Positions 1 to 64,000 of a stretch of DNA of 64,000 nt are shown one piece after another; positions within the stretch are counted from its first letter, which is position 1, and each line of letters starts with the position of its first letter. Origin of the DNA: Tetradesmus obliquus (taxonomy: Eukaryota > Chlorophyta > Chlorophyceae > Sphaeropleales > Scenedesmaceae). Location of the stretch: assembly GCA_030272155.1 (NCBI GenBank), contig CP126194.1, forward strand, positions 5,881,501 through 5,945,500, written 5' to 3'. The notes under the pieces are model-generated. The model worked only from the letters and a program-made list of their open reading frames with translations. It searched no databases and was not told the origin of the DNA. A program made the translations under genes and the position numbers.

Positions 1-1319
1 GGTGGGAGAGCGATTGCGCTTCACTCTGCTGATGATGTGTCAGCAGCAAGTGGGCTGCAGATGTTGCAAGTTGCCACCACCACTTGCAGGAAAACAGCAT
101 ATGTGTGTTGCACACGTAGAGAGAGCTGCTGCCTGGCGTGCTACGTGGGCAGAATGCATGTGGGACTTTCAACTGCCAGGTACACTTGTGCACGCACAGC
201 AGCACTTGAAAACTTGTTGCAGGGGAGCAGCTGGCATGCAGGCCTTGGCAGTGTCAGCACTGCCATCACCAGGCAATGGCAGAGGCTGGTGTAGGGTATG
301 CCTGGACTTGTTTTCATATGATTTGCATGCCTGCTGACAACTTTTATGTGTGCTTCTGCGGGCATGCCCATGGCTGTGGTTGCATGGCTCCCCTGCATTG
401 TGCTGCCAGCAGTGCAGCTGCGCAGTTTGTGCAGTATGCTGCACACCAGCAGTTACAGCTTGCCATTGTCAGTGTGAGTCGGGGTACCTGGAGGTGCTAG
501 CAGCAGCGCTGCAGTATATGCTGTGCTGTTCATGCAGCAGTTAATGATGTTCTTCTGCACTGCTGGTGTACATGTTTGCCTGCCTGCAGCTGCCTCGCTG
601 TTGTGCTGCAGCTGCGCAGTCTGTGCAGTACCCTGCACACCAGCTGCTACAGCTTGCTATTGTCAGGTTTGATTTTAGTTATTGGGAGGAGCTTCAGTAC
701 GGCTGTGCTGTGTATGCAGCAGCACATTGAGGCGATGCTGTTGGACCTGATGTAACGTAACGTGTGCAGCATGACGCAGTCACGGTGGTGTGCCGTACAA
801 CGTTGCAAGCGCCAGCCAGACACAGCTAACAGCCGTGCTGTCTTCGCTCATCCAACAGTATAACGAGTGCAGAGGCGTGAGAGCTTGGGGAAGAGAGCCA
901 TGCTGCATTCTAGTCAGAAGCTGGCCGTTTCTGCAGCAAACCCAAGCTGCTGCTGCCCGTGTCTGATAACGTCAGTACTTCTGTCGGCATGTTTGCTGTA
1001 CAATAAGCCGATTTCTGCAACAGCGGGCGTCCTCCTGCACCTCTGGCTAGCCTCTTACCAAACCGCCGATCGATTGTCCGACATTTCGAAGTGCAGATCT
1101 GCAGAACCCTAACGCACTGTGAGCTCGATGCTAACCGTCGAGGCTACCAGCCAAGCAACGTCTGCTGATGCGATTGTACTCCTGCATTTCGTTTACCAAA
1201 GTGACGCGCATGCTGCAAGCATTCCACGCAGGGGTTCCGCGTGTGCACACTCCGCTGCTGGTAGCACTGTTGCTGCTGCTCATCGACCCAATTGCGGTAC
1301 TCCCTTGGTCGCAGAAGCT
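1..1319. other. No gene recognised; degraded sequence upstream of first GST
   Basis: I see no conserved protein and no convincing exon here. Open frames are short, rich in Cys, His and Ala, and look like frames opened by GC-rich, TGC/GCA-rich DNA. The promoter and 5' UTR of the first GST gene should lie in the last few hundred bases, but no clear TATA box is visible. A degenerate direct repeat is listed separately. Confidence 0.6.
410..668. repeat. Degenerate direct repeat, two copies about 192 bp apart
   Basis: The stretch around 414-473 (GCAGCTGCGCAGTTTGTGCA onward through the GCACACCAGCAG core) recurs at about 606-665 with scattered substitutions. Both copies end in a similar CATTGTCAG / TATTGTCAG tail. 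This looks like an old local tandem duplication in non-coding DNA. Confidence 0.65.
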
Positions 1320-3678
1320 ATGCCCCTGACACTTCACTATGCTAATCTACCTGGCAGGGCAGAGACTGCCCGCTTACTCCTGACCCTGGGTGGAGTGGAG
1401 TTTGTGGTAAGCCTGCAGCTGCGCTGCACAGCTTGGCTATAGGCTACCTGGTTCCATATGCGATGGAATTGCGAAAACACAATCAGAACAGCCACATTTA
1501 GTGGCTTCATCATGGCCTGTAACATTGATCAGCATTGGTTGAGAAGCCTCTGCACATCCTTGGACACCCTGTGCCCAACACGGGTGTAGGCAGTGCAGGT
1601 GTGCTGCATGCCTGCTGCCGCGGCGTGTGCTGCACAGGACTCCTTTTGCAAATCATCATAGAAGGTTGTGCATATGACAGCAAATCTGTCTGTATGCCAG
1701 CATGTGGCAGAGCTGATAGCCGTACACCACGCACTGGGTGGGCAACTCCTGCATGCGCTGCATGCAGCCGGCTGCAATAGGCAACACGGTTATGCTGTGC
1801 ATGTGGCATGCACACGGCCAGTCCGACACGCTTGCAGGAACTGTGCTTGATTACCTTGCAATTCACTGCGCTCCGCTGTCTGCTTGCAGGACAAGCGCTT
1901 CAGCTATGCTGAGTGGCCTGCCATCAAACCCACGATGCCCTTTCAAATGGTGCCAGTGCTGCAGATGGAGGATGGCCGCATGCTGGCAGAGATGGCAGCC
2001 ATTGGTGACTTTGAATAACCCCTGCTTTGCATTTTATGAGCTACCTGTGCCATGCATGGTTACACCCCATGTTGCCTGCATCCAGGTCAGCAGTAGAAGG
2101 TTTGTGTTGGTGCTGCTGGGCCAGCACCACAGATGGAAACATGTGCTGTGTGCCTGCCCCAGTGACATGGATATGGCCATGCAGAAGATGCGCTGCAGAC
2201 ACAATCGCCCGGCAGGTGCATGGGCATGCTGGTGAGTGCACAGCCGTGCTCTCCGGAGAGGGATCCCGTTTACTGCTGCGCCTGCCTGCGCCTGCCTGCA
2301 GACCGCTACTGTGCTGCCATCACTGGAGTGCTGCCAGCCGACCCACTGCTGCTGGCTGACATAGAGCAGGCCTACTTCTTCCTTGAAGATATATTCCAGG
2401 TGAGCTCTGTACACTATGCAAACTTAACAGGCCGCGTCAAGCGCTGCATTCATTGCTGCATTGCAGCGTCAACTGACAGCAGCCATGCGCCTTGTCGCAA
2501 GGAAGTTGAGCCGACACCAAAACATCACGGCACGCCCTGCAGTTACAGCATGCCAGCCGCTGTGCTGTGCCTGCTTACTGGCGCTGAAGCATGAGCCGCT
2601 GTTACGTCAACAGCCCTGTTGATTCCTGCATCTGGTGACATGCACAGCCCTCACAGCAGCTAACAACCGTTGTCAATGCGGCAACTGCTGCCTCCGCCGC
2701 TGCTGCTGCTGGCGCCAGCCTACCCAGCCTGTGATGGCCTTGGAGCGCAACCCAGCCTCCACAGCAGAGGAGAAGGCCCAGGCCTGGCAGCAGCTGCTGC
2801 AGCCTGACGGGCCTTTCAAGCAGCGCCTGGCACTGCTGGACAAGTGGATTGTGAGCAACGAAAGCTCGTGCAAACGATGTAGCACCGCAGAACTGCATGT
2901 AGAGGCACGCGGATCTTGCATGTACCAGGTGCCAGGTGTGTGGCAACAGGTCTCAGATGACTCCAGAGAAGCATACTGCTCGCTGCATGAATTCAAATGC
3001 AGCTGCCGCAAACCATGTGTTGGAGACAGTGTTTGCTGTTGAGGCTTGGTCAATCGTATCACATACAAAACACGCTGTTTTAACGCGCCGCGTGCTGTCC
3101 TGCAGGCCAAGCGCTGGGATGCATCATCAGGGCACTTCCTGGCCGGGCAGCAGCTCACACATGTTGACCTGGGGCTGTTCACAACGCTGTCCACTGCACG
3201 CTCAGGCTTCATGCCTTGTGAGACGTGAAAGCTGCTGTTCTGTAACAGATGCTTTTCTGTAACAGATGCTTTTCTGTGCAGGATGAAAAAATTATACATA
3301 CATCAGCTTGAGTGGCTGGAGCAAGGCTGCTGCCAACAGAAGTGCCGCGGAGTTTGCACGCCTTGCCAGCATACACTGCTGCTCCAGCGCTGCAGGCAGG
3401 CACTATCTGACCTCGGATAGAGAGCTGCAGCTTGCAAACAAAGGTAGACGGTAATTCAACAGTCCACTTGGCGCCTCACTGCCTGCTGCCCGCACCTGTC
3501 CTGCCTGCCTGCAGGCCTGCCGCGTGACATCCTGGCAGCCTACCCTGCCCTGGCAGGCTTCAGGAACGCAGTGGCTGCAGCACCCGGCGTTGCAGCGTAC
3601 TACGCCAAAGAAGAGGATGAGGTCAGGCGGGCAGGCTTCAGGACAGACAACGCAGCAGCTGCTGAGGCGCCAGCTTGA
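1320..3678 (+). CDS. Glutathione S-transferase, sigma-like (tandem copy A)
   Basis: Predicted 235-residue cytosolic GST; such enzymes conjugate or isomerise substrates using glutathione. Six exons: 1320-1406, 1890-2004, 2302-2399, 2719-2850, 3106-3217, 3515-3678; all junctions are GT-AG and the sum is exactly 236 codons. The N-terminal thioredoxin-like domain shows LHYANLPGRAE with the likely catalytic Tyr7, then the cis-Pro loop VPVL at about 50-53. The all-helical C-terminal domain follows, with AKRWDAS, an HFLAGQQLTHVDLGLF segment (the usual 'G..lT.aD' helix) and a charged tail ending EAPA. The ATG was chosen because it sits seven codons before that Tyr, as in the family and in copy B. Oddity: where most GSTs have a Q-S pair contacting the glutathione gamma-Glu, this protein has Glu63-Met64 (AEMAAIDRY). 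Intron positions and phases equal those of copy B. Confidence 0.88.
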
Positions 3679-4338
3679 GGCAGCAGCAGAGGTCACGGCT
3701 ATGGGTTGAGGCCATCTCACAACAGTGTCGCTGAGCTGAGGCGGTTGTACATGCTTTGCTGGTGTTAGCTCGGGCGCTGGTACATACTGTGTTGATAAAT
3801 GTTGCCGCGCCAGCAGGGATGGTCAGGCTCATCTTGTGAAGCATTCGTCTGCTGGCGATGTGTGATGCGTGCACAGCTGGTGCACCAGCTGCAGCCTGAG
3901 GGTGGACAGGTAACTCTTTGAGTCCAACACAAATATTCAGCAGGCAGCAGCAACTGTGCGGTACTGCATCGACGCCTGGACCTCAACTGACGGCTCTCCC
4001 CGACTGCATCGCGCGAGCAGAGCATTTCATGCTGCTGGAGCATGACATGACAGTTCAACTGGTTAGTAACCACCCCAACTGCCCCGTTGAGCACCGGCGA
4101 CGCAGGTACAATGTAACTGTGGACGCATTGATCAAAGTTGTGCATTTTGATGTGATATTTTTTCTTCTTCGCGGGATACTTCCCGTTTGATGCATGCAAC
4201 CGCTACTTCAAACCGCTGATCCACGTTTACACCACTGCTGCCATTGTGCATGCCACGGAGCAGCAGCAGCACATCGCAACCTGGGACTGCTTTATAGAAC
4301 TCTCTGCAGCTGTATATATTCGTCGAGACCGCGACACC

Positions 4339-6796
4339 ATGCCCCCAACGCTGTACTACTTCGACATTCCGGGCAGGGCTGAAGCAGCCCGGCTCCTGCT
4401 GACACTGGGCGGGGTGGAGTTTGTGGTGGGAGACGGAGGACAGCAGATACGCTTTTACACCTTGCTGCATGCATAGCATGCTTGCAGGACGAGTGCTTGG
4501 CAGCCCTGCCTGAACATGTACACGACAGTCTCTGTTGACAAGCCAACGCGCTGTTGCTGCTGTATGTGCTGCATGCTTGCAGGACAAGTGCTTGTAGCTA
4601 GTCTGCACCCAAACACGCCAACGTGCTGTGTGTGTTGCATGCTTGCAGGACAAGCGCTTCAGCTTTGCTGAGTGGCCTGCCATCAAGCCCTCCATGCCCT
4701 TCCAGCAGGTGCCAGTGCTGCAGCTGGAGGATGGCCGCATGCTGGCAGAGATGGCAGCCATCGGTGAGCAGGCTGCCAGCCTCCAGAGCGTGTTCAGCAC
4801 GTTGGCTGACAGACAAACCCATTAATATCGATATTCTGCTCACCAGACACTGTCTGATTTGGCAAACCAATTTCACAAGGTCTGGTGGCTGTTTGCACCG
4901 TGCATTGCGCTAAGTGGTGCCACCAATGCACGTTTACAATTGGCCACCACATCAATGCAGCAACTGACCATCTGCCTGCTGAGCACACACTTTGCTGCCC
5001 TTTCCGTGCCTGCCTGCAGACCGCTACTGTGCCGCCATCACTGGGGTGCTGCCAGCTGACCCTTTGGTGCTGGCTGACATAGAGCAGGCCTACTTCTTCA
5101 TGGAGGATGTGTACCAGGTGGGCAGATGTGAAAGGACGAGTTTATTCGGCTGCTTGATTTGAAAAGCAAACCGAGGCCAATGCATAGTTACAAAAATGTG
5201 CCATGCGCGATAGAGTCTGACCAGTATACAACAGCGCATGCATTATTGTGCTGCTGGCTGCACACCGCGCCAATGGCCTGCCCAGCACACACCAGCAGCT
5301 GGTGCTGAGTACACGCGCTGGAAGATCATCGTGCGGTGCTGCAGGCACATGGCTGATGTTGAAGATGCTTGTGCCGAGCTGCCACACATAGTGCAGTGCC
5401 GCTGTCTCCCTGAAAAGGACACAAACGGTGCAATGTTCTTGCAACACACTTCGTTACAGAAACCCGGCTTGTGCCTAACCAGTCCAATGAATTGCACTGT
5501 ATTGTACGTGCTGTGCATTGCCTGCTGCCTCAGCCCCTCAGCGCCTTAGCCCAGTGACGGCGCTGGAGCGCGGCCACACGCACATGAGCACACGCACATG
5601 GCGTTGATGCTATGGCTTGATGGGTAACATGATGATGATGATGACGCACATGAGCAGTGCCTTTGCACCGCACGATGTCATACAGATCCAGCTACCGCAT
5701 GTTCCAGCGTGATTCATTGGACGATATGTGTTGTGCACTGCCTGCTGCGCCAGCCGCTCACCCCTGTGATGACGATGGAGCGCAACCCCGCTGCCACAGC
5801 AGAGCAGAAGGCTGCAGCCTACCAGGAGGTGCTGCAGCCTGAGGGGCCCTTCAAGCAGCGGCTGGGGCTGCTGGATAAGTGGCTGGTGGGTGGGGCTGAG
5901 GGGGCCGGGGGATTTGGCACGGAACAGCATTCATAAGCATTGCTGCCACAGTTGCAAGCTTGCTGCTTGTGTGCATGCAGTGTAACGGTTGTGATGTATT
6001 GACATGCGGTACCGCATGGATGTGATGATGGAGTAGGTTGCGCAATTGTCTTGTGCTGCCCGCTTGCAAGTGGCTTGACAGCTGCGTGCATAGCATGTGC
6101 TCAACATACATGCCCTAGGTGACACGGTCACACTACAACCCTGCTCTGCTTGCTGCAGCGATCTTGGCAAACCACCAGCTTTACATATCTTGTTCTTCTC
6201 AATGGTTGCGTCTCCCAACTTGTCAAACTTTCCTGCAGGCCAAGCGCTGGGATGCGTCATCACCAGGGCACTTCCTGGCTGGGCCCCAGCTCACCCACGT
6301 CGACCTGGTGCTGTTCGCCACGCTGTCTGCGCTGCGCTCAGGCTGGATCTCAGGTGAGGCTGCTGCTGCTGCTGCTGCTGCTGTGCGTGCTCCCTGCCCG
6401 CTTGGATTCTGGTGTGGGGCTAGGCCTGGCTCTGCTGACCAGCTAGAGCTGCACCTGAGGTGCAGATACCAGACACACAACACAGCAGTGACGATCTTCC
6501 CATCATGATCACAGTGCAGGACGGAGGTGCACCAACAGAAGTTGCAGCCACCGTGCAGGACTGTGACTGCTGAGGCCACTGCTGCTCACATGCTGGCTGC
6601 TGCTGGCCTGCGTGATTTCTGGCTGGCTGCAGGCCTGCCGCGCAACATCCTGGCAGCCTACCCTGCCCTGGCAGGCTTTAGAATTGCAGTGGCTGCAGCA
6701 CCTGGCGTTGCAGCGTACTACGCTAAGGAGGAGGATGAGGTCAGGCGGGCAGGCTTCAGGACAGACACAGCAGCAGCAGCCGAGGCACCAGCTTGA
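4339..6796 (+). CDS. Glutathione S-transferase, sigma-like (tandem copy B)
   Basis: Predicted 236-residue paralog of the upstream GST in direct tandem, about 660 bp after its stop. Six exons: 4339-4425, 4649-4763, 5020-5117, 5754-5885, 6239-6353, 6633-6796; their sum is 237 codons. Exon lengths match copy A exactly except exon 5, which has one extra codon (SSPGHF against SSGHF). The start LYYFDIPGRAEAARLLL carries the catalytic Tyr7 in the sigma/mu-like context, followed by PFQQVPVLQLEDG and a helical C-terminal domain ending AAAAEAPA. The Glu-Met replacement of the usual Gln-Ser glutathione contact is shared with copy A, so it predates the duplication. Intron 1 contains two extra degraded copies of the exon-2 acceptor region. 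Conservation of frame, splice sites and protein across both copies argues that both are functional. Confidence 0.88.
4478..4665 (+). repeat. Triplicated acceptor and start of exon 2 in GST copy B
   Basis: The block GCATGCTTGCAGGACAAG plus the following GTGCTT/GCGCTT occurs three times, with acceptor AG ending at 4497, 4582 and 4648. The intervening sequence (CCAACGTGCTGT...TGTTGCATG) is also partly repeated. Only the third copy opens into the in-frame exon DKRFSFAEW. The first two are potential decoy acceptors. Confidence 0.8.
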
Positions 6797-7899
6797 GGCA
6801 GAGCCTTGCCGTCACGGCGTGGGGCGTTGTAACTGTGAGCTATGTGTGTGGGGCAGCTGTTGGTTATGCAAAGATGGATGCAGCTTGAATGCATGGCCAG
6901 GGGAATGAACTACGCCTGCATATGTGGCCGGTTTATGGCACTGCAAGCAAGATGGCCCTGCCAGGGCCCAGGCTGCAGCTCAGCTGCCCAGGGCAGCAGA
7001 TGGGTTGCTGTTGCTGCACCTACTGCGACCCTTCAGCAGTGGCTTGGCAATACCCAACCATGTCTAAAGTGTTTTCTGGGATCATAATCGCCGTGTATTA
7101 GGTAAGCCAAACATATGCATTGCAAATGTTATTTGCCAAAACTAGCGCAACGGCACATACCACGCCTTCAGACGCACGCATATCTGTTCAACTCGTTTTT
7201 TCATTTAAAACTACGCATCTTGCTGTACGTTGCGGCGCATTCTCGTCAGCCAGAACGTGGCAGGTGACCGGTGAGCTGTTTCTCGTGTGTTTGTGATTCT
7301 CGCGTTGCTGAAAGGGCTTTGTTCCGAAACGCCGCCTATATACTGTTGTTATGTCATATATACTCTTCTTCTATAGAAGTACCCGGAACTTCCGCACTGC
7401 ACGAAACACCGGTGCCTTATTCGTTGCAGCCGTTGAATCAATGTTTTGTGCAGATCATGATCAATGTTACAGGGCCAAGGTCAGCACCGGTAGGTGTCGG
7501 ATCTGGTACTCTGCCAGCAGGACTGTTTGGCTGTGCCATACCAGTTGACTGGTACATGCAGTTCCTGGGGCTTGCTGACGCCGACAGCGGTTATCCATAG
7601 TTGGGAGAGAGGTCTGTTACAGGGGTGGGCATAGTTCGGTACCTTGCCCGTGGCTTGTGACGCCCGTAATATAGCAGCACCAGTCCCAGTTTCATGCATC
7701 TGGCTCTATGAACTTTGCGCCCTGCAGCAGTTCGGGACTGAGCTGTCACGCAACAGTTGCACAGTTGCCATGGGGCTTGGGACTTCAGTGCTTGAACATC
7801 TGCTGTCTGTGATTCTACGTGGGGGCTATGGCGGCGGGATGTCGCCTCTGCTGACCACCAGGAATACTATTTTTTGTCCGAACTTGCGTGCTTATTAAG

Positions 7900-8310
7900 C
7901 TGTGTAGGTGTCGCCATTTGTCTGTCAACAGCACATCTGGAGCAGTGCATGTGCACACCCACAGAACGCCGCGAGTATTGCTGTACTTTTGCAGGACAGC
8001 GTTGTACTTTGTTTGGCCCTTCTTAACCTTTATCCCAAGAAGAGGGCTTGCTAGGCACACCTGTGGTTGAAGCTGGTATGAGGTATGCAGGTTTGTTTCA
8101 CTGGAATGTCAGCAGCGCATCTAGAGCAGCACATCTGCACACACGCAGAACGTCGCCGTTGTTGCTGTACTTTTGCAGGACAGTGGTGTACTTTGTTTTC
8201 TGTGTTCAGCCGTACATTACATAAGAGTGTTTGCCAGATGGAGCTGTGGTTGTAGGTGCTTTGAGCTGTGTAGGTATCACCACTTGACTGTCAGCAGCAC
8301 ATCTGGAGCA
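7900..8310. repeat. Degenerate non-coding direct repeat, three partial copies
   Basis: A unit beginning GCTGTGTAGGTGTCGCCA and continuing through CAGCACATCTGGAGCAG to a CTGTACTTTTGCAGGACAG core occurs at about 7900-8022. It recurs at about 8107-8198 (middle and end) and about 8265-8310 (start and middle). Copies are 80-90% alike by eye. The function is unknown. Confidence 0.65.
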
Positions 8311-8562
8311 ATACAAGTGAGAGGAGTAACCTGCAAGTGTGGCGTGCTTGTGTGCCGCCGGGACATGCAAAATCAGTAACCTGTGCGTTGGGTGTACCTT
8401 GTGCTGTTGTCGGGTTTTGCAGCACACTCGCCAGGCCTATGCAGAGCAGGATCCTGTAAGCATGCGTACTGAATTGCTCACATTCCATCTTTCTCATGCG
8501 AGTACACACTACTGTACTGCATTTCTCACTTGTCGTTTTACATGCTGGATGCACGTGCTGCT

Positions 8563-8707
8563 GGCATGCAGTTCTGGCAGTGGTTGCCCAGTGCAACAGA
8601 TGGCGACTGCCAGTTGGCACAGAATGTTAAATTTAGCCAAGCAAGATGCGTGCCAACTGGCAGTCGCCACCTGTTGCACTAGGCAACCACTGCCAGAACT
8701 GCATGCC
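8563..8707. other. Long near-perfect inverted repeat (58-bp arms, 29-nt loop)
   Basis: The arms are 8563-8620 and 8650-8707. The reverse complement of the left arm matches the right arm at 56 of 58 positions. In RNA from the plus strand the two mismatches are A-C and C-A; in RNA from the minus strand they become G-U wobbles, giving an uninterrupted 58-bp stem. It could be a small-RNA hairpin precursor, as in other green algae, or a fold-back MITE remnant. I see no target-site duplication. Confidence 0.75.
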
Positions 8708-8833
8708 AGTTGCGTGCGCGCAACTGCTAGCAGCAGCGGCCTCAAACATCGTGTGCTGTTGCTGCTTGCGCCTTGTTGCAGCTCTCGCAGCTCTGGAAGA
8801 TGGCGCAAAGCCGTAGCTGCCCAGGGCTGTAGG

Positions 8834-8884
8834 AGCTCAGCTCAGCTCAGCTCAACTCAGCTCAGCTCAGCTCAGCTCAGCTCA
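8834..8884. repeat. AGCTC pentanucleotide microsatellite
   Basis: About ten units of AGCTC/CTCAG with one substitution. It interrupts a stretch (CGTAGCTG..AGGGCTGT.GGAGCT) that is otherwise related to about 38708-38735, where no such expansion is present. Confidence 0.9.
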
Positions 8885-9459
8885 CTGAGTCAGAGAAAGC
8901 CCTCAGGTCGCACGTCGACCTGCACATCCTTCCACAGAGACTTCACCAGTGACAAAGAAGCTGTCAATCTGCCTGCGTGTTCGAAAACACTCGGGCCTGG
9001 CCTTCCTTGTTCCCGCGACGCTATCGGCAATCACAGACAGCACTTTGCACGCACACGGCATACGGCTCTTGAACTTCAATTGCACTGGTTTTGGGCCATT
9101 TCATTGAATAGCCTTCAGTTTCTGCCTGTGGGTACAGCGCACCGGCCGGCGGGATGATGAAGGCGGGAACTGCTTGCAAGGACAGACTAGACGCCACTAC
9201 AGCAGCGGCCTTCAATGCAAACCAGGTTGATTTCAAGGTATTAATGCATGATTTGTGGCCATGTATGTTTCCTGCGGTGCTGCTATAAGAACACAGCGCC
9301 CAACACTGTAGCCTGGTGTGTCTTGCTGCCGTATCGATAAAAGCAGCATCGCAGACGCCCACTGTTTGTTCTTGAAAGTCTTCGAGTGTAAGTCTGACAA
9401 GCTCTCTGCTCTGGCCCTGCTGCCCGTGTTGCACCCTTCCCATCACCCAGGCCTGCAGC

Positions 9460-11037
9460 ATGCAAGCCTCCAACGGCAGCAGCAAGTGCAGCAGCAGCAA
9501 CAACAGCAGCACCAGCAGCTGTTCCTGCAAGGCAGCATCCACCTGCCAGTGCGCCATATTATCTCTTTGGCAGCGGCTCAACACCATGACAGTATATGGC
9601 ATGGACCTGAACGCTCAGCTGGCAGCACGGGAGCAGCACATTGCAGGCCTGCAGCAGCGGCATTCCCAGCAGCAGGCGGCATGGGCAGCTATGTTTGCCA
9701 GCGTTGCCGCCCTGCACCAGCAGCAGCAGTCCCAGCAGCAGGCGGACTTTGCAGCTGTGCTCGCCTGCATGGCCGTGCAGCACCAGCAGCAGCAGTCCCA
9801 GCAGCAGGCGGCGTTTGCATGCCTAGCAGCAGCAACCTCTGCAGCACTGCAGCAGCAAACAAGCAGTGCAGCACAGCAGCTGGATGCCTGCAAGGCAGAA
9901 GCAGCAGACCCGCAGGCTCGGCTGACGGCTGAGGCCAAACTCGATGCAGCATATTGGGCCAAGCAGGACGCGCTGGTTGACTGCCTGCATGCTAAGCTTG
10001 ACGCCCGCAAGCAAGAAATAGTTGACTTGCAGGCGCGGCTGAGGGATGTGGTGGCAGAATCCACAGCAAGCGCAGAAGAATATGACGCATTCTCTGGCAA
10101 GCAGCTGGCAAAGGTTAGCCACCTGCATGCCCAGCTGGCAGAAGCCAATGGCGAACTGCAGATGCATCGCCGCCGCAGCAAGCAGAGCCTGCTGACTGGC
10201 CAGCTGGGCAGTGAGGGCCAGGGCAGCCCTCAGAGCCAGTCCCTGGCAGCAGCAACAGCCCAGCTGCAGGCCAGCAAGGCAGAGGTAGCTGAGCTGCAGC
10301 AGCGCCTGGAGCAGCACAAGCAGCAGGCTGATGCAGCAATGGCTGGCCTGGCAGAGCAGCTGCAGGCAGCTGAGGCTGTTGCTGCCAGCAGCAGGGGCCA
10401 GGCAGAGTTCGTGTTCCAGCAGCTGAGCCTCCTCGAGGCATGCAGCAGCATCCTGAAGGAGCAGCTGGAGTACCAGCAGATGCACATCATGGACCTGATG
10501 TGCCAGCTGGACGTTGAAAAGGCGTACAGCAGCAGCGTGCAGCTGCAGCTGGCTGAAGAGTGGCTGCACAGCAGCAGCCTGGGGAGCCAGTTGGATGCCT
10601 CAAAGGCACGCAACAGCAGCCTGGAGAGCCAAGTGATTGCTGAAAAGGAGTACAGCAGCAGCCTGGGGAGCCAGCTGGATGCCTCAGAGGCACGCAGCAG
10701 CAGCCTGGAGAGCCAGATGGCTGAAGGAGAGGCCCAAATCAGCTTCCTGCAGCTGGATAACAGCGACCTGCAGCGCCGGCTGGCTGCTCAACAGGCACAC
10801 AGCAGCAACCTGGAGTGCCAGCTGGCACAGCAGCAAGCCCTCAGCAGCTGCAATGAGGCTGTGGACCTGCAGCGCACCAGCAGCTGGGGCAGCAGCAGCA
10901 TGGCAGTGTCGCCCCGTGCTTCCAGCAGCAGTGGCGGCAGCACTGATTACCTAGGCATAATGGAGCAGCCTGACTGCGGCAGCGAGGTTGTGGTGGCTGA
11001 AACGAGCGTGGCCAACAGCTGCAAGTGCTTAGTTTGA
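9460..11037 (+). CDS. Coiled-coil protein of unknown function (copy 1)
   Basis: A single open frame of 525 residues, dominated by Gln, Ala, Ser, Leu and Glu with heptad-like spacing, so a long coiled coil is likely. Residues 1-42 are Ser/Cys-rich; Met43 (9586) is a plausible alternative start because similarity to the paralog at 39434 clearly covers that point (TM..GMDLNAQLAARE against TM..CMHQQAQLAAQQ). The middle has repeats such as HQQQQSQQQA. Near the C-terminus a roughly 35-residue unit (SSSLGSQLDAS.AR.SSLESQ) is tandemly repeated. The tail LQRTSSWGSSS is shared with the paralog, followed by a variable Ser-rich end with two Cys (KCLV). There is no membrane segment and no known domain that I recognise. 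It may be a cytoskeletal or scaffold protein, but this is not established. Confidence 0.75.
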   Translation: MQASNGSSKCSSSNNSSTSSCSCKAASTCQCAILSLWQRLNTMTVYGMDLNAQLAAREQHIAGLQQRHSQQQAAWAAMFASVAALHQQQQSQQQADFAAVLACMAVQHQQQQSQQQAAFACLAAATSAALQQQTSSAAQQLDACKAEAADPQARLTAEAKLDAAYWAKQDALVDCLHAKLDARKQEIVDLQARLRDVVAESTASAEEYDAFSGKQLAKVSHLHAQLAEANGELQMHRRRSKQSLLTGQLGSEGQGSPQSQSLAAATAQLQASKAEVAELQQRLEQHKQQADAAMAGLAEQLQAAEAVAASSRGQAEFVFQQLSLLEACSSILKEQLEYQQMHIMDLMCQLDVEKAYSSSVQLQLAEEWLHSSSLGSQLDASKARNSSLESQVIAEKEYSSSLGSQLDASEARSSSLESQMAEGEAQISFLQLDNSDLQRRLAAQQAHSSNLECQLAQQQALSSCNEAVDLQRTSSWGSSSMAVSPRASSSSGGSTDYLGIMEQPDCGSEVVVAETSVANSCKCLV

Positions 11038-11804
11038 TTGATACGTACTTTGGGCCACAGAATGCAAGTTGCTCCTTACTGACTGAGTGTATACGGCTTA
11101 TTGTTCAGGCTGTTCATTGCAAATACTGCAGCGTTCTGAACTGTGAATGGTTGTTGTAGAAAACCGAATTTGCGCAGCAGTGTTGTGAAGTGTGATGGTG
11201 ATTGCCATTCTTGTTTGACTCTTTGCTATTGAACTGCGATTGTGGCACAAGATATCATTGTGTATCGTGCAATAAAATGCGTTGAGAGAGAGGTTGGTTA
11301 CATCTGGGAATTGGCACCAACTTGGATGAGCATTGGCTGGTCATAATGTCCTCAAGTTGTTTTGGTGTTGTCACTTCGGCATGTTTGCGTTGGCTATCAT
11401 CAACCGTTAAGTGGTTTGTCAATGTAACATGCGTATTGAGACATAATACCCCGTCCATAGTGCAACAGCTGGAGTACTGGAAGGTTGAACCAACTATGAT
11501 ACCCAGCTGCACATGTGCACATGCGTAACCTTCGGTGGTACTGTACCGCCTGTTCAGTAACCTGTCTGCATGCCTGGACACTGGACCTTACAGAATCTTT
11601 TACCAAACTAAATAGTCCATGTCAAGGCCTGACGTGCGGTGACGCCTTGTCTCTGCTGCCAGAAGATTGAAAGTCACTTGGCAAGACAGATCTGCCACCA
11701 CAGTACGAAAATGCGTTGAACCACTCTCGGACAGCACGCGCATCATCCAAACCAGATGTACTTGTAATATTCACAAACTTTTTTTGTACAATATGCAAAA
11801 AGAG
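11038..11804. other. Intergenic; nothing recognised
   Basis: Relatively AT-richer spacer between the coiled-coil gene and the oxygenase-SUMO-like gene. It contains an AATAAA at 11271-11276, about 235 bp after the coiled-coil stop, which may or may not be a 3'-end signal in this organism. The 5' UTR and promoter of the next gene should lie here. Confidence 0.5.
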
Positions 11805-12396
11805 ATGGCCAGCAAGCCGATCAACCTGGGCCGAGACCCGCCATCAGCGCTGTTCAAGCAGCTAGTCAAGAACAGCTTCGCCATTATAGATAATCCCTTC
11901 GACTCCATCACGCTCGAGGCGCTAGATGTTTTGGCCGAATGGTTTCAGCTGCCTGGTGACACCAAGCAGGCAGCAGCAACAGCAGCAGCAGGCACAGCAA
12001 CAGCAGGCCGTGGCTTCTTCACCCTGCCCGACAAGGAGGTGCTGGAGGTGAAGCAGGGCTGGGGGCATGCAGGAGTGCAGCAAGATGTGCGGCTGGTGGT
12101 GCGTGAGGTGCGCAGCAGAAGCTGATGCGTTGTGAGGGCAGCTTGCTTGGCGTACTGTGCGGCAAGCTGTGTGTGAGTAACAGGACAAACTACGACATGT
12201 GCCATGGCAGGAGATGTACAACACGTCAAATGATTGGCAAAGTTTCTCTGCTGCTTGCGCGTGCAGGCATTTACTAGCCTGCAGAAGGTAGCTGCTACCG
12301 TGCTGCGATCGCTGTTCAGCAGCGACGCTGACAGTGGCCTGCAGGCAACAGAGCAGAAGCTGGAGAGCTGGATTGGCCAGCCAGCAGCAACTAGTT

Positions 12397-12444
<48 letters not shown>

Positions 12445-12914
12445 TGCTGCATGTGAGCAGCTACACCTCCAGCAGCACTAGCACTCAGCAAACACTGGGT
12501 GGCACTGAGCAGCATGTTGACAGGGGACTGCTGACAGTGATTGCTGACACAGGGCCAGGCCTGCAGGTGCGTTGGTAGCCCTCTTGCTGTTGTGGCACTT
12601 GGTTTTGTGCACTGACCAAATACTGGTGTTCAACCGTTACGGCTTTTCGCCGCAGAGCCAATTGTTGTTGGTCATTCTAAGAGTTGCTGCATCAGCACAA
12701 AGCCTGCTACGCCACACAGATGTCACATTGCACCATTTACTGCCTGCTATCGTGATTGTTTGGCATGCCTGACAGGTGCTGACGCCCGATGGCGCCTGGA
12801 CGCAAGTCACCCCCTCGCCCCAGCAGCTGGTGGTGCTGGTGGGCCACACGCTCAGCTGGGCAACGGCAGGCCGCCTGCCGGAAGCAGTGCACAGGATAGT
12901 GCCAGCCAGCACAT

Positions 12915-12946
<32 letters not shown>

Positions 12947-13424
12947 GGTGGTGTTGGCCCCAGGCTGTCGCTGGCATTCAAGCAACGTGCTGCTCCTCAC
13001 GCTGCATTTGCACCTGCTGCCATCACTGGCATCCCCAACAAGCAGCTGGACAGCAGGTGAGACAGCCACTTGTGTTGCAGGCCATGCTCTTGTTTGGCCT
13101 GGCTGCTGAGCCGGTTCATTGAGCTTTTGCAGGTTGAGGCTGCAGCTGATCCGCACATGCAAGCATAAGTGCGTGCATGTACAGTTGCTTGCCAAGTATG
13201 CAAACGCACCGTGAAGTTGTGATTACAGGAATCTATTGCTCATGGAAACCTCCAAATCACAGAGACGTACGCATGTTGCGACACGTTATCGTACACAGAA
13301 ACACGTGGTCATCCTGGCTGCTGCTTTCGCCGCCACCCTGCCGCAGGTACCGTGCCCTGAAGCGCACACATGAGCTGATGGCAGCGTTCGACGCAGCACA
13401 CCTCTCCCTACACAACAGTGCAGT

Positions 13425-13481
<57 letters not shown>

Positions 13482-13773
13482 CAGGAGCAAGCGCCCCTGC
13501 ATTGGCAGCGTTGCAGCAGCCCAGCCACAGCAGCACCGGATGATCAGCATCTCTGTCATGAATCAGACGGGTAGGGAAGTATTCTTCAAACTGCAGGACA
13601 GCGTACACATGGAGCGGCTGATGGAAATGTACGCCAAGCATGCGCAGATAGACAGCTGTGCATATCGCTACTTGTTCGACGGCCAGCGCCTCCACCCACG
13701 CAATACGCCCAGGGAGCTACACATGGAGGATGGTGACGTTGTGCGTGTCGACCTTGAACAAATTGGTGACTGA
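11805..13773 (+). CDS. 2OG-Fe(II) oxygenase with C-terminal SUMO-like domain (intact copy A)
   Basis: Predicted 436-residue fusion. Exons 11805-12107, 12267-12566, 12776-13056, 13347-13773 join in frame (437 codons). The N-terminal part resembles the plant DIOX_N fold (FAIIDNP, ALDVLAEWFQLP, GRGFFTLPDKEVLEVKQGW). The catalytic core has the metal triad His184-x-Asp186 (EQHVDRGLLTV) and His240 (AVHRIV), with the 2-oxoglutarate-binding Arg264-x-Ser266 (PRLSLAF). After exon 4 begins (RYRALKRTHELMAAFDAAH) comes a CAG-encoded Gln run, then a ubiquitin/SUMO-like fold at about 360-436: EVFFKLQDS, RYLFDGQRL, TPRELHMEDGDVVRVD, LEQIGD. SUMO normally ends its mature form in Gly-Gly; this ends Gly-Asp-stop, so conjugation is unlikely. 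An upstream in-frame ATG at 11793 would add four residues; 11805 aligns with copy B. The substrate is unknown. The fusion itself is supported by the same phase-2 junction (LDS-R) in both tandem copies. Confidence 0.85.
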
Positions 13774-14276
13774 GCAGTCGAACTGAGTGTGCGGCGAGTG
13801 CGACATGGGCGTAATCCGCATCAAGCCATCTCAGTGCAAGCAGCCGCACACCTGCTACTCTTTGTGCACCGAGCTGCTGTGTGCAGCACTGGATGCAGCA
13901 CATGTGGCTTTGCATCCTGACGTAACCCGACATCATCAAGGCTGATGCAGGCGTGCGCATGGAGCACATCATGATGGTCCGTGTTGAAAGTTAGAGTGCG
14001 CACCTTCAAGGCTTGTTGGAAACCCAGTGGGCCAACAGCGTTGGCAGCCCACGTTTTTCATGTTAGCGCATGATGCATTATGACTCAAATATTGGCTGAT
14101 GTGGTGTTGACACGTGGTGACATGCTGGTGGTGATCCAGTGGGCTTCCACTTGTGCTCTTATGCGCCAAGTTCTGCTGCTTTGCAAAGGCATTCACGTGC
14201 TGTCCTGCAGGCTGTGGTGCTCACACTAGGTTGATTTATCTGCATGCACGCCCTGTGGCACTGTGCCGCCAAAATG

Positions 14277-14885
14277 CAGTGGCGGCAAGGGGGGGCACTA
14301 AAGAAATTCCAGGACATCATCACAAGAAACCCAAACGGGGTGCCCCCCCCCCCCCCCCCCCCGCGCTCACCTCAAAAACTTGCGCCTGCAGGCCCCTGAC
14401 TTACTGATATGTTTATTGGGAGTAGCAATAATGTGTCTAGACGACTGCAGCTGTGTTAACGTGTGGTTGCAGCAACCTGTCCGCCAGTTTGCCCGAAAAA
14501 AAATTGCTGCTGCTGGGATTTGACATGCGCCACACCTATGGTCAGTCGATTGTAAGCTGCTCCACATGTAATTAACTGTTCACCAGCCTTAGAAAGGTGT
14601 GCAATGGATATATTATGATTTAAGCTTTCAAACAAGCTTATGTGTGTCTCAATCAGGCACCTGGCAAAAAAGTGAAGAAACTCGAGACAAAAAGGTGACC
14701 AGGCCCCTGCCCCCCCCCCCCCACCCCCACCCCCCCTCCCAAAAAGCACGCCGGATGGCCTTGAAAACTTTGCAGTAGGTATTTGTTATGTTAAATAACA
14801 TATCCCAACGTTTTCAGCCGGAAAGGAGTGATGATGCTGTCAGTGGATGGAGTGCCCCCCCCCCCCCCCTTTGGTGGCGGCATTG
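14277..14885. mobile_element. Possible decayed hAT-like insertion with long poly(C) tracts
   Basis: Between the two fusion genes lies sequence with poly(C) tracts at about 14342-14362, 14710-14736 and 14855-14868. The left end CAGTGGCGGCAAGGGGGGGC is reminiscent of terminal repeats of hAT-type DNA transposons, and GGGGGGGCACT at the left is mirrored by AGTGCCCCCCC at the right. TGGCGGCA flanks both sides in direct orientation, as an 8-bp target duplication would. No transposase is present. The ends are low-complexity, so this call is weak. Confidence 0.3.
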
Positions 14886-15159
14886 TTTCCTTACTGTTGG
14901 CAGAGCTATCACAGTCAACTGCATGTGAGCAGGCCAATGCTGTGTGCTTTCTGTAAAACTTCCAGTTGTTTCATGTTTCCTGCACCTGATCTAGCCCAGG
15001 CTTGCCGTGAATGTATCCCTGCTGCAGGAAGACGTACAGCCAGTGACACAACTCAAAAGTACGGGGATTTTGCCTGGCGGGGAGAACCTTCAAGCGCAAG
15101 ACCACCGCTCCCGATGTTTATTAAGTATATTAGGACCAACTTACAAAAGTACAAAGGTG

Positions 15160-17010
15160 ATGGACAGCCGACCGATAAACCTGGACCGAGACCCGCCATC
15201 GCTGCTTTTCAAGCAGCTGGCAGGGAACTGCTTCGCCATCGTGGACAAACCCACCGCATCGGTCACGACGGATGCTCTAGATGTGCTGACCGAGTGGTTC
15301 CAGCTGCCCAGTGGCACCAAGCAGGCAGCAGCAACAGCAGCAGCACCAGCAGGCACAGCAGCAGCAGGCCGTGGCTTCTTCGCCCTGCCTGACAAGGAGG
15401 TGCTGGAGGTGAAGCAGGGCTGGGAGCCTGCAGGAGTGCAGAGTACGGCCCGGCTGGCAGCTAACTCGGTGAGTAAACCAACTGAAAGTGCCAACCTAGC
15501 GTGTGAGTGATAGCAGTGTCACAGCTTGCAAGCACCAAGCCCTCTACAGGCCTGTACTCCTGAGGTCTGGGCGTGCTTCCTTGTTTGAAAATGAAGATTG
15601 CTCATCTGTTCGCTGACACACACGCAGAACATTTGTACCGCTATCAACAAGTGTCAAAGTGCTCATTGTCAGGCTATGCATGCTGATCTTTGCAGGCATT
15701 CAACGAGCTGAACACTGTGGCAAGCAACCTGCTGCAGCTGCTGTTCACAAGCGGTGCTGACAGCGCCCTCAGGGCCACACCGCAGCAGGTGCAGGCCTGG
15801 CTAGGCCAGCCAGAAGCAGGACCAGTTGCAAGCAGCACCACCAGCAGCAGCAGCACCGCCCGCAGCAACAGCAGCAGCAGCAGTGTCCTGCACGTGAGCA
15901 GCTACAGGTCAAGCAGCGAGAGCCGTGCCCAGCATGTGCTGGGTGGCAGTGAGCAGCACGTCGACAGGGGCTGCGCCTGCTGACAGTGATTGCTGACACA
16001 GGGCCAGGCCTGCAGGTGGGCATAGCCGTAGTCCTGCAGAATGGATGCGTAGCTGATGCTGTCTAGTTTTCAAGGGCTAACAGCATGTCTGACGTTGCTG
16101 TGCATCAAACCAGCACCCGAGCTGCAGCAAATTGAAGCTTCAACCCATGTTGCATGTCCAGTTGTTCCATTGCTGGCAAGGCTTGGCTGCAGCACAGGGC
16201 CTGTGCAGCCTTCCGCACCGCGTAGCGCATCACACTTATGTTTTGCTTGCTGTTTTACTGTTTATGTTGCTTGCTGACAACAGGTGCTGTCACGGGATGG
16301 AGTGTGGGTGCCAGTCACCCCCACCCCCCAGCAGCTGGTGGTGCTGGTGGGCCACACGCTCAGCTGGGCGACAGCAGGCCGCCTGCCCGCAGCAGTGCAC
16401 AGGGTGGTGCTGCCTGCACCAGCAAGCGGCAGCAGGAGAAGCAGCAGCAGCAGCAGTGGCCCCAGGCTGTCGCTGGCATTCAAGCTGCAAGCTGCTCCTG
16501 ATGCTAGGTTCGCACCTGCCGCCATCACTGGAACCCCCAACAAGGAGCTGGACAGCAGGTGAGACGGCAAGAGTCATCATGTCACGTTGTTGTGTTGGTG
16601 GCTGGTTCCTCTTGATTGAATTGCTAAGCTCTGCAGACAATGCAAAGGTTTTGTGACATCTGTCCCTCCGCATGTCCAAACACACAAGCATGTACATATG
16701 TGTATGTTCGCGCTTACAATCTGCAGGGCAAAGACATTGTCCATGGCGGTAGTTGCAGAGCTCAGAACATCTGTGTGTTGCTCTGCTACACGCTGTAGCG
16801 GTTGGTAGGACCCATGTACAACCAAACAACTCTGCAACTTGCACATCTGTCAGGCCGTGTGCATGAACCAAATGGTTCCTGCCTTTCATCTGCTGCTGTC
16901 TGGTGCCATCGCGGCCGTTCAAACGCAGGTTCCGTGGCCCCAAGCGCACACGTGACCTGATGGCCGCATTTGACGCCTTACACGATTCAATCCATAACAG
17001 CAGCCCCGTC

Positions 17011-17048
<38 letters not shown>

Positions 17049-17337
17049 CAAGAGCAAGCGCAGCCGCACCAGCAGCGCTGCAGCAGCACAGCCAAAGGAG
17101 CCTCGCTCGCTTTGCATCTCTGTCAAGAACATGCGCGGGCAGGAAGTGGTCTTCAGAGTCAAAGAGAACACGTGCATGGAGCGGGTGTTTGACGCATTCG
17201 TTCGCGCCCTGCAGATCGAAGAATTTCAGAGGTACACCTTCGAAGGCAGGCGCATTTTTGGATACGAAACACCCAGGGAGCTGGGCTTGCAGGAGGTTGA
17301 CATTGTGGATGCTTTGCTTGAGCAGCATGGTGACTGA
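15160..17337 (+). pseudogene. 2OG-Fe(II) oxygenase-SUMO-like gene, copy B, frameshifted
   Basis: Tandem duplicate of the 11805-13773 gene. Exons by alignment: 15160-15468, 15696-16015, 16284-16558, 16929-17337, with the same intron phases. Exon 1 encodes RPINLDRDPPSLLFKQL and the GRGFFALPDKEVLEVKQGW block. In exon 2, right after EQHVDRG, copy B has CTGCGC where copy A has a single A, a net gain of 5 bases that brings TGA into frame at 15981-15983. The rest of exon 2, the second-His exon 3 (AVHRVV, PRLSLAFK) and exon 4 with Gln run and SUMO-like domain (TFEGRRI, TPRELGL, ALLEQHGD) stay open in the original frame. It is therefore either a very recent pseudogene or a base error in the assembly. 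No splice pair of normal length would remove the shift. The SUMO-like part also ends Gly-Asp. Confidence 0.8.
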
Positions 17338-18290
17338 GCAGCGACATGGTTGCGTGAGCAGCGTGGGTGTTACCCGCACGTGCGCAGTGCGCTGCTGCAG
17401 TGCTGGCAGGACGCCTTTGCAACTCCTTGTGCGCTGCCATTCGCAAATACTTGATGCACCACATGTTGCTTTGCTTCCTGATATCCGCATTTGCAAGCCT
17501 AGGCATAGTACAGCCCTGCGCGGAGTGGATCATGTGGGTCAGGTAATAATGGTGGTTCAACTGTTGTGCACCTTGTTGGTGGCTGTTGGCAGGCCAAGCC
17601 GTTAATGTCAAAAAAACTTGTGTTTTGCAGTGGTTGCGTGAGTTCTGCCGTATCATCATGCTCGTGATGACGTAGCCTGGATGCATCAGTGCTAAATCCA
17701 GCCTGGAGCCTGCAAACGGTGTGCGTTGCAGTGTATGTCACTTGTGCTGTGATGAGGCAAGTTCAGCTGGTGCGCAGAGCGGCACAGGAACCCTTTAGTT
17801 TTGGTGCTGAGGCTGTCGGAGTGGTGGTGGCACTGTCCCACTGGCTGAATTGCCCGATGCTGCTTGTGATGAAAGCGGGCAAGAGAGCGGGAGGTCCTGC
17901 ATCTGCAAGCTGAGTTGCTGAGCGCCCAGGTGACGCCTGATAATTCTCTCGGCAGTCAATCGCGCTGGGAAGCTGGCGTCAGAAGAGCGTGGTGCGAGAA
18001 CCGAGCCACCACTGTGCACCCAACTGTCACATCATTCGAACCCCAGTTATGTCTTCTTTGCTGTCCCTGAGAGACGGCGTAATTCCTAGGCAAGGCCTTC
18101 ATTTTGCACGTCAGAATAGTTTCTCTGCACCCAACGTGTTGCATACCGCACTTCCACCTCAAGCTGACGGTAACATCGTCTTCCCTCGACAGCGCTGTAC
18201 GGCACTGCCATGAACAGTGAATGCTGTTTATGTACCGAGTACTCTAGGATAGCAGGGCCACCGGGGGAGCCGTAGAACCCATCAGCAGCA
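17338..18290. other. Intergenic; nothing recognised
   Basis: Spacer of about 950 bp between copy B and the AT-hook/SANT gene. Reading both strands shows only short frames with no family resemblance. The promoter of the next gene is presumably in the last few hundred bases. Confidence 0.5.
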
Positions 18291-21200
18291 ATGGGCTCCA
18301 CAGCAAGGCGCAGCAACAGCAAGGCTCGGCAGTGTCCTCCCACACCGTTCAGCAGCGACCACAGCGGCCAGTCTGACGACGTGCTCGTGCCTCAACACCA
18401 TGTCTCAGCAGCAGTAGCAGAGCAGCCTGTGGCTGGCAGCAAGCGCCCCAGTACTGCCATCAGCAGACAGCACGAGGCCCCCAACACAGCAAAGCGGCAC
18501 AGAGGGTGCATTGTCAGCACTGATGAGGATGCAGAGCACGTTAAGCCGCAACAGGAGACACCTGCAGCAGCACGGCTTGCTGGCAAGCAGCGGCCTGCAT
18601 CAACAGCATCCAAGACAGCAACTGGCAGGCAGCGCAAGGCAGCGGGCAGCGAAGCAGCAGATGCTAGCGCAGCAACTGAAGCACAGCAGCAGCAGCCCTG
18701 TGATGACAGCGCTGCTAGGCCTCGGCGCCGCAACGCAGAGCTGGCAGTGATGCGCATGCGTGGGCAGGGTGCGCCAGTAGACCTGTACAGGCTGCCAGTG
18801 ATAGAGGAGGATGAGGATGCAACAGCAGCAGATGCTGGGAAGGATGCCAGGGTGTGGGAGCAGCAGCAGCAGCCACCTGCAAAGCAGCAGCGGCCAGGCA
18901 CAGCTAAGCATGGCCAAGCTATCAAGATTGAGCTAGACGACAGCCAGCTGCGCACAATAGACGAAGCAGAGGAGGCAGCAGCAGCAGCAGCAGAGGCAGC
19001 AGCAGTGGCAGTGCCTAGGCAGCGCGGCAGGCCAAGGAGCAGCCAGACCAAAGCTGCTGCTGTTGTGACGCAAGCCGCACTGGCCACTGCAGCCGACTGT
19101 GATGGTGATTATGATGCAGCAGCAGCAGATGCACTAGACGCTGCAGCAGCACAGGCTACACAGAAGCACGGCAGGCCATCAAGCAGCAAAGTAAAAGAAG
19201 CAGCAGTAGCAGCAGCGGCGGCAGAACCTAAGAAGCGCGGCAGGCCGAAGAACAGCCAGACAAAAGCCGCTGCTGTGACGCAGGCTACGCTGGCTGCTGC
19301 AGATGAGTGTGACGATGCTGCAGCAGCAGGTGCAGCAGATGCACTAAACTCTGCAGCAGTAGAGGCTGCAGAGAAGCATGTCAGGCCAGCCAGCAGCAAA
19401 GCCAAAGCAGCAGCAGCTGAAGTAGCAGCACCTAAGCAGCGCGGCAGGCCAAACAGCAGCCCGGCAAAAGCCGCTGCTGTGCAGAAGGCTGCGCTGGCTG
19501 CTGCAGAAGATGGGTGTGATGGTGGTGCAGCAGCAGCTGCAGCAGATGCCGTAGAAAGTGCAGCAGCAGAGCCTGCACAGACGCTTGTCAGGCCATCCAG
19601 CAGCAGAGCCAAAGCAACTGCTGTTGCTGCAGCAGCGGCACCGGCTGGTCCTGATGGTGCTGGCAAGGTGGAGAGGCGCGGCAGGCCACCCGGCAGCAAA
19701 AACAAAGCTGCCGCTGCAGCTGCAGCTGCAGCTACAGCAGCAGAGCAGGAGCAACACACCGCAGCTGCAGCTGCAGCACCCAGCCGTGGCAGGCCCAGCA
19801 GCAGCAAGGCCGCAGCGCAAGCAGCAGCAGGCCAGCAGCAGCCGAGGCGTGGCAGGCCTACCAAGGCCATGGTTGCTGCTCGGCAGGCTGCTGCTGAGGC
19901 TGCTGCTGTTGAGGACGCCGCCAACGCGCTGCTGCACCTGGCATCACCCAGCGGTGCAGCTGGCGCTGCTGAAGGTAACAGGTCGCCGGCAGCAGCTGCA
20001 GGCAAGGGCCGACGCAGGAAGGTGCCAGCAGCAGTTGAGGCAGCAGCCAGGGATGTGGTTGAAGCTGGCGCTCCTGCGGCTGCCGATGCGGACGAGCTGC
20101 ATGCAGAGGATGAGCCTGAGGCTACAGCAGCACCAGCACCAGCAGCAGGCCGCAGCACACGCAGGGTGTCTGCAGCTGCTGCAGGTGCCACAGAGAGCCA
20201 GCTGGTGTCGCGCAAGCCTGCACAGCGGCGCAGGCAGCAGCAGCAGTCCTCCCTGCAGACGCTGGAGGAGGAGCCTGATGTTGCAGCTACAGCAGCAGCA
20301 GCAGCAGCAGCAGAGGCAGCAGCTGAAAGGCTTGACGATGCTGTTGCGGCAGTGCCTGCACCCACAGCTGCCATTTTCCAGGGCAGGGGCGCTGATGCAG
20401 CTGCAGCGCAGCCGCTTGCGCCGCTGGCTTCTGCAGCAGCAGATGCAGCTGCAGCTGCTGCTGATGCCTTGGCTGCTGCCCTGGCTGGCAGCGGCCCTGC
20501 AGGTGCAGCGCCTGCCGTGGATGGTGCAACTGTGACAGGGCTTGGTCAAGCATACGCAGACCCGCTGCTGCTGGGAGATGATGCAGATGCTGATGAGCAG
20601 CTAGCAGAGCACGAGGATCTGCTTCCAGGAGCAGCAGCAGCGCCAGCAACTCGCTGGCAGCAGCAGCAGCAGCAGGATGAGGAGAGCCAGCAGTCTCGGC
20701 TGCAGGAGCTGCGGGCGCGTGTGATTGCGCGGCCGCATCAGCTGCTGCCGCCGCCTCCTGTGATACGCATCAAGCACAGTGACTCTCCGCCACCTGCAGC
20801 TGAGCCTTGCTGGCAGCAGCAGCAGCAGCCATTTGCTGGAGCCACAGGAGCTGGTTACACACCAGCAGAGGTGCTGGGGCAGCAGCAGCAGCAGGTCAGT
20901 GCTGGGTGGTGTGCTGCTAGCAGTGCGGCTTTCAGTCAAACTTGGCAGCAGCCTGGGTATGTGGTGGCACAGCTGCAACCTGGTATGGCCAGCCCTCCTC
21001 TGCAGCAGCAGGTGTGGCAGCAGCAGCAGCAGCAGCAGCAGTGCAGTGATGCTTCACATGGGCCGCAAGTGCCGCCGCATCAACAGGTGTGGCCTGGCTC
21101 CGACCTTGCAGGCAGGCAGATGTCTGCAGGTGGGCGCCGCAGCTCTGCTGGTGGCAGCATGTTCAGTGCAACAGATGGGCTGCTAGCTGCGGATGGACAG

Positions 21201-21386
21201 CAGCATCAACAGCAGCAGCAGCAGCTTGTGCTGCAGGTGCAGCCAGGCGTGTTTGGTGGCATTGCGCCCATGTATGGCCAGCAGCCATGGCAGCACCAGC
21301 AGCAGCTTGACTTTGTGGGTCAGCCGCCGCAACAGCAGCAGCTGCTACCGCCGCAGCTCCAGCTCCAGTCGCATCAGTATCATCCT

Positions 21387-21426
<40 letters not shown>

Positions 21427-24132
21427 GGCAGCTTCCTCAAGCTGTAATACAGGAACAGCAGCAGCAGTACCTACTGCAGCAGCAGCAGCAGCAGCCAACA
21501 TTCTATGCTCAGCTGCAGCAGGGTATGTGCACAGGTGAGCTGCATGCTGGCTGGCAGCAGCAGCAACAGCAGCAGCAGCAGCAGCAGCGTCTCCAGCGTC
21601 GGCAGCAGCAGCAGGCTGCTTTGGCTGTTCTGCAAGAGGAGGACGAGGACCAAGAGCTAGAAGCAGCAGCTCAGCTACAGCACGATTGGGAGCAGTGGCA
21701 GCAGCAGAGCCAAGAGACTGCAGCAGCAGCAGCAGCTGGTGACGATGATGACGATTACCAAGCTGCAGAAGACGAGGCATATGCTGCTCAGGAGGGTGCA
21801 GAGGAGGAGGGCGACGAAGAAGAAGATGGCATGGCAGATGATGAGGTGGAAGCTGACCAGGCAGCTGCTGCAGCAGCCATGCAGCAGCAGCGGCCACGGT
21901 CTGCCGCTCGTGCAGCCAGCGGCAGCATGCCTGGCTCTGCTAGTGCTACTGCTGCAGCTGCAGCAGCACGGCTGGCTGCGCAGGTCTCACAGAGCTTGCA
22001 GCAGCAGAGGTCCCAGCAGCTGACACAGCAGAAGTCGCAAATGACGGCGCAGCAGCAGCAGCAGGTGAGGCAGCAGCAGCCTGCAGCCAAGCAGCCGCAG
22101 CAGCTGGTGCTGAAGCAGCAGGCAGCAGCAAAGCAGAAGCCGAGCAAGCGCCAGGGCGGCAAAGGCAGCAGCGGCACAGCTGGTGATGGGTGGACACAGG
22201 AGGAGGTGCATGCGCTGCAGGTGGGTGCAGCAATGTCTTGCATTTACACCAACTCGATACTCGTCCCGCTTGCTTACTTGGGTCATCTGTGTCAGCAGCT
22301 TCCAACTGTCAGCATGATGCTACACTGTGCAGGCTGTGCCGTCACTAAAAAGCCGGCACTTCATCAATTTCCACTCTCTTTGGCCTTGCTACACAGCCTC
22401 ACCGCACCCCAGTTGCATTTACTGCAAGAACACAGGCCATGCACTCATCACCGCCGCCTGCTGCTGCTGCTGCCGCCAGGTGGCGTACTGCCAGGTGGAG
22501 CCCACGCACCGCTTCTTCTGGCAGGAGGTGGCGGGCCGCGTGGGCAGCCGCAGCGCCAGCGAGTGCTTCGCCAAGATCTTCGACGCGGCGCGCAGCCCAG
22601 CAGCCAGCGCCAAGCTGCCGCGCCCGCGGACTGTGGTGAGTGCGTGTGTGAGCTTTGCTTGGCGACTGATGGGCAGGCTGGCTAGCGAGGCGTAAAAGGA
22701 TTGCTGGGGCTGTGCAGTTCGTGCCGGTGTGAAGTGCATGCAGCTAGCTGCACTTGCCTTGTGTGTGCTATCTGCGGGTGCAAGAGATAAGGAACTGCTT
22801 CAGCTCATTTCGAATGCACTTTCTTACACATGTGAGTGCCAAATGAATTTGGGGGAGCCGCCGTCACCCCGTGCAATGGCCAACTTATGTTGCTGTTTGT
22901 GGCGCTGCTGCCTGCAGGCACCTGTCGTGCGTGGCGGCAAGACCACGCTGGCAGTCGCACGCAAGCTCGTGAGAGGCATGCAGCAGGAGACGCAGCGCAC
23001 GCGCGTTGCAGACCCACGTGCAGCAGCAGCAGCTGCGGCGGCGGCAGCAGCAGCTGGCGCGCGAGCTGGCCTCGGCAGCTTTGGCGCTGCAGCAGGATTT
23101 GCGGCTGCCGCTCAGCAGCGGCAGCAGCAGCGCAGTGGAGCATTTGATGAGGAGGACGCTGATGACGATGATGTCGATGACAGTGACAACGAGCAGCAGC
23201 AGCAGCAGCAGCAGCAGGCGCAGGCACGCGCTGGCAGGGCCAGGCAGGCAGGTGGTGCTGCAGCAGCTGCTGCTGTTGGTGCTGCTGGCAGCGGGCCGCT
23301 CATGTCACCTGAGGCGCTTGCAGCGCTGCAGCAGCAGCAGGAGCACGCAGACAGGTGGGTTGCGTGGCTCGCCCGCAACGTGCGTGCAGCTTTGGGGCTG
23401 CAACCACATTTTTTTCCCGTTGGCAATCAGCGACTGTGTGCTAGGGTGCCTGCTGCCAGCTGGGGTTGTTGGCTATGTGTGCTAACTCAGCCAGATGTTT
23501 GTGGAAGTACACAGAGTCCTGCGGTTATGCCCGTTGTATGAGCTGGCAACTGACTTCAGCACATTCTTGGCTGCCTGTCTGCTTGCCTTCTGCCCCGCAG
23601 GTACATCAGCAGTTTCCTGCGCCGCAGGGGAGGCTGGAACAAGTACCAGAAGCAGCAGGCGCTGCTGCAGCAGCGCCAGCACCAGGCGGCGCCAGCCAGC
23701 CTGCTGGTCCCAGCAGCAGCAGGAGCTGCAGCTGCTGTTGGCAGCATGCGGCCGCCTGCTGCAAAGCTGCAGGGCGCAGCAGCAGCAGCAGCAGCAGGTG
23801 CGTCAAGCAGTGGCCGCAGGCTTGTGCTGCAGCAGCCAGGCAACTCCTGGCAGGGCCTGCAGGCCAGCAAGGGATTGTTACACGGCGCTGACCCTAGGGC
23901 AGGGCTAGGGTCTGGCAGCAGCAGCAGCTTGACGGGTGCCATCAGCACTGCGCTGGGTGTGATGTCGCAGCAGCAGTGGCAGGCTGAGGCGGTTGAGGCA
24001 GAGGAGCAGGCGCTGGGGCTGGGGGAGGGTGATGACGGGCAGGGCGGTAATGGGCTGCGGGATTACTACTTTGATGACGAGGAGGAAGCAGCGGATGAGG
24101 AGGAGCTGCGGGCTGCGGGGCTGCTGCTGTGA
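18291..24132 (+). CDS. Large AT-hook and SANT/Myb-domain nuclear protein
   Basis: Predicted 1684 residues from exons 18291-22220, 22480-22635, 22918-23354 and 23601-24132, which join in frame. An N-terminal region with KRHRG-type basic patches precedes nine AT-hook-like motifs at about residues 243-525 (for example QRGRPRSSQTK, KRGRPKNSQTK, RRGRPPGSKNK), which would bind the minor groove of AT-rich DNA. Two or three of the nine have lost the Gly (KHVRP, LVRP). Ala-rich and then Gln-rich low-complexity sequence and an acidic block (DDDDDYQ..EEEGDEEEDG) follow. A SANT domain spans the first intron, at about 1300-1350: GWTQEEVHALQ then FFWQEVAGRVGSRSASECF. The C-terminal part has RYISSFLRRRGGWNKYQ and an acidic tail with DYYFDDEEEAADEEE. 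The SANT sequence recalls animal Mis18BP1/KNL2-type SANT domains, a weak resemblance only. The role is probably in chromatin. Confidence 0.8.
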
Positions 24133-25216
24133 GGGCGGTGTTGTTGTTGCTGCAAGTGAGGCAAGCAGCAGTGTGTGACAGCCTGCGGGCACTGCTTTGG
24201 AGCATATGCACTTACCTGCATGTCGGCATTGCTGTGCGTAGGTAGTGTCACAGCTGCTGCTTGTTGCGCTGCAAGGTGTGGCATGTGGCAGGCCGCGGTG
24301 GGCCGCTGTGCTGCGCAAGGGGCCAGTTTCAGCGGCAGCGCATGGCAGGTGTTGCGAATGGACTTGCTGGGCGGCATGTTTGCATAGTGTTGGACTCGTC
24401 TTACTCGAAGTGGGGCCGGCTCTGGCTGCTGGCAGCTTGCCACTGCAGTGGCAATAAAAACGGTACAACAGCACTGACTTTGGCAAACATGGTTGTTTTG
24501 GAAGTTCAAAGTGGGTGTCGCCATGGTGATTGCAGCTGGAGAAGGTACCGTGCACACAGCCCATGTGATGTTTGGTTTGACGTGTACCTGACAACTTACC
24601 AAGTTGAGTGGTGATGGTTAGGACGTGCTTGTAGGACAACGAGTGAGTTGGGCAATTGTGCCAATGCATGGATTTCACACAAGCACGCGCACCATTTTGG
24701 CCTGTTGATGGCTGCAGCGCACGAAACTACTAGTGCAGCCTCACTTGAGGCAGCGCTGCTGCTTTAACAGCATCCGGAATGCTGTTGGACATGACGTTTG
24801 GTACAGAGCACTACATATCAGCCCTTCAATGCTGTGACATGATACAGCTGGGCATGCCTATGCTGTTGTTTTGCTGCTCACCGCCCTGGCAGCTGACTTG
24901 AATGTTGTGGCACTGGTTTGAAACGTAACACCACAGGGTTTTGAAGTGGCAGGCCAGCAATGCTGCAGATATCGCCAGTGCATACATTAATGTTAGTCCT
25001 TGAAATTTTGCCACCTCGTTTGCAGCAAAGCTGCCACTGCAATTGTCAGCAGCAGTAGCATGCATCCGTGCTGTGTTCAGATAGTCGCGCTCTGCTTAGA
25101 TCACAACAACGATGGTATTCCGTAAGGTTTTGTTTTAGAGCCGTGCTGCAACAAATTACGTGCAATACGTTTGTGCTTGTTTGTCCACCAAGGTGCTTGC
25201 TGCCGAAGCAGCTAGA
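24133..25216. other. Intergenic; 3' UTR and promoter region
   Basis: About 1.1 kb without a recognisable exon. An AATAAA lies near 24454, about 320 bp after the SANT gene stop. Nothing else is supported. Confidence 0.5.
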
Positions 25217-25917
25217 ATGAGCTACAACCCGCTTGCTTGGCAAAAGTCTCAGATTGCATCTCAGAATGGAGAAGCCACGGCCCAGCAGACTGCAGGGGTG
25301 CCTGCGGCAGCGATCTTCGGGCACGGACAACCGGCACAGCAGGCTGCTCACGCACAGCAGCAGCCGCAGCAATCGTTCAGCTTGCAGCATTCACACGCAG
25401 CTGCACCCCCTGGCTATCTCCCAATAGCGGCAGAGCAACCAAGGCAATACGTTGGGCCGGGGTCAACTGGGTTCCCCGCCATGTCACTGCAGCAACAGCT
25501 GGGCACTGTATCATCACAGGCGTACGTGGCACCCCACCTGCGGCCCTATCAGCATCCTGAATACCAGCAGCAACCTGAGGCAGCATTTCAGCAGCAGCAG
25601 CTGCTGCAGCAGCATAACCTGCCACCACACCTGCAGCACCAGCAGCAGCAGCAGCAGCAGCAGAACCAGCAGCAACATGTGCTGCCACCGCACCTGCAGC
25701 AGCAGCAGCAGCAAGGCCTGCCGCTGCCGCCATCTATCCTGCAGCAGCCAAATGGCAACAGGCTGCCACCACACCTGCAGCAGCCACAGCAGAGCAGCAT
25801 GTCGCTGCCGCCACACATGCAGCAACAAGGCAGCATGCAGCAGCCACTGCAGCAACAGCCGCTGCCACATCAGCAGCCAGGTAGTGTGCTGCCACCCCAC
25901 TTGATACAGCAGGCGCC

Positions 25918-25955
<38 letters not shown>

Positions 25956-26382
25956 TCAGCAGTGCAAAGCTGCCGCCCCACCTACAGCATCTGCAGCAGC
26001 AGCAGCAGCAGCATCTGCAGCAGCAGCAGCAGCAGCCTGCGCGCCCTCTGCCGGGCTTAGCTGGGCTCCTCAGTGCAGCTAGAGACCGTGCCGGCAGCAG
26101 CAGCAGCAACCAACTCCCGCTTGCTGCACAGCAGATGTCTTTAGCCGCACAGCAGCAGCAGCAGCAGCAAGCAAAGCCGCTGGCACCACCTGGCGTGTCA
26201 ACTCCAGCGGCAGCAGCAGCAGCAGCGGGGCCGAAGGTACGTGCTCCTCCCCCTGGGTTCGGCGCAGCAGGGGGCCCAAGCCCTGCTGCAGTAGCAGCAG
26301 CAGCAGCACCGGGTCCTGTTGTCATACCAGCAGCTGCATCTGCAGCTGCTCCTGCAGGACCTGGTGGAGTGCCTAACACCCT

Positions 26383-26432
<50 letters not shown>

Positions 26433-28215
26433 CAGCACCCCAGCAGCAAGCAGCAAGTAAGCAGCAGCAGCAGCAACACCAGGCTCAGCAGCAACCAGCA
26501 CCCCAGCAGCAAGCTGCACTGCAGCAGCAGCAGCAGCAGCAGCGGCGGCAGCAGGTGGCCGCCTTTGCGCCGCCCAGGCCGCGGCTGACGCTGCAGGCAG
26601 CGCTGCAGCTGCTGTCCCCTGATGCTCCTGCAGCGCAGCAAGCCGGCAGCAGCAGCAGCAGCAGCAGTGGCGCTGTTGACTTCAGTGTGCGGGAGGGCTT
26701 CAAGTGGCTGGCACGCTATGCAGCTGATGCGTCAGCTTTGCTGCATGGCGATGAGCTGCTGAAGGACTACCTCAAGGTGCGGCTGAGCATTGCATACAGG
26801 GTGTTTTGTCTCAACGTGATATGGACATGGTAATTGCTTACATGCTAAAGTGCGGCAGGGAGGTAGGGCTGCTGGCTACTGGATGCCGTCATGACTTGAT
26901 GTCGCTTAACAGTGCAGTACTCACAGGGTTGTGATTCGTGCGCGCAGCCGCCGCATGCATCATCAAGTGCTGCGCACAGGGTTGGCTGTGCTGTGTGAAT
27001 TGATGTGGTGATGTGGGCAGCAGTGAAACAGGCAGCAGTAGTTGCAGGGAACAAGCTGCCCTGTCTACACATGGCCTAGTCAGCTTGCTGGCCGAATCAC
27101 CGCTTCATTGACTGGTTCATTGGCTGATGTGCTGCTGCTGCTGGTGGTGGTGTCATGTGCAGGTGGTGCTGACCAAGCATGGGCCTGGGGTGCTGGCCTG
27201 TGTGCTGTTCTTCACATTCGGCCACCACGAGGAGTTCAGGGGTGAGCAGCAGCAGCAGCAGCAGCCGCAGGATGGCAGCAGCAGCAGCAGCAGCTCTTCT
27301 CTGGTTTGCTGCAGCCTGCACACCACGGCACCCATACCATGCATGCCTGGTTGCAAGCTATCAATCTCGTGCTTGCCATCACTGCAGGCTTCAGGGACTG
27401 GCATGCTTGCTTGCAGACTTGGTCACCCCTGGTCCTGAGCTGCTGACTGCAGTCAGTCCTCAGCGCAGCACAACACAACACATCCTGGACAATCCATGCT
27501 GCTTCTCGCCCGTGCTGCAGGTGTCACAAAGAGCCTGACGCTGTTTTGCATGAAGGTGCTGAACCAGCTTTGCGACACGTCACAACACAACCGCCTGGTG
27601 CACTGCTGTCTCCTGTGCCGCAGGTGTCACGCAGGGCTTGACGCTGGCCAGTGCCGCCAACCCCGCCAAGGTGCTCAACCAGCGCATCAGCTTCTACAGG
27701 CTCATGTTTGACCCAGACATTGCGCCCAGCCGCACACGGGCGGAGGCACAGGCCAAGACAGAGGTGCTGGTGGCGCTGCTGGCACACAGGTGGGGGTGTT
27801 ATCTGTTACGTTGTTACGTTGTTATGTCATCATGGTGTTGATGCTGGCATGTGACAAGCCGGAGGCCAAGAGTGGCGTGCTGGTGGCGCTGCTGGTGCAG
27901 CTATTGGCAGTAGGCATGTTGCTTGTTGTATAGTTGTTTCAGCTGTAGGTTGCATTGTGGTTGGACCCCGGCATTGCGCCAGCCACACACGGGTGGAGGC
28001 GCAGGCCAAGACGGAGGTGCTAGTGGCGCTGCTGGCACACAGGTGGGCAGGTTGTCCATCTGTTACGTGTTATTACTGGTATAGTTCGCAGCCCAGTGCT
28101 GCTAATGGATCCTGGTGCAGGCTGCAACTGCAGGCGTCTGGAGGTGTCAGAAACAAACTCTGCCTCAACTGTGACTTGTCTAGCTCGCTGCTGCTGTTGC
28201 TGATGTTGCACCCGC

Positions 28216-28254
<39 letters not shown>

Positions 28255-29575
28255 TGCAGGCCTGATGTGGCAGCCAAGCTCAGCCACGCCTCGCTGAAGG
28301 CCATCTTTGAAAAAGAGGTGACAGCTGAGGCAGGCAGGGCCACGCTGGCCTCACTGCTGCTGCTGCCGCACGGCTGGCAGGCTACGGTGGCGCCGCAGTC
28401 GGCCAGCAGCTGGCTGGGCAGCTTCGTGACTGCTGTGCTGCGGGTGAGAGCATGATGTGCTGCTGCTGCTGTGATGACAGCCGTTGCAGACTGATGAGTG
28501 CATGTGTATATGTGAATGGCAGGTGTCTGTTGCCGGAGTTTCGCAGGCACTAGACGACACTGTTTGAGCTCAATGCTGGCTAGCTCATTACTGTTGCTGC
28601 TGTGGGTGCATATGTGGTTTGCAGGATGCCAAGAATGCAGACTCCATGGTGGCATACCTGGAGAAGAAGCTGGCAGCAGCAGCAGCAGATGCAGAAGAAT
28701 CTCAGCCAGCAGCAGCAGCAGCAGCACAAACAGCACCAGCAGCAGCGGCAGCAGCGTTGCTGGGCCTAGGTGGCAGCGGTGCAGCGCAGCCTGGCGCTGT
28801 GCCAGCAGCAGCAGCAGCCGTGCAGCAGCAGCAGCAGCAGGAGCAGCAGCAGGCGAGCAGTAGCAGTGCAGGTGGCGCCGGCATTCAGCAGCTGCTCAGT
28901 CAAGCAAACACGCGCTTCCACCACCAGCAGCAGCAGCAGCAGCAGCTGGTTCCGGCGGCAGCACCGGCAGCAGCTACGCCACCTACAGCCGCAAATGGTC
29001 TCAGCTTTGCAGACAGGCTCAAGCAGCAGCAGCAGCAGCAGCAGCAGCAGGGTGCAGGGGCGGTGAGCAGCAGCAGCAGCACAGCAGACCAGCAGCAGCA
29101 GCAGCAGCAAGCCAGCAGCAGGAGCAGCAGCAGGAGCAGCAGCCAGGCACTGCCGGCAGCAGCAGCAGCAGGTGGTGCAGCTGCACCACCTGATGCTGCT
29201 GCCAATGCCAGCAGCAGCAGCAGCAGTGAGGCGCAGCTGCTGCACATGTATATACATATGGCTTTAAAGCAGCTGGCAAAGGATCGGCCTGATGTAATGG
29301 GCCATGCCACGCGTGCGCTGCGCAGCCGCATTGAAGCACTGCCGCGGCTGGCAGTAGAGTATGCATCGTGTGCGCTGAATGAGCTGCCAAGGGGCTGGGA
29401 GAAGGGTATTAAGAAACCTGCGCAGCATTTGGAGGTGGTGGTGGGCCGTGCAGCAGCACACGCAGCAGCGGATGGCGCAGCGGGTTCAGGTGCAGCAGCA
29501 GGATCCGGCTCAGCAGCAGCAGCAGCAGCAGCAGGTGCAGATGGTGAGGAGGGGTGGGTGACGCTTGGAGAGGCC

Positions 29576-29609
<34 letters not shown>

Positions 29610-31015
29610 CGGCAGTGGAAGCTGGCGGCTACATGGCAGCAGCAGCAGCAGCAGCGGGTGGCAGCAGCAAGCCCAGCAGTGTGCAGGCTGCGTGGGCGAA
29701 GCTTGAGAAGGAGCGGCCTGATGTTGCGTGTCACCTGGCTGACAGGCACAGGGCGCTGATCAAGCCCCTGATGGCACAGCAGCAGCTGCAGGTAGGGTGG
29801 AGGGCTTGTGCTGCGGGCTGTGGCTGCTGCAGCTGGTCTATATCAAGCGCATGTTGGTTCATGCCGTAGCCTGCTTACTATAGCAGCAGCATGTGAGTGA
29901 GTTGCTATGGTGGCCGGTCATGTGTCAGGTTAACGGCATCGTGCTTACAGTTCCTCTGAGGTGGTACACATAATCGCTCCCGTGCGCATCATCACTCTCA
30001 TACACACACCGCACCTTTGCCGCCTGCAGCTGCTGCAGTTGCTGTACGACACGGGGCGCAGCGCCATCGCCAGCGCCGCTGACAAGCAGGGCCTGCTGTT
30101 CAAGTTCATCGCGAACGCAGCCCACATGATGACCACACCCATGCCCAAGGAGCTGCAGGTGAGGCAGAACAATCAAACTGTCTCCAAACTCAGTTAGTTA
30201 TGTGGCAAGCTCTGCTCTGGTGGCCGTGACCAGCATCTGTGCGTCATTGCTGCTTCTTTTCTGAAACTGTCATCACAAAGGTGGCCGCTGCTTACAAATG
30301 CTACGGCTGCACAGTCCGTATAACACATTGCTTGTGCAAGTTGGCATTTGTGCTTGGCTCGCCTGAGCAGCCAGACCATCACACCAACTTGCCTTGCTGC
30401 TCTTTCTGATTCCTGAACACTAACCAAAGTGGTTGACACACAGCAGGGGCCATTAGTCACATGTGACTCCTGGCACCATGTTGACATTGGTGTGACAATT
30501 TGACTGATGACGGTATGATGAAGTGTGTTTGCCGCTGCTGCCGCTGCTGTTGCTGCAGGCGGCGTTCAAGCAGCTGCAGGCGCGCCACCCGCAGGTGATG
30601 CAATACCTCGACCACGGCACGTATGCGCGCATCAGCGCGCTGCCGCTGAACAAGGCCCTGCTGGCAGTGCAGACGCTGATGGACACAGGTGGGTGGAGCT
30701 TGGTGTGACAAACACACATCAGGATGGTATGTGAAGATAGTCAGAACATCAATTGTGGGAAGCGCGTCGGTGGCGGTGCAGACACTGATCGAGACAGGGG
30801 TGTGGGGAGCAGGGGACTTGAACGCTGCTACCCACTGTCTGTTTGTGCGCCTAGGGCTTCCTTCGCACTTGTTGCTATTTATGTCAGAACATTGAGTTGA
30901 TCCAGCGTCCAGCAAATGTCAAAACAGCTTTGCAAATGAGCAGCAGGCTCTTCACACACGCGAAGCTTGTCGAGGCAAGAAACCTAGGGCTGTGATCCAG
31001 CTGACTGCTGCTGAC

Positions 31016-31048
<33 letters not shown>

Positions 31049-31142
31049 AGAGTATGGCCCGCAGTGGGAGGCCCACACCCACAACCATGCAGCGTGGCTG
31101 ATGAAGAGGGTCAGCAGGGCACTCAACGAGGCAACCAGCTGA
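25217..31142 (+). CDS. Q-rich protein of unknown function with three ERPDV-type repeats
   Basis: Predicted 1168 residues; exons 25217-26776, 27163-27241, 27624-27789, 28260-28443, 28625-29791, 30030-30158, 30559-30688, 31051-31142 join in frame (1169 codons). The first 440 residues are Gln/Pro-rich with recurrent LPPHLQ motifs, probably disordered. A folded, hydrophobic helical region follows (FKWLARYAADASALLHG, GVLACVLFFTFGHHEEF, KVLNQRISFYRLMFDPDI, LASLLLLPHGWQATV). After a second low-complexity zone, a helical motif recurs three times: KQLAKDRPDVMGHATRALRS at about 878, AKLEKERPDVACHLADRHRA at about 1020, and FKQLQARHPQVMQYLDHGTY at about 1098, each followed by an Ile/Leu-Pro turn and another helix. 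The protein ends HTHNHAAWLMKRVSRALNEATS. I do not recognise the family. The domain style suggests a large cytoplasmic or RNP scaffold, but that is a guess. Confidence 0.8.
27508..28042 (+). repeat. Degraded copies of exon 3 around the real exon
   Basis: The real exon is 27624-27789. Upstream, with an acceptor ending at 27520, GTGTCACAAAGAGCCTGACG imitates the exon start. Downstream, 27964-28042 reproduces the last 80 bases of the exon, including its GTGGG donor, with one base missing. Part of the same piece recurs again near 27860-27899. These are local duplications of exon ends in introns 2 and 3. Confidence 0.8.
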
Positions 31143-32821
31143 TGCGCGTAGCATGTACATCATGGCAGCTGCGGTCGGCATCCAGCCATCGTATATGGCT
31201 CTGCAGGAGTTGCTGCGTTCTGCACTAAGGGGTCATCAAGCGCAGCTGGCTTCCGCAGCAGCCATGCGGCAGGTTCAAGGCGGCGCACCTGAAGCAGCAG
31301 CAGTGCAGCGCCATGTGTACTGTAAGCGCGCGCTTAGCAGAGCTGCAGTTGCGGTGGTGGCTGACAGGTGTCTGGCTGCATGGGTGGAAAGGAGCGGGAG
31401 GGCCCTCAAGGTGCATTGGCTGTGATGCGTCTGTGCTGTGCTGTGATGGTATGCGTGGCGCAGCATGCGGTCTGTTCAGCAGGTATGTGATAACATACCT
31501 GCAGCACGCCTGCTCGCAGGCTGCAGCACAGTTTGGGGGTGGCTGAGAGCAGCGCCCGGCAGCATGTGCATGTGTGAGCAGTAGGAAGGGGTGGGGTGGG
31601 AGTTGGTAGTGGGGCAGGGGAGTGCTTTGGTTTTCAGGGTCTCGGAGCATGAGCAGGGTTGTCTAGCGTGTGAGTGTAACCTAGGCAGGAGGGGCACACA
31701 GAGGCACGTGGCTAGGCTACACGCTTTGGGAAGTGTAGCACGTGGCTGCCAACCAGCAGGAGGGTCTATCATTGGTGGCTGCACATGTGTTCAGCTGGAT
31801 TGCGCCTGTCTGTCGCTCCATAGCAGGCATTGATGTTTTTGTCGTGCATTGTGATACACATGCCAGCAGCTGGCAATGTGGAGGCGGCAGCTGTGCTGGT
31901 CTGAAGTGCATTAGTGCTTGCAGGATGGCAGGCGTGTTTTATGCGATTGCTTGATGCGTTTTAGGCGATTGCAAGTGAGGCTCATCGAGCCAGCCATTTA
32001 CCAGCGATGTTGCCAAGCAGGCTGTGGCGGCATGATCTAGATCATCTATAGACACCTAGATCTTATGAGCAGATCTGCTGTACTGCATGCCAGTGAGCTT
32101 TCCTGTTATTGCTGGCCTGGGCACCAGCAATGCTTGAAGGTGCGCAGCTTTGCATTTGTCATGCTAGGCTGTCCATCCTTGCATCAGCGTCCAGGTTGGT
32201 TGGGTACTTCTGCCATCGCTACAGTTACCAGATAAATATCTTTGTGGCAAGCCTCGTCGATCCTAATCCCAATCAGAGATGCTATTGGTTCTGTGCTCAT
32301 GGTGCTGGGCAGCTGTTCCATGTTTAAATGGTAGCATGCAAGTTGTGCAACGCACGTTGGTTGCTGATGGCTATTGTCTGCTATGATGTGCTCAGCATGG
32401 TCGCGACGTTCGACGTTTTATTGAAGTCTGCCCAGTTTGTGTTCATCAGCGGCACACACCGCATTGCTTGAACCCCAGCTTCAAAACAGTTCACAACAGT
32501 TTGAATCTTGTATAGCTGTTTGTGGGGTCTCAGCAGTGTAAAGCCAGTTAGATACACGTGGGTGGCAGTTGCGGGAGTTTACGCGGGAGTTTCAACATGT
32601 CGGGCAGAAGTAATGACAGTACCTGACCATGCACAACTGAAAATGGTTGTACCACGTTGCAGTAGAGATTGCAACCACGAGTAAGGATTTCAAGCTCGTA
32701 TTGATGAAAAGCACGCAACCATCAACAGTAGAAGACTACATATTTGCGGCGATCGTGTTGAAAGATCGGCTGAAACTCGTATGTTGATCGATAGATGGTT
32801 TGCTTAGCAACTGCTTTGATT
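31143..32821. other. Intergenic 1.7 kb; no gene recognised
   Basis: An open stretch at 31153-31425 just after the stop could be 3' UTR or an alternative terminal exon, but it has no family signature. A perfect 14-bp palindrome (ATGATCTAGATCAT) lies at 32032-32045. The remainder is unremarkable. Confidence 0.5.
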
Positions 32822-33686
32822 ATGGGGCTGCCGGGACAGAGCCTTGGTCAGCAGCTGCATCTTGCAGCACCCCAGCAACAGCAGCTGCAGCAGCAGGCAC
32901 AGGTGAACGTGGCACACAATGTGCCTCTTGATTTACCTGCAGACTCTGCCTGTTATTACGTCTATTTGCAGTCTGGCTGGCAGCCTGCTGTAGTGGGAGA
33001 GGGCTTTAGCACCTTGCAGCTTCCCATTGGCGTCCTGCAAGCAGCACTGGCAGCATCCGAGGTTGAGTCAACCCAGCAGCAGCAGGAACAGCAGCAGGCA
33101 TCAGCCCTGCTGCCCAGTCCCGGCTGCTGCTGCCCTGCGGACCTGCAGCTGGTTGATATCAGTGTGGAGCAGCACCCCCTGGGCCAGCAGCACGGCTGTG
33201 TGGGCTGTGTGGGCAGCATCAGCAATGTGCTGCCCAGCCTGGCAATACTGCAGGCACACCAGGACGGCAGCCACAGATGCAAATCCGCAACGCCATGAAC
33301 TTATCATTGTTGTGGTTGTTCCAGCTGTGCTATCATCGAGGTGCAGCTTGCTATGTGTGTTTCAAGCAGCATGTTCCGACACAAAGAGTGTATGTATCAA
33401 CAACTGCACATGGTATGCATGGCACCCAGCAACCAACCCTGCTTCCTGCTTGCTGCCATCTTTAAGTTGCTGCAGACTGTTCGGTGCAGACTTTGCTGCT
33501 ACTCTGGTTGAGTGCAGCAGCGGCTGGTGCATAGCAGGCATCACAGCGCTGCCATGCAGCGTGGCTGTTAGCTCAGGTGCTGCTGCTGGGAGCCAGCCGC
33601 TGGTGGTGCCGCTGCTGCTGCTGCAGCCGCGCTGCCCTGAGAATGAGGCAGACTACCAACTGCTGAAAGCATGGCAAGCAGCAGCG

Positions 33687-33722
<36 letters not shown>

Positions 33723-34797
33723 GGAGCAGCAGCAAAGGAACGCACACTGCCATGCCTTCAGCACGAGCACACTGCACAGCTACAGCGGGTGGTACCGTGT
33801 CAGGCTGCACATGCAGTGCTGCCGCCTGTGCAGCCTGCAGCCACCCCATCACAGCAGCAGGAGACGCAGCAGCCGGCGATGCAGACACCAATCTGCCGGG
33901 GCCCTGGCAGCAAGCCAGCAGTCCTGCAGGAAGAGCAGAAGCCAGCAGCAGGCTTGCAGGAAGAGCAGAAGCCAGCAGCAGCCTTGCAGGACAAGCAGGA
34001 GCCAGCAGCAGGCTTGCAGGACGAGCAGAAGCCAGCAGCAGGCTCGCAGGACGAACAAAAGCCAGCAGCAGGTTTGCAGGACAAGCAGGAGCTAGCAGCA
34101 GGCTTGCAGGAACAGCAGAAGCCAGCAGCAGGCTTGCAGGAACAGCAGAAGCCAGCAGCAGGTTTGCAGGACAAGCAGGAGCTAGCAGCAGGCTTGCAGG
34201 AAGAGCAGGAGCTAGCAGCAGGCTTGCATGTACGGCGCGCAGCGCGCTCCAAGCAAGCAGGTGCAGGGCAGCAGCAGCAACAGCAGCGTGAACCGTCAGG
34301 TGCATGCCGCTCATTTGCAGACGGGAAAGACACAGCAGAGCAGAACACACTGCTGCGAGACCAGCAGCAGCGAGACCAGCAGCCGTGGTACGTTTCCAGT
34401 CACCATGAAAGCGGCACAGATCGTGGCAGAGCCAGAGAGTTCCGGCCAACAGCAGCAGGCGCAGCAGCAGCAGCAGCAGGTGGCCACCACCATGGTGGTG
34501 GTCCCTTGCGCAGCTCGACTGTCAGTCCAGGTTGGCACAGCAAACCCAGCAGCAGCAGCAGGAGCAGGAGCCAGCGCCAAACAGCAGCAGAACCCGCAGC
34601 AGCAGGTGTTGTTGTTGGTGGTGATGGCTGCAGGCGCAGCTCTCCTGGAAGTCCCGGCCTGCGTAGCAGACCCCGCAGCAGCAGCAGGGGCAGGAGCCAG
34701 AGCCAAACAGCAGCAGCAGCGGCAGCAGCAGCAGGTGGTGGTGGTGGTGGCCGCAGGCGCAGCTCTCCTGGAAGTCCCGGCCCGCGCAGCGAACCTC

Positions 34798-34838
<41 letters not shown>

Positions 34839-34855
34839 GGCAGGAGCCAGCGCCA

Positions 34856-34888
<33 letters not shown>

Positions 34889-37570
34889 TAGTGGTGGTAG
34901 GGGTGACTGCAGACACAGCTCTCCTGGAAGTCCCGGCTGGCGCAGCGGACTCTGCTGCAACAGCAGGGACTGGAGAGACGAAGCCCTACAAGATGCACAG
35001 CAGAGGCAGCACAGCACAGCAGACAGGCGCACATCAAGCAGTGCAAACTGGAGGGCTGAAGCGTTACAGGATGCACAGCAGAGAGGCCGCAGCAGGTCCC
35101 CGCGGCGCAGCAGCATGCCACCTCGCAGCATAGGCAAGAGGCGCAACCGCAACCGCAACCGCAGCAGCAGCAGCAGCAGGAGACGAAGACGCAATGTGAG
35201 TGCCAGTCAGCAGCGCAGCAGGAGCAGAAGCAGGGCTAGGAGCAAGGGCAGCGGCCGGCACCCGGGGAGCCCTGCAGCTGCTGCAGGTGCAACTTCCTGC
35301 AAGCCAGCCGCCGATGTGGCAGCAGCGGATGCAGCAGCAGCAGCAGAAGCAGCTGCGCAAAGCCAACGCACAGCGCTGGTGCAGCTGCAGCACAGCCAAA
35401 TGGTGTTGGCGCAGCTGCAGCTGCTGCAGCAGGGCTTAGACGTCTGGCTGTGCCGCCGCCATCCTGGCAGGAGCCAGCAGCCACAGCAGGGCCAGCAGTG
35501 GCTGCTGGAAGCCTTTGTGCAGTTCAGCAACAAGATGAGCTCAGCATATGGGGCCAGCTGGCGGGTGGGTGTTGTCAGCTTGCGGCGCTGCAGGAAACGC
35601 AGCAGCAGATGCTAGCGGAGCGGGGCCGCGTTTGCAATGACTATGGCGCTCTGTTTGGCGGGGGTATGTGTGCAGTTGGTGCTAGCTGCCCTCGGCTGCA
35701 CCTTACAATGCCTGGTGCTGCTGCTGAAGGGGCTGTTACAGCTGAGGCAGAGATTGAAATGCTTGCAGCCACATTCATGCCTGGGCTGCCAGCTGTGCGC
35801 ATGGCAGCTGCGGCTGGCGCCAGCAGTGGCGCAGCTGCAAAGACTGCTGTGGCAGCACAACTCTGCAGCAGGAGCAAGGGTAGGAGCAGAAGCAGGAGCA
35901 GGGGACGCAGCATAAGCAGCAGCAGGCAATGCAGCAGAAGCAGAAGCAGAAGCAGGGGGTACATGGGGAACAGGAGCAGGAAGCGCAGCAAGACCAGCAG
36001 CAGTTACAGCAGCGACAGCAGCGACAGCAACAGCAGTGACAGCAGCAGCAGCCGTGACACCAACAGCACGGGCAGCAGCATCAGCAGCCAAAAACTGGCC
36101 TACAAGTACAACCGTCACGGCAGCAATACAACAGCAGCAGCGTGGGATGCCGCGCTGGAGTCGTATTTGCAGCAGCGGCGGCGGCCACCCTGGGATGTTG
36201 AAGGTCAGATGCCTGCGCAGCGCGCTGCATGGCGGGCTCGTGTTGATGCAGCGTTTGCTGCAAGGATAATGGCAAAGTACGGCCGGCAGTGGCAGCAGCT
36301 GCCTGCTGCATTGCTGCTCAGGCATTGGCGAGACATTGAGGACGAAAAGCTGTATAAACAGGGCAAGTGGCCATGCAAATTCTATCCAAGAGGGGACTGC
36401 TGCAAAGGCGACCGCTGCCGATTCCGGCACATGCAGCAAGGGCGTGCAGCAGCAGCAGCAGCAGGAGCAAGAACATCCCCAGTAGCTGGGCGCTCAGCAG
36501 CAGCAGCAGCAAGTACTGGCACATCTGCTGCCCCCGCTGCTTCTGCAGCTGCGTATACTGATAGGCCAAGGAGGGCAGGCAGCCACAGCATCAGCCGGCG
36601 GCAGCAGCAGCAGCAGCAGCAGCAGCAGCTACCTGTGCAGATTCAAGACACACTACCAGGTCAGCAGCAGCAGCAGCAATCTGGCCACCCTGTGGCCGTG
36701 ATGGAGCAGCAGCAGCAGCAGCTCGCGCCTCCGAAAGCCCTGCTCACCACGCGTGCAGCAGCCCTGCAAGGCCAGGCTGCTGTTGATGCTGCTGCTGATG
36801 CAGCTGCTGGTAGCTTGGTCAGAAGCAGTCGCAGCACGCCGACTGTGCCAGCTGCTGAGGCAGTAGCTGGCAGTATATTGCAGGGTGCTACCTCAGCAGC
36901 TTGCAGCAGCAGCAGCTCCGAGGGCTTGCCTGGGGGCAAGGCAGCAGCTGCTGCTGCAGTTGACAGGCAGCAGCAGCAGCAGCAGGAACAGGGCTCCAAG
37001 GCATCGGGTGCAAGTGCTGTTAGTGACGTTCATCACACAAGCAACAGAAGCTCTGGCGACACTGGCTGTCCAACAGCGAGTGCTGCTGCCTGTAAGGCCA
37101 GCCAGGGTGTGCACCAGCTGCACCGCAATGCTGCTGCTGCTGCGCCCTCTGAAGCAGACACACGTGAAGCAGCTGCTGGTGGCATCTGCCAGTCACAGCA
37201 GCAGCAGGCTACTGCAGGCAGCGTGCTGGCAGCTGCAGCACAGCAAGCTCCTCAGGCTATGCAAGCAAATGGGCCAGCAGTCAAATATGAGCCAGCACTT
37301 CAGCAAGCAGGGTCCGCAGAACAGGTGGTTGCAGCAGGGGCAGTGGCAGAGGCAGCAGCAGTGGTGGCAGCAGCGTCAGCAGCGGCCGCTGTGGCAGCAG
37401 CAGCACCGCCAGCAGGCGATGCTGGCCCTGGCCCCTTCGCCCTGCCGTCCTGGTCCCCCACCAGCCCTGTTGCAGCTGCTGAGCCGGGCCTGTTTGGGCT
37501 GCTGGACCACTACGGGCTGCCTGATGAGCTGGCACTGCAGGTGGCTGAGGCACTGAAGGGGCTGGGGAGG

Positions 37571-37645
<75 letters not shown>

Positions 37646-37986
37646 GCAGAGAGGCTGGCGCGGTTTGCAGCAGACTATGCACAGGTGAGGTGCTGATGCA
37701 CGCTGCGCCTGAAGTGCAGCGACTCTGGTGAAAGTAGGTGCTGATGTGTGCACTGTATGCTCTTCAGTAAGCAGCACACAAGACGTAATGCAAGTGGTGC
37801 TGGCAGAGCAATCACAGCAGAATTAGGCCTCCTGCAGGAGCCAGCAATTTGACTGATGCATGTGCTGTCTGCTGCTGCTGCTGCCTGTGCTGCTGTGTGC
37901 TGCAGGTGCGGCTGTGGGCAGGGCGGGGCAAGGCTGGCTTGGTGCAGGCGGCTGTGGCCAGGCTGGTGAGGAACGCACTGGGCTGA
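32822..37986 (+). CDS. RS-rich CCCH zinc-finger protein, probably RNA-binding
   Basis: Multi-exon gene; the exact structure is only partly solved. Likely first exon from the ATG at 32822 (or 32795) to before 33298. The second block begins near 33478-33492 and runs in one frame to about 35561. The third block, in another frame, runs from about 35591 to 37684. The last exon is 37906-37986, ending VRNALG. Block 2 has ten 10-residue repeats (LQEEQKPAAG type), then SPGSPG/RSRS modules and an arginine/serine domain (RGRSRSPRRSS, SRSRSRARSKGS). Block 3 begins with a possible C-x5-C-x3-H finger (MCAVGASCPRLH), a second RS stretch, and a clear C-x7-C-x5-C-x3-H finger CKFYPRGDCCKGDRCRFRH near 36376-36432, then Gln/Ala-rich sequence with a 27-Gln run. 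RS plus CCCH suggests a U2AF35/ZRSR-like or other pre-mRNA processing role in the nucleus. No RRM was seen. The frame change near 35562-35590 is unresolved. Confidence 0.65.
33924..34223 (+). repeat. Ten 30-bp tandem repeats encoding LQ(E/D)xQ(K/E)PAAG
   Basis: Consecutive 30-bp units of the type CTGCAGGAAGAGCAGAAGCC followed by AGCAGCAGGC keep the reading frame, giving ten decapeptides (LQEEQKPAAG, LQDKQELAAG and variants). Variation between units is mostly nonsynonymous but conservative. This lies inside the RS/CCCH gene. Confidence 0.92.
34505..34965 (+). repeat. Long-period repeats encoding SSPGSPG/RS modules
   Basis: The string CAGCTCTCCTGGAAGTCCCG recurs near 34637, 34758 and 34915, with a diverged version near 34510. 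Each is followed by RS-coding sequence and an AGCAGCAGCAG run. The period is about 120-160 bp, varying with trinucleotide length. The protein modules read (R/H)SSPGSPG-x-RS. Confidence 0.85.
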
Positions 37987-39433
37987 AGCTGCTGCTGCTG
38001 CTGCTGCAGCCCAACAGCAGACTCTGTTGAATTGTCTGTGAGCTGGACGATGGATGTTTGCAGGACTGCTGTGTCGCTGTACTTGAAGAGAGGGGCTTGT
38101 GGGCCGGTCATTTCAGCCAGAGCATGTGCTGGCATAGCAGCGGTGAGGACGCCACTAGCAACTGTGTGTCATCATGCTGGACTAGTTCGCTTGACTTGAA
38201 CAGGCTGCAACATGCAGGCAAATTGTTAATGAGCACAATCTGTCATTGTGAAGGCTCTGGGCAGCAGTGTCCACTTGGTGGAGTGCTTTGCAGCAGTTTG
38301 TTGGCACCGGCATACAGTTTTGCCTCTTGAACACCTGTACATATGTTTCAAGCCATCTGCGAATGGTTTTCGTTCTGTGCCTGGGGCTTGGGCTAGCTGT
38401 AATGTGCAGGTGTACTCTGCAAGTTGGGCCGGCACCTGTGTGCTGTTGTTGTGTGGCCAGCTTAATGTGCATGCGTGCATGCATGCTGCTCTTCTCATTT
38501 CTCGTCTCACCTGTCGGTGGCATGTGGTGCTGGTGTGCAGTTTTGGCAGGCACTGAGTGCTTTCTCATGCTACAGTAGATGACTGCCAGATGGCACTCGC
38601 TGTTGGGTCAGCAAGAGACGCAGCTGCTAGCTGCAGCGGCTTCGACTGTCTACTGCTGTTGCTGTTTACGCCTTGAAGCAGCTCCTGTAGCTCCGAAAGC
38701 TGCTGCAAAGCCGTAGCTCAGGGCTGTCGGAGCTGCAGTATAAACCCTCAGGTTAAGTCGCACGAGCCGACCTGCAGGACACTATAAGTGGTTGTCTCGC
38801 TCAAAGGAGTGCCTCAGTGACAACACATTTTTTCACTCTGCCTGCGTGTACACAAGCATTCAGGCCTGACTTTCTTTGCTCCCGTCAACAACAATCTTCG
38901 CTCACAGACACTACATTGGCAGCAGCGCTGCTTTGCACAAGTAAAAAATTGCTTTCCTTTACAGTTGTTATAGCAAAACGGCTTCATTTTTTGTGTCTGT
39001 GGGTACTTTGCACGGGCCGTCGTGATGGCGGGACGAGCGGGAAGCAAACTCATAGCCAGCATAGGCGCTGCGGCGGCTTCCAGCGAGCATCAAGCACCTA
39101 TGAAGGTATGCATTCAAGTACTCCAGCCACTCTATGGCCCTGAGTCGCTGCTATGGCATGACAGCGCCCATGACTGTAGCCCGATGTGTCTGGCTTCCCT
39201 GTCTCCTGCTGCCAACCAATGAAGCGCAGCCCTGCTGACACAAGCATACATAGTTAAGGGAACTCTACAGTATCCTGGCTCGAAAGCACTTGGTATCATG
39301 TCGCTGACCTGTACTCTGCACCTGCCCTGCTGCTGCATCAACCCCATCCACACAGGCTGCCAGCAGGCAAGCCCCCAGAAGCAGCACCACCAGCAGCTGT
39401 GTCTGCAAGCCAGCATGCAATTGCCAGGGTGCC
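37987..39433. other. Intergenic; includes promoter-side sequence shared with the 9460 gene
   Basis: No exon recognised in 37987-38580. From about 38600 to 38930 the sequence is related to about 8710-9060, the region upstream of the other coiled-coil gene. Shared blocks are the GCAAAGCCGTAGCT and AGGGCTGT.GGAGCT strings, AAACCCTCAGG/AAGCCCTCAGG with TCGCACG.CGACCTGCA, CAGTGACAA, TCTGCCTGCGTGT and CATTCAGGCCTGACTTTCTTTGC against CACTCGGGCCTGGCCTTCCTTG. The two genes were therefore duplicated together with at least 600 bp of upstream DNA. Confidence 0.7.
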
Positions 39434-40819
39434 ATGGTACCTGACTGGCAGCTGCAGACCACCATGGCAATGCAGTGCATGCACCAACAGGCCCAGCTGG
39501 CAGCACAGCAGCAGGAGCTTGCTGCCGGCAGCACCACCATTGCTGCCTTGCAGCAGGAGCGCGCTGCTGACCGCGCTACCATCGGTACCCTGCAGCAGCA
39601 GCGTGCTGATGACAGCGCCACCATCGCAACACTGCAGCAGCGGCTGTCCCAGCAGCAGGAGGCTTTGGATGCCACCACTGCCGCCCTGCAGCAGCAGCAG
39701 TCCCAGCAGCAGGCAGCTGAAGCAGCTAGCTGCACCACCATCGCGGCCGTGCAGCAGGAGCTGACCCAGCAGGGGAAGGCTTGGGCAGCTGAAGGCGCCA
39801 GCAACGCCTCCCTGCATGCGCGCTGTGCCACACTGCAGCAGCAAGCAAGCAGTGTGATCCAGCAGCACCATGCCTGCGCAGCAGGAGCAGCACGCCTGCA
39901 GGAGCGGGTGGCAGCACTAGAGGCAAAATTAAAAGCAGATGATAAGGCACACAAGGCACTCTGCGACAAGCAGATAGTCAAGCTTGACCGCGTGTATGCT
40001 CAGCTGGCAGATGCCCAGCAGCAGGCTTCAGAAACCAAGCAGCAGCTGTCAGAAGTCAAGCAACAGCTGTTTGATGCAGAGCTGCAGCTGGCAGAGGCCG
40101 AGATGCGCCGCTGCCGCAGCAGCAAGGGCCTGCTGACAGCACAGCTGAGCAACAAGGACCCAGCACTGGCAGCGGCAGCAGCCCAGCTGCAGGACAGCAA
40201 GGCATATGCGGCTGTGCTGGAGCAGCAGCTGAAGCAGGCTGAGGCAGATAACGCTTACCTGGCCGAGCAGCTGCAGGCAGCCAAGGATGCTGCTGCCAGC
40301 TGCGCGGAGCAGGCAGATGGTGTGCGCCAGCTGCTGCGCAACGAAGAGGCACGCAGCAGCAGCCTGAAGCAGCAGCTGGCTGAAGCACATTTTGGAGAGG
40401 CCCTCTTCAGCTTCATAGAGCACCTGCTGGCTGAGGAGCAGCTGGGTAACAGCCACCTGCAGCGCCAGCTGGCTGACGAACAGGCACGCAGCAGCAGCCT
40501 GAAGCTGAGTAACAGTGGCCTGCAGTGCCAGCTGGCTGCTGAACAGGCACGCAGCAGCAGCCTGGAGCACCTGCTGGCACAGCAGCAGGCCCTCAGCGGC
40601 AGCGGCAAGGCTGTGGGCCTGCAGCGCACCAGCAGCTGGGGCAGCAGCAGCAGCATGGCAGGTTCGCTGCGTAGCTCAAGCTGCAGCGGCAGCAGCGTCC
40701 GCAGCAGCAACAGCAGCAGCACAGACGATGTGGGCAACATGGATGGTTTCGATTGCTGCACCGTGGTTGCGCAGCTGGTGGGAGTGGGCCAGGCAATTGG
40801 CTGCAAGGTCATGGTGTAG
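39434..40819 (+). CDS. Coiled-coil protein of unknown function (copy 2)
   Basis: Single open frame of 461 residues, paralog of the protein at 9460-11037. It opens MVPDWQLQTTMAMQCMHQQAQLAAQQ; the second Met (TMAM) aligns with Met43 of copy 1, so either ATG may be used. The repeated element ATIATLQQ/TTIAALQQ is followed by long Leu/Ala/Gln/Glu-rich heptads (QLADAQQQASETKQQLSEVKQQL), a coiled coil without obvious breaks, then (L)ARSSSLK/EARSSSL units and the family tail SGKAVGLQRTSSWGSSSS. The extreme C-terminus (AIGCKVMV) differs from copy 1. No localisation signal or enzymatic domain is visible. Function unknown; a structural or scaffold role is plausible from the coiled coil only. Confidence 0.78.
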   Translation: MVPDWQLQTTMAMQCMHQQAQLAAQQQELAAGSTTIAALQQERAADRATIGTLQQQRADDSATIATLQQRLSQQQEALDATTAALQQQQSQQQAAEAASCTTIAAVQQELTQQGKAWAAEGASNASLHARCATLQQQASSVIQQHHACAAGAARLQERVAALEAKLKADDKAHKALCDKQIVKLDRVYAQLADAQQQASETKQQLSEVKQQLFDAELQLAEAEMRRCRSSKGLLTAQLSNKDPALAAAAAQLQDSKAYAAVLEQQLKQAEADNAYLAEQLQAAKDAAASCAEQADGVRQLLRNEEARSSSLKQQLAEAHFGEALFSFIEHLLAEEQLGNSHLQRQLADEQARSSSLKLSNSGLQCQLAAEQARSSSLEHLLAQQQALSGSGKAVGLQRTSSWGSSSSMAGSLRSSSCSGSSVRSSNSSSTDDVGNMDGFDCCTVVAQLVGVGQAIGCKVMV

Positions 40820-41714
40820 AATACGTGCAGCTTGGATGCGAGTGAGAGATGGAGTTGCCTATTGCAATGGATGTGCAGGGAGCTATGTATGTGTTGTAAA
40901 GGCCAAGTGCTTGTATCATTTTGATGTTGGAATTGCACATGTGCATAGTATTGTGATTGCGGGATTCAGTTGGGGGGCCTCTTGAAACAACATTTGGACA
41001 GCAGTCACCACAAAGTGCACTGCCTGGTTGTATCGTCTGCTTGAGGCTTGTGGTAAACCACTCATTAGTGAGTGTGGCAAGGCATGATTGAGGGTCACAG
41101 GGCTGGCTTGTGCAACCTTCTGCTGTGGGCATAAAGATCTGTCAGCCTGGTACAGTAGCTGCGTTGCTGGCTGGGCATAGCTCACCCAAGAGTTGTGGAA
41201 TGGTATGGTCAGTCCCAAAATCAACGCAGCATGGGTCTGACAGTTGATCTGTTGAGCGTTCTGATACGCTGCTGCTCTGTGTTTGTTTGCGCTGGCCTTC
41301 CAGTGGTTGTAACGTCGCTTGAGCTTGTGGTATGTCAAACACAATGGTAAACTTTTGTGCCACTTGTCAGTGTGTCAACGGTGCAGTAAGCTGCAACTCC
41401 TCGAATCTGCAAGCAGTAGGGAGAGGCCTGAGGAAGTCAGCAGAGCGAGCCCTTCGTTAGCACGCATACTCTGCGCAGGATCTCAGGCAGCCTTACAAAG
41501 CAGCCATGCTACACAGAATGGCACATGCAGCTCTGAACACATCAGCGCAGGACAAAGAGCAACACATGCACGCTCAGCTCTGAACCCTAGGGTAGTGTAC
41601 ACACAAAACAACGGGTTTAACGTCTCGCAGCCTTCAGTAAGCAGGCTGTACTGTAAAGCCTGCATAACGTAACCTTGAACTCGCAACTGTTGTCACCCGT
41701 GCACGCTTGCAAGC
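40820..41714. other. Intergenic; nothing recognised beyond a TGTAA motif
   Basis: About 900 bp between the coiled-coil gene and the cyclophilin-like gene. No conserved exon was found. Confidence 0.5.
40895..40899 (+). terminator. Candidate TGTAA polyadenylation signal
   Basis: TGTAA, the typical green-algal poly(A) signal, lies 75 bp after the stop of the second coiled-coil gene. A five-base motif is expected often by chance, so this rests on position only. Confidence 0.35.
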
Positions 41715-44299
41715 ATGCAAGCCACACACAGCAGCGTCATTGCCTGGTGGTTGATCGCGCTGCTGCTGCCCGGAAGCCTTTCACTCCAATCGCACGAACG
41801 TCACACCGCTTTTATAGGGTACCATGAGCATCCTGCGACCAGCTTGCAAGGCGAGTTGGTCCATCGTCACGAAAGAGGAAAAGCAGTACGAAGTGACAGC
41901 AGCAGGCTTGGCCACCTTTTGTTTCGTGCCCTGCAGATGTGGTCGTGCTGAGCAGCACTTATGGCCAGGTACGTGACTGCATCACGCAATTATCTACCAC
42001 AACAGCTGCAAGCGTGATTTAATCAGCACTTTTGGAAGTTCAGATGGAGCTGTACTTGCTGCATAGGCAATGTGAATCTGCCTGTGTTGTGTACTCTGCT
42101 CGCAGATAAGCCTTAAGCTAAGACCCGAGCTATCACCCAAGGTGGTGTCTCTGGTGAAGCAGCTGGCCAGCTCTGGTCAGAAGTGCAACGCCTGCAAGTT
42201 CTACCGCCATGAGCCAGTGCCGCAGGTGATGCGGCTGGCCCTGCTACTGTATCATGAGAGCTATCATGGTATTGCTTTGTGCAACAGGAGTTGGATGTTT
42301 GGAGGGAAGAGCTGCAGCTGACATGAAACACACGAGCATACCTCTGGGTACTATGCCTGCACCCAAACAGCATCCCTGACAATCCTGAACAAGTATGCAG
42401 CGTGGAAACATGCACCTGATCAGAATCGTATGTGTTCACATCTGCCCTGTGTGCTGCATGTTGTGCCTGATACCTGCTGGCTGCTGCATCCGTGCGCTGC
42501 TGCTGCTGCCTGCTTCTTCAGAGCTGGGGCCGGGACAGCTTTTACGGCCCGCCGTATGCGCTGCTGCAGGGCAGCCTAGCAGACATGGCGCACCAACCGC
42601 CCTTTGAAGGGAGCCCAGCAGTGAAGAAGGGTGCGGGGTTGCAATTTAATCCATTCCCTTTGTTGAGTCAGCGTTGCCGCATTGGCTGTGTTTTGCTGGA
42701 GGAAAACACGGCAATCCTATGGCAGCGCGCAAGCTAGATCTTCAACATGCGCAGAGTAGCCCTTGCAGGATAGCTCTGCTGTGTAAAATGACAAATTCTT
42801 GACAAAGCCAGGATCCAGAAGGTCGCTGGTCATGCACAGCTGCGCACCTTCAAGCAATGCATAGCTCTGCTTTGTGCACCCAGCAACTGCAGCAGGCAGG
42901 CCCTGTTTGCTTCTGCAGTCACACAATGAGACGGTAGGTACTTGTGGGTCCTGCCACCATTTGACTGATAGTACGAGTACAACAGGGCGAACACTTTGTA
43001 TGGTCTGACAATGCTACACTTGCGAACTTACAAGTGTGATTGGGCTGTGGCTGATGCAGGTGACGCATGCATCATCCCCAACACGCGCGAGTTTTTCATC
43101 GCCACAGCAGACCATGGGGAGTGGGGGCACTCCCATACGGTGTGGGGCCAGGTGGGCAGCTGTGATCTCTGCTTAGGGGCTGAAAGCTAGCTGTGCTCGA
43201 CATGTGGCAGCTGTTTTGCAGGGGAGCTGGGGGCATGCACAGTGCTGTTCACATAGCGTATTATATGTTGTGCATGTTGGTGCCATGTCCCTATAAAGAA
43301 AGTTGCCGAATTGCATTCATTACAAGCATAAGTATCATGCAACATAATGCGCACTCACATGGCAAGAAGTGGTCCCCCGAAAGGCCACCGTGGCTGCTGA
43401 ACGTCAGATTAGCATGTGCAGCTCCTGCTTCTGCTCCTATGTCGTCTAGTATTACCTGCAACCATAACAACACCTGGTCAGCGCCGTCCCGTAGAGCCAC
43501 GATGCCCTTCGGGGGCAACGGCACTGACAGTCTTCCATCCTCTTGTAGTCCTTGGTAGCCTGGGTAGTGACACCTTGTCAGTGACGCCACTTGGTTGTCC
43601 CTTTACATGGTGTAGAGAAGTGTACCTGTTGCAAAGAATGATTTAAACCCTGCATACATATGCCACAGTGCAACTGAAGCACAGCTGGACAAGTCACCTT
43701 CACGTGAGTAGATCAACAGTACCTGGTCTTCACTGTATGTATCCATGCATGTATCGCCAGTGCAGATCAACGGGGCAGCTTCATCAGAGCTGTGTCTAGG
43801 CTGTGGATCTCATTACGTTACATTACCAGCCGGAGACATAGCTGACTGTGTGGTGCTGTGATAATAAAACCTGTGACATCCACACCATTGAGACAAGCTG
43901 CATGCTTGACTGACCCAGGACCACCAGCCGCACCATCTGCGTGCAATACATTACTTGAGTGTGCTGCATGGCTTGCAAAAACAATGAGACCAATCAGGTC
44001 ATGGTGTCAATGGCATTGCTGCCGCTGGGTTTGATGTGCTTCACACGTATAAGGGCACGTGAGACACCACCCAAGCCACAATCACCACCCATGCTGCTGC
44101 TGCCCGCCCATCTATAATGCTGCAGGTGGCTGACGAGGCCAGCTGGCAGGTCATCGCACGCATCCCGACAGGGCCCTACACCAGCCGCACAGATGGCGCC
44201 ATCACCACTCGCTGGCTCACACCAGAGGCCACAGTGCCCTTCAACATCAGTCTGGAACAGCAGCGGCAGACGCAGGAGTCAAAGCTCCAACCATCATGA
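41715..44299 (+). CDS. Cyclophilin-like protein with N-terminal signal or anchor segment
   Basis: Peptidyl-prolyl cis-trans isomerase-like fold. The ATG at 41715 starts MQATHSSVIAWWLIALLLPG, a signal peptide or signal anchor, so entry into the secretory pathway is likely. Downstream exons: 41937-41968 (VVVLSSTYGQ), 42116-42235, 42522-42630, 43060-43151 and 44126-44299; phases fit. The end of exon 1 is not settled. Cyclophilin landmarks are the first strands (VVLSSTYGQISLKLRPEL, as in 'TS.G.I.I.L'), KFYRHEP holding the equivalent of the catalytic Arg55 of cyclophilin A, and FFIATADHGEWGHSHTVWGQ matching the FFICTA..W...H..FG block with the Trp and His retained. The Phe60-equivalent is not conserved and the insert CNACKF has two Cys. 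Activity may be altered or lost. The C-terminus is a non-family tail ending ESKLQPS. Confidence 0.75.
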
Positions 44300-44399
44300 G
44301 GCGCCTGGCAAGTGCACATCACGTTGGCTCACGCCAGAGGCCACCGTGGCCGTGGAGCAGCAGCAGGCCCAGCAAGAGCCCAGGCTGCAACCGACTTGA
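44210..44399 (+). repeat. Duplicated end of the cyclophilin-like last exon
   Basis: The coding end from CGCTGGCTCACACCAGAGGC (44210) to the stop at 44299 is followed by a shorter copy at 44332-44399 (CGTTGGCTCACGCCAGAGGC), which also ends in CAACC.....TGA. The second copy lies after the stop and is presumably 3' UTR. Confidence 0.8.
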
Positions 44400-44825
44400 G
44401 CAGCGGCTGGCAGGCATGTGCAAACCACAAAGATGCATCCAAATAATGCCACCATGTGCATGATGTGTGGCATAATCATGCAATGCTGGCTTGCACACAC
44501 GCTTGACCTGGCCTGCGGCGGCCATCGCAGCATTGGAAGGGTGCACCTGTCGCAATGTGCTGTTGTGGATTGCCACAGCCAGCAAGCACGCTGCAGCTGC
44601 CGCATTGATTGGTATGGCTGATGGCATCATGCAGACTTGCACTGCAGGCCTGTACTGCAGTTGATGGTGTACATGTGCACCCAGCAATACGGTTGGCTTG
44701 ACAAGCAGCACACGCCACGGCACACATCAGCATCTGCAGGCGGCAGCGTGCAGCTGAGCAATGCATGAGCTGCTTTTCAACACCAGCAGCGCTTGATAAG
44801 TGTGAACCGCGTTGTTGCCGAGTTC

Positions 44826-44961
44826 TCAGCTGACTGGCTTGCTGCTGTTATCCTGCTTGCCACCAATTGCGGCTGCTGCTGCCTCTGCTGCTGCTGCCAT
44901 TTCTGTCAGCTTCTGCTGGCTCCAGCCTGACAGTGCACCCAGCTGCAGCAAGCGCAGCACC

Positions 44962-44993
<32 letters not shown>

Positions 44994-46736
44994 CAAAGCA
45001 TGCTTGTGTTGAGATATGCATGGTAAAAGGGTAGCATAGCTTGTGGCATAGCCCCAGTGAGGCTGGACGCCCGATGCATGTGCGCTACTTGTCACTCGAC
45101 ATGCATAGATGTAAGCAATTTCCAGCATTATGTTGATGACTACGATGACAACAACTGCAGCAGCCTCCACAAGACTGCCTACTTGCGGCAAATTTGCAGC
45201 CAAAAAGGCTGTTTGCAGGCCCTGCGCACGGCTTAGCACTGCTGGCTCAAACACCTGTGAAGTATGTGGACTGCTAATGCAGGTGCAGCTGCTCAGCAGA
45301 GTGTGCCCACTCACCGCGCCGCCAGCCATGCAGCCCAAGGCGAGCGTCCTGCCGCGCAGAGAACTTGGCGCTGCAGCATTGCAAACGAGAATGGCAGCAG
45401 CAGAAAAATTGTTGCAACAAGTGTTGATAAATCCTGTGTGGACTGACAAATGTGCCAAGTAGCGCAAGCAGCAGCAGCACAATGCATGCGGCAGCCACTA
45501 CGCAGCAGGCGTAGTTGAAGCACTACACTGCACACCAGCAACTGTCCCGACATTACAGCTGATCCGCAAAGGGCGCTGTCGCTGCAGGCCTGCAGCATTC
45601 ACTACACGCTGCTACCGTGGCACGACCATCATCAACAGAATCAGCGGCCCAAACACTTGCCCATTAACACCCACCTCGCGCCCCCAGGTAGCTGCCAGCC
45701 ACAGCGCCCGCCGCTGCAGTGTTGGCCCAGTGCCCCGGCTGCTCCCGAGCCATGCCCACTCCCAGCTCCACACCAAAGTACAGCGCGGCAACGCCAGACA
45801 CAAACAGCGTCTGGCGGCCGATGGCGCGCATGCCCTCACGCATGACTGCCTTCTTCTTGTAGGCTTCTACGACCTGCATGAGTGCACGCAGCAAGCATTT
45901 GCACACCGAGCTTCAGCATTGCATGGCACGCGCCGAGAGTGGCAGCCTTGACCCCTACATATTGCCAATGAGCAGAGTTCAAATGCCAGAGGTACCCATC
46001 CCTGGACACCCACCTGCAAAAATGCAGTTTGAAATGGCTGCATGCATTTACGTAGCACTGCCCCAGCACAGTGTGTCCTAACTAGTACAGCTGAAGTTTG
46101 CTGCCAGGCTGTGCTAGCGCTGCATGTAAGGCTGCTGCTTGCGCACAACAGCTGGCAGCCCTACACATGGAAAAACCCTGCCTCAAACAATACAGTTGCG
46201 TCTGGTCAGCATAATCAACGTCGCGCTGCTCAATCTGTGTGCGAGGTGATGCAGTAGTGCTCACACCAGCTGCTACAGCCCAGACCATGGCCCCAAAGAG
46301 CACGCCTGCTGTGCTGTGTCACACTCACCTCAGGTGGCAGCGCCTGTGCTCGTGGTGGCAGGAACACCTGGTGGTTGCTCCTGCCAGATGTGTACCAGTA
46401 CCAGGTGGATCCTGCCATGCCAGCACCAGCCACAAGGCATGTCTTCCTGTACCACGTTAGCAGCTGCTGCTGTAGCTCTGACAGCTCCTCCTCCTCTTGC
46501 CGCTGCTGCTGCTGCTCTTGCTGCTGCTGCTCGCTTTCAGCCACCTGCAAGGAACATACAAAGTTGCAGAGCAATGCAATATTGCCAATGAGGCTATGCA
46601 TGGATCGGCTGAGATCGGCAGGGGCAAAGTTCTGCACTGCAGCACTGCAGTACTGCTGCTTGTGGGCGCCTACCTCTTCGCCATGGTAGAGGCGCTTCCA
46701 GGGCTTGTCATTTTCTTCGTTACTATTGCCAGACAT
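44826..46736 (-). CDS. Tim17/Tim22/Tim23-family small membrane protein
   Basis: Predicted 216 residues on the minus strand; exons 46674-46736, 46329-46544, 45675-45873, 45315-45370, 44826-44942 join in frame (217 codons). After a charged, Gln/Glu-rich N-terminus come four hydrophobic segments: TCLVAGAGMAGSTWYWY, TLFVSGVAALYFGVELGVG, HWANTAAAGAVAGSYLGA and TLALGCMAGGALGALSGW. The pattern GVELGVGMAREQPGHWANT followed by AGAVAGSYLGAR and a Gly-zipper last helix is what the Tim17/22/23 superfamily shows (including complex I subunit NDUFA11/B14.7-like members), so an inner mitochondrial or plastid envelope location is likely. Which subfamily cannot be decided here. The C-terminus is a soluble Ala-rich tail ending SSKPVS. 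A CTG run on the sense strand precedes the last acceptor. The start is 920 bp from the divergent plastid protein gene. Confidence 0.78.
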
Positions 46737-47658
46737 TGAACGAATAGGACTGAGGAAGATCAAGCTCGAAAGTAAGCACAACTGAATGCGCGATGTGAGA
46801 TACACACTACGGTACCAGAGCACGGTTGTAAAAGTTTGTACCAATCGCGTCACGTGGTGATGTGAAGCAGCAATATTGTGCATGCATGCAGTGCCGTGCT
46901 ACTAAGAATTGACACTTCCCATGACAGTGACGGTGTGGTTCCCACAGAGGGCTGTAGGCTTGATCATGTACTTGTTCAAAATTCTGTTGCCTAATTGATG
47001 CATTTCATAAGCTCTCAGCGTGCAAAACCTCAAGCCAAACCGCACACGCAAGACAAACGGGTAGTCAAGGCATCTCCGTTCAACCGAAGCTAACAGAGTA
47101 CGTGCGGGACCGTCAAACCTTCACCAACGTACTTTGTGAACGTGTTCAGTCAGGTAGGGCGTGGCAGCTGCCGGGAGTTCTCAGGCAGTAGGGTTGCAAA
47201 CAACCCCTGTGGTTGGCAGGGCTCTCTACGTGCATGCGTTGGCTGCATGTTGCGTGATGCACTGTTGTAAAAGTGCACGAGTTGAACCTTTCATAAGCGG
47301 CCATGGCATGTTCCTGGCCCCATGCCACCACACAGCAGCAGCAGCAACTCAGGACCACTGCATGCTTACAGCACAACCTCGGCACCGGATGTTCGCAGTT
47401 CAGTCATGCATGCATGCAGAATCATAGCAAGGTTTTTTGCTCTGTGTCGTGCACATGCACAAGCAGTGTCTCCTCTTTTCACAGCTACCTGCATGCCCAT
47501 CCCAAAGCCAGCTATGATGAACACTTTGCTGCACCACCTGCTGCCACATGCTCTGCTGCAAACTGATACTGGCTGTCCTCACGCCACCGTCTTTTTCATA
47601 TGCAGGCCGGCAAACTTAAACAAACAATCAAGCGCAGGCCACCCTCACAGGCAGTGTC
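46737..47658. promoter_or_regulatory. Divergent intergenic region between two organelle-protein genes
   Basis: About 920 bp lie between the head-to-head starts of the Tim17-family gene (minus) and the At5g03900-like gene (plus), so both promoters must lie here. I see no clear TATA box or known motif. The right part is rich in CATGCATGC-type steps. Confidence 0.5.
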
Positions 47659-50600
47659 ATGCCCTGCCTGGGTATGCAGCTGCAGCAGCAACACACTGCC
47701 AGCATGCGGCAGCATGCGGCCAGCAGATGCTTCCCTGCAAGCCTACAGCGCAGCATGTTGCCTATACGCCTTAGCAGCAGCAGCAGCAGCAGAAACACAA
47801 GGGCTTTCCTGCAAGCCCGCCTTCCTGCAGCAGCAGGACCATGCATGGCGCTAGCAGCACCCCACCACAGCAGCAGCAGCAGTATATTACCGCAACACAG
47901 GCCCTTCAGCAGTACCCGCTTAATACCAACAACAACAACCACCAGCAGCAGCAGCAGAACAACAGCCACACGAGCAGCAAGCAGCGACGGCATAAACCCG
48001 CTACAGGCCCTCCAAAAGGAGCTCGGCATGCAGAGCAACCAGCTGGATGCCGAGCTAAAGGAGCGTGTTGAGAAGGCCATTGCCAAGCTGGGCTTCCGCG
48101 TCACTGTGGGCCAGGTGGCTGCTGCTGCTGGCGTGAAGCTGAGCCAGGCTGAGCAGGCGCTCAAGGCGCTGGCCTACGACTCCCTGGGTAACCTGGAGGT
48201 GAGGCTGCTGGGGTGGCAGCTGGCGCCTTTTAAAAGTGTATTGTCACAAGGCCGCTAGACAAGAGAGGCTGGCGGGGTGGCAGTTGGTGGAGTGGCAGTT
48301 GGACAGCCTGCGCACATATTGCAATGCTGGGTGTGCCAGCACCCGTGGTGGCAGCAGTGGGTAGGTGCTCGTATCGAGAAGCACATGTGTGTACCATATG
48401 GGTGCTACAGCCACACATACCACTGCAACCCCACCTGTCAGTGCTGAACCTCCAGACTGTATCACTGCTCTGCCTGTTGCTTCACCACACTTGCCTCGCA
48501 GGACAGCGGGCGAGGTTGCCTACGCCTTTGATCGCGACTTTGTGGGCAATATCAGGCAGCCCCACCTGCTGCTGCTGAGCCTCCGGCTTCCTACTCCACT
48601 GCCTTGCTGTTTTTGTTTGCCCCGCAGGTCTCAACAGCGGGCGAGGTGGTGTATTCCTTTGACCGCGATTTCTTGGGTCAGATCTGGCAGCGCTCCGCTG
48701 ACTGTTGTTGCTGCCACAGGTTCCGCCTTTGCATGCCAGTGAGCTTTGTCACTGTTGACCCTGACGCTGACAGCTGCCCTGCTTCTCTGTTTGGCTTCTG
48801 CTGCAGGTCTCGACAGCGGGCGAGGTGGTGTATGCCTTTGAACGTGATTTCGTGGGCAAGATCCGGCAGCGCTCCTGGCTGCAGCGGCTGCGGCCGCTGT
48901 GGAAGCGTGCAGTGAACGTGGGCAGCTATGTGGCCCGCGTGGCGTTTGGCACAGCGCTGGTGGTGTCTGCGCTGCTGGTGTGGCTGGCGGTGATTGCCAT
49001 CACAAGCTCGCGGGATGACAACAGGTGCGGCTTTGGATGCTGTGAAGTAGTGCTGTGGTTGCTCAGCAGTTCTAGATGATGGTTAGCCGTGCTGTGTGAT
49101 TGTGTCTGCACTACAACGTCTTTGCTGCTGTGCCGTACACCAACCTTACACAGGCGGGCTGCCTCCGCAGGCGCAACAGCGGCTACGGCGTCCGTGGTGC
49201 CTGGCGCCTGTGTTGGTTTGCATCCCGCCAGTTCTGTACACACTCCTGACGCTGCTGCTGCCTGCTTCGTCTTTGTCCTATGTCTGCCACGCGCAGGCGC
49301 GACAGCGGCTATGGCGGCTACGGCGGCCGCGGCTATGTGTTCTTTGACCCCACCGATGTCTCACATTGTGTTGAAGCTGCTGTCGCTCAAAGGACCCTGC
49401 TGATCAGCTGCTGCGTGCTGCGTTTTCATACATTTGCAGGCGCGACAGCGGCTATGGCGGCTACGGCGGCCGTGGTTTTGTGTTCTTCGACCCCACCGAC
49501 CTCCTGCTGATCTGGGACCCTCGCTACGGCCGGCACAGCAGGCAGCGCGTGGACTCGGGGCAGAACATGACCTTTGTGGAGGCAGTGTTCTCCTTCGTGT
49601 TTGGTGATGGTGATCCCAACATGGGCTTCGAGGTGGGCATGTACTGCAGTGCTAGGATGTGGTTGGGTATTGCTAGAGTCTGTTGCAGAAGTTGCAGATG
49701 ATTGTTTTCAAAGATTATATGAACTGCAAGCAGCAGTCTCTAGAGATTGCCAAGGCGTTTGTGACTGAAGCCAGCCCTGCCATGCAGAACCTGACACACC
49801 ACTTCATTCCATCGTGTGCTTCTGCACTACTGCCGCATCCAGCAGCCACTTGTTTTCTGGGTCGCTTACACTGCATTATTATTGTTTTACGTCGACGCAG
49901 GAGCGCCGCTGGCGCGCGCTGGGCGCGCACATCCAGCGCCTGGGCGGCGTGCTGTCAGCAGAAGAGATGGCGCCTTTCCTAGACCCTCCATCACTAGGCC
50001 GCAGCGTGCGCCGCGGCAGTGAGAAGTACGAGGACGAGTCGTTTGTGCTGCCGGCGCTGATACGGTTCAATGGGGAGCCGTTTGTGGATGATGAGGGCCG
50101 GCTGCTGTACAAGTTCCCTGACCTGCAGGTGGGCTGCTGTGTCTTGGTCTGAGCAACAGGATTGTGTGAGTGGCAGGGTTGAGGGGTTGTGTGTGTGTGC
50201 AGCACAGGGGCGTGCAGTTCTTGCAGCTCTGTTGTGCGCCGGCGGAAGAGAAGGGCTCCGTCAGTCTGGGGCTGTTGTTTTGTGATGGGGCTGTTGTTCT
50301 GCGACAGCTGGCGGTTGCTCTGCGCATGCATGGGGGTGTTTGTAGAGGCGCCCTGCATGCCTCCCTGTCCACAAACACACCTCCATCGCTGCTACGCATC
50401 ATCATCGCCGCTCACATGATGCGTCCTGCTTGATGCGCAGGTGGTCGCTTCCACGCCCTCGGTGCGGCTGACGGCAAGTGAGGCCAAGGTGCCGCTGGAG
50501 CGGGAGTGGAAGTTCAGCGAAGCCTCGCCAGGTGCGCCTCCTTGCTTTTACTGCAGTCCGCAGCTGTCATCTTCTTGCAAGCTAGTTGGCATGGTGCCGC

Positions 50601-51887
50601 GTGCGTGTGCAGTTGCCAAGCCAGGACGCGGGAATGCGGTCTTTGTGCAGCCAGCTGCGCCGCCAATCGGTTTCGTGCATCACAGGCAGCTCGTGACACT
50701 GCTGCTGCTGCTGCTGCTGCAGGCCAGCAAGCCGGCGCGCTGCTGCTGGGCGTGGTCAACGTGGTGGGCGTGATAACCCTGTCCACCATGCTGGCTGACC
50801 CCATCTCCAAGCTGGCACTGTACCGCCAGGGCCTAGGGTTTGTGCTGGGGCTGCTGCCAGCACTGCAGGCCTACGCAGCAGGCTTCTTTGCGCTGCCGGC
50901 GCTGCGGCTGTTTGTGGACGGGCGGCGCAATGCGGCGATTGATGATAGGAATGACAACAGGCTGGAGGTGGGTGGCTGGGTGTGTGGTCGGTGGGGGTGC
51001 TCTCGATGTAGCATCTGTTGTCAGGAAAAATGCAGGCCTTGCTCAGCGTGTCGCTTCTTCGTGTACTAGAGTGGAAAAGAGTGGTAATAAGTGTTGAATC
51101 CTGGATTCATTCTTCTTCTTCTTCTTCTTCTTCTTCTTCTTCTTCTTCTTCTTCTTCTTCTTCTTCTTCTTCTTCTTCTTCTTCTTCTTCTTCTTCTTCT
51201 TCTTCTTCTTCTTCTTCTTCTTCTTCTTCTTCTTCTTCTTCTTCTTCTTCTTCTTCTTCTTCTTCTTCTTCTTCTTCTTCTTCTTCTTCTTGATTTAATA
51301 CTTGTTTAAAACATTAACAAAACACTCATTCCCTGTTTGTTGTTGTGCATATGCCCTGCAGGCCGTGTCACTGCTGCAGAGCGGCGACCCCGACCTGGCA
51401 GCCAAGTCTGGGTTTATTCCTGACGTATCAAGACCTGAACCCCTCATACAATAAACGTCCACTCTGTCGTGCATGTGTCCTGCAGGCTGTGTCCCTGCTG
51501 CAGAGCGGCGACCTCGACCTTGCAGCCAAGTCTGCCAGTGCCCGCAAGCTTGGCAGCACACGCGTCATCGGCCGCCAAGACATTGTGTACACGACAGATA
51601 AAGGCACAGAAGAGCAGGTCAACGCCCAAGAAGCAGATGAGTTTGACCGGCGGCTGGGGGTGAACAGGCGCAGCTTGCCGGCGAGCGGAGAGAGCTGCCG
51701 CATTGATGATGTGTTTGGGCGGCGGGAGCAGCGGGTGCGGCAGCAGCAGCGGGAGGCGGAGAAGATTGATGTGGATTGGGGGGATCGGGGTAATAGCAGC
51801 AGCAGCAGCAGCAGCAGCAAGCGTGGCGCTGCGGAGCGGCGCAGCCGGCAGCGGGACGACGATTGGGACAGGCTGGACAGGTGGTAG
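47659..51887 (+). CDS. At5g03900-like plastid membrane protein
   Basis: Predicted 638 residues; exons 47659-48198, 48807-49024, 49440-49632, 49901-50128, 50441-50531, 50723-50967, 51486-51887 join in frame (639 codons). The N-terminus is Ser/Arg/Ala-rich, a likely chloroplast transit peptide; in-frame Met at 47704 or later could also serve as start. A small helical domain (VEKAIAKLGFRVTVGQVAAAAGV) is followed by a membrane segment VARVAFGTALVVSALLVWL. Hallmarks of the conserved plant family are DLLLIWDPRYGR, FVEAVFSFVFGDGDPN, ERRWRALGAHIQRLGG, AEEMAPFLD, FVLPALIRFNGEP, LLYKFPDLQ, then two more hydrophobic segments (ALLLGVVNVVGVITL, GLLPALQAYAAGFFAL) and the end TRVIGRQDIVYTTDKGTEEQ..DEFDRR. 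The family is chloroplast-targeted in Arabidopsis, and its biochemical role is not established to my knowledge. The tail is Arg/Ser-rich. Confidence 0.85.
48495..48870 (+). repeat. Three copies of the start of exon 2 (At5g03900-like gene)
   Basis: Acceptors end at 48501, 48627 and 48806. Each is followed by ACAGCGGGCGAGGT and about 50 further related bases encoding (AGEV-YAF-RDFVG). Only the third copy continues into the conserved exon. The second keeps the frame for the same distance and then diverges. Confidence 0.88.
49160..49510 (+). repeat. Three copies of the start of exon 3 (At5g03900-like gene)
   Basis: Acceptors end at 49170, 49296 and 49439, each followed by GCGC(A/G)ACAGCGGCTA(C/T)GGCG. 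The second copy matches the real exon for about 70 bases, through the codons for FDPTD. The third is the real exon, continuing LLLIWDP. Spacings are 126 and 143 bp. Confidence 0.9.
51110..51291 (+). repeat. Pure TTC/GAA trinucleotide repeat, about 60 units, in intron 6
   Basis: An uninterrupted 182-bp TTC run on the sense strand, entirely within the intron between 50967 and 51486. Long homopurine-homopyrimidine GAA/TTC tracts can form triplex DNA and R-loops. Perfect identity across 60 units implies recent expansion. Confidence 0.98.
51350..51535 (+). repeat. Duplicated start of exon 7 (At5g03900-like gene)
   Basis: Acceptors end at 51361 and 51485 and are followed by nearly identical 50-base stretches (GTCCCTGCTGCAGAGCGGCG type, encoding AVSLLQSGD.DLAAKS). 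The second copy continues in frame into the conserved C-terminal exon. The first diverges after AAKSG. Confidence 0.92.
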
Positions 51888-54026
51888 GGTAGTATTTGAG
51901 CTGGCGTAGGTGAGTGGGTGTGTGTATACCCATGTGGTGGGTGAGTTGGTGTGTGCTGGGCATCATCATGTTTTCGGCTAGCAATGCAGTGTTGTGCTTT
52001 TGCTCGATGCACTGCTGTAGTCCACAGTGCTGCTCAGCATATGTGCACTGGGCTCTGCAGGTGTCATTGCCTATCAAGAGCATGCAGCATGTCTTTTTTT
52101 CATCGCTGTCGTGCTGAATGATGGCATAGCATGGCTGAAATGGTATGGTGTTGAGTGTGCTGTGCAGTTGTCTGACGAGTCTATGCACATGCGCTGGCAC
52201 AAGCACATGTGCAAACCTGGTTGTCATGTTGTGTAGGAAGCTTTAGCAGTCAGTCATATACTACAAATGCTGCTTGTCTCTAAGTCAATCTGGTAAACAG
52301 TGGCGGACAGCAGTTTTAGCGCTGTCGCCAGCTTCGCAGTGTTACTACCTATGTGCCCATGCACTGCACCGGTTCACATATTCACACAGATGTCGCAGTG
52401 TGTGTAGTATAGTTCGTGCCTTGCACTTGGCACAGTACCCTTTGACTTACCGTCGATGTGAGTGAATGTTGACAGCCTAAGCTGAGCTGCAAGCTTGCAG
52501 TGTCTGTGGCGTGGCTACTTGACCACATTAATGTAACCACCACTTTCTGTATTATCAGCTGCAACTGTGTAGTGACTGGACGAATATTATGGTGTAGCAA
52601 AGCAGCAAGACCATCAGGGCACCGGCTGAACAGCTTCAGTGGCTTACACATGCACCCCACCATTGTTGCGCAGTGCAGACAGTAGCATTTGCATGGGGCA
52701 ACCTCCTATCTGCACGCTACGACATCTGCAGCACCGGATGTACTACTTTGTGGCATGAAACAACCGCAGCGTAAGCCGCCGCCTGATTCAGCCACAACAA
52801 ACTGTATGTTTTTCAAGTATGGTACACTGCTGCCGCCGCGCCATCTCGCAGCAAATCCAGCTGTGGCAAAAAACCAACAGGCATAACACTGAATTGACAA
52901 CATATTGCAAGGCATAACAGTGTAGCTGAGCGTACCGCCTAACGCGGACGCCCAGCACAGTTGGCTACTACACAGAAACCACCAAGATACAACTGGCGTG
53001 CTGCAGCAGCACACACTCTGAAACAAACTATGAAGTATACTGAGTCAGCATGATGTATGCAGCCTAGTTCGCTCATCTTATTGCCCAACAGCAAAGTCAA
53101 AGGCACAAGTAAACAAGCAAAAACACCAGCGCCACTCAGTGGCAAAGCAGAGCACAGCACCCAAGCGCAGGGAGGCAATGAAGCCCCACCATATCAACCG
53201 AAGCCAGCAAGCTAGGCACACTCGTACTCGCCTGCAACACAGCTATGGTAGCAACCCATACATCCGCCCAGCCCATCACCAACACCACACTACATAGCAG
53301 CAACTCAACCAAACACTAAACAGCATTTCTCTGCAAGCGCTGGGCTTATTGCCATGCTGAGCGCCTGTCACCTGCATCCCGCACAACTCGCGCTGCCAGC
53401 AGAGCACAAGCATACCATAAACACAACACTACATCACAAAAGGGCCATGAAATCTGTCACCCGAATAGGCGACAGCACATGAAATCACCCTCAAACACAT
53501 GAGTGCCAGGCTCAAAAGGGAATCACCACAGCGCGGCAGGCACACCAATAGGCTCAGGCGTTCGCGTTGCACTCGCTGCTGCAGCGCATGCCCTCCACCA
53601 CACCCTCATCAGGTGCTGCCGTCTGCCGACACAAAGGATTGGCCAATCATACAACTCAAGGCCGAACCCATACTCAAACCCACATGGCATGCTCAACTCA
53701 TTAAACGCGTACTACTCCTAGTAGCAGCCTCCACGATCAGCCAACAAGAGGCTTGCAGGGTGCATAAACAGGAGATCTCCCCACACGATCAGCCAACAAG
53801 AGGTTCGCAGGTTGCATTGAAAGGAGACCTCCCCACACGATCAGCCAACAAGAGGCTCGCAGGGTGCATAAACAGGAGACCTCCCCACACGCTCAGCCCT
53901 GCAGCACCACCTCAACCAGCGCTGCCAGCTGCGCCTGCATCTCGTCCAGAAGCACAACCCTGTCACCACATGCAACTCCGCATGCAGCCGCTGTACTCAT
54001 GAGCAGCAGCAGCAGCAGGGGGCTGA
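51888..54026. other. Intergenic 2.1 kb; no gene recognised
   Basis: Two convergent genes end on either side (stops at 51887 plus and 54027 minus), so this should be 3' UTR and spacer. The right half is A/C-rich on the plus strand. A 52-bp tandem repeat lies at 53732-53900. A 167-codon plus-strand frame across 53499-54002 covers the repeat and overlaps the probable 3' UTR of the minus gene; I do not accept it. Confidence 0.55.
53732..53900. repeat. 52-bp tandem repeat, three copies plus a partial fourth
   Basis: CACGATCAGCCAACAAGAGG starts at 53732, 53784 and 53836, and CACGCTCAGCC at 53888, a constant period of 52 bp. Copies 1 and 3 share GGGTGCATAAACAGGAGA, while copy 2 has GGTTGCATTGAAAGGAGA. 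Confidence 0.93.
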
Positions 54027-54563
54027 TCAGCCCTGCAGCACCGCCTGCACCAGCTCAGCCAGCTGCGCCTGCATCTCCTCCATCACCTCAGCCTTTGCAT
54101 CAGCGCCTGCAACCTCGCTCAGCAGCTCAATACTCAGCTGCATGTCAGCAGCGCTGCTCCTGAAGGCCAGCAGCTTGGGGTGCTGAGCTGGCATGCCCTT
54201 CAGCACCTGCCTGTATGCTTTGTACAGCTGGATCAGCAGCTGCCCGAGCTGCTCCCTGCTGGGGCGCGCTGGGCTGTCCTTGACCATCTGCCACATGAGC
54301 TGCTTCAGCGCCTGGTAGCTGGCCTCGTCAGCAGCAGTCCAGCCTGCTGCCGGCGCTGCTGCTGCTGCTGCTGCAGGTGCAGGTGCAGGTGCAGGTGCAG
54401 GTGCAGGTGCAGGTGCAGGTGCAGGTGCAGGTGCAGGTGCAGGTGCAGGTGCAGGTGCAGGTGCAGGTGCAGGTGCAGGTGCAGGTGCAGGTGCAGGTGC
54501 AGGTGCAGGTGCAGGTGCAGGTGCAGGTGCAGGTGCAGGTGCTGCGGCTGCAGCTGCGGCTGC

Positions 54564-54609
<46 letters not shown>

Positions 54610-55196
54610 TCCTGTGCATTCCCTGCTGCGATGCTGCCCTGAGACTCCTCCTCCTCCTCGTCCTCTGAGTCATCATCATCTCCCTGGGACTCAAGGCCAG
54701 CATCTGCTGCTGTTCTTTTCTTCCTGCCCGCAGTGTACTCGGCCTCTGCCTGGTTCTTGGCTGTGTTCAGCACAGCCTTGATCTCATCTGCCACTGCTGC
54801 ATCCAGCTGCAGTCCTGCAGGCTGCTTCTGCTGCAGCACCTCAAGCAGACTGACCATGTGGCGGCTGTAGTCCCTGACAGTAGTGATTGCATTGTGCGCC
54901 CTGAGGTACGCAACCAGGGCTTTTGCTGAGGCCTTGCTGCTGTACAGCTGTGCCACTTGCACATCTGCTGTGAAGCTGTGCGCAGCAGCCCATACCTTGG
55001 CGGCAGCCATGACCCGCTTGACTTTCTTGTTGTCATTGGCGCCTGCCCACCAACCTCCCAGGAGGTTCTCAAGGTCTTGGTTTCCCACTTTCAGCGTAAC
55101 CATGGCTTCTGCAGGGACAGCCAGTGAAGGCAGAACACAGCACGTGGAGTCAGAGCTGCCACAGCGACGAGGGAGTAAGTTGGCAGCTGGCTGCAT
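54027..55196 (-). CDS. Protein of unknown function with 28 Ala-Pro repeats
   Basis: Single minus-strand frame of 389 residues. The start may be the ATG at 55196 or the internal Met32 at 55103 (MVTLKVGNQDLENLLGGWW), where the ordered sequence begins. The N-terminal domain to about residue 160 is helical and charged (KVKRVMAAAKVWAAAHSF, KALVAYLRAHNAITTVRDY, HMVSLLEVLQQKQ). An acidic stretch (DDDDSEDEEEEES), an Ala run, 28 Ala-Pro dipeptides (residues about 220-275) and a second Ala run follow. The C-terminal domain is again helical (LGQLLIQLYKAYRQVLKGMP, VMEEMQAQLAELVQAVLQG). The two helical ends look like separate domains joined by a stiff AP linker. The first resembles helical N-terminal domains of nuclear proteins only in general character, and I do not recognise the family. 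Confidence 0.72.
54373..54540. repeat. Perfect GCAGGT hexanucleotide array, 28 units
   Basis: 168 bp of uninterrupted GCAGGT units, read on the minus strand as alternating Ala-Pro codons. It is flanked by GCT/GCA runs coding for Ala. Perfect units imply recent slippage or homogenisation. Confidence 0.97.
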
Positions 55197-56737
55197 GCTT
55201 ATGTGAAAAAATGCTCAGCTCGACCAGCCAGTCTTATCACGGCTTGCTTACCAGCTGCAGCTGATGTTCCTCCGAGGCTCGAAACAGCTGGTTGCCTTGG
55301 CAGTGATGTACGCGAAAAAGCACGTGTCCTTGAACAGCTACAGTGACCTAAGCAGCCAGATGCTTTACAGAGAGACTGGCTGCTTTTGCGGAGCGAGTAC
55401 GTGCCAGACCCTTGAGCAGCTGCAGTGCAGAACCCGGAGCGGGCTCAGCAACACTCGACTAGGCAGGGCTGTTGCAAACCATCGGAGGCTTCAGCAGGTC
55501 AACTGTGACACTGTTCCATTAGAAAGCGTGTGACTCTTCCAGATGGGCAGGTGGCACCGTTGAAACAACCTAGGTTGTGACGAACGTTGGGCACCCGCGC
55601 TAGCGGGTGCACACCCGACCCAGGTCACCATCGGAGTAACCAACTCCGCATACAATTACAGCTATAAGCTGCAGCTTCTAACAGCTTGCAGCTTTTGATC
55701 TGACTGCAACAGCATTGGCCACATAGGCTGCACATGGTTTGCTGCCTCAGGCTGTGCAGGTATTGTTGCTGCTGCGCTGTTGCGCACCATCAAACTCCTC
55801 AAATACAATTTGTAGAGATGCGATCAACATGTGCGGTCATACATGCCGTCAGCTACCGGCTATGTGGGGCCACATGCTAGCTGACTAAGCAGGACAGCAG
55901 CACCTGGCAGCATGGCCGCGTTACCGGAGGCTGGCCAAAGACAAATCATTGCTCGGAAAACATAAACATGTAGTGGTTTGTATTGGCGTTGAAGCACGCA
56001 GACGGCCACTTCTCCGTGTCACCAGGGTACATTCACTGGTTACTGGGAGGTACACGCTGCTCACCTCACGGTGTTACGTAGGCTGCCGCAGTGGTTACCC
56101 TTAACACACGTCTGTGCTTTATGTGTAGCAAAGCAAATTGTTCAAGAGAACACTTGCCGTATGCTCGATCGGCTGAAATGATGCTGCCTGATTGCATGGC
56201 ATGTCGCAGCGCAGCACGTTGATTTGCTGCTTACTTTGGCTTTTCTATGGGATCATTTGTACGAAGGGTGTAAGTGCGGATGATGCTGTAGTCTCGGTGA
56301 GTTTCGCGGATGATTTCTCGCTGCAGGCACTGCGTTATCCATCAATGCGCGAAATATAACGTATACGTATTCCTGTTGCAACGATCTAGTGGCATCATTG
56401 TGCTCCAGAAGCAAGGCAGCAGCCCCTGCCTGCTGCTCCCGTGGCCAGCTATGTCAGCACAACACAGCCAGCCGTAGCCGCTGTGTACCACAGAACACGC
56501 AAACATACTTGCTTATGCCCATACGAACGCAGCCCAATAGGCATGCAGGGCAGCGGCAAGCCTCCACTGCAGCATCACAGCCGCTGCTGTCAGTACACTA
56601 CTTCCTGGGGGTTATGTGCTGCTTGCGGGGCTGCAACATGCTCTCAACAGTCGTAATAGCATCATCTGTAATGTATTGTGCTATCTATGTAATCTTGCCT
56701 AAACGTTAGCCTGTCTGGTGTGCGTGGTGGGTTGCAG
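55197..56737. other. Intergenic or 5' region of the beta-helix gene
   Basis: No certain exon. An 8-bp stem hairpin (GCACCCGC-GCTA-GCGGGTGC) sits at 55591-55610 and a 6-bp stem (CGGAGT...ACTCCG) about 20 bp further on. An ATG at 56614 opens a short hydrophobic frame (MCCLRGCNMLSTVVIASS) with possible GT donors in phase 0, so it could be the signal-peptide exon of the next gene. This is unproven. Confidence 0.45.
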
Positions 56738-57990
56738 GTCGCTGAGCAGCTGTTCCCAGGCCATGCCGTGCTGCAGCTGGCCACGCCGCTGCGCACCAGC
56801 AGCTTGCAGGCACAGCTCCTGCAAGCAGCCAACAGCAGCGCTGGCGTGCTAGTCGTGCTGGGCCCTGCTGCTGCTGCTGGCAGGGCCAGGGCAAATGGCT
56901 GGCTCACTGTTGATGTGCCTCTCAGGCCTAGGAGAGGCCTCAGCCTGGTGCTTGCCACACCAGCAGCGCTAGCAGCAGCAGGGACAGCAGCAGCAGCAGC
57001 AGCAGCAGATGGGGCAGCAGCAGGCCTGGCGCAGCTGCAGCTTCCCAGGTCGCTGCTGCTGCCTGTGCGCTGCGGCAGGTCCAGGAGTGGCACATTCCTT
57101 GAAGCCAGGTGGGCAGTAGTAGCATGCAGCACTGCCTTTAACCACGAGTCGTTCATCCAGCAATGGTTATGCATCCACGCCGCTTATGCATGTCATGTGA
57201 TGATGAGCTACAGACCAAGCCACTTGAGATTGCACTTTCATTTTTCTATTTACGTGTAAGCTTGGTAAGGCAACGGCTGGCAAACTGGCTCTTAGTCCCT
57301 TGTCTGCTGCTGCTGCTGCTGCTGCTGCTGGTGGTGCAGTGGTTTGGAGTCGCTGCAGCTGCTGGGGCTGTCAGTGCAGGGCTGCGCCAAGTCAGCGATA
57401 GCAGTGAGGGGTGCAGCCAGGCTGCAGCTGCAGGCAGTTGAGCTGCTGGGACACAACAGGGCTGCAGATGCTGAGTCAGGCGGTGCGCTGCTGGCGCTGG
57501 ATGTGGAACAGGTGAGCAGCAGCAGCAGCAGCAGCGGCAGCACTGATGATACAGAACAGTGGCAGCAGTTTGTGGTGCTTCCAGGTGCAATTGGACTTGA
57601 AGTGTGCAGGATTGCTCATGCAGCAGCGTCCAACTCGACATGTCTCAGATGCGTGACTTGACGCCCAAGCGGATGCACTGGGATCAAGCTGTCATGACCG
57701 ATCTCAACACTGGCACTTACAAGTCAGCAACACCCCTGTTCGGACCTTTGCTGGCTGCTGCTGCTGCTGTGCTGCTGCTGCTGTACTGCTGCTGTTGCTG
57801 CCACTGCTGCTGCCTCTGCTGCTGCCGCTGCAGTTGCTGCTGTCTGGTGTAACGTGCTCCAACAACCAGGCAGTGGTGCATGGCGCGTGCGTGTCAGTGC
57901 TGCGGTCGCAGCAGGTGGTCATCGCAAACAGCAACTTCACACACAACACGGTGAGAGCACGGCAATGCAGCAGCTGCAGTAGGCGCACCA

Positions 57991-58022
<32 letters not shown>

Positions 58023-60687
58023 TGCAGAGTTTACTCAAGGTGGCACCCACCTCTACACACCTGTAGCCACGCAAATCGAGGGCCGGGTGTTCATGCAGCA
58101 GCGTAGATGCCCCGGCGTGCATGCAAGCAGTTACCAGCCTGCTGCTGCCCGCCCGCAGCCCTGTTCTCATCTCACAGACACAGGAGAGCAGTGCAGGCTG
58201 GCACTGCTTTTCGTAACATTGTTTCTAGGTGGTTGAGTGTCCTGTTGGCTTGTTTAGATCTAAACCTTGCTGCCCATGGTTGTGTGCTTCCTGCAGGTTG
58301 AGGCAGAAACTGCAAAAGGTGGCGGCGCTGCAGTAGCCATCCAGCTGGCTGAGTCAGTCACCATCCTCAACAGCAGCTTTTCACACAACACCGCGCACGG
58401 AGACAACTTGGATGCTGGCGCAGCATACCTGCACACTGTCAAGGCAGCCAACATCAGCGGCTGCAGCTTCTTCAACAACTCAGCAGACTTGCATGTGAGC
58501 ACGCAGCAGAACAATGAGTGGCAGCAGCTGTGCGTATGCCAACCGGCCTGCAACACAGCAAATTGAAGCGATACTTGCATGCAATGCCTGGGCAGCTCAG
58601 CACCTGTCTGATAAAGCAGGACTTGCAAGTATTGCAATTGCAGTGCCTCCACAACCATGTGCACGGCGGCATCAGTGGATTCCACAAGCACACCACCTGC
58701 TTGTCGCACCAGCCGCCATGTATTGCCGCGGTGGCGCACGCTGCATCTATGCTGACGGGCGTTTCTCTGCCCTTATTATTCTGATTGTGCAACCTGCGCT
58801 TCTGGTGGACACTTTCAACCTGCCAAAACACACCGTCTATCCTTCTAGCATCCAACTACCCCTCACCTGATGACTGCTGCTACTGCTGCTGCCGCTGCAG
58901 GGTGGCGCCCTCTTCGGCAACGACGTGGGCAGCCTCTCAGTCTCCGACAGCACCTTCACCCGCAACGGCCACCTGCGCCTCACCGCAACAGAGCTAGACG
59001 AATTCGACGGCTGGCCGTGGGTCTTTGCGGGTGGTGGGCTAGCAGTAGAGGGCTATGAGCCTGTGAATGTGGCGCTGCAGAGGTGCAGCTTTGAGGGCAA
59101 TGCAGCGGAGTCTGGCGGAGGCGTGAGCGTCACGCAGTGGGGGAGCCTGGCGGGGCGGCTGCGGCTGCAGGACTGCTTCTTCCGGCACAACGAGGTGCGG
59201 GGGACGAGTTTGAATCCTTCTTGGACAGTTGCGGCATGGCAGCTGCGTATTCCTTGCTGTTCTTGTTGTTTGGAGTCATGCAGATGCAACATATCATGCC
59301 TCCTGTTGTGGTGCACAGCATCAACACCCCACAGCAGCTTCCTCCACATGCTGTTGCTGCTTCTGCAGTCACGATCATACATGCCATCATGCACGACAAA
59401 CTCACTGCCCCTTGGTGCTGCTGCTGCTCCTACTCCTGCTGCTGCTGCTACTGCTGCTGCTGCTGCTGTAGGCTGACCTGGGAGCCGGCGTCTTCATGAA
59501 TGAGAACATGGGCTCCACAGTGAACATCAGCAGCTGCCGCTTCGTGCAGAACAGGGGCCACTTTGGAGGCGGGGCCATGGCGATATATGACAGCGACGCC
59601 ACAGTCATAAACTGCACAATGGACAGCAATGAGGTGAGAGAGAATGACGAGGTCCTGCTCACTGTAGGTGGCAGTGAGGGTGCAGCAGTCCAGCACCCCA
59701 TGCACCTGCATGGTTTTAGCTGTTTCTTTAGGCTTCACCAGAGAAATACACATGCTGCAGTACAGTGACTCATCTCAACCAACAAGTGACAACATATGGC
59801 ATCTTTCAAACCTGCCTCCTGCTGCTGCATCTGCAGGTCGAATCCGAGGGCGGCGCCATGCATGTTGAGACGGAGTGGGCCGCAGGTACCGGCAACAGCA
59901 TGGTGATTCTGGGCGCCCGCTTCACGAACAACACCTCAGGAGTAACAGGCGGGGCTGTGGTGGTCAATGGGCAGAACCTGCAGCTGCAGGACAGCCTGTT
60001 TGAGCGCAACACGGTGAGTAAATCGGCTACCTTCATGCACCTGTATACGGAAGTTGAGATGATACCCTACACTGCCACGAGTTTGCAACGTACACAGTTA
60101 GTAGGATATGTTGCTGGCCTCCTGACATGCAACCAAATGCCGATTCTCTGTACACTCACGCACACATGGCAGCACTCAAGCAAGCTTGTCAGCACATGTA
60201 CTCAAACGTGTCTTTTGGGTCGCCTCAACTACCTGTCCTGCAGGCCAGTGAGGAGGCGGGTGCTGTGTCAGTGATGTGGGCGCAGCAGGTGGAGCTGCGC
60301 AGGGTGACGCTGCTCAACAACAGCGCCACCAGCGGCAGCGCCGGAGGCATCAGTGCGGGCAACACCTTGCGGCTGGTGATGCATGACGTGCTGCTGGAAG
60401 GGAATAAGGTCAGTGCAGCGCGCTAGTTGCCACAGCGATTACTGCTGCTGCTGCTGCTGGCACGCGGTTTGCATCTGCTGAATGTTTCACTGGGTGTTTT
60501 GTGTGGCTGAGCCAACTTGAGGAAGTGACAAATGCCAGGACTGCAATCTGTGTGGTAAGCTTAAGCAGCAGCTTGGGGCGTACAGACTTCAGCCTGACAC
60601 ACTGCAGCCTACTATGTTATGTCCTGTGCCTGTAACACTGCTGCTGCTGCCACTGCTGCTGCTGCTGCTGCTGCTTCTGCTGCTGCC

Positions 60688-60736
<49 letters not shown>

Positions 60737-62041
60737 AACGCACAGGGCCCTGAGGGTGCAGGCATGCACCTGCAGTTGGTCGCAAACGCAACCCTGCGCA
60801 ACACCAGCTTCATTGGCAACACTGCCAGCAGGGCAGGCGGTGGCTTAGCAGTGCTGCGCTCAAACCTCGCCATAGTCAGCAGCAGCCTCAGCCACAACAT
60901 TGCGCAGCTAGGAGGCGGCATTGCAGCAGACAGCAGCCAGGTCACACTGCAGGATGTTGTGCTGGATGCGAATGCAGCCGCACTGCAACCCAGCACGCAA
61001 AAGCAGCGGCAGCAGCAGCAGCAAGACTCTGACGAGGCTGGTTCAGCAACCAGTGTGCTGCAGTTTGCATCTATGATGTATGCGGAGGGAAGTGCTGGCG
61101 GGATGCTGCTGCAGCGGTCAACGCTTGATGTAGTTGACTCGCAGTTGACTGGGAATGCAGCAGACTGGGATGCAGGAGGGCTGCTGCTGCAGCAGCCAGG
61201 GCAGTTCACCATCAGTGGCAGCAGCTTTGAATCCAACACAGCACGTGATGGATCTGGGGGTGGTGTAGTTGCTCGCGGTGGCGGGCCGGGTGTAGCCGCC
61301 GGTGTGATCAGCAACTGCTCATTCGTTAGTAACGCAGCAGCTGGCAGCGGCGGCTCTGCAGTTCTGGACTCAGGTATAGGTCTGCTGGACGTGCAGTACC
61401 AGCAATGCACGTTTTCGGGCAGTACAGCGGGGCTAGATGGAGGCGGCATTGCAGCAGCGGGGCCGACGGTGCTGCAATGCACAGCGTGTGAGGCAGTCGG
61501 TCACGCTGCAGCACGCAGCGGAGGCTGGTTGTCATGTCAGGGCTGCAGGAGCCTCACCCTGCAAGGAAGCAGCAGCAGCAGCAACACGGCAGCAGCAGCA
61601 GGCGGCTCCGTGAGCTGCAATGGCTGCGGGGTGTTTGAATCACAAGACAGCAGCTACAGCAGCAATGCAGCCAGCGATGGCGGAGCGCTGGCGGTGCAGG
61701 CGACAGCAGATGTGGGCGTCAGCAGCTGTCAGTTTGATTCGAATGAGGCGACAGCTCAGCAGACAAGTGCAGCAGCAGAAGAAGAGCCGCATCAGCAGCT
61801 GCTGCAGCAGCTGCCACAGGCCTGGCAGGCATTGTATGCAGGGGCAGACAGCGAAGCAGCAGGATATGGCACCTGGAGCCAAGCTGGTGCGGGCGGCGGC
61901 TTGTTGGTTGCAGGTGTTGGATCTGCAGCGCTTGTTAGCAACACCTTGACTAACAACAGCGGCAGCACTGGCGGGGCTATCTATGCTTCAGTGGCAAGCT
62001 CGTGCGCGGCAACAGGGCAGGCGTTTCTGGCAAGCAAGATG

Positions 62042-62100
<59 letters not shown>

Positions 62101-63498
62101 TAGCTGCCGGATCCAGCTGGCAAATGTAACAGCAAATGACAACGCAGCGTCCCTTGCGGGAGGTGTGCTGTACACAAGCACACCAAAAGCCTTGCAGCTG
62201 GCAACAGCAGTTGCCGGCAGCAGCAGTGACGGCAGCAGCAGCAGCAGCAGCAGTGTGCAGCCAGCCAGCAGTGAGCAGCAGCAGCTGCTGCTGCAGCAGC
62301 TGGCTGCTGACAACTCAGCAGGCGGCGGCAGCTCCCAGAATCGGGACAGCTACAGATCAGGAGCAGCATCAGCTCCTGTGCGGCTGTCACTGCTGCAGGA
62401 TGCAGACCTTCGCAGCATGGCATCACCGCCTGGTAACGGCAGGTCCCTCCTGCAGCAGCAGCAGCAGCAGCAGGGTGTAGAGTTTGCTACCTTGGACAGC
62501 AGCAGCAGCAGCAGATCTGGCCGGCGGCTGCAGCAGTTTGGAGGCAGGGGCTTCATCAGCAACCTGGGCATTGCCTCTGAGAACACCATCCGCTCAGCAT
62601 CAGAAGCTGTCGACGCAACCTCTGCAGGTGAGGCGGCTGGGGCTGGCATGTTTGTCCTTGCATCATCATGCTGTTTTAACTTCATATGCTGTTCTGGCAG
62701 TGCACTTCACCTTCCTCATGCTTCTCCAACCTTCAAACATGTCTAGCAGCCAATTGCACCCAGAACTTGACTGCTGTGCTGTTCCTGCTGTTGTTACGAC
62801 CACTGTAACAGGCGTTACATTGGACCCTGTATGTCCAGCCCTGGGTGCCACAGTGCTGGAGGCAGCCCTGGTCTCAGTCGACAGGTTTCAGGTCTTTGGC
62901 CTGCCTGTGCACAGCCTGGACCAATTCAACTCCCAAGTCACTAGAGGCCCCGGCAGCGACTGGACAGTAGCACTGCAGCAGCCGCAGCTGATGGCACTAA
63001 GTAGCCAGACAGACAGCAGCAGCAGCAGCAGCAATGAAGGGCCGCTGGTGCAGCTGTTGAGTGCTGCAAGGGGCAGGCTGTCTGGTGGCCAGGTTGTGCT
63101 TGAGGGGCTGAGCATTGCTGCTCCGCCTGGCAGTGAGCTGAGCATGCAACTGACGGCAAGGTCCATGCAAGCCGGCGCAAACCAAGTGAGTGATGCACCT
63201 GGCATGCACCATGGTTGACAGACATATATAGACATGGGTACATTGCAGAATGGTGGTGCGTGCTTGAGTAGGAATGCAGATTGGTCGGTGCCAGAAGATT
63301 GTTGCATTGCATCTGCGGAATGCGAGATGCAGTGCTCGCGATATTAATCTGAGCTCATGCTGGGAGAACTCAGGTGGATAACGGTAATGGGGTTCTGAAC
63401 GAGTGTTGCTGCTGCTGCTGCTGCCTGCAGGCTCTGTCCACAGGCATCGTCGTGCGTGTGCGGCCCTGCCTACCTGGCCAGACAGCCGTCTTCAGCAA

Positions 63499-63542
<44 letters not shown>

Positions 63543-63981
63543 CCACGCCTGAGACGTGCTACCTGTGTGCAGCACCTTCCTTCAGCTTCACAGCATACGC
63601 CAACAGCAGTAGCAGCATTAGCACTGGATCAAGCAGCAGCAGCAGCAGTAGGCGTTCTGCCGCTCGCAACCAGATCGCGCCGGCTCAGCAAGCCAGGTTT
63701 GGCGCAGCGCCAGCAACAGGTGCCTGCCAGCGCTGCCCACCCCACGGACTCTGCATTGCAGGCATGGTGATTCCCACGCAGGGCTGCTACCAGCCGCACC
63801 CCCGCAGTGCAGCGATTTGGCCCTGCCCACATACTAAGGCTTGCAGCCGGGATGCCAATGCAGTGGCGAATCTGCAGGGGTACCAGTGTGCGATCCGAGG
63901 GGTGCTGGATGCTTCGCAGATTGATGCGCGGCCGTTTGTGGCGCTGCAGTGCAGCAAGGGCTACTGGGGACCCTTCTGCAG
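56738..63981 (+). CDS. PMP-repeat beta-helix surface protein (partial)
   Basis: Large secreted or cell-surface protein with chlamydial PMP-type beta-helix repeats, recognised by paired GGA(I/V/L) and FxxN motifs (SSFSHNT, CSFFNNS, CSFEGNAAESGGGV, RFVQNRGHFGGGAM, RFTNNTSGVTGGAV, SFIGNTASRAGGGL). Exons identified: 56738-57108, 57340-57511, 57834-57950, 58297-58494, 58901-59194, 59472-59633, 59837-60013, 60244-60408, 60746-62627, 62812-63185, 63431-63981; consecutive phases agree, although the link 57511-57834 could hide another exon. The first exon lacks a start, so the 5' end is further upstream (perhaps 56614). The 1.9-kb exon holds many repeats and Ser/Gln runs. The last exon turns Cys-rich (CQRCPPHGLCIAG, GCYQPHP, GYWGPFCR), an EGF/TNFR-like stalk common in algal surface proteins. 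The frame is open at a GT donor (63982) and the gene continues past the window. Confidence 0.8.
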
Positions 63982-64000
63982 GTGCGTGTGTTTTTGAGAG

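Follow-up and report, generated by a model that had tools for sequence, protein, structure and literature searches.

A tandem gene pair of the green alga Tetradesmus obliquus predicted to join a plant-type oxygenase to a SUMO-like domain lacking Gly-Gly

Two tandem copies of a candidate gene that joins an oxygenase domain to a SUMO-like domain lie within the window, the whole 64,000-nt stretch of Tetradesmus obliquus DNA that was analyzed (G000:C4:5881501-5945500, from an assembly of 104.66 Mb in 17 contigs). The reading that we favor, and regard as reasonably probable, is a spliced nuclear tandem gene pair encoding a plant-type oxygenase, a Gln-rich linker, and a non-conjugatable SUMO fold that would serve as a fixed docking module. 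Among genome-maintenance scaffolds, fusions with a SUMO that cannot be conjugated have precedents; none was found in the open-licence literature for a metabolic-type oxygenase.

Structure of the first copy

Under the splice model, the first copy consists of four exons that join into a single open frame of 436 residues (the features of both copies are all on the forward strand). Exon 1 (11805-12107, residues 1-101) encodes the N-terminal part of the oxygenase and shares 72% amino acid identity with exon 1 of the second copy; a further in-frame ATG lies 5' of it, at 11793. Exon 2 (12267-12566, residues 102-201) contributes a Ser-rich insert together with Tyr167, His184, and Asp186, while exon 3 (12776-13056) carries the oxygenase core residues His240, Arg264, and Ser266 and a Ser-rich insert preceding the RxS motif. 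Exon 4 (13347-13773) encodes a linker with poly-Gln and PRSKRP, the SUMO-like domain, and a terminal Gly-Asp-stop. All three introns of each copy start with GT and finish with CAG. The 436-residue frame holds both Pfam domains above their cut-offs, bearing out the claim of a first-pass annotation that oxygenase and SUMO-like domain share one spliced frame.

Intron 3 (13057-13346) separates the enzyme exon from the linker/SUMO-like exon, and an in-frame TGA overlaps its donor in both copies (13057-13060 and 16559-16562), such that the unspliced reading frames stop there, ending in NKQLDSR in copy 1 and NKELDSR in copy 2. Because of this overlap, retention of intron 3 would yield a 295-residue oxygenase without the SUMO-like domain, and the arrangement makes an isoform switch by intron retention possible in either copy. 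The first-pass annotation had not recorded this TGA.

The locus also contains long CAG/AGC runs (12401-12443, 12916-12947, and 13426-13480), which encode Ser or Gln tracts in the oxygenase and the linker. One such tract sits between the distal His and the RxS motif, and their lengths vary from copy to copy. Upstream on the forward strand, at 9376-11037, is a stop-to-stop frame of 553 codons that is rich in Gln, Ala, and Leu and has a coiled-coil-like look.

The oxygenase part

The profile PF03171 matches residues 180-267 of copy 1 (E 7.5e-10, 39.5 bits against a cut-off of 23), and the five residues that had been proposed as the metal and 2-oxoglutarate site, His184, Asp186, His240, Arg264, and Ser266, all fall where they had been placed. 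A PDB sequence search with the enzyme part returned hyoscyamine 6-beta-hydroxylase at 9.7e-8, and the best PDB oxygenase scored 35.0 bits. The Pfam profile search gave no DIOX_N match in copy 1, and nothing came close to any cut-off among the NCBIfam profiles. With plant-type 2-oxoglutarate-dependent dioxygenases, such as hyoscyamine 6-beta-hydroxylase, GA2-oxidase, and ACC oxidase, the fusion shares the HxD...H...RxS arrangement and PF03171, but it differs from them in its weak similarity, its lack of DIOX_N, Ser-rich inserts at two places, and the added SUMO-like end. Judged by sequence, the enzyme part is most likely a plant-type (2-ODD/DOXC-like) 2-oxoglutarate/Fe(II) oxygenase.

The SUMO-like domain

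The SUMO-like end is equally recognizable. PF11976 matches residues 361-429 of copy 1 (E 1.4e-12, 47.6 bits against a cut-off of 23.8), and a PDB sequence search with the domain returned SUMOs from 2.9e-17. The three SUMO landmarks named by the first-pass annotation are present in the C-terminal part: YLFDGQRL from residue 403, TPRELHMEDGDVV from 415, and LEQ, within LEQIGD, from 431. When residues 357-436 (13531-13770, 80 aa) were submitted to structure prediction, the best of five models reached a pLDDT of 89.4 and a pTM of 0.77 and matched SUMO structures, with pLDDT ranging from 89 to 44 over the five models. The predicted structure thus agrees with the SUMO/beta-grasp fold that had been proposed for the C-terminus.

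The absence of the terminal Gly-Gly likewise stands, as the chain finishes Gly435-Asp436-stop. SUMO is a free modifier, whereas the fusion domain forms the end of a 436-residue enzyme chain. The alga's own SUMO ends in EQIGGSS (putative exons around G000:C5:4543657, L029); the fusions end in EQIGD-stop (copy 1), EQHGD-stop (copy 2), and EQVGD (P0002, an ENA protein described below). A chain without Gly-Gly does not undergo the usual SUMO maturation or conjugation, and the SUMO fold of the fusion is most likely not conjugatable by that route.

The surface of the domain was compared with SUMO at the positions, in SUMO2 numbering, of the SIM groove and the Ubc9 contact. In both copies and in P0002, the SIM-groove and acidic Ubc9-contact positions for the most part resemble those of SUMO. 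All three domains keep Phe32 and Asp82, with basic, aliphatic, aromatic, and acidic residues at 33, 34, 47, and 63, respectively. Exceptions in copy 1 include positions 35, 38, and 50, which are Gln, Val, and His and not Lys, Thr, and Arg; those in copy 2 include Ala50 and Gln79, and those in P0002 include Ala30, Gln42, and Ala79. The three domains share only 28-40% identity with each other. The best match of the copy 1 domain is the alga's own SUMO (67.2 vs. 32.8), and in a tree of eight SUMO-like sequences copies 1 and 2 group together (92), whereas P0002 falls with the SUMOs at 49, a support too low to place it. The SUMO-like domain is contained within one exon, while the SUMO gene of the alga is split into several.

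A second, tandem copy

The whole fusion is repeated in tandem at 15160-17337. This second copy, absent from the first-pass annotation, keeps the exon order of the first and likewise ends in Gly-Asp-stop. Its exon 1 lies at 15160-15468 and its exon 3 at 16284-16558. Exon 2 (15696-16015) is interrupted by a frameshift just past HVDRG, at about 15971-15976, and exon 4 (16929-17337) encodes a linker with poly-Gln and PKSKRS, the SUMO-like domain, and EQHGD-stop. A deposited T. obliquus protein, OEZ86_006800 (P0001), corresponds exactly to copy 2, including its C-terminus, apart from one extra intron, 15754-16001, which bypasses the frameshift but removes the HxD stretch. This intron probably arose from a gene predictor dodging the frameshift, in which case the public annotation hides the true domain. 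A fragment of exon 2 from another source (P0004) is of the copy 2 type and has no frameshift at the corresponding place; since it reads through the site, intact relatives of copy 2 exist. The tandem pair, with one copy damaged in an active-site exon, provides a natural comparison.

Conservation between the copies follows the exons. Comparison of copy 1 with copy 2 gave scores of 318, 244, and 319 for the first three exons, and 131 and 38 for the linker and SUMO-like halves of exon 4, against shuffle means of 17-19. The three introns each scored 18 against shuffle means of 16.0, 16.9, and 18.3. When the copies were compared by blastn, they aligned as separate exon blocks, including 12262-12569, 12772-13066, and 13314-13588, none of which spans an intron. 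Block edges fall within 10 nt of the boundaries for exons 2 and 3 and are less exact elsewhere, with the exon 1 block ending 27 nt early and the exon 4 block beginning 33 nt 5' of the acceptor. With exons alike between the copies and introns not, a single spliced gene is the most likely arrangement of the fusion. The joint between exons 3 and 4 in the P0001 model is identical to that in the copy 1 splice model. This contrast of exons and introns constitutes the strongest available support for the view that exon 3 is joined to exon 4 in life.

Among the best-scoring candidates in the same genome, exon 1 matched just the two copies at E < 0.1, with no third, and the SUMO-like end matched the two copies and part of the alga's genuine SUMO gene, and nothing else.

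Breadth of the architecture

A whole-protein search found at least two proteins that carry both PF03171 and PF11976, P0001 and P0002, among the 7,991 best word-sharing candidates, with both domains above cut-off in each. An alignment search, covering the 7,997 best word-sharing candidates, found P0001, P0002, and two fragments, P0003 and P0004, that match exon 1 and exon 2, respectively. Further members of the family may exist beyond the candidates scored. The first-pass annotation had held that no established family shows this arrangement; no paper on the fusion was found in the open-licence literature, but the architecture itself is already present in P0001 and P0002.

P0002, which represents seven member sequences from three contigs, is a distant ENA protein of 561 aa with PF03171 followed by PF11976 in one chain. 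Its enzyme part (residues 46-400) matches residues 76-249 of copy 1 with 43.2 bits, a score possibly raised by the Ser-rich insert that the alignment spans, compared with 35.0 for the best PDB oxygenase. Its SUMO-like domain scores 56.7 bits to the alga's own SUMO and 33.1 to copy 1. P0002 further differs from copy 1 in having a longer linker and a sub-threshold F-box-like match (E 0.011), and the SUMO-like domains of the two do not group. Structure prediction of the whole P0002 chain gave a pLDDT of 34. From the enzyme part, the domain order, and the ending, a common origin of P0002 and the T. obliquus fusions is plausible. That said, because the P0002 SUMO-like domain does not group with the two copies and scores better against the alga's own SUMO than against copy 1, the two fusions may be independent.

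Other searches returned no relatives. The SUMO-like end alone, as a region query, had no match among 8 candidates, and no confirmed relative of the locus was found in viral contigs or, with P0002 as the query, in bacterial and archaeal genome contigs. Separate Rad60-SLD matches on contigs C13 and C5 of the T. obliquus assembly (L010, L012, and L013, from 39 rows) were rejected as ubiquitin repeat units.

Selection and alternative explanations

The two copies have not diverged evenly. Between them dN/dS is 0.51 in exon 1, 0.38 in exon 2 as far as the frameshift, 0.44 over residues 202-287, and 0.38 in the linker, but 0.74 in the SUMO-like domain; amino acid identity is 76% over residues 202-287 compared with 40% in the SUMO-like domain. 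The SUMO-like domain is the fastest-evolving and least constrained part of the fusion. Its pN/pS between the copies has a 95% interval of 0.61-1.19, and since this includes 1, neutrality is compatible with the data. Such fast evolution speaks against a docking surface under strong constraint, and weak constraint and specialized binding fit it equally well.

These rates would fit a decaying passenger, a SUMO copy that landed behind an oxygenase gene, was stripped of its Gly-Gly, and has little function left as it drifts. The single exon of the domain, set against the multi-exon SUMO gene of the alga, is as expected for a retrocopy, and the frameshift in copy 2 also fits decay. Yet at 40% identity both copies still exceed the Rad60-SLD Pfam cut-off and keep EQxGD-stop, the majority of the SIM-groove and acidic positions are retained, and P0002 shows the same domain order and ending, leaving a decaying passenger an unlikely account, if one to be taken seriously. 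Less probable still is purely intramolecular control, in which the SUMO-like domain would fold back on the enzyme, for instance onto the SIM-like string VVLV at residues 220-223, and recruit no partner. Copy 1 contains 10 SIM-like strings, and the linker is long and of low complexity, which would suit such folding back; nine of the strings, however, are in the enzyme part, where hydrophobic strings of this kind are expected in the core strands of any oxygenase, and the tenth is inside the SUMO-like domain itself.

An arrangement of two genes, in which the oxygenase would end at the TGA that follows Arg295 and a short SUMO-like gene would begin at an internal Met of exon 4 (residue 306 or 360), would accommodate the stop of the unspliced frame at the intron 3 donor and the Met codons preceding the SUMO-like domain, and bicistronic transcripts exist in green algae (PMC11291117). 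It is nonetheless very improbable, since similarity between the copies continues 5' of the Met codons, past the acceptor by 33 nt (block 13314-13588), with RYRALKRTHEL and RFRGPKRTRDL aligned in frame, while intron 3 as a whole does no better than shuffles, the splice phase is identical in both copies, and P0001 and P0002 each have both domains in one chain. Neither intron 3 contains the signal TGTAA, a weak point given that the 1.06 kb after copy 2 also lacks it.

A possible docking function

Under the favored reading of a spliced gene with a built-in docking module, exon 3 would be joined to exon 4 by splicing, the enzyme would hydroxylate a substrate, and the SUMO-like end would act as a fixed docking module for SIM-bearing partners or for the back of the SUMO E2. 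Docking could bring the enzyme to complexes rich in SUMO, perhaps nuclear ones; the linker motifs PRSKRP and PKSKRS are no more than NLS-like. As the end needed for conjugation is lost, the SUMO-like module probably serves the enzyme as a docking element that is permanently attached. If the domain does dock partners of the SUMO pathway, it would link 2-oxoglutarate/oxygen chemistry to SUMO-organized complexes of the alga.

A bolder and rather doubtful idea is that the fusions represent an unnamed oxygenase class with a built-in SUMO mimic whose last residues are themselves functional. All three domains stop where mature SUMO stops (EQ-x-G-D) despite their low mutual identity, while Rad60 SLD2 has lost its tail (PMC2946365), so the Gly-Asp end could be a selected lock. 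Such a domain would enter the pockets of SUMO enzymes or SUMO proteases and escape conjugation, and the fusion might then be a SUMO-pathway-guided, or SUMO-protease-sensing, hydroxylase.

Comparison with known SUMO-like fusions

The first-pass annotation had suggested that the domain acts as an interaction module and not as a conjugated tag. The missing Gly-Gly agrees with this, but the principle is not new: for the RENi family (Rad60, Esc2, NIP45), it was proposed in 2005 that a SUMO stably fused and not available for conjugation serves as an interaction module (PMC549199). The same paper defines ubiquitin-domain proteins (UDPs) as proteins with an integral, non-conjugated Ubl, and the fusion, a multi-domain protein without Gly-Gly, falls within that definition.

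A locus elsewhere in the T. obliquus genome (L027, G000:C2:974085-977294) encodes a Rad60/NIP45-like C-terminal domain that ends in DGDTIDYYLQK, with no Gly-Gly, and is the probable RENi-type protein of this alga.

By analogy, the fusion may work like the RENi family without being a member of it, having a single SUMO-like domain with an enzyme in front. RENi proteins are not known to contain an enzyme domain. The two resemble each other in carrying a C-terminal SUMO-like domain within a larger chain (PMC549199), in the lack of Gly-Gly, and in the Pfam Rad60-SLD match, and they differ in that RENi proteins have two SUMO-like domains each (PMC549199), where copy 1 has one Rad60-SLD stretch behind an oxygenase. 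The C-terminal SUMO-like domain of Rad60 and Esc2, which offer the nearest model for docking by the fusion, binds Ubc9 via an acidic residue (PMC2946365 and PMC7891725). In yeast SUMO is unable to substitute for Rad60 SLD2, and Rad60 also has an E2-independent function (PMC2946365), which means that the role of such a domain does not follow from its resemblance to SUMO. Rad60 SLD2 has no tail and an obscured groove (PMC2946365), whereas the oxygenase fusion retains an EQxG tail and most of the groove residues.
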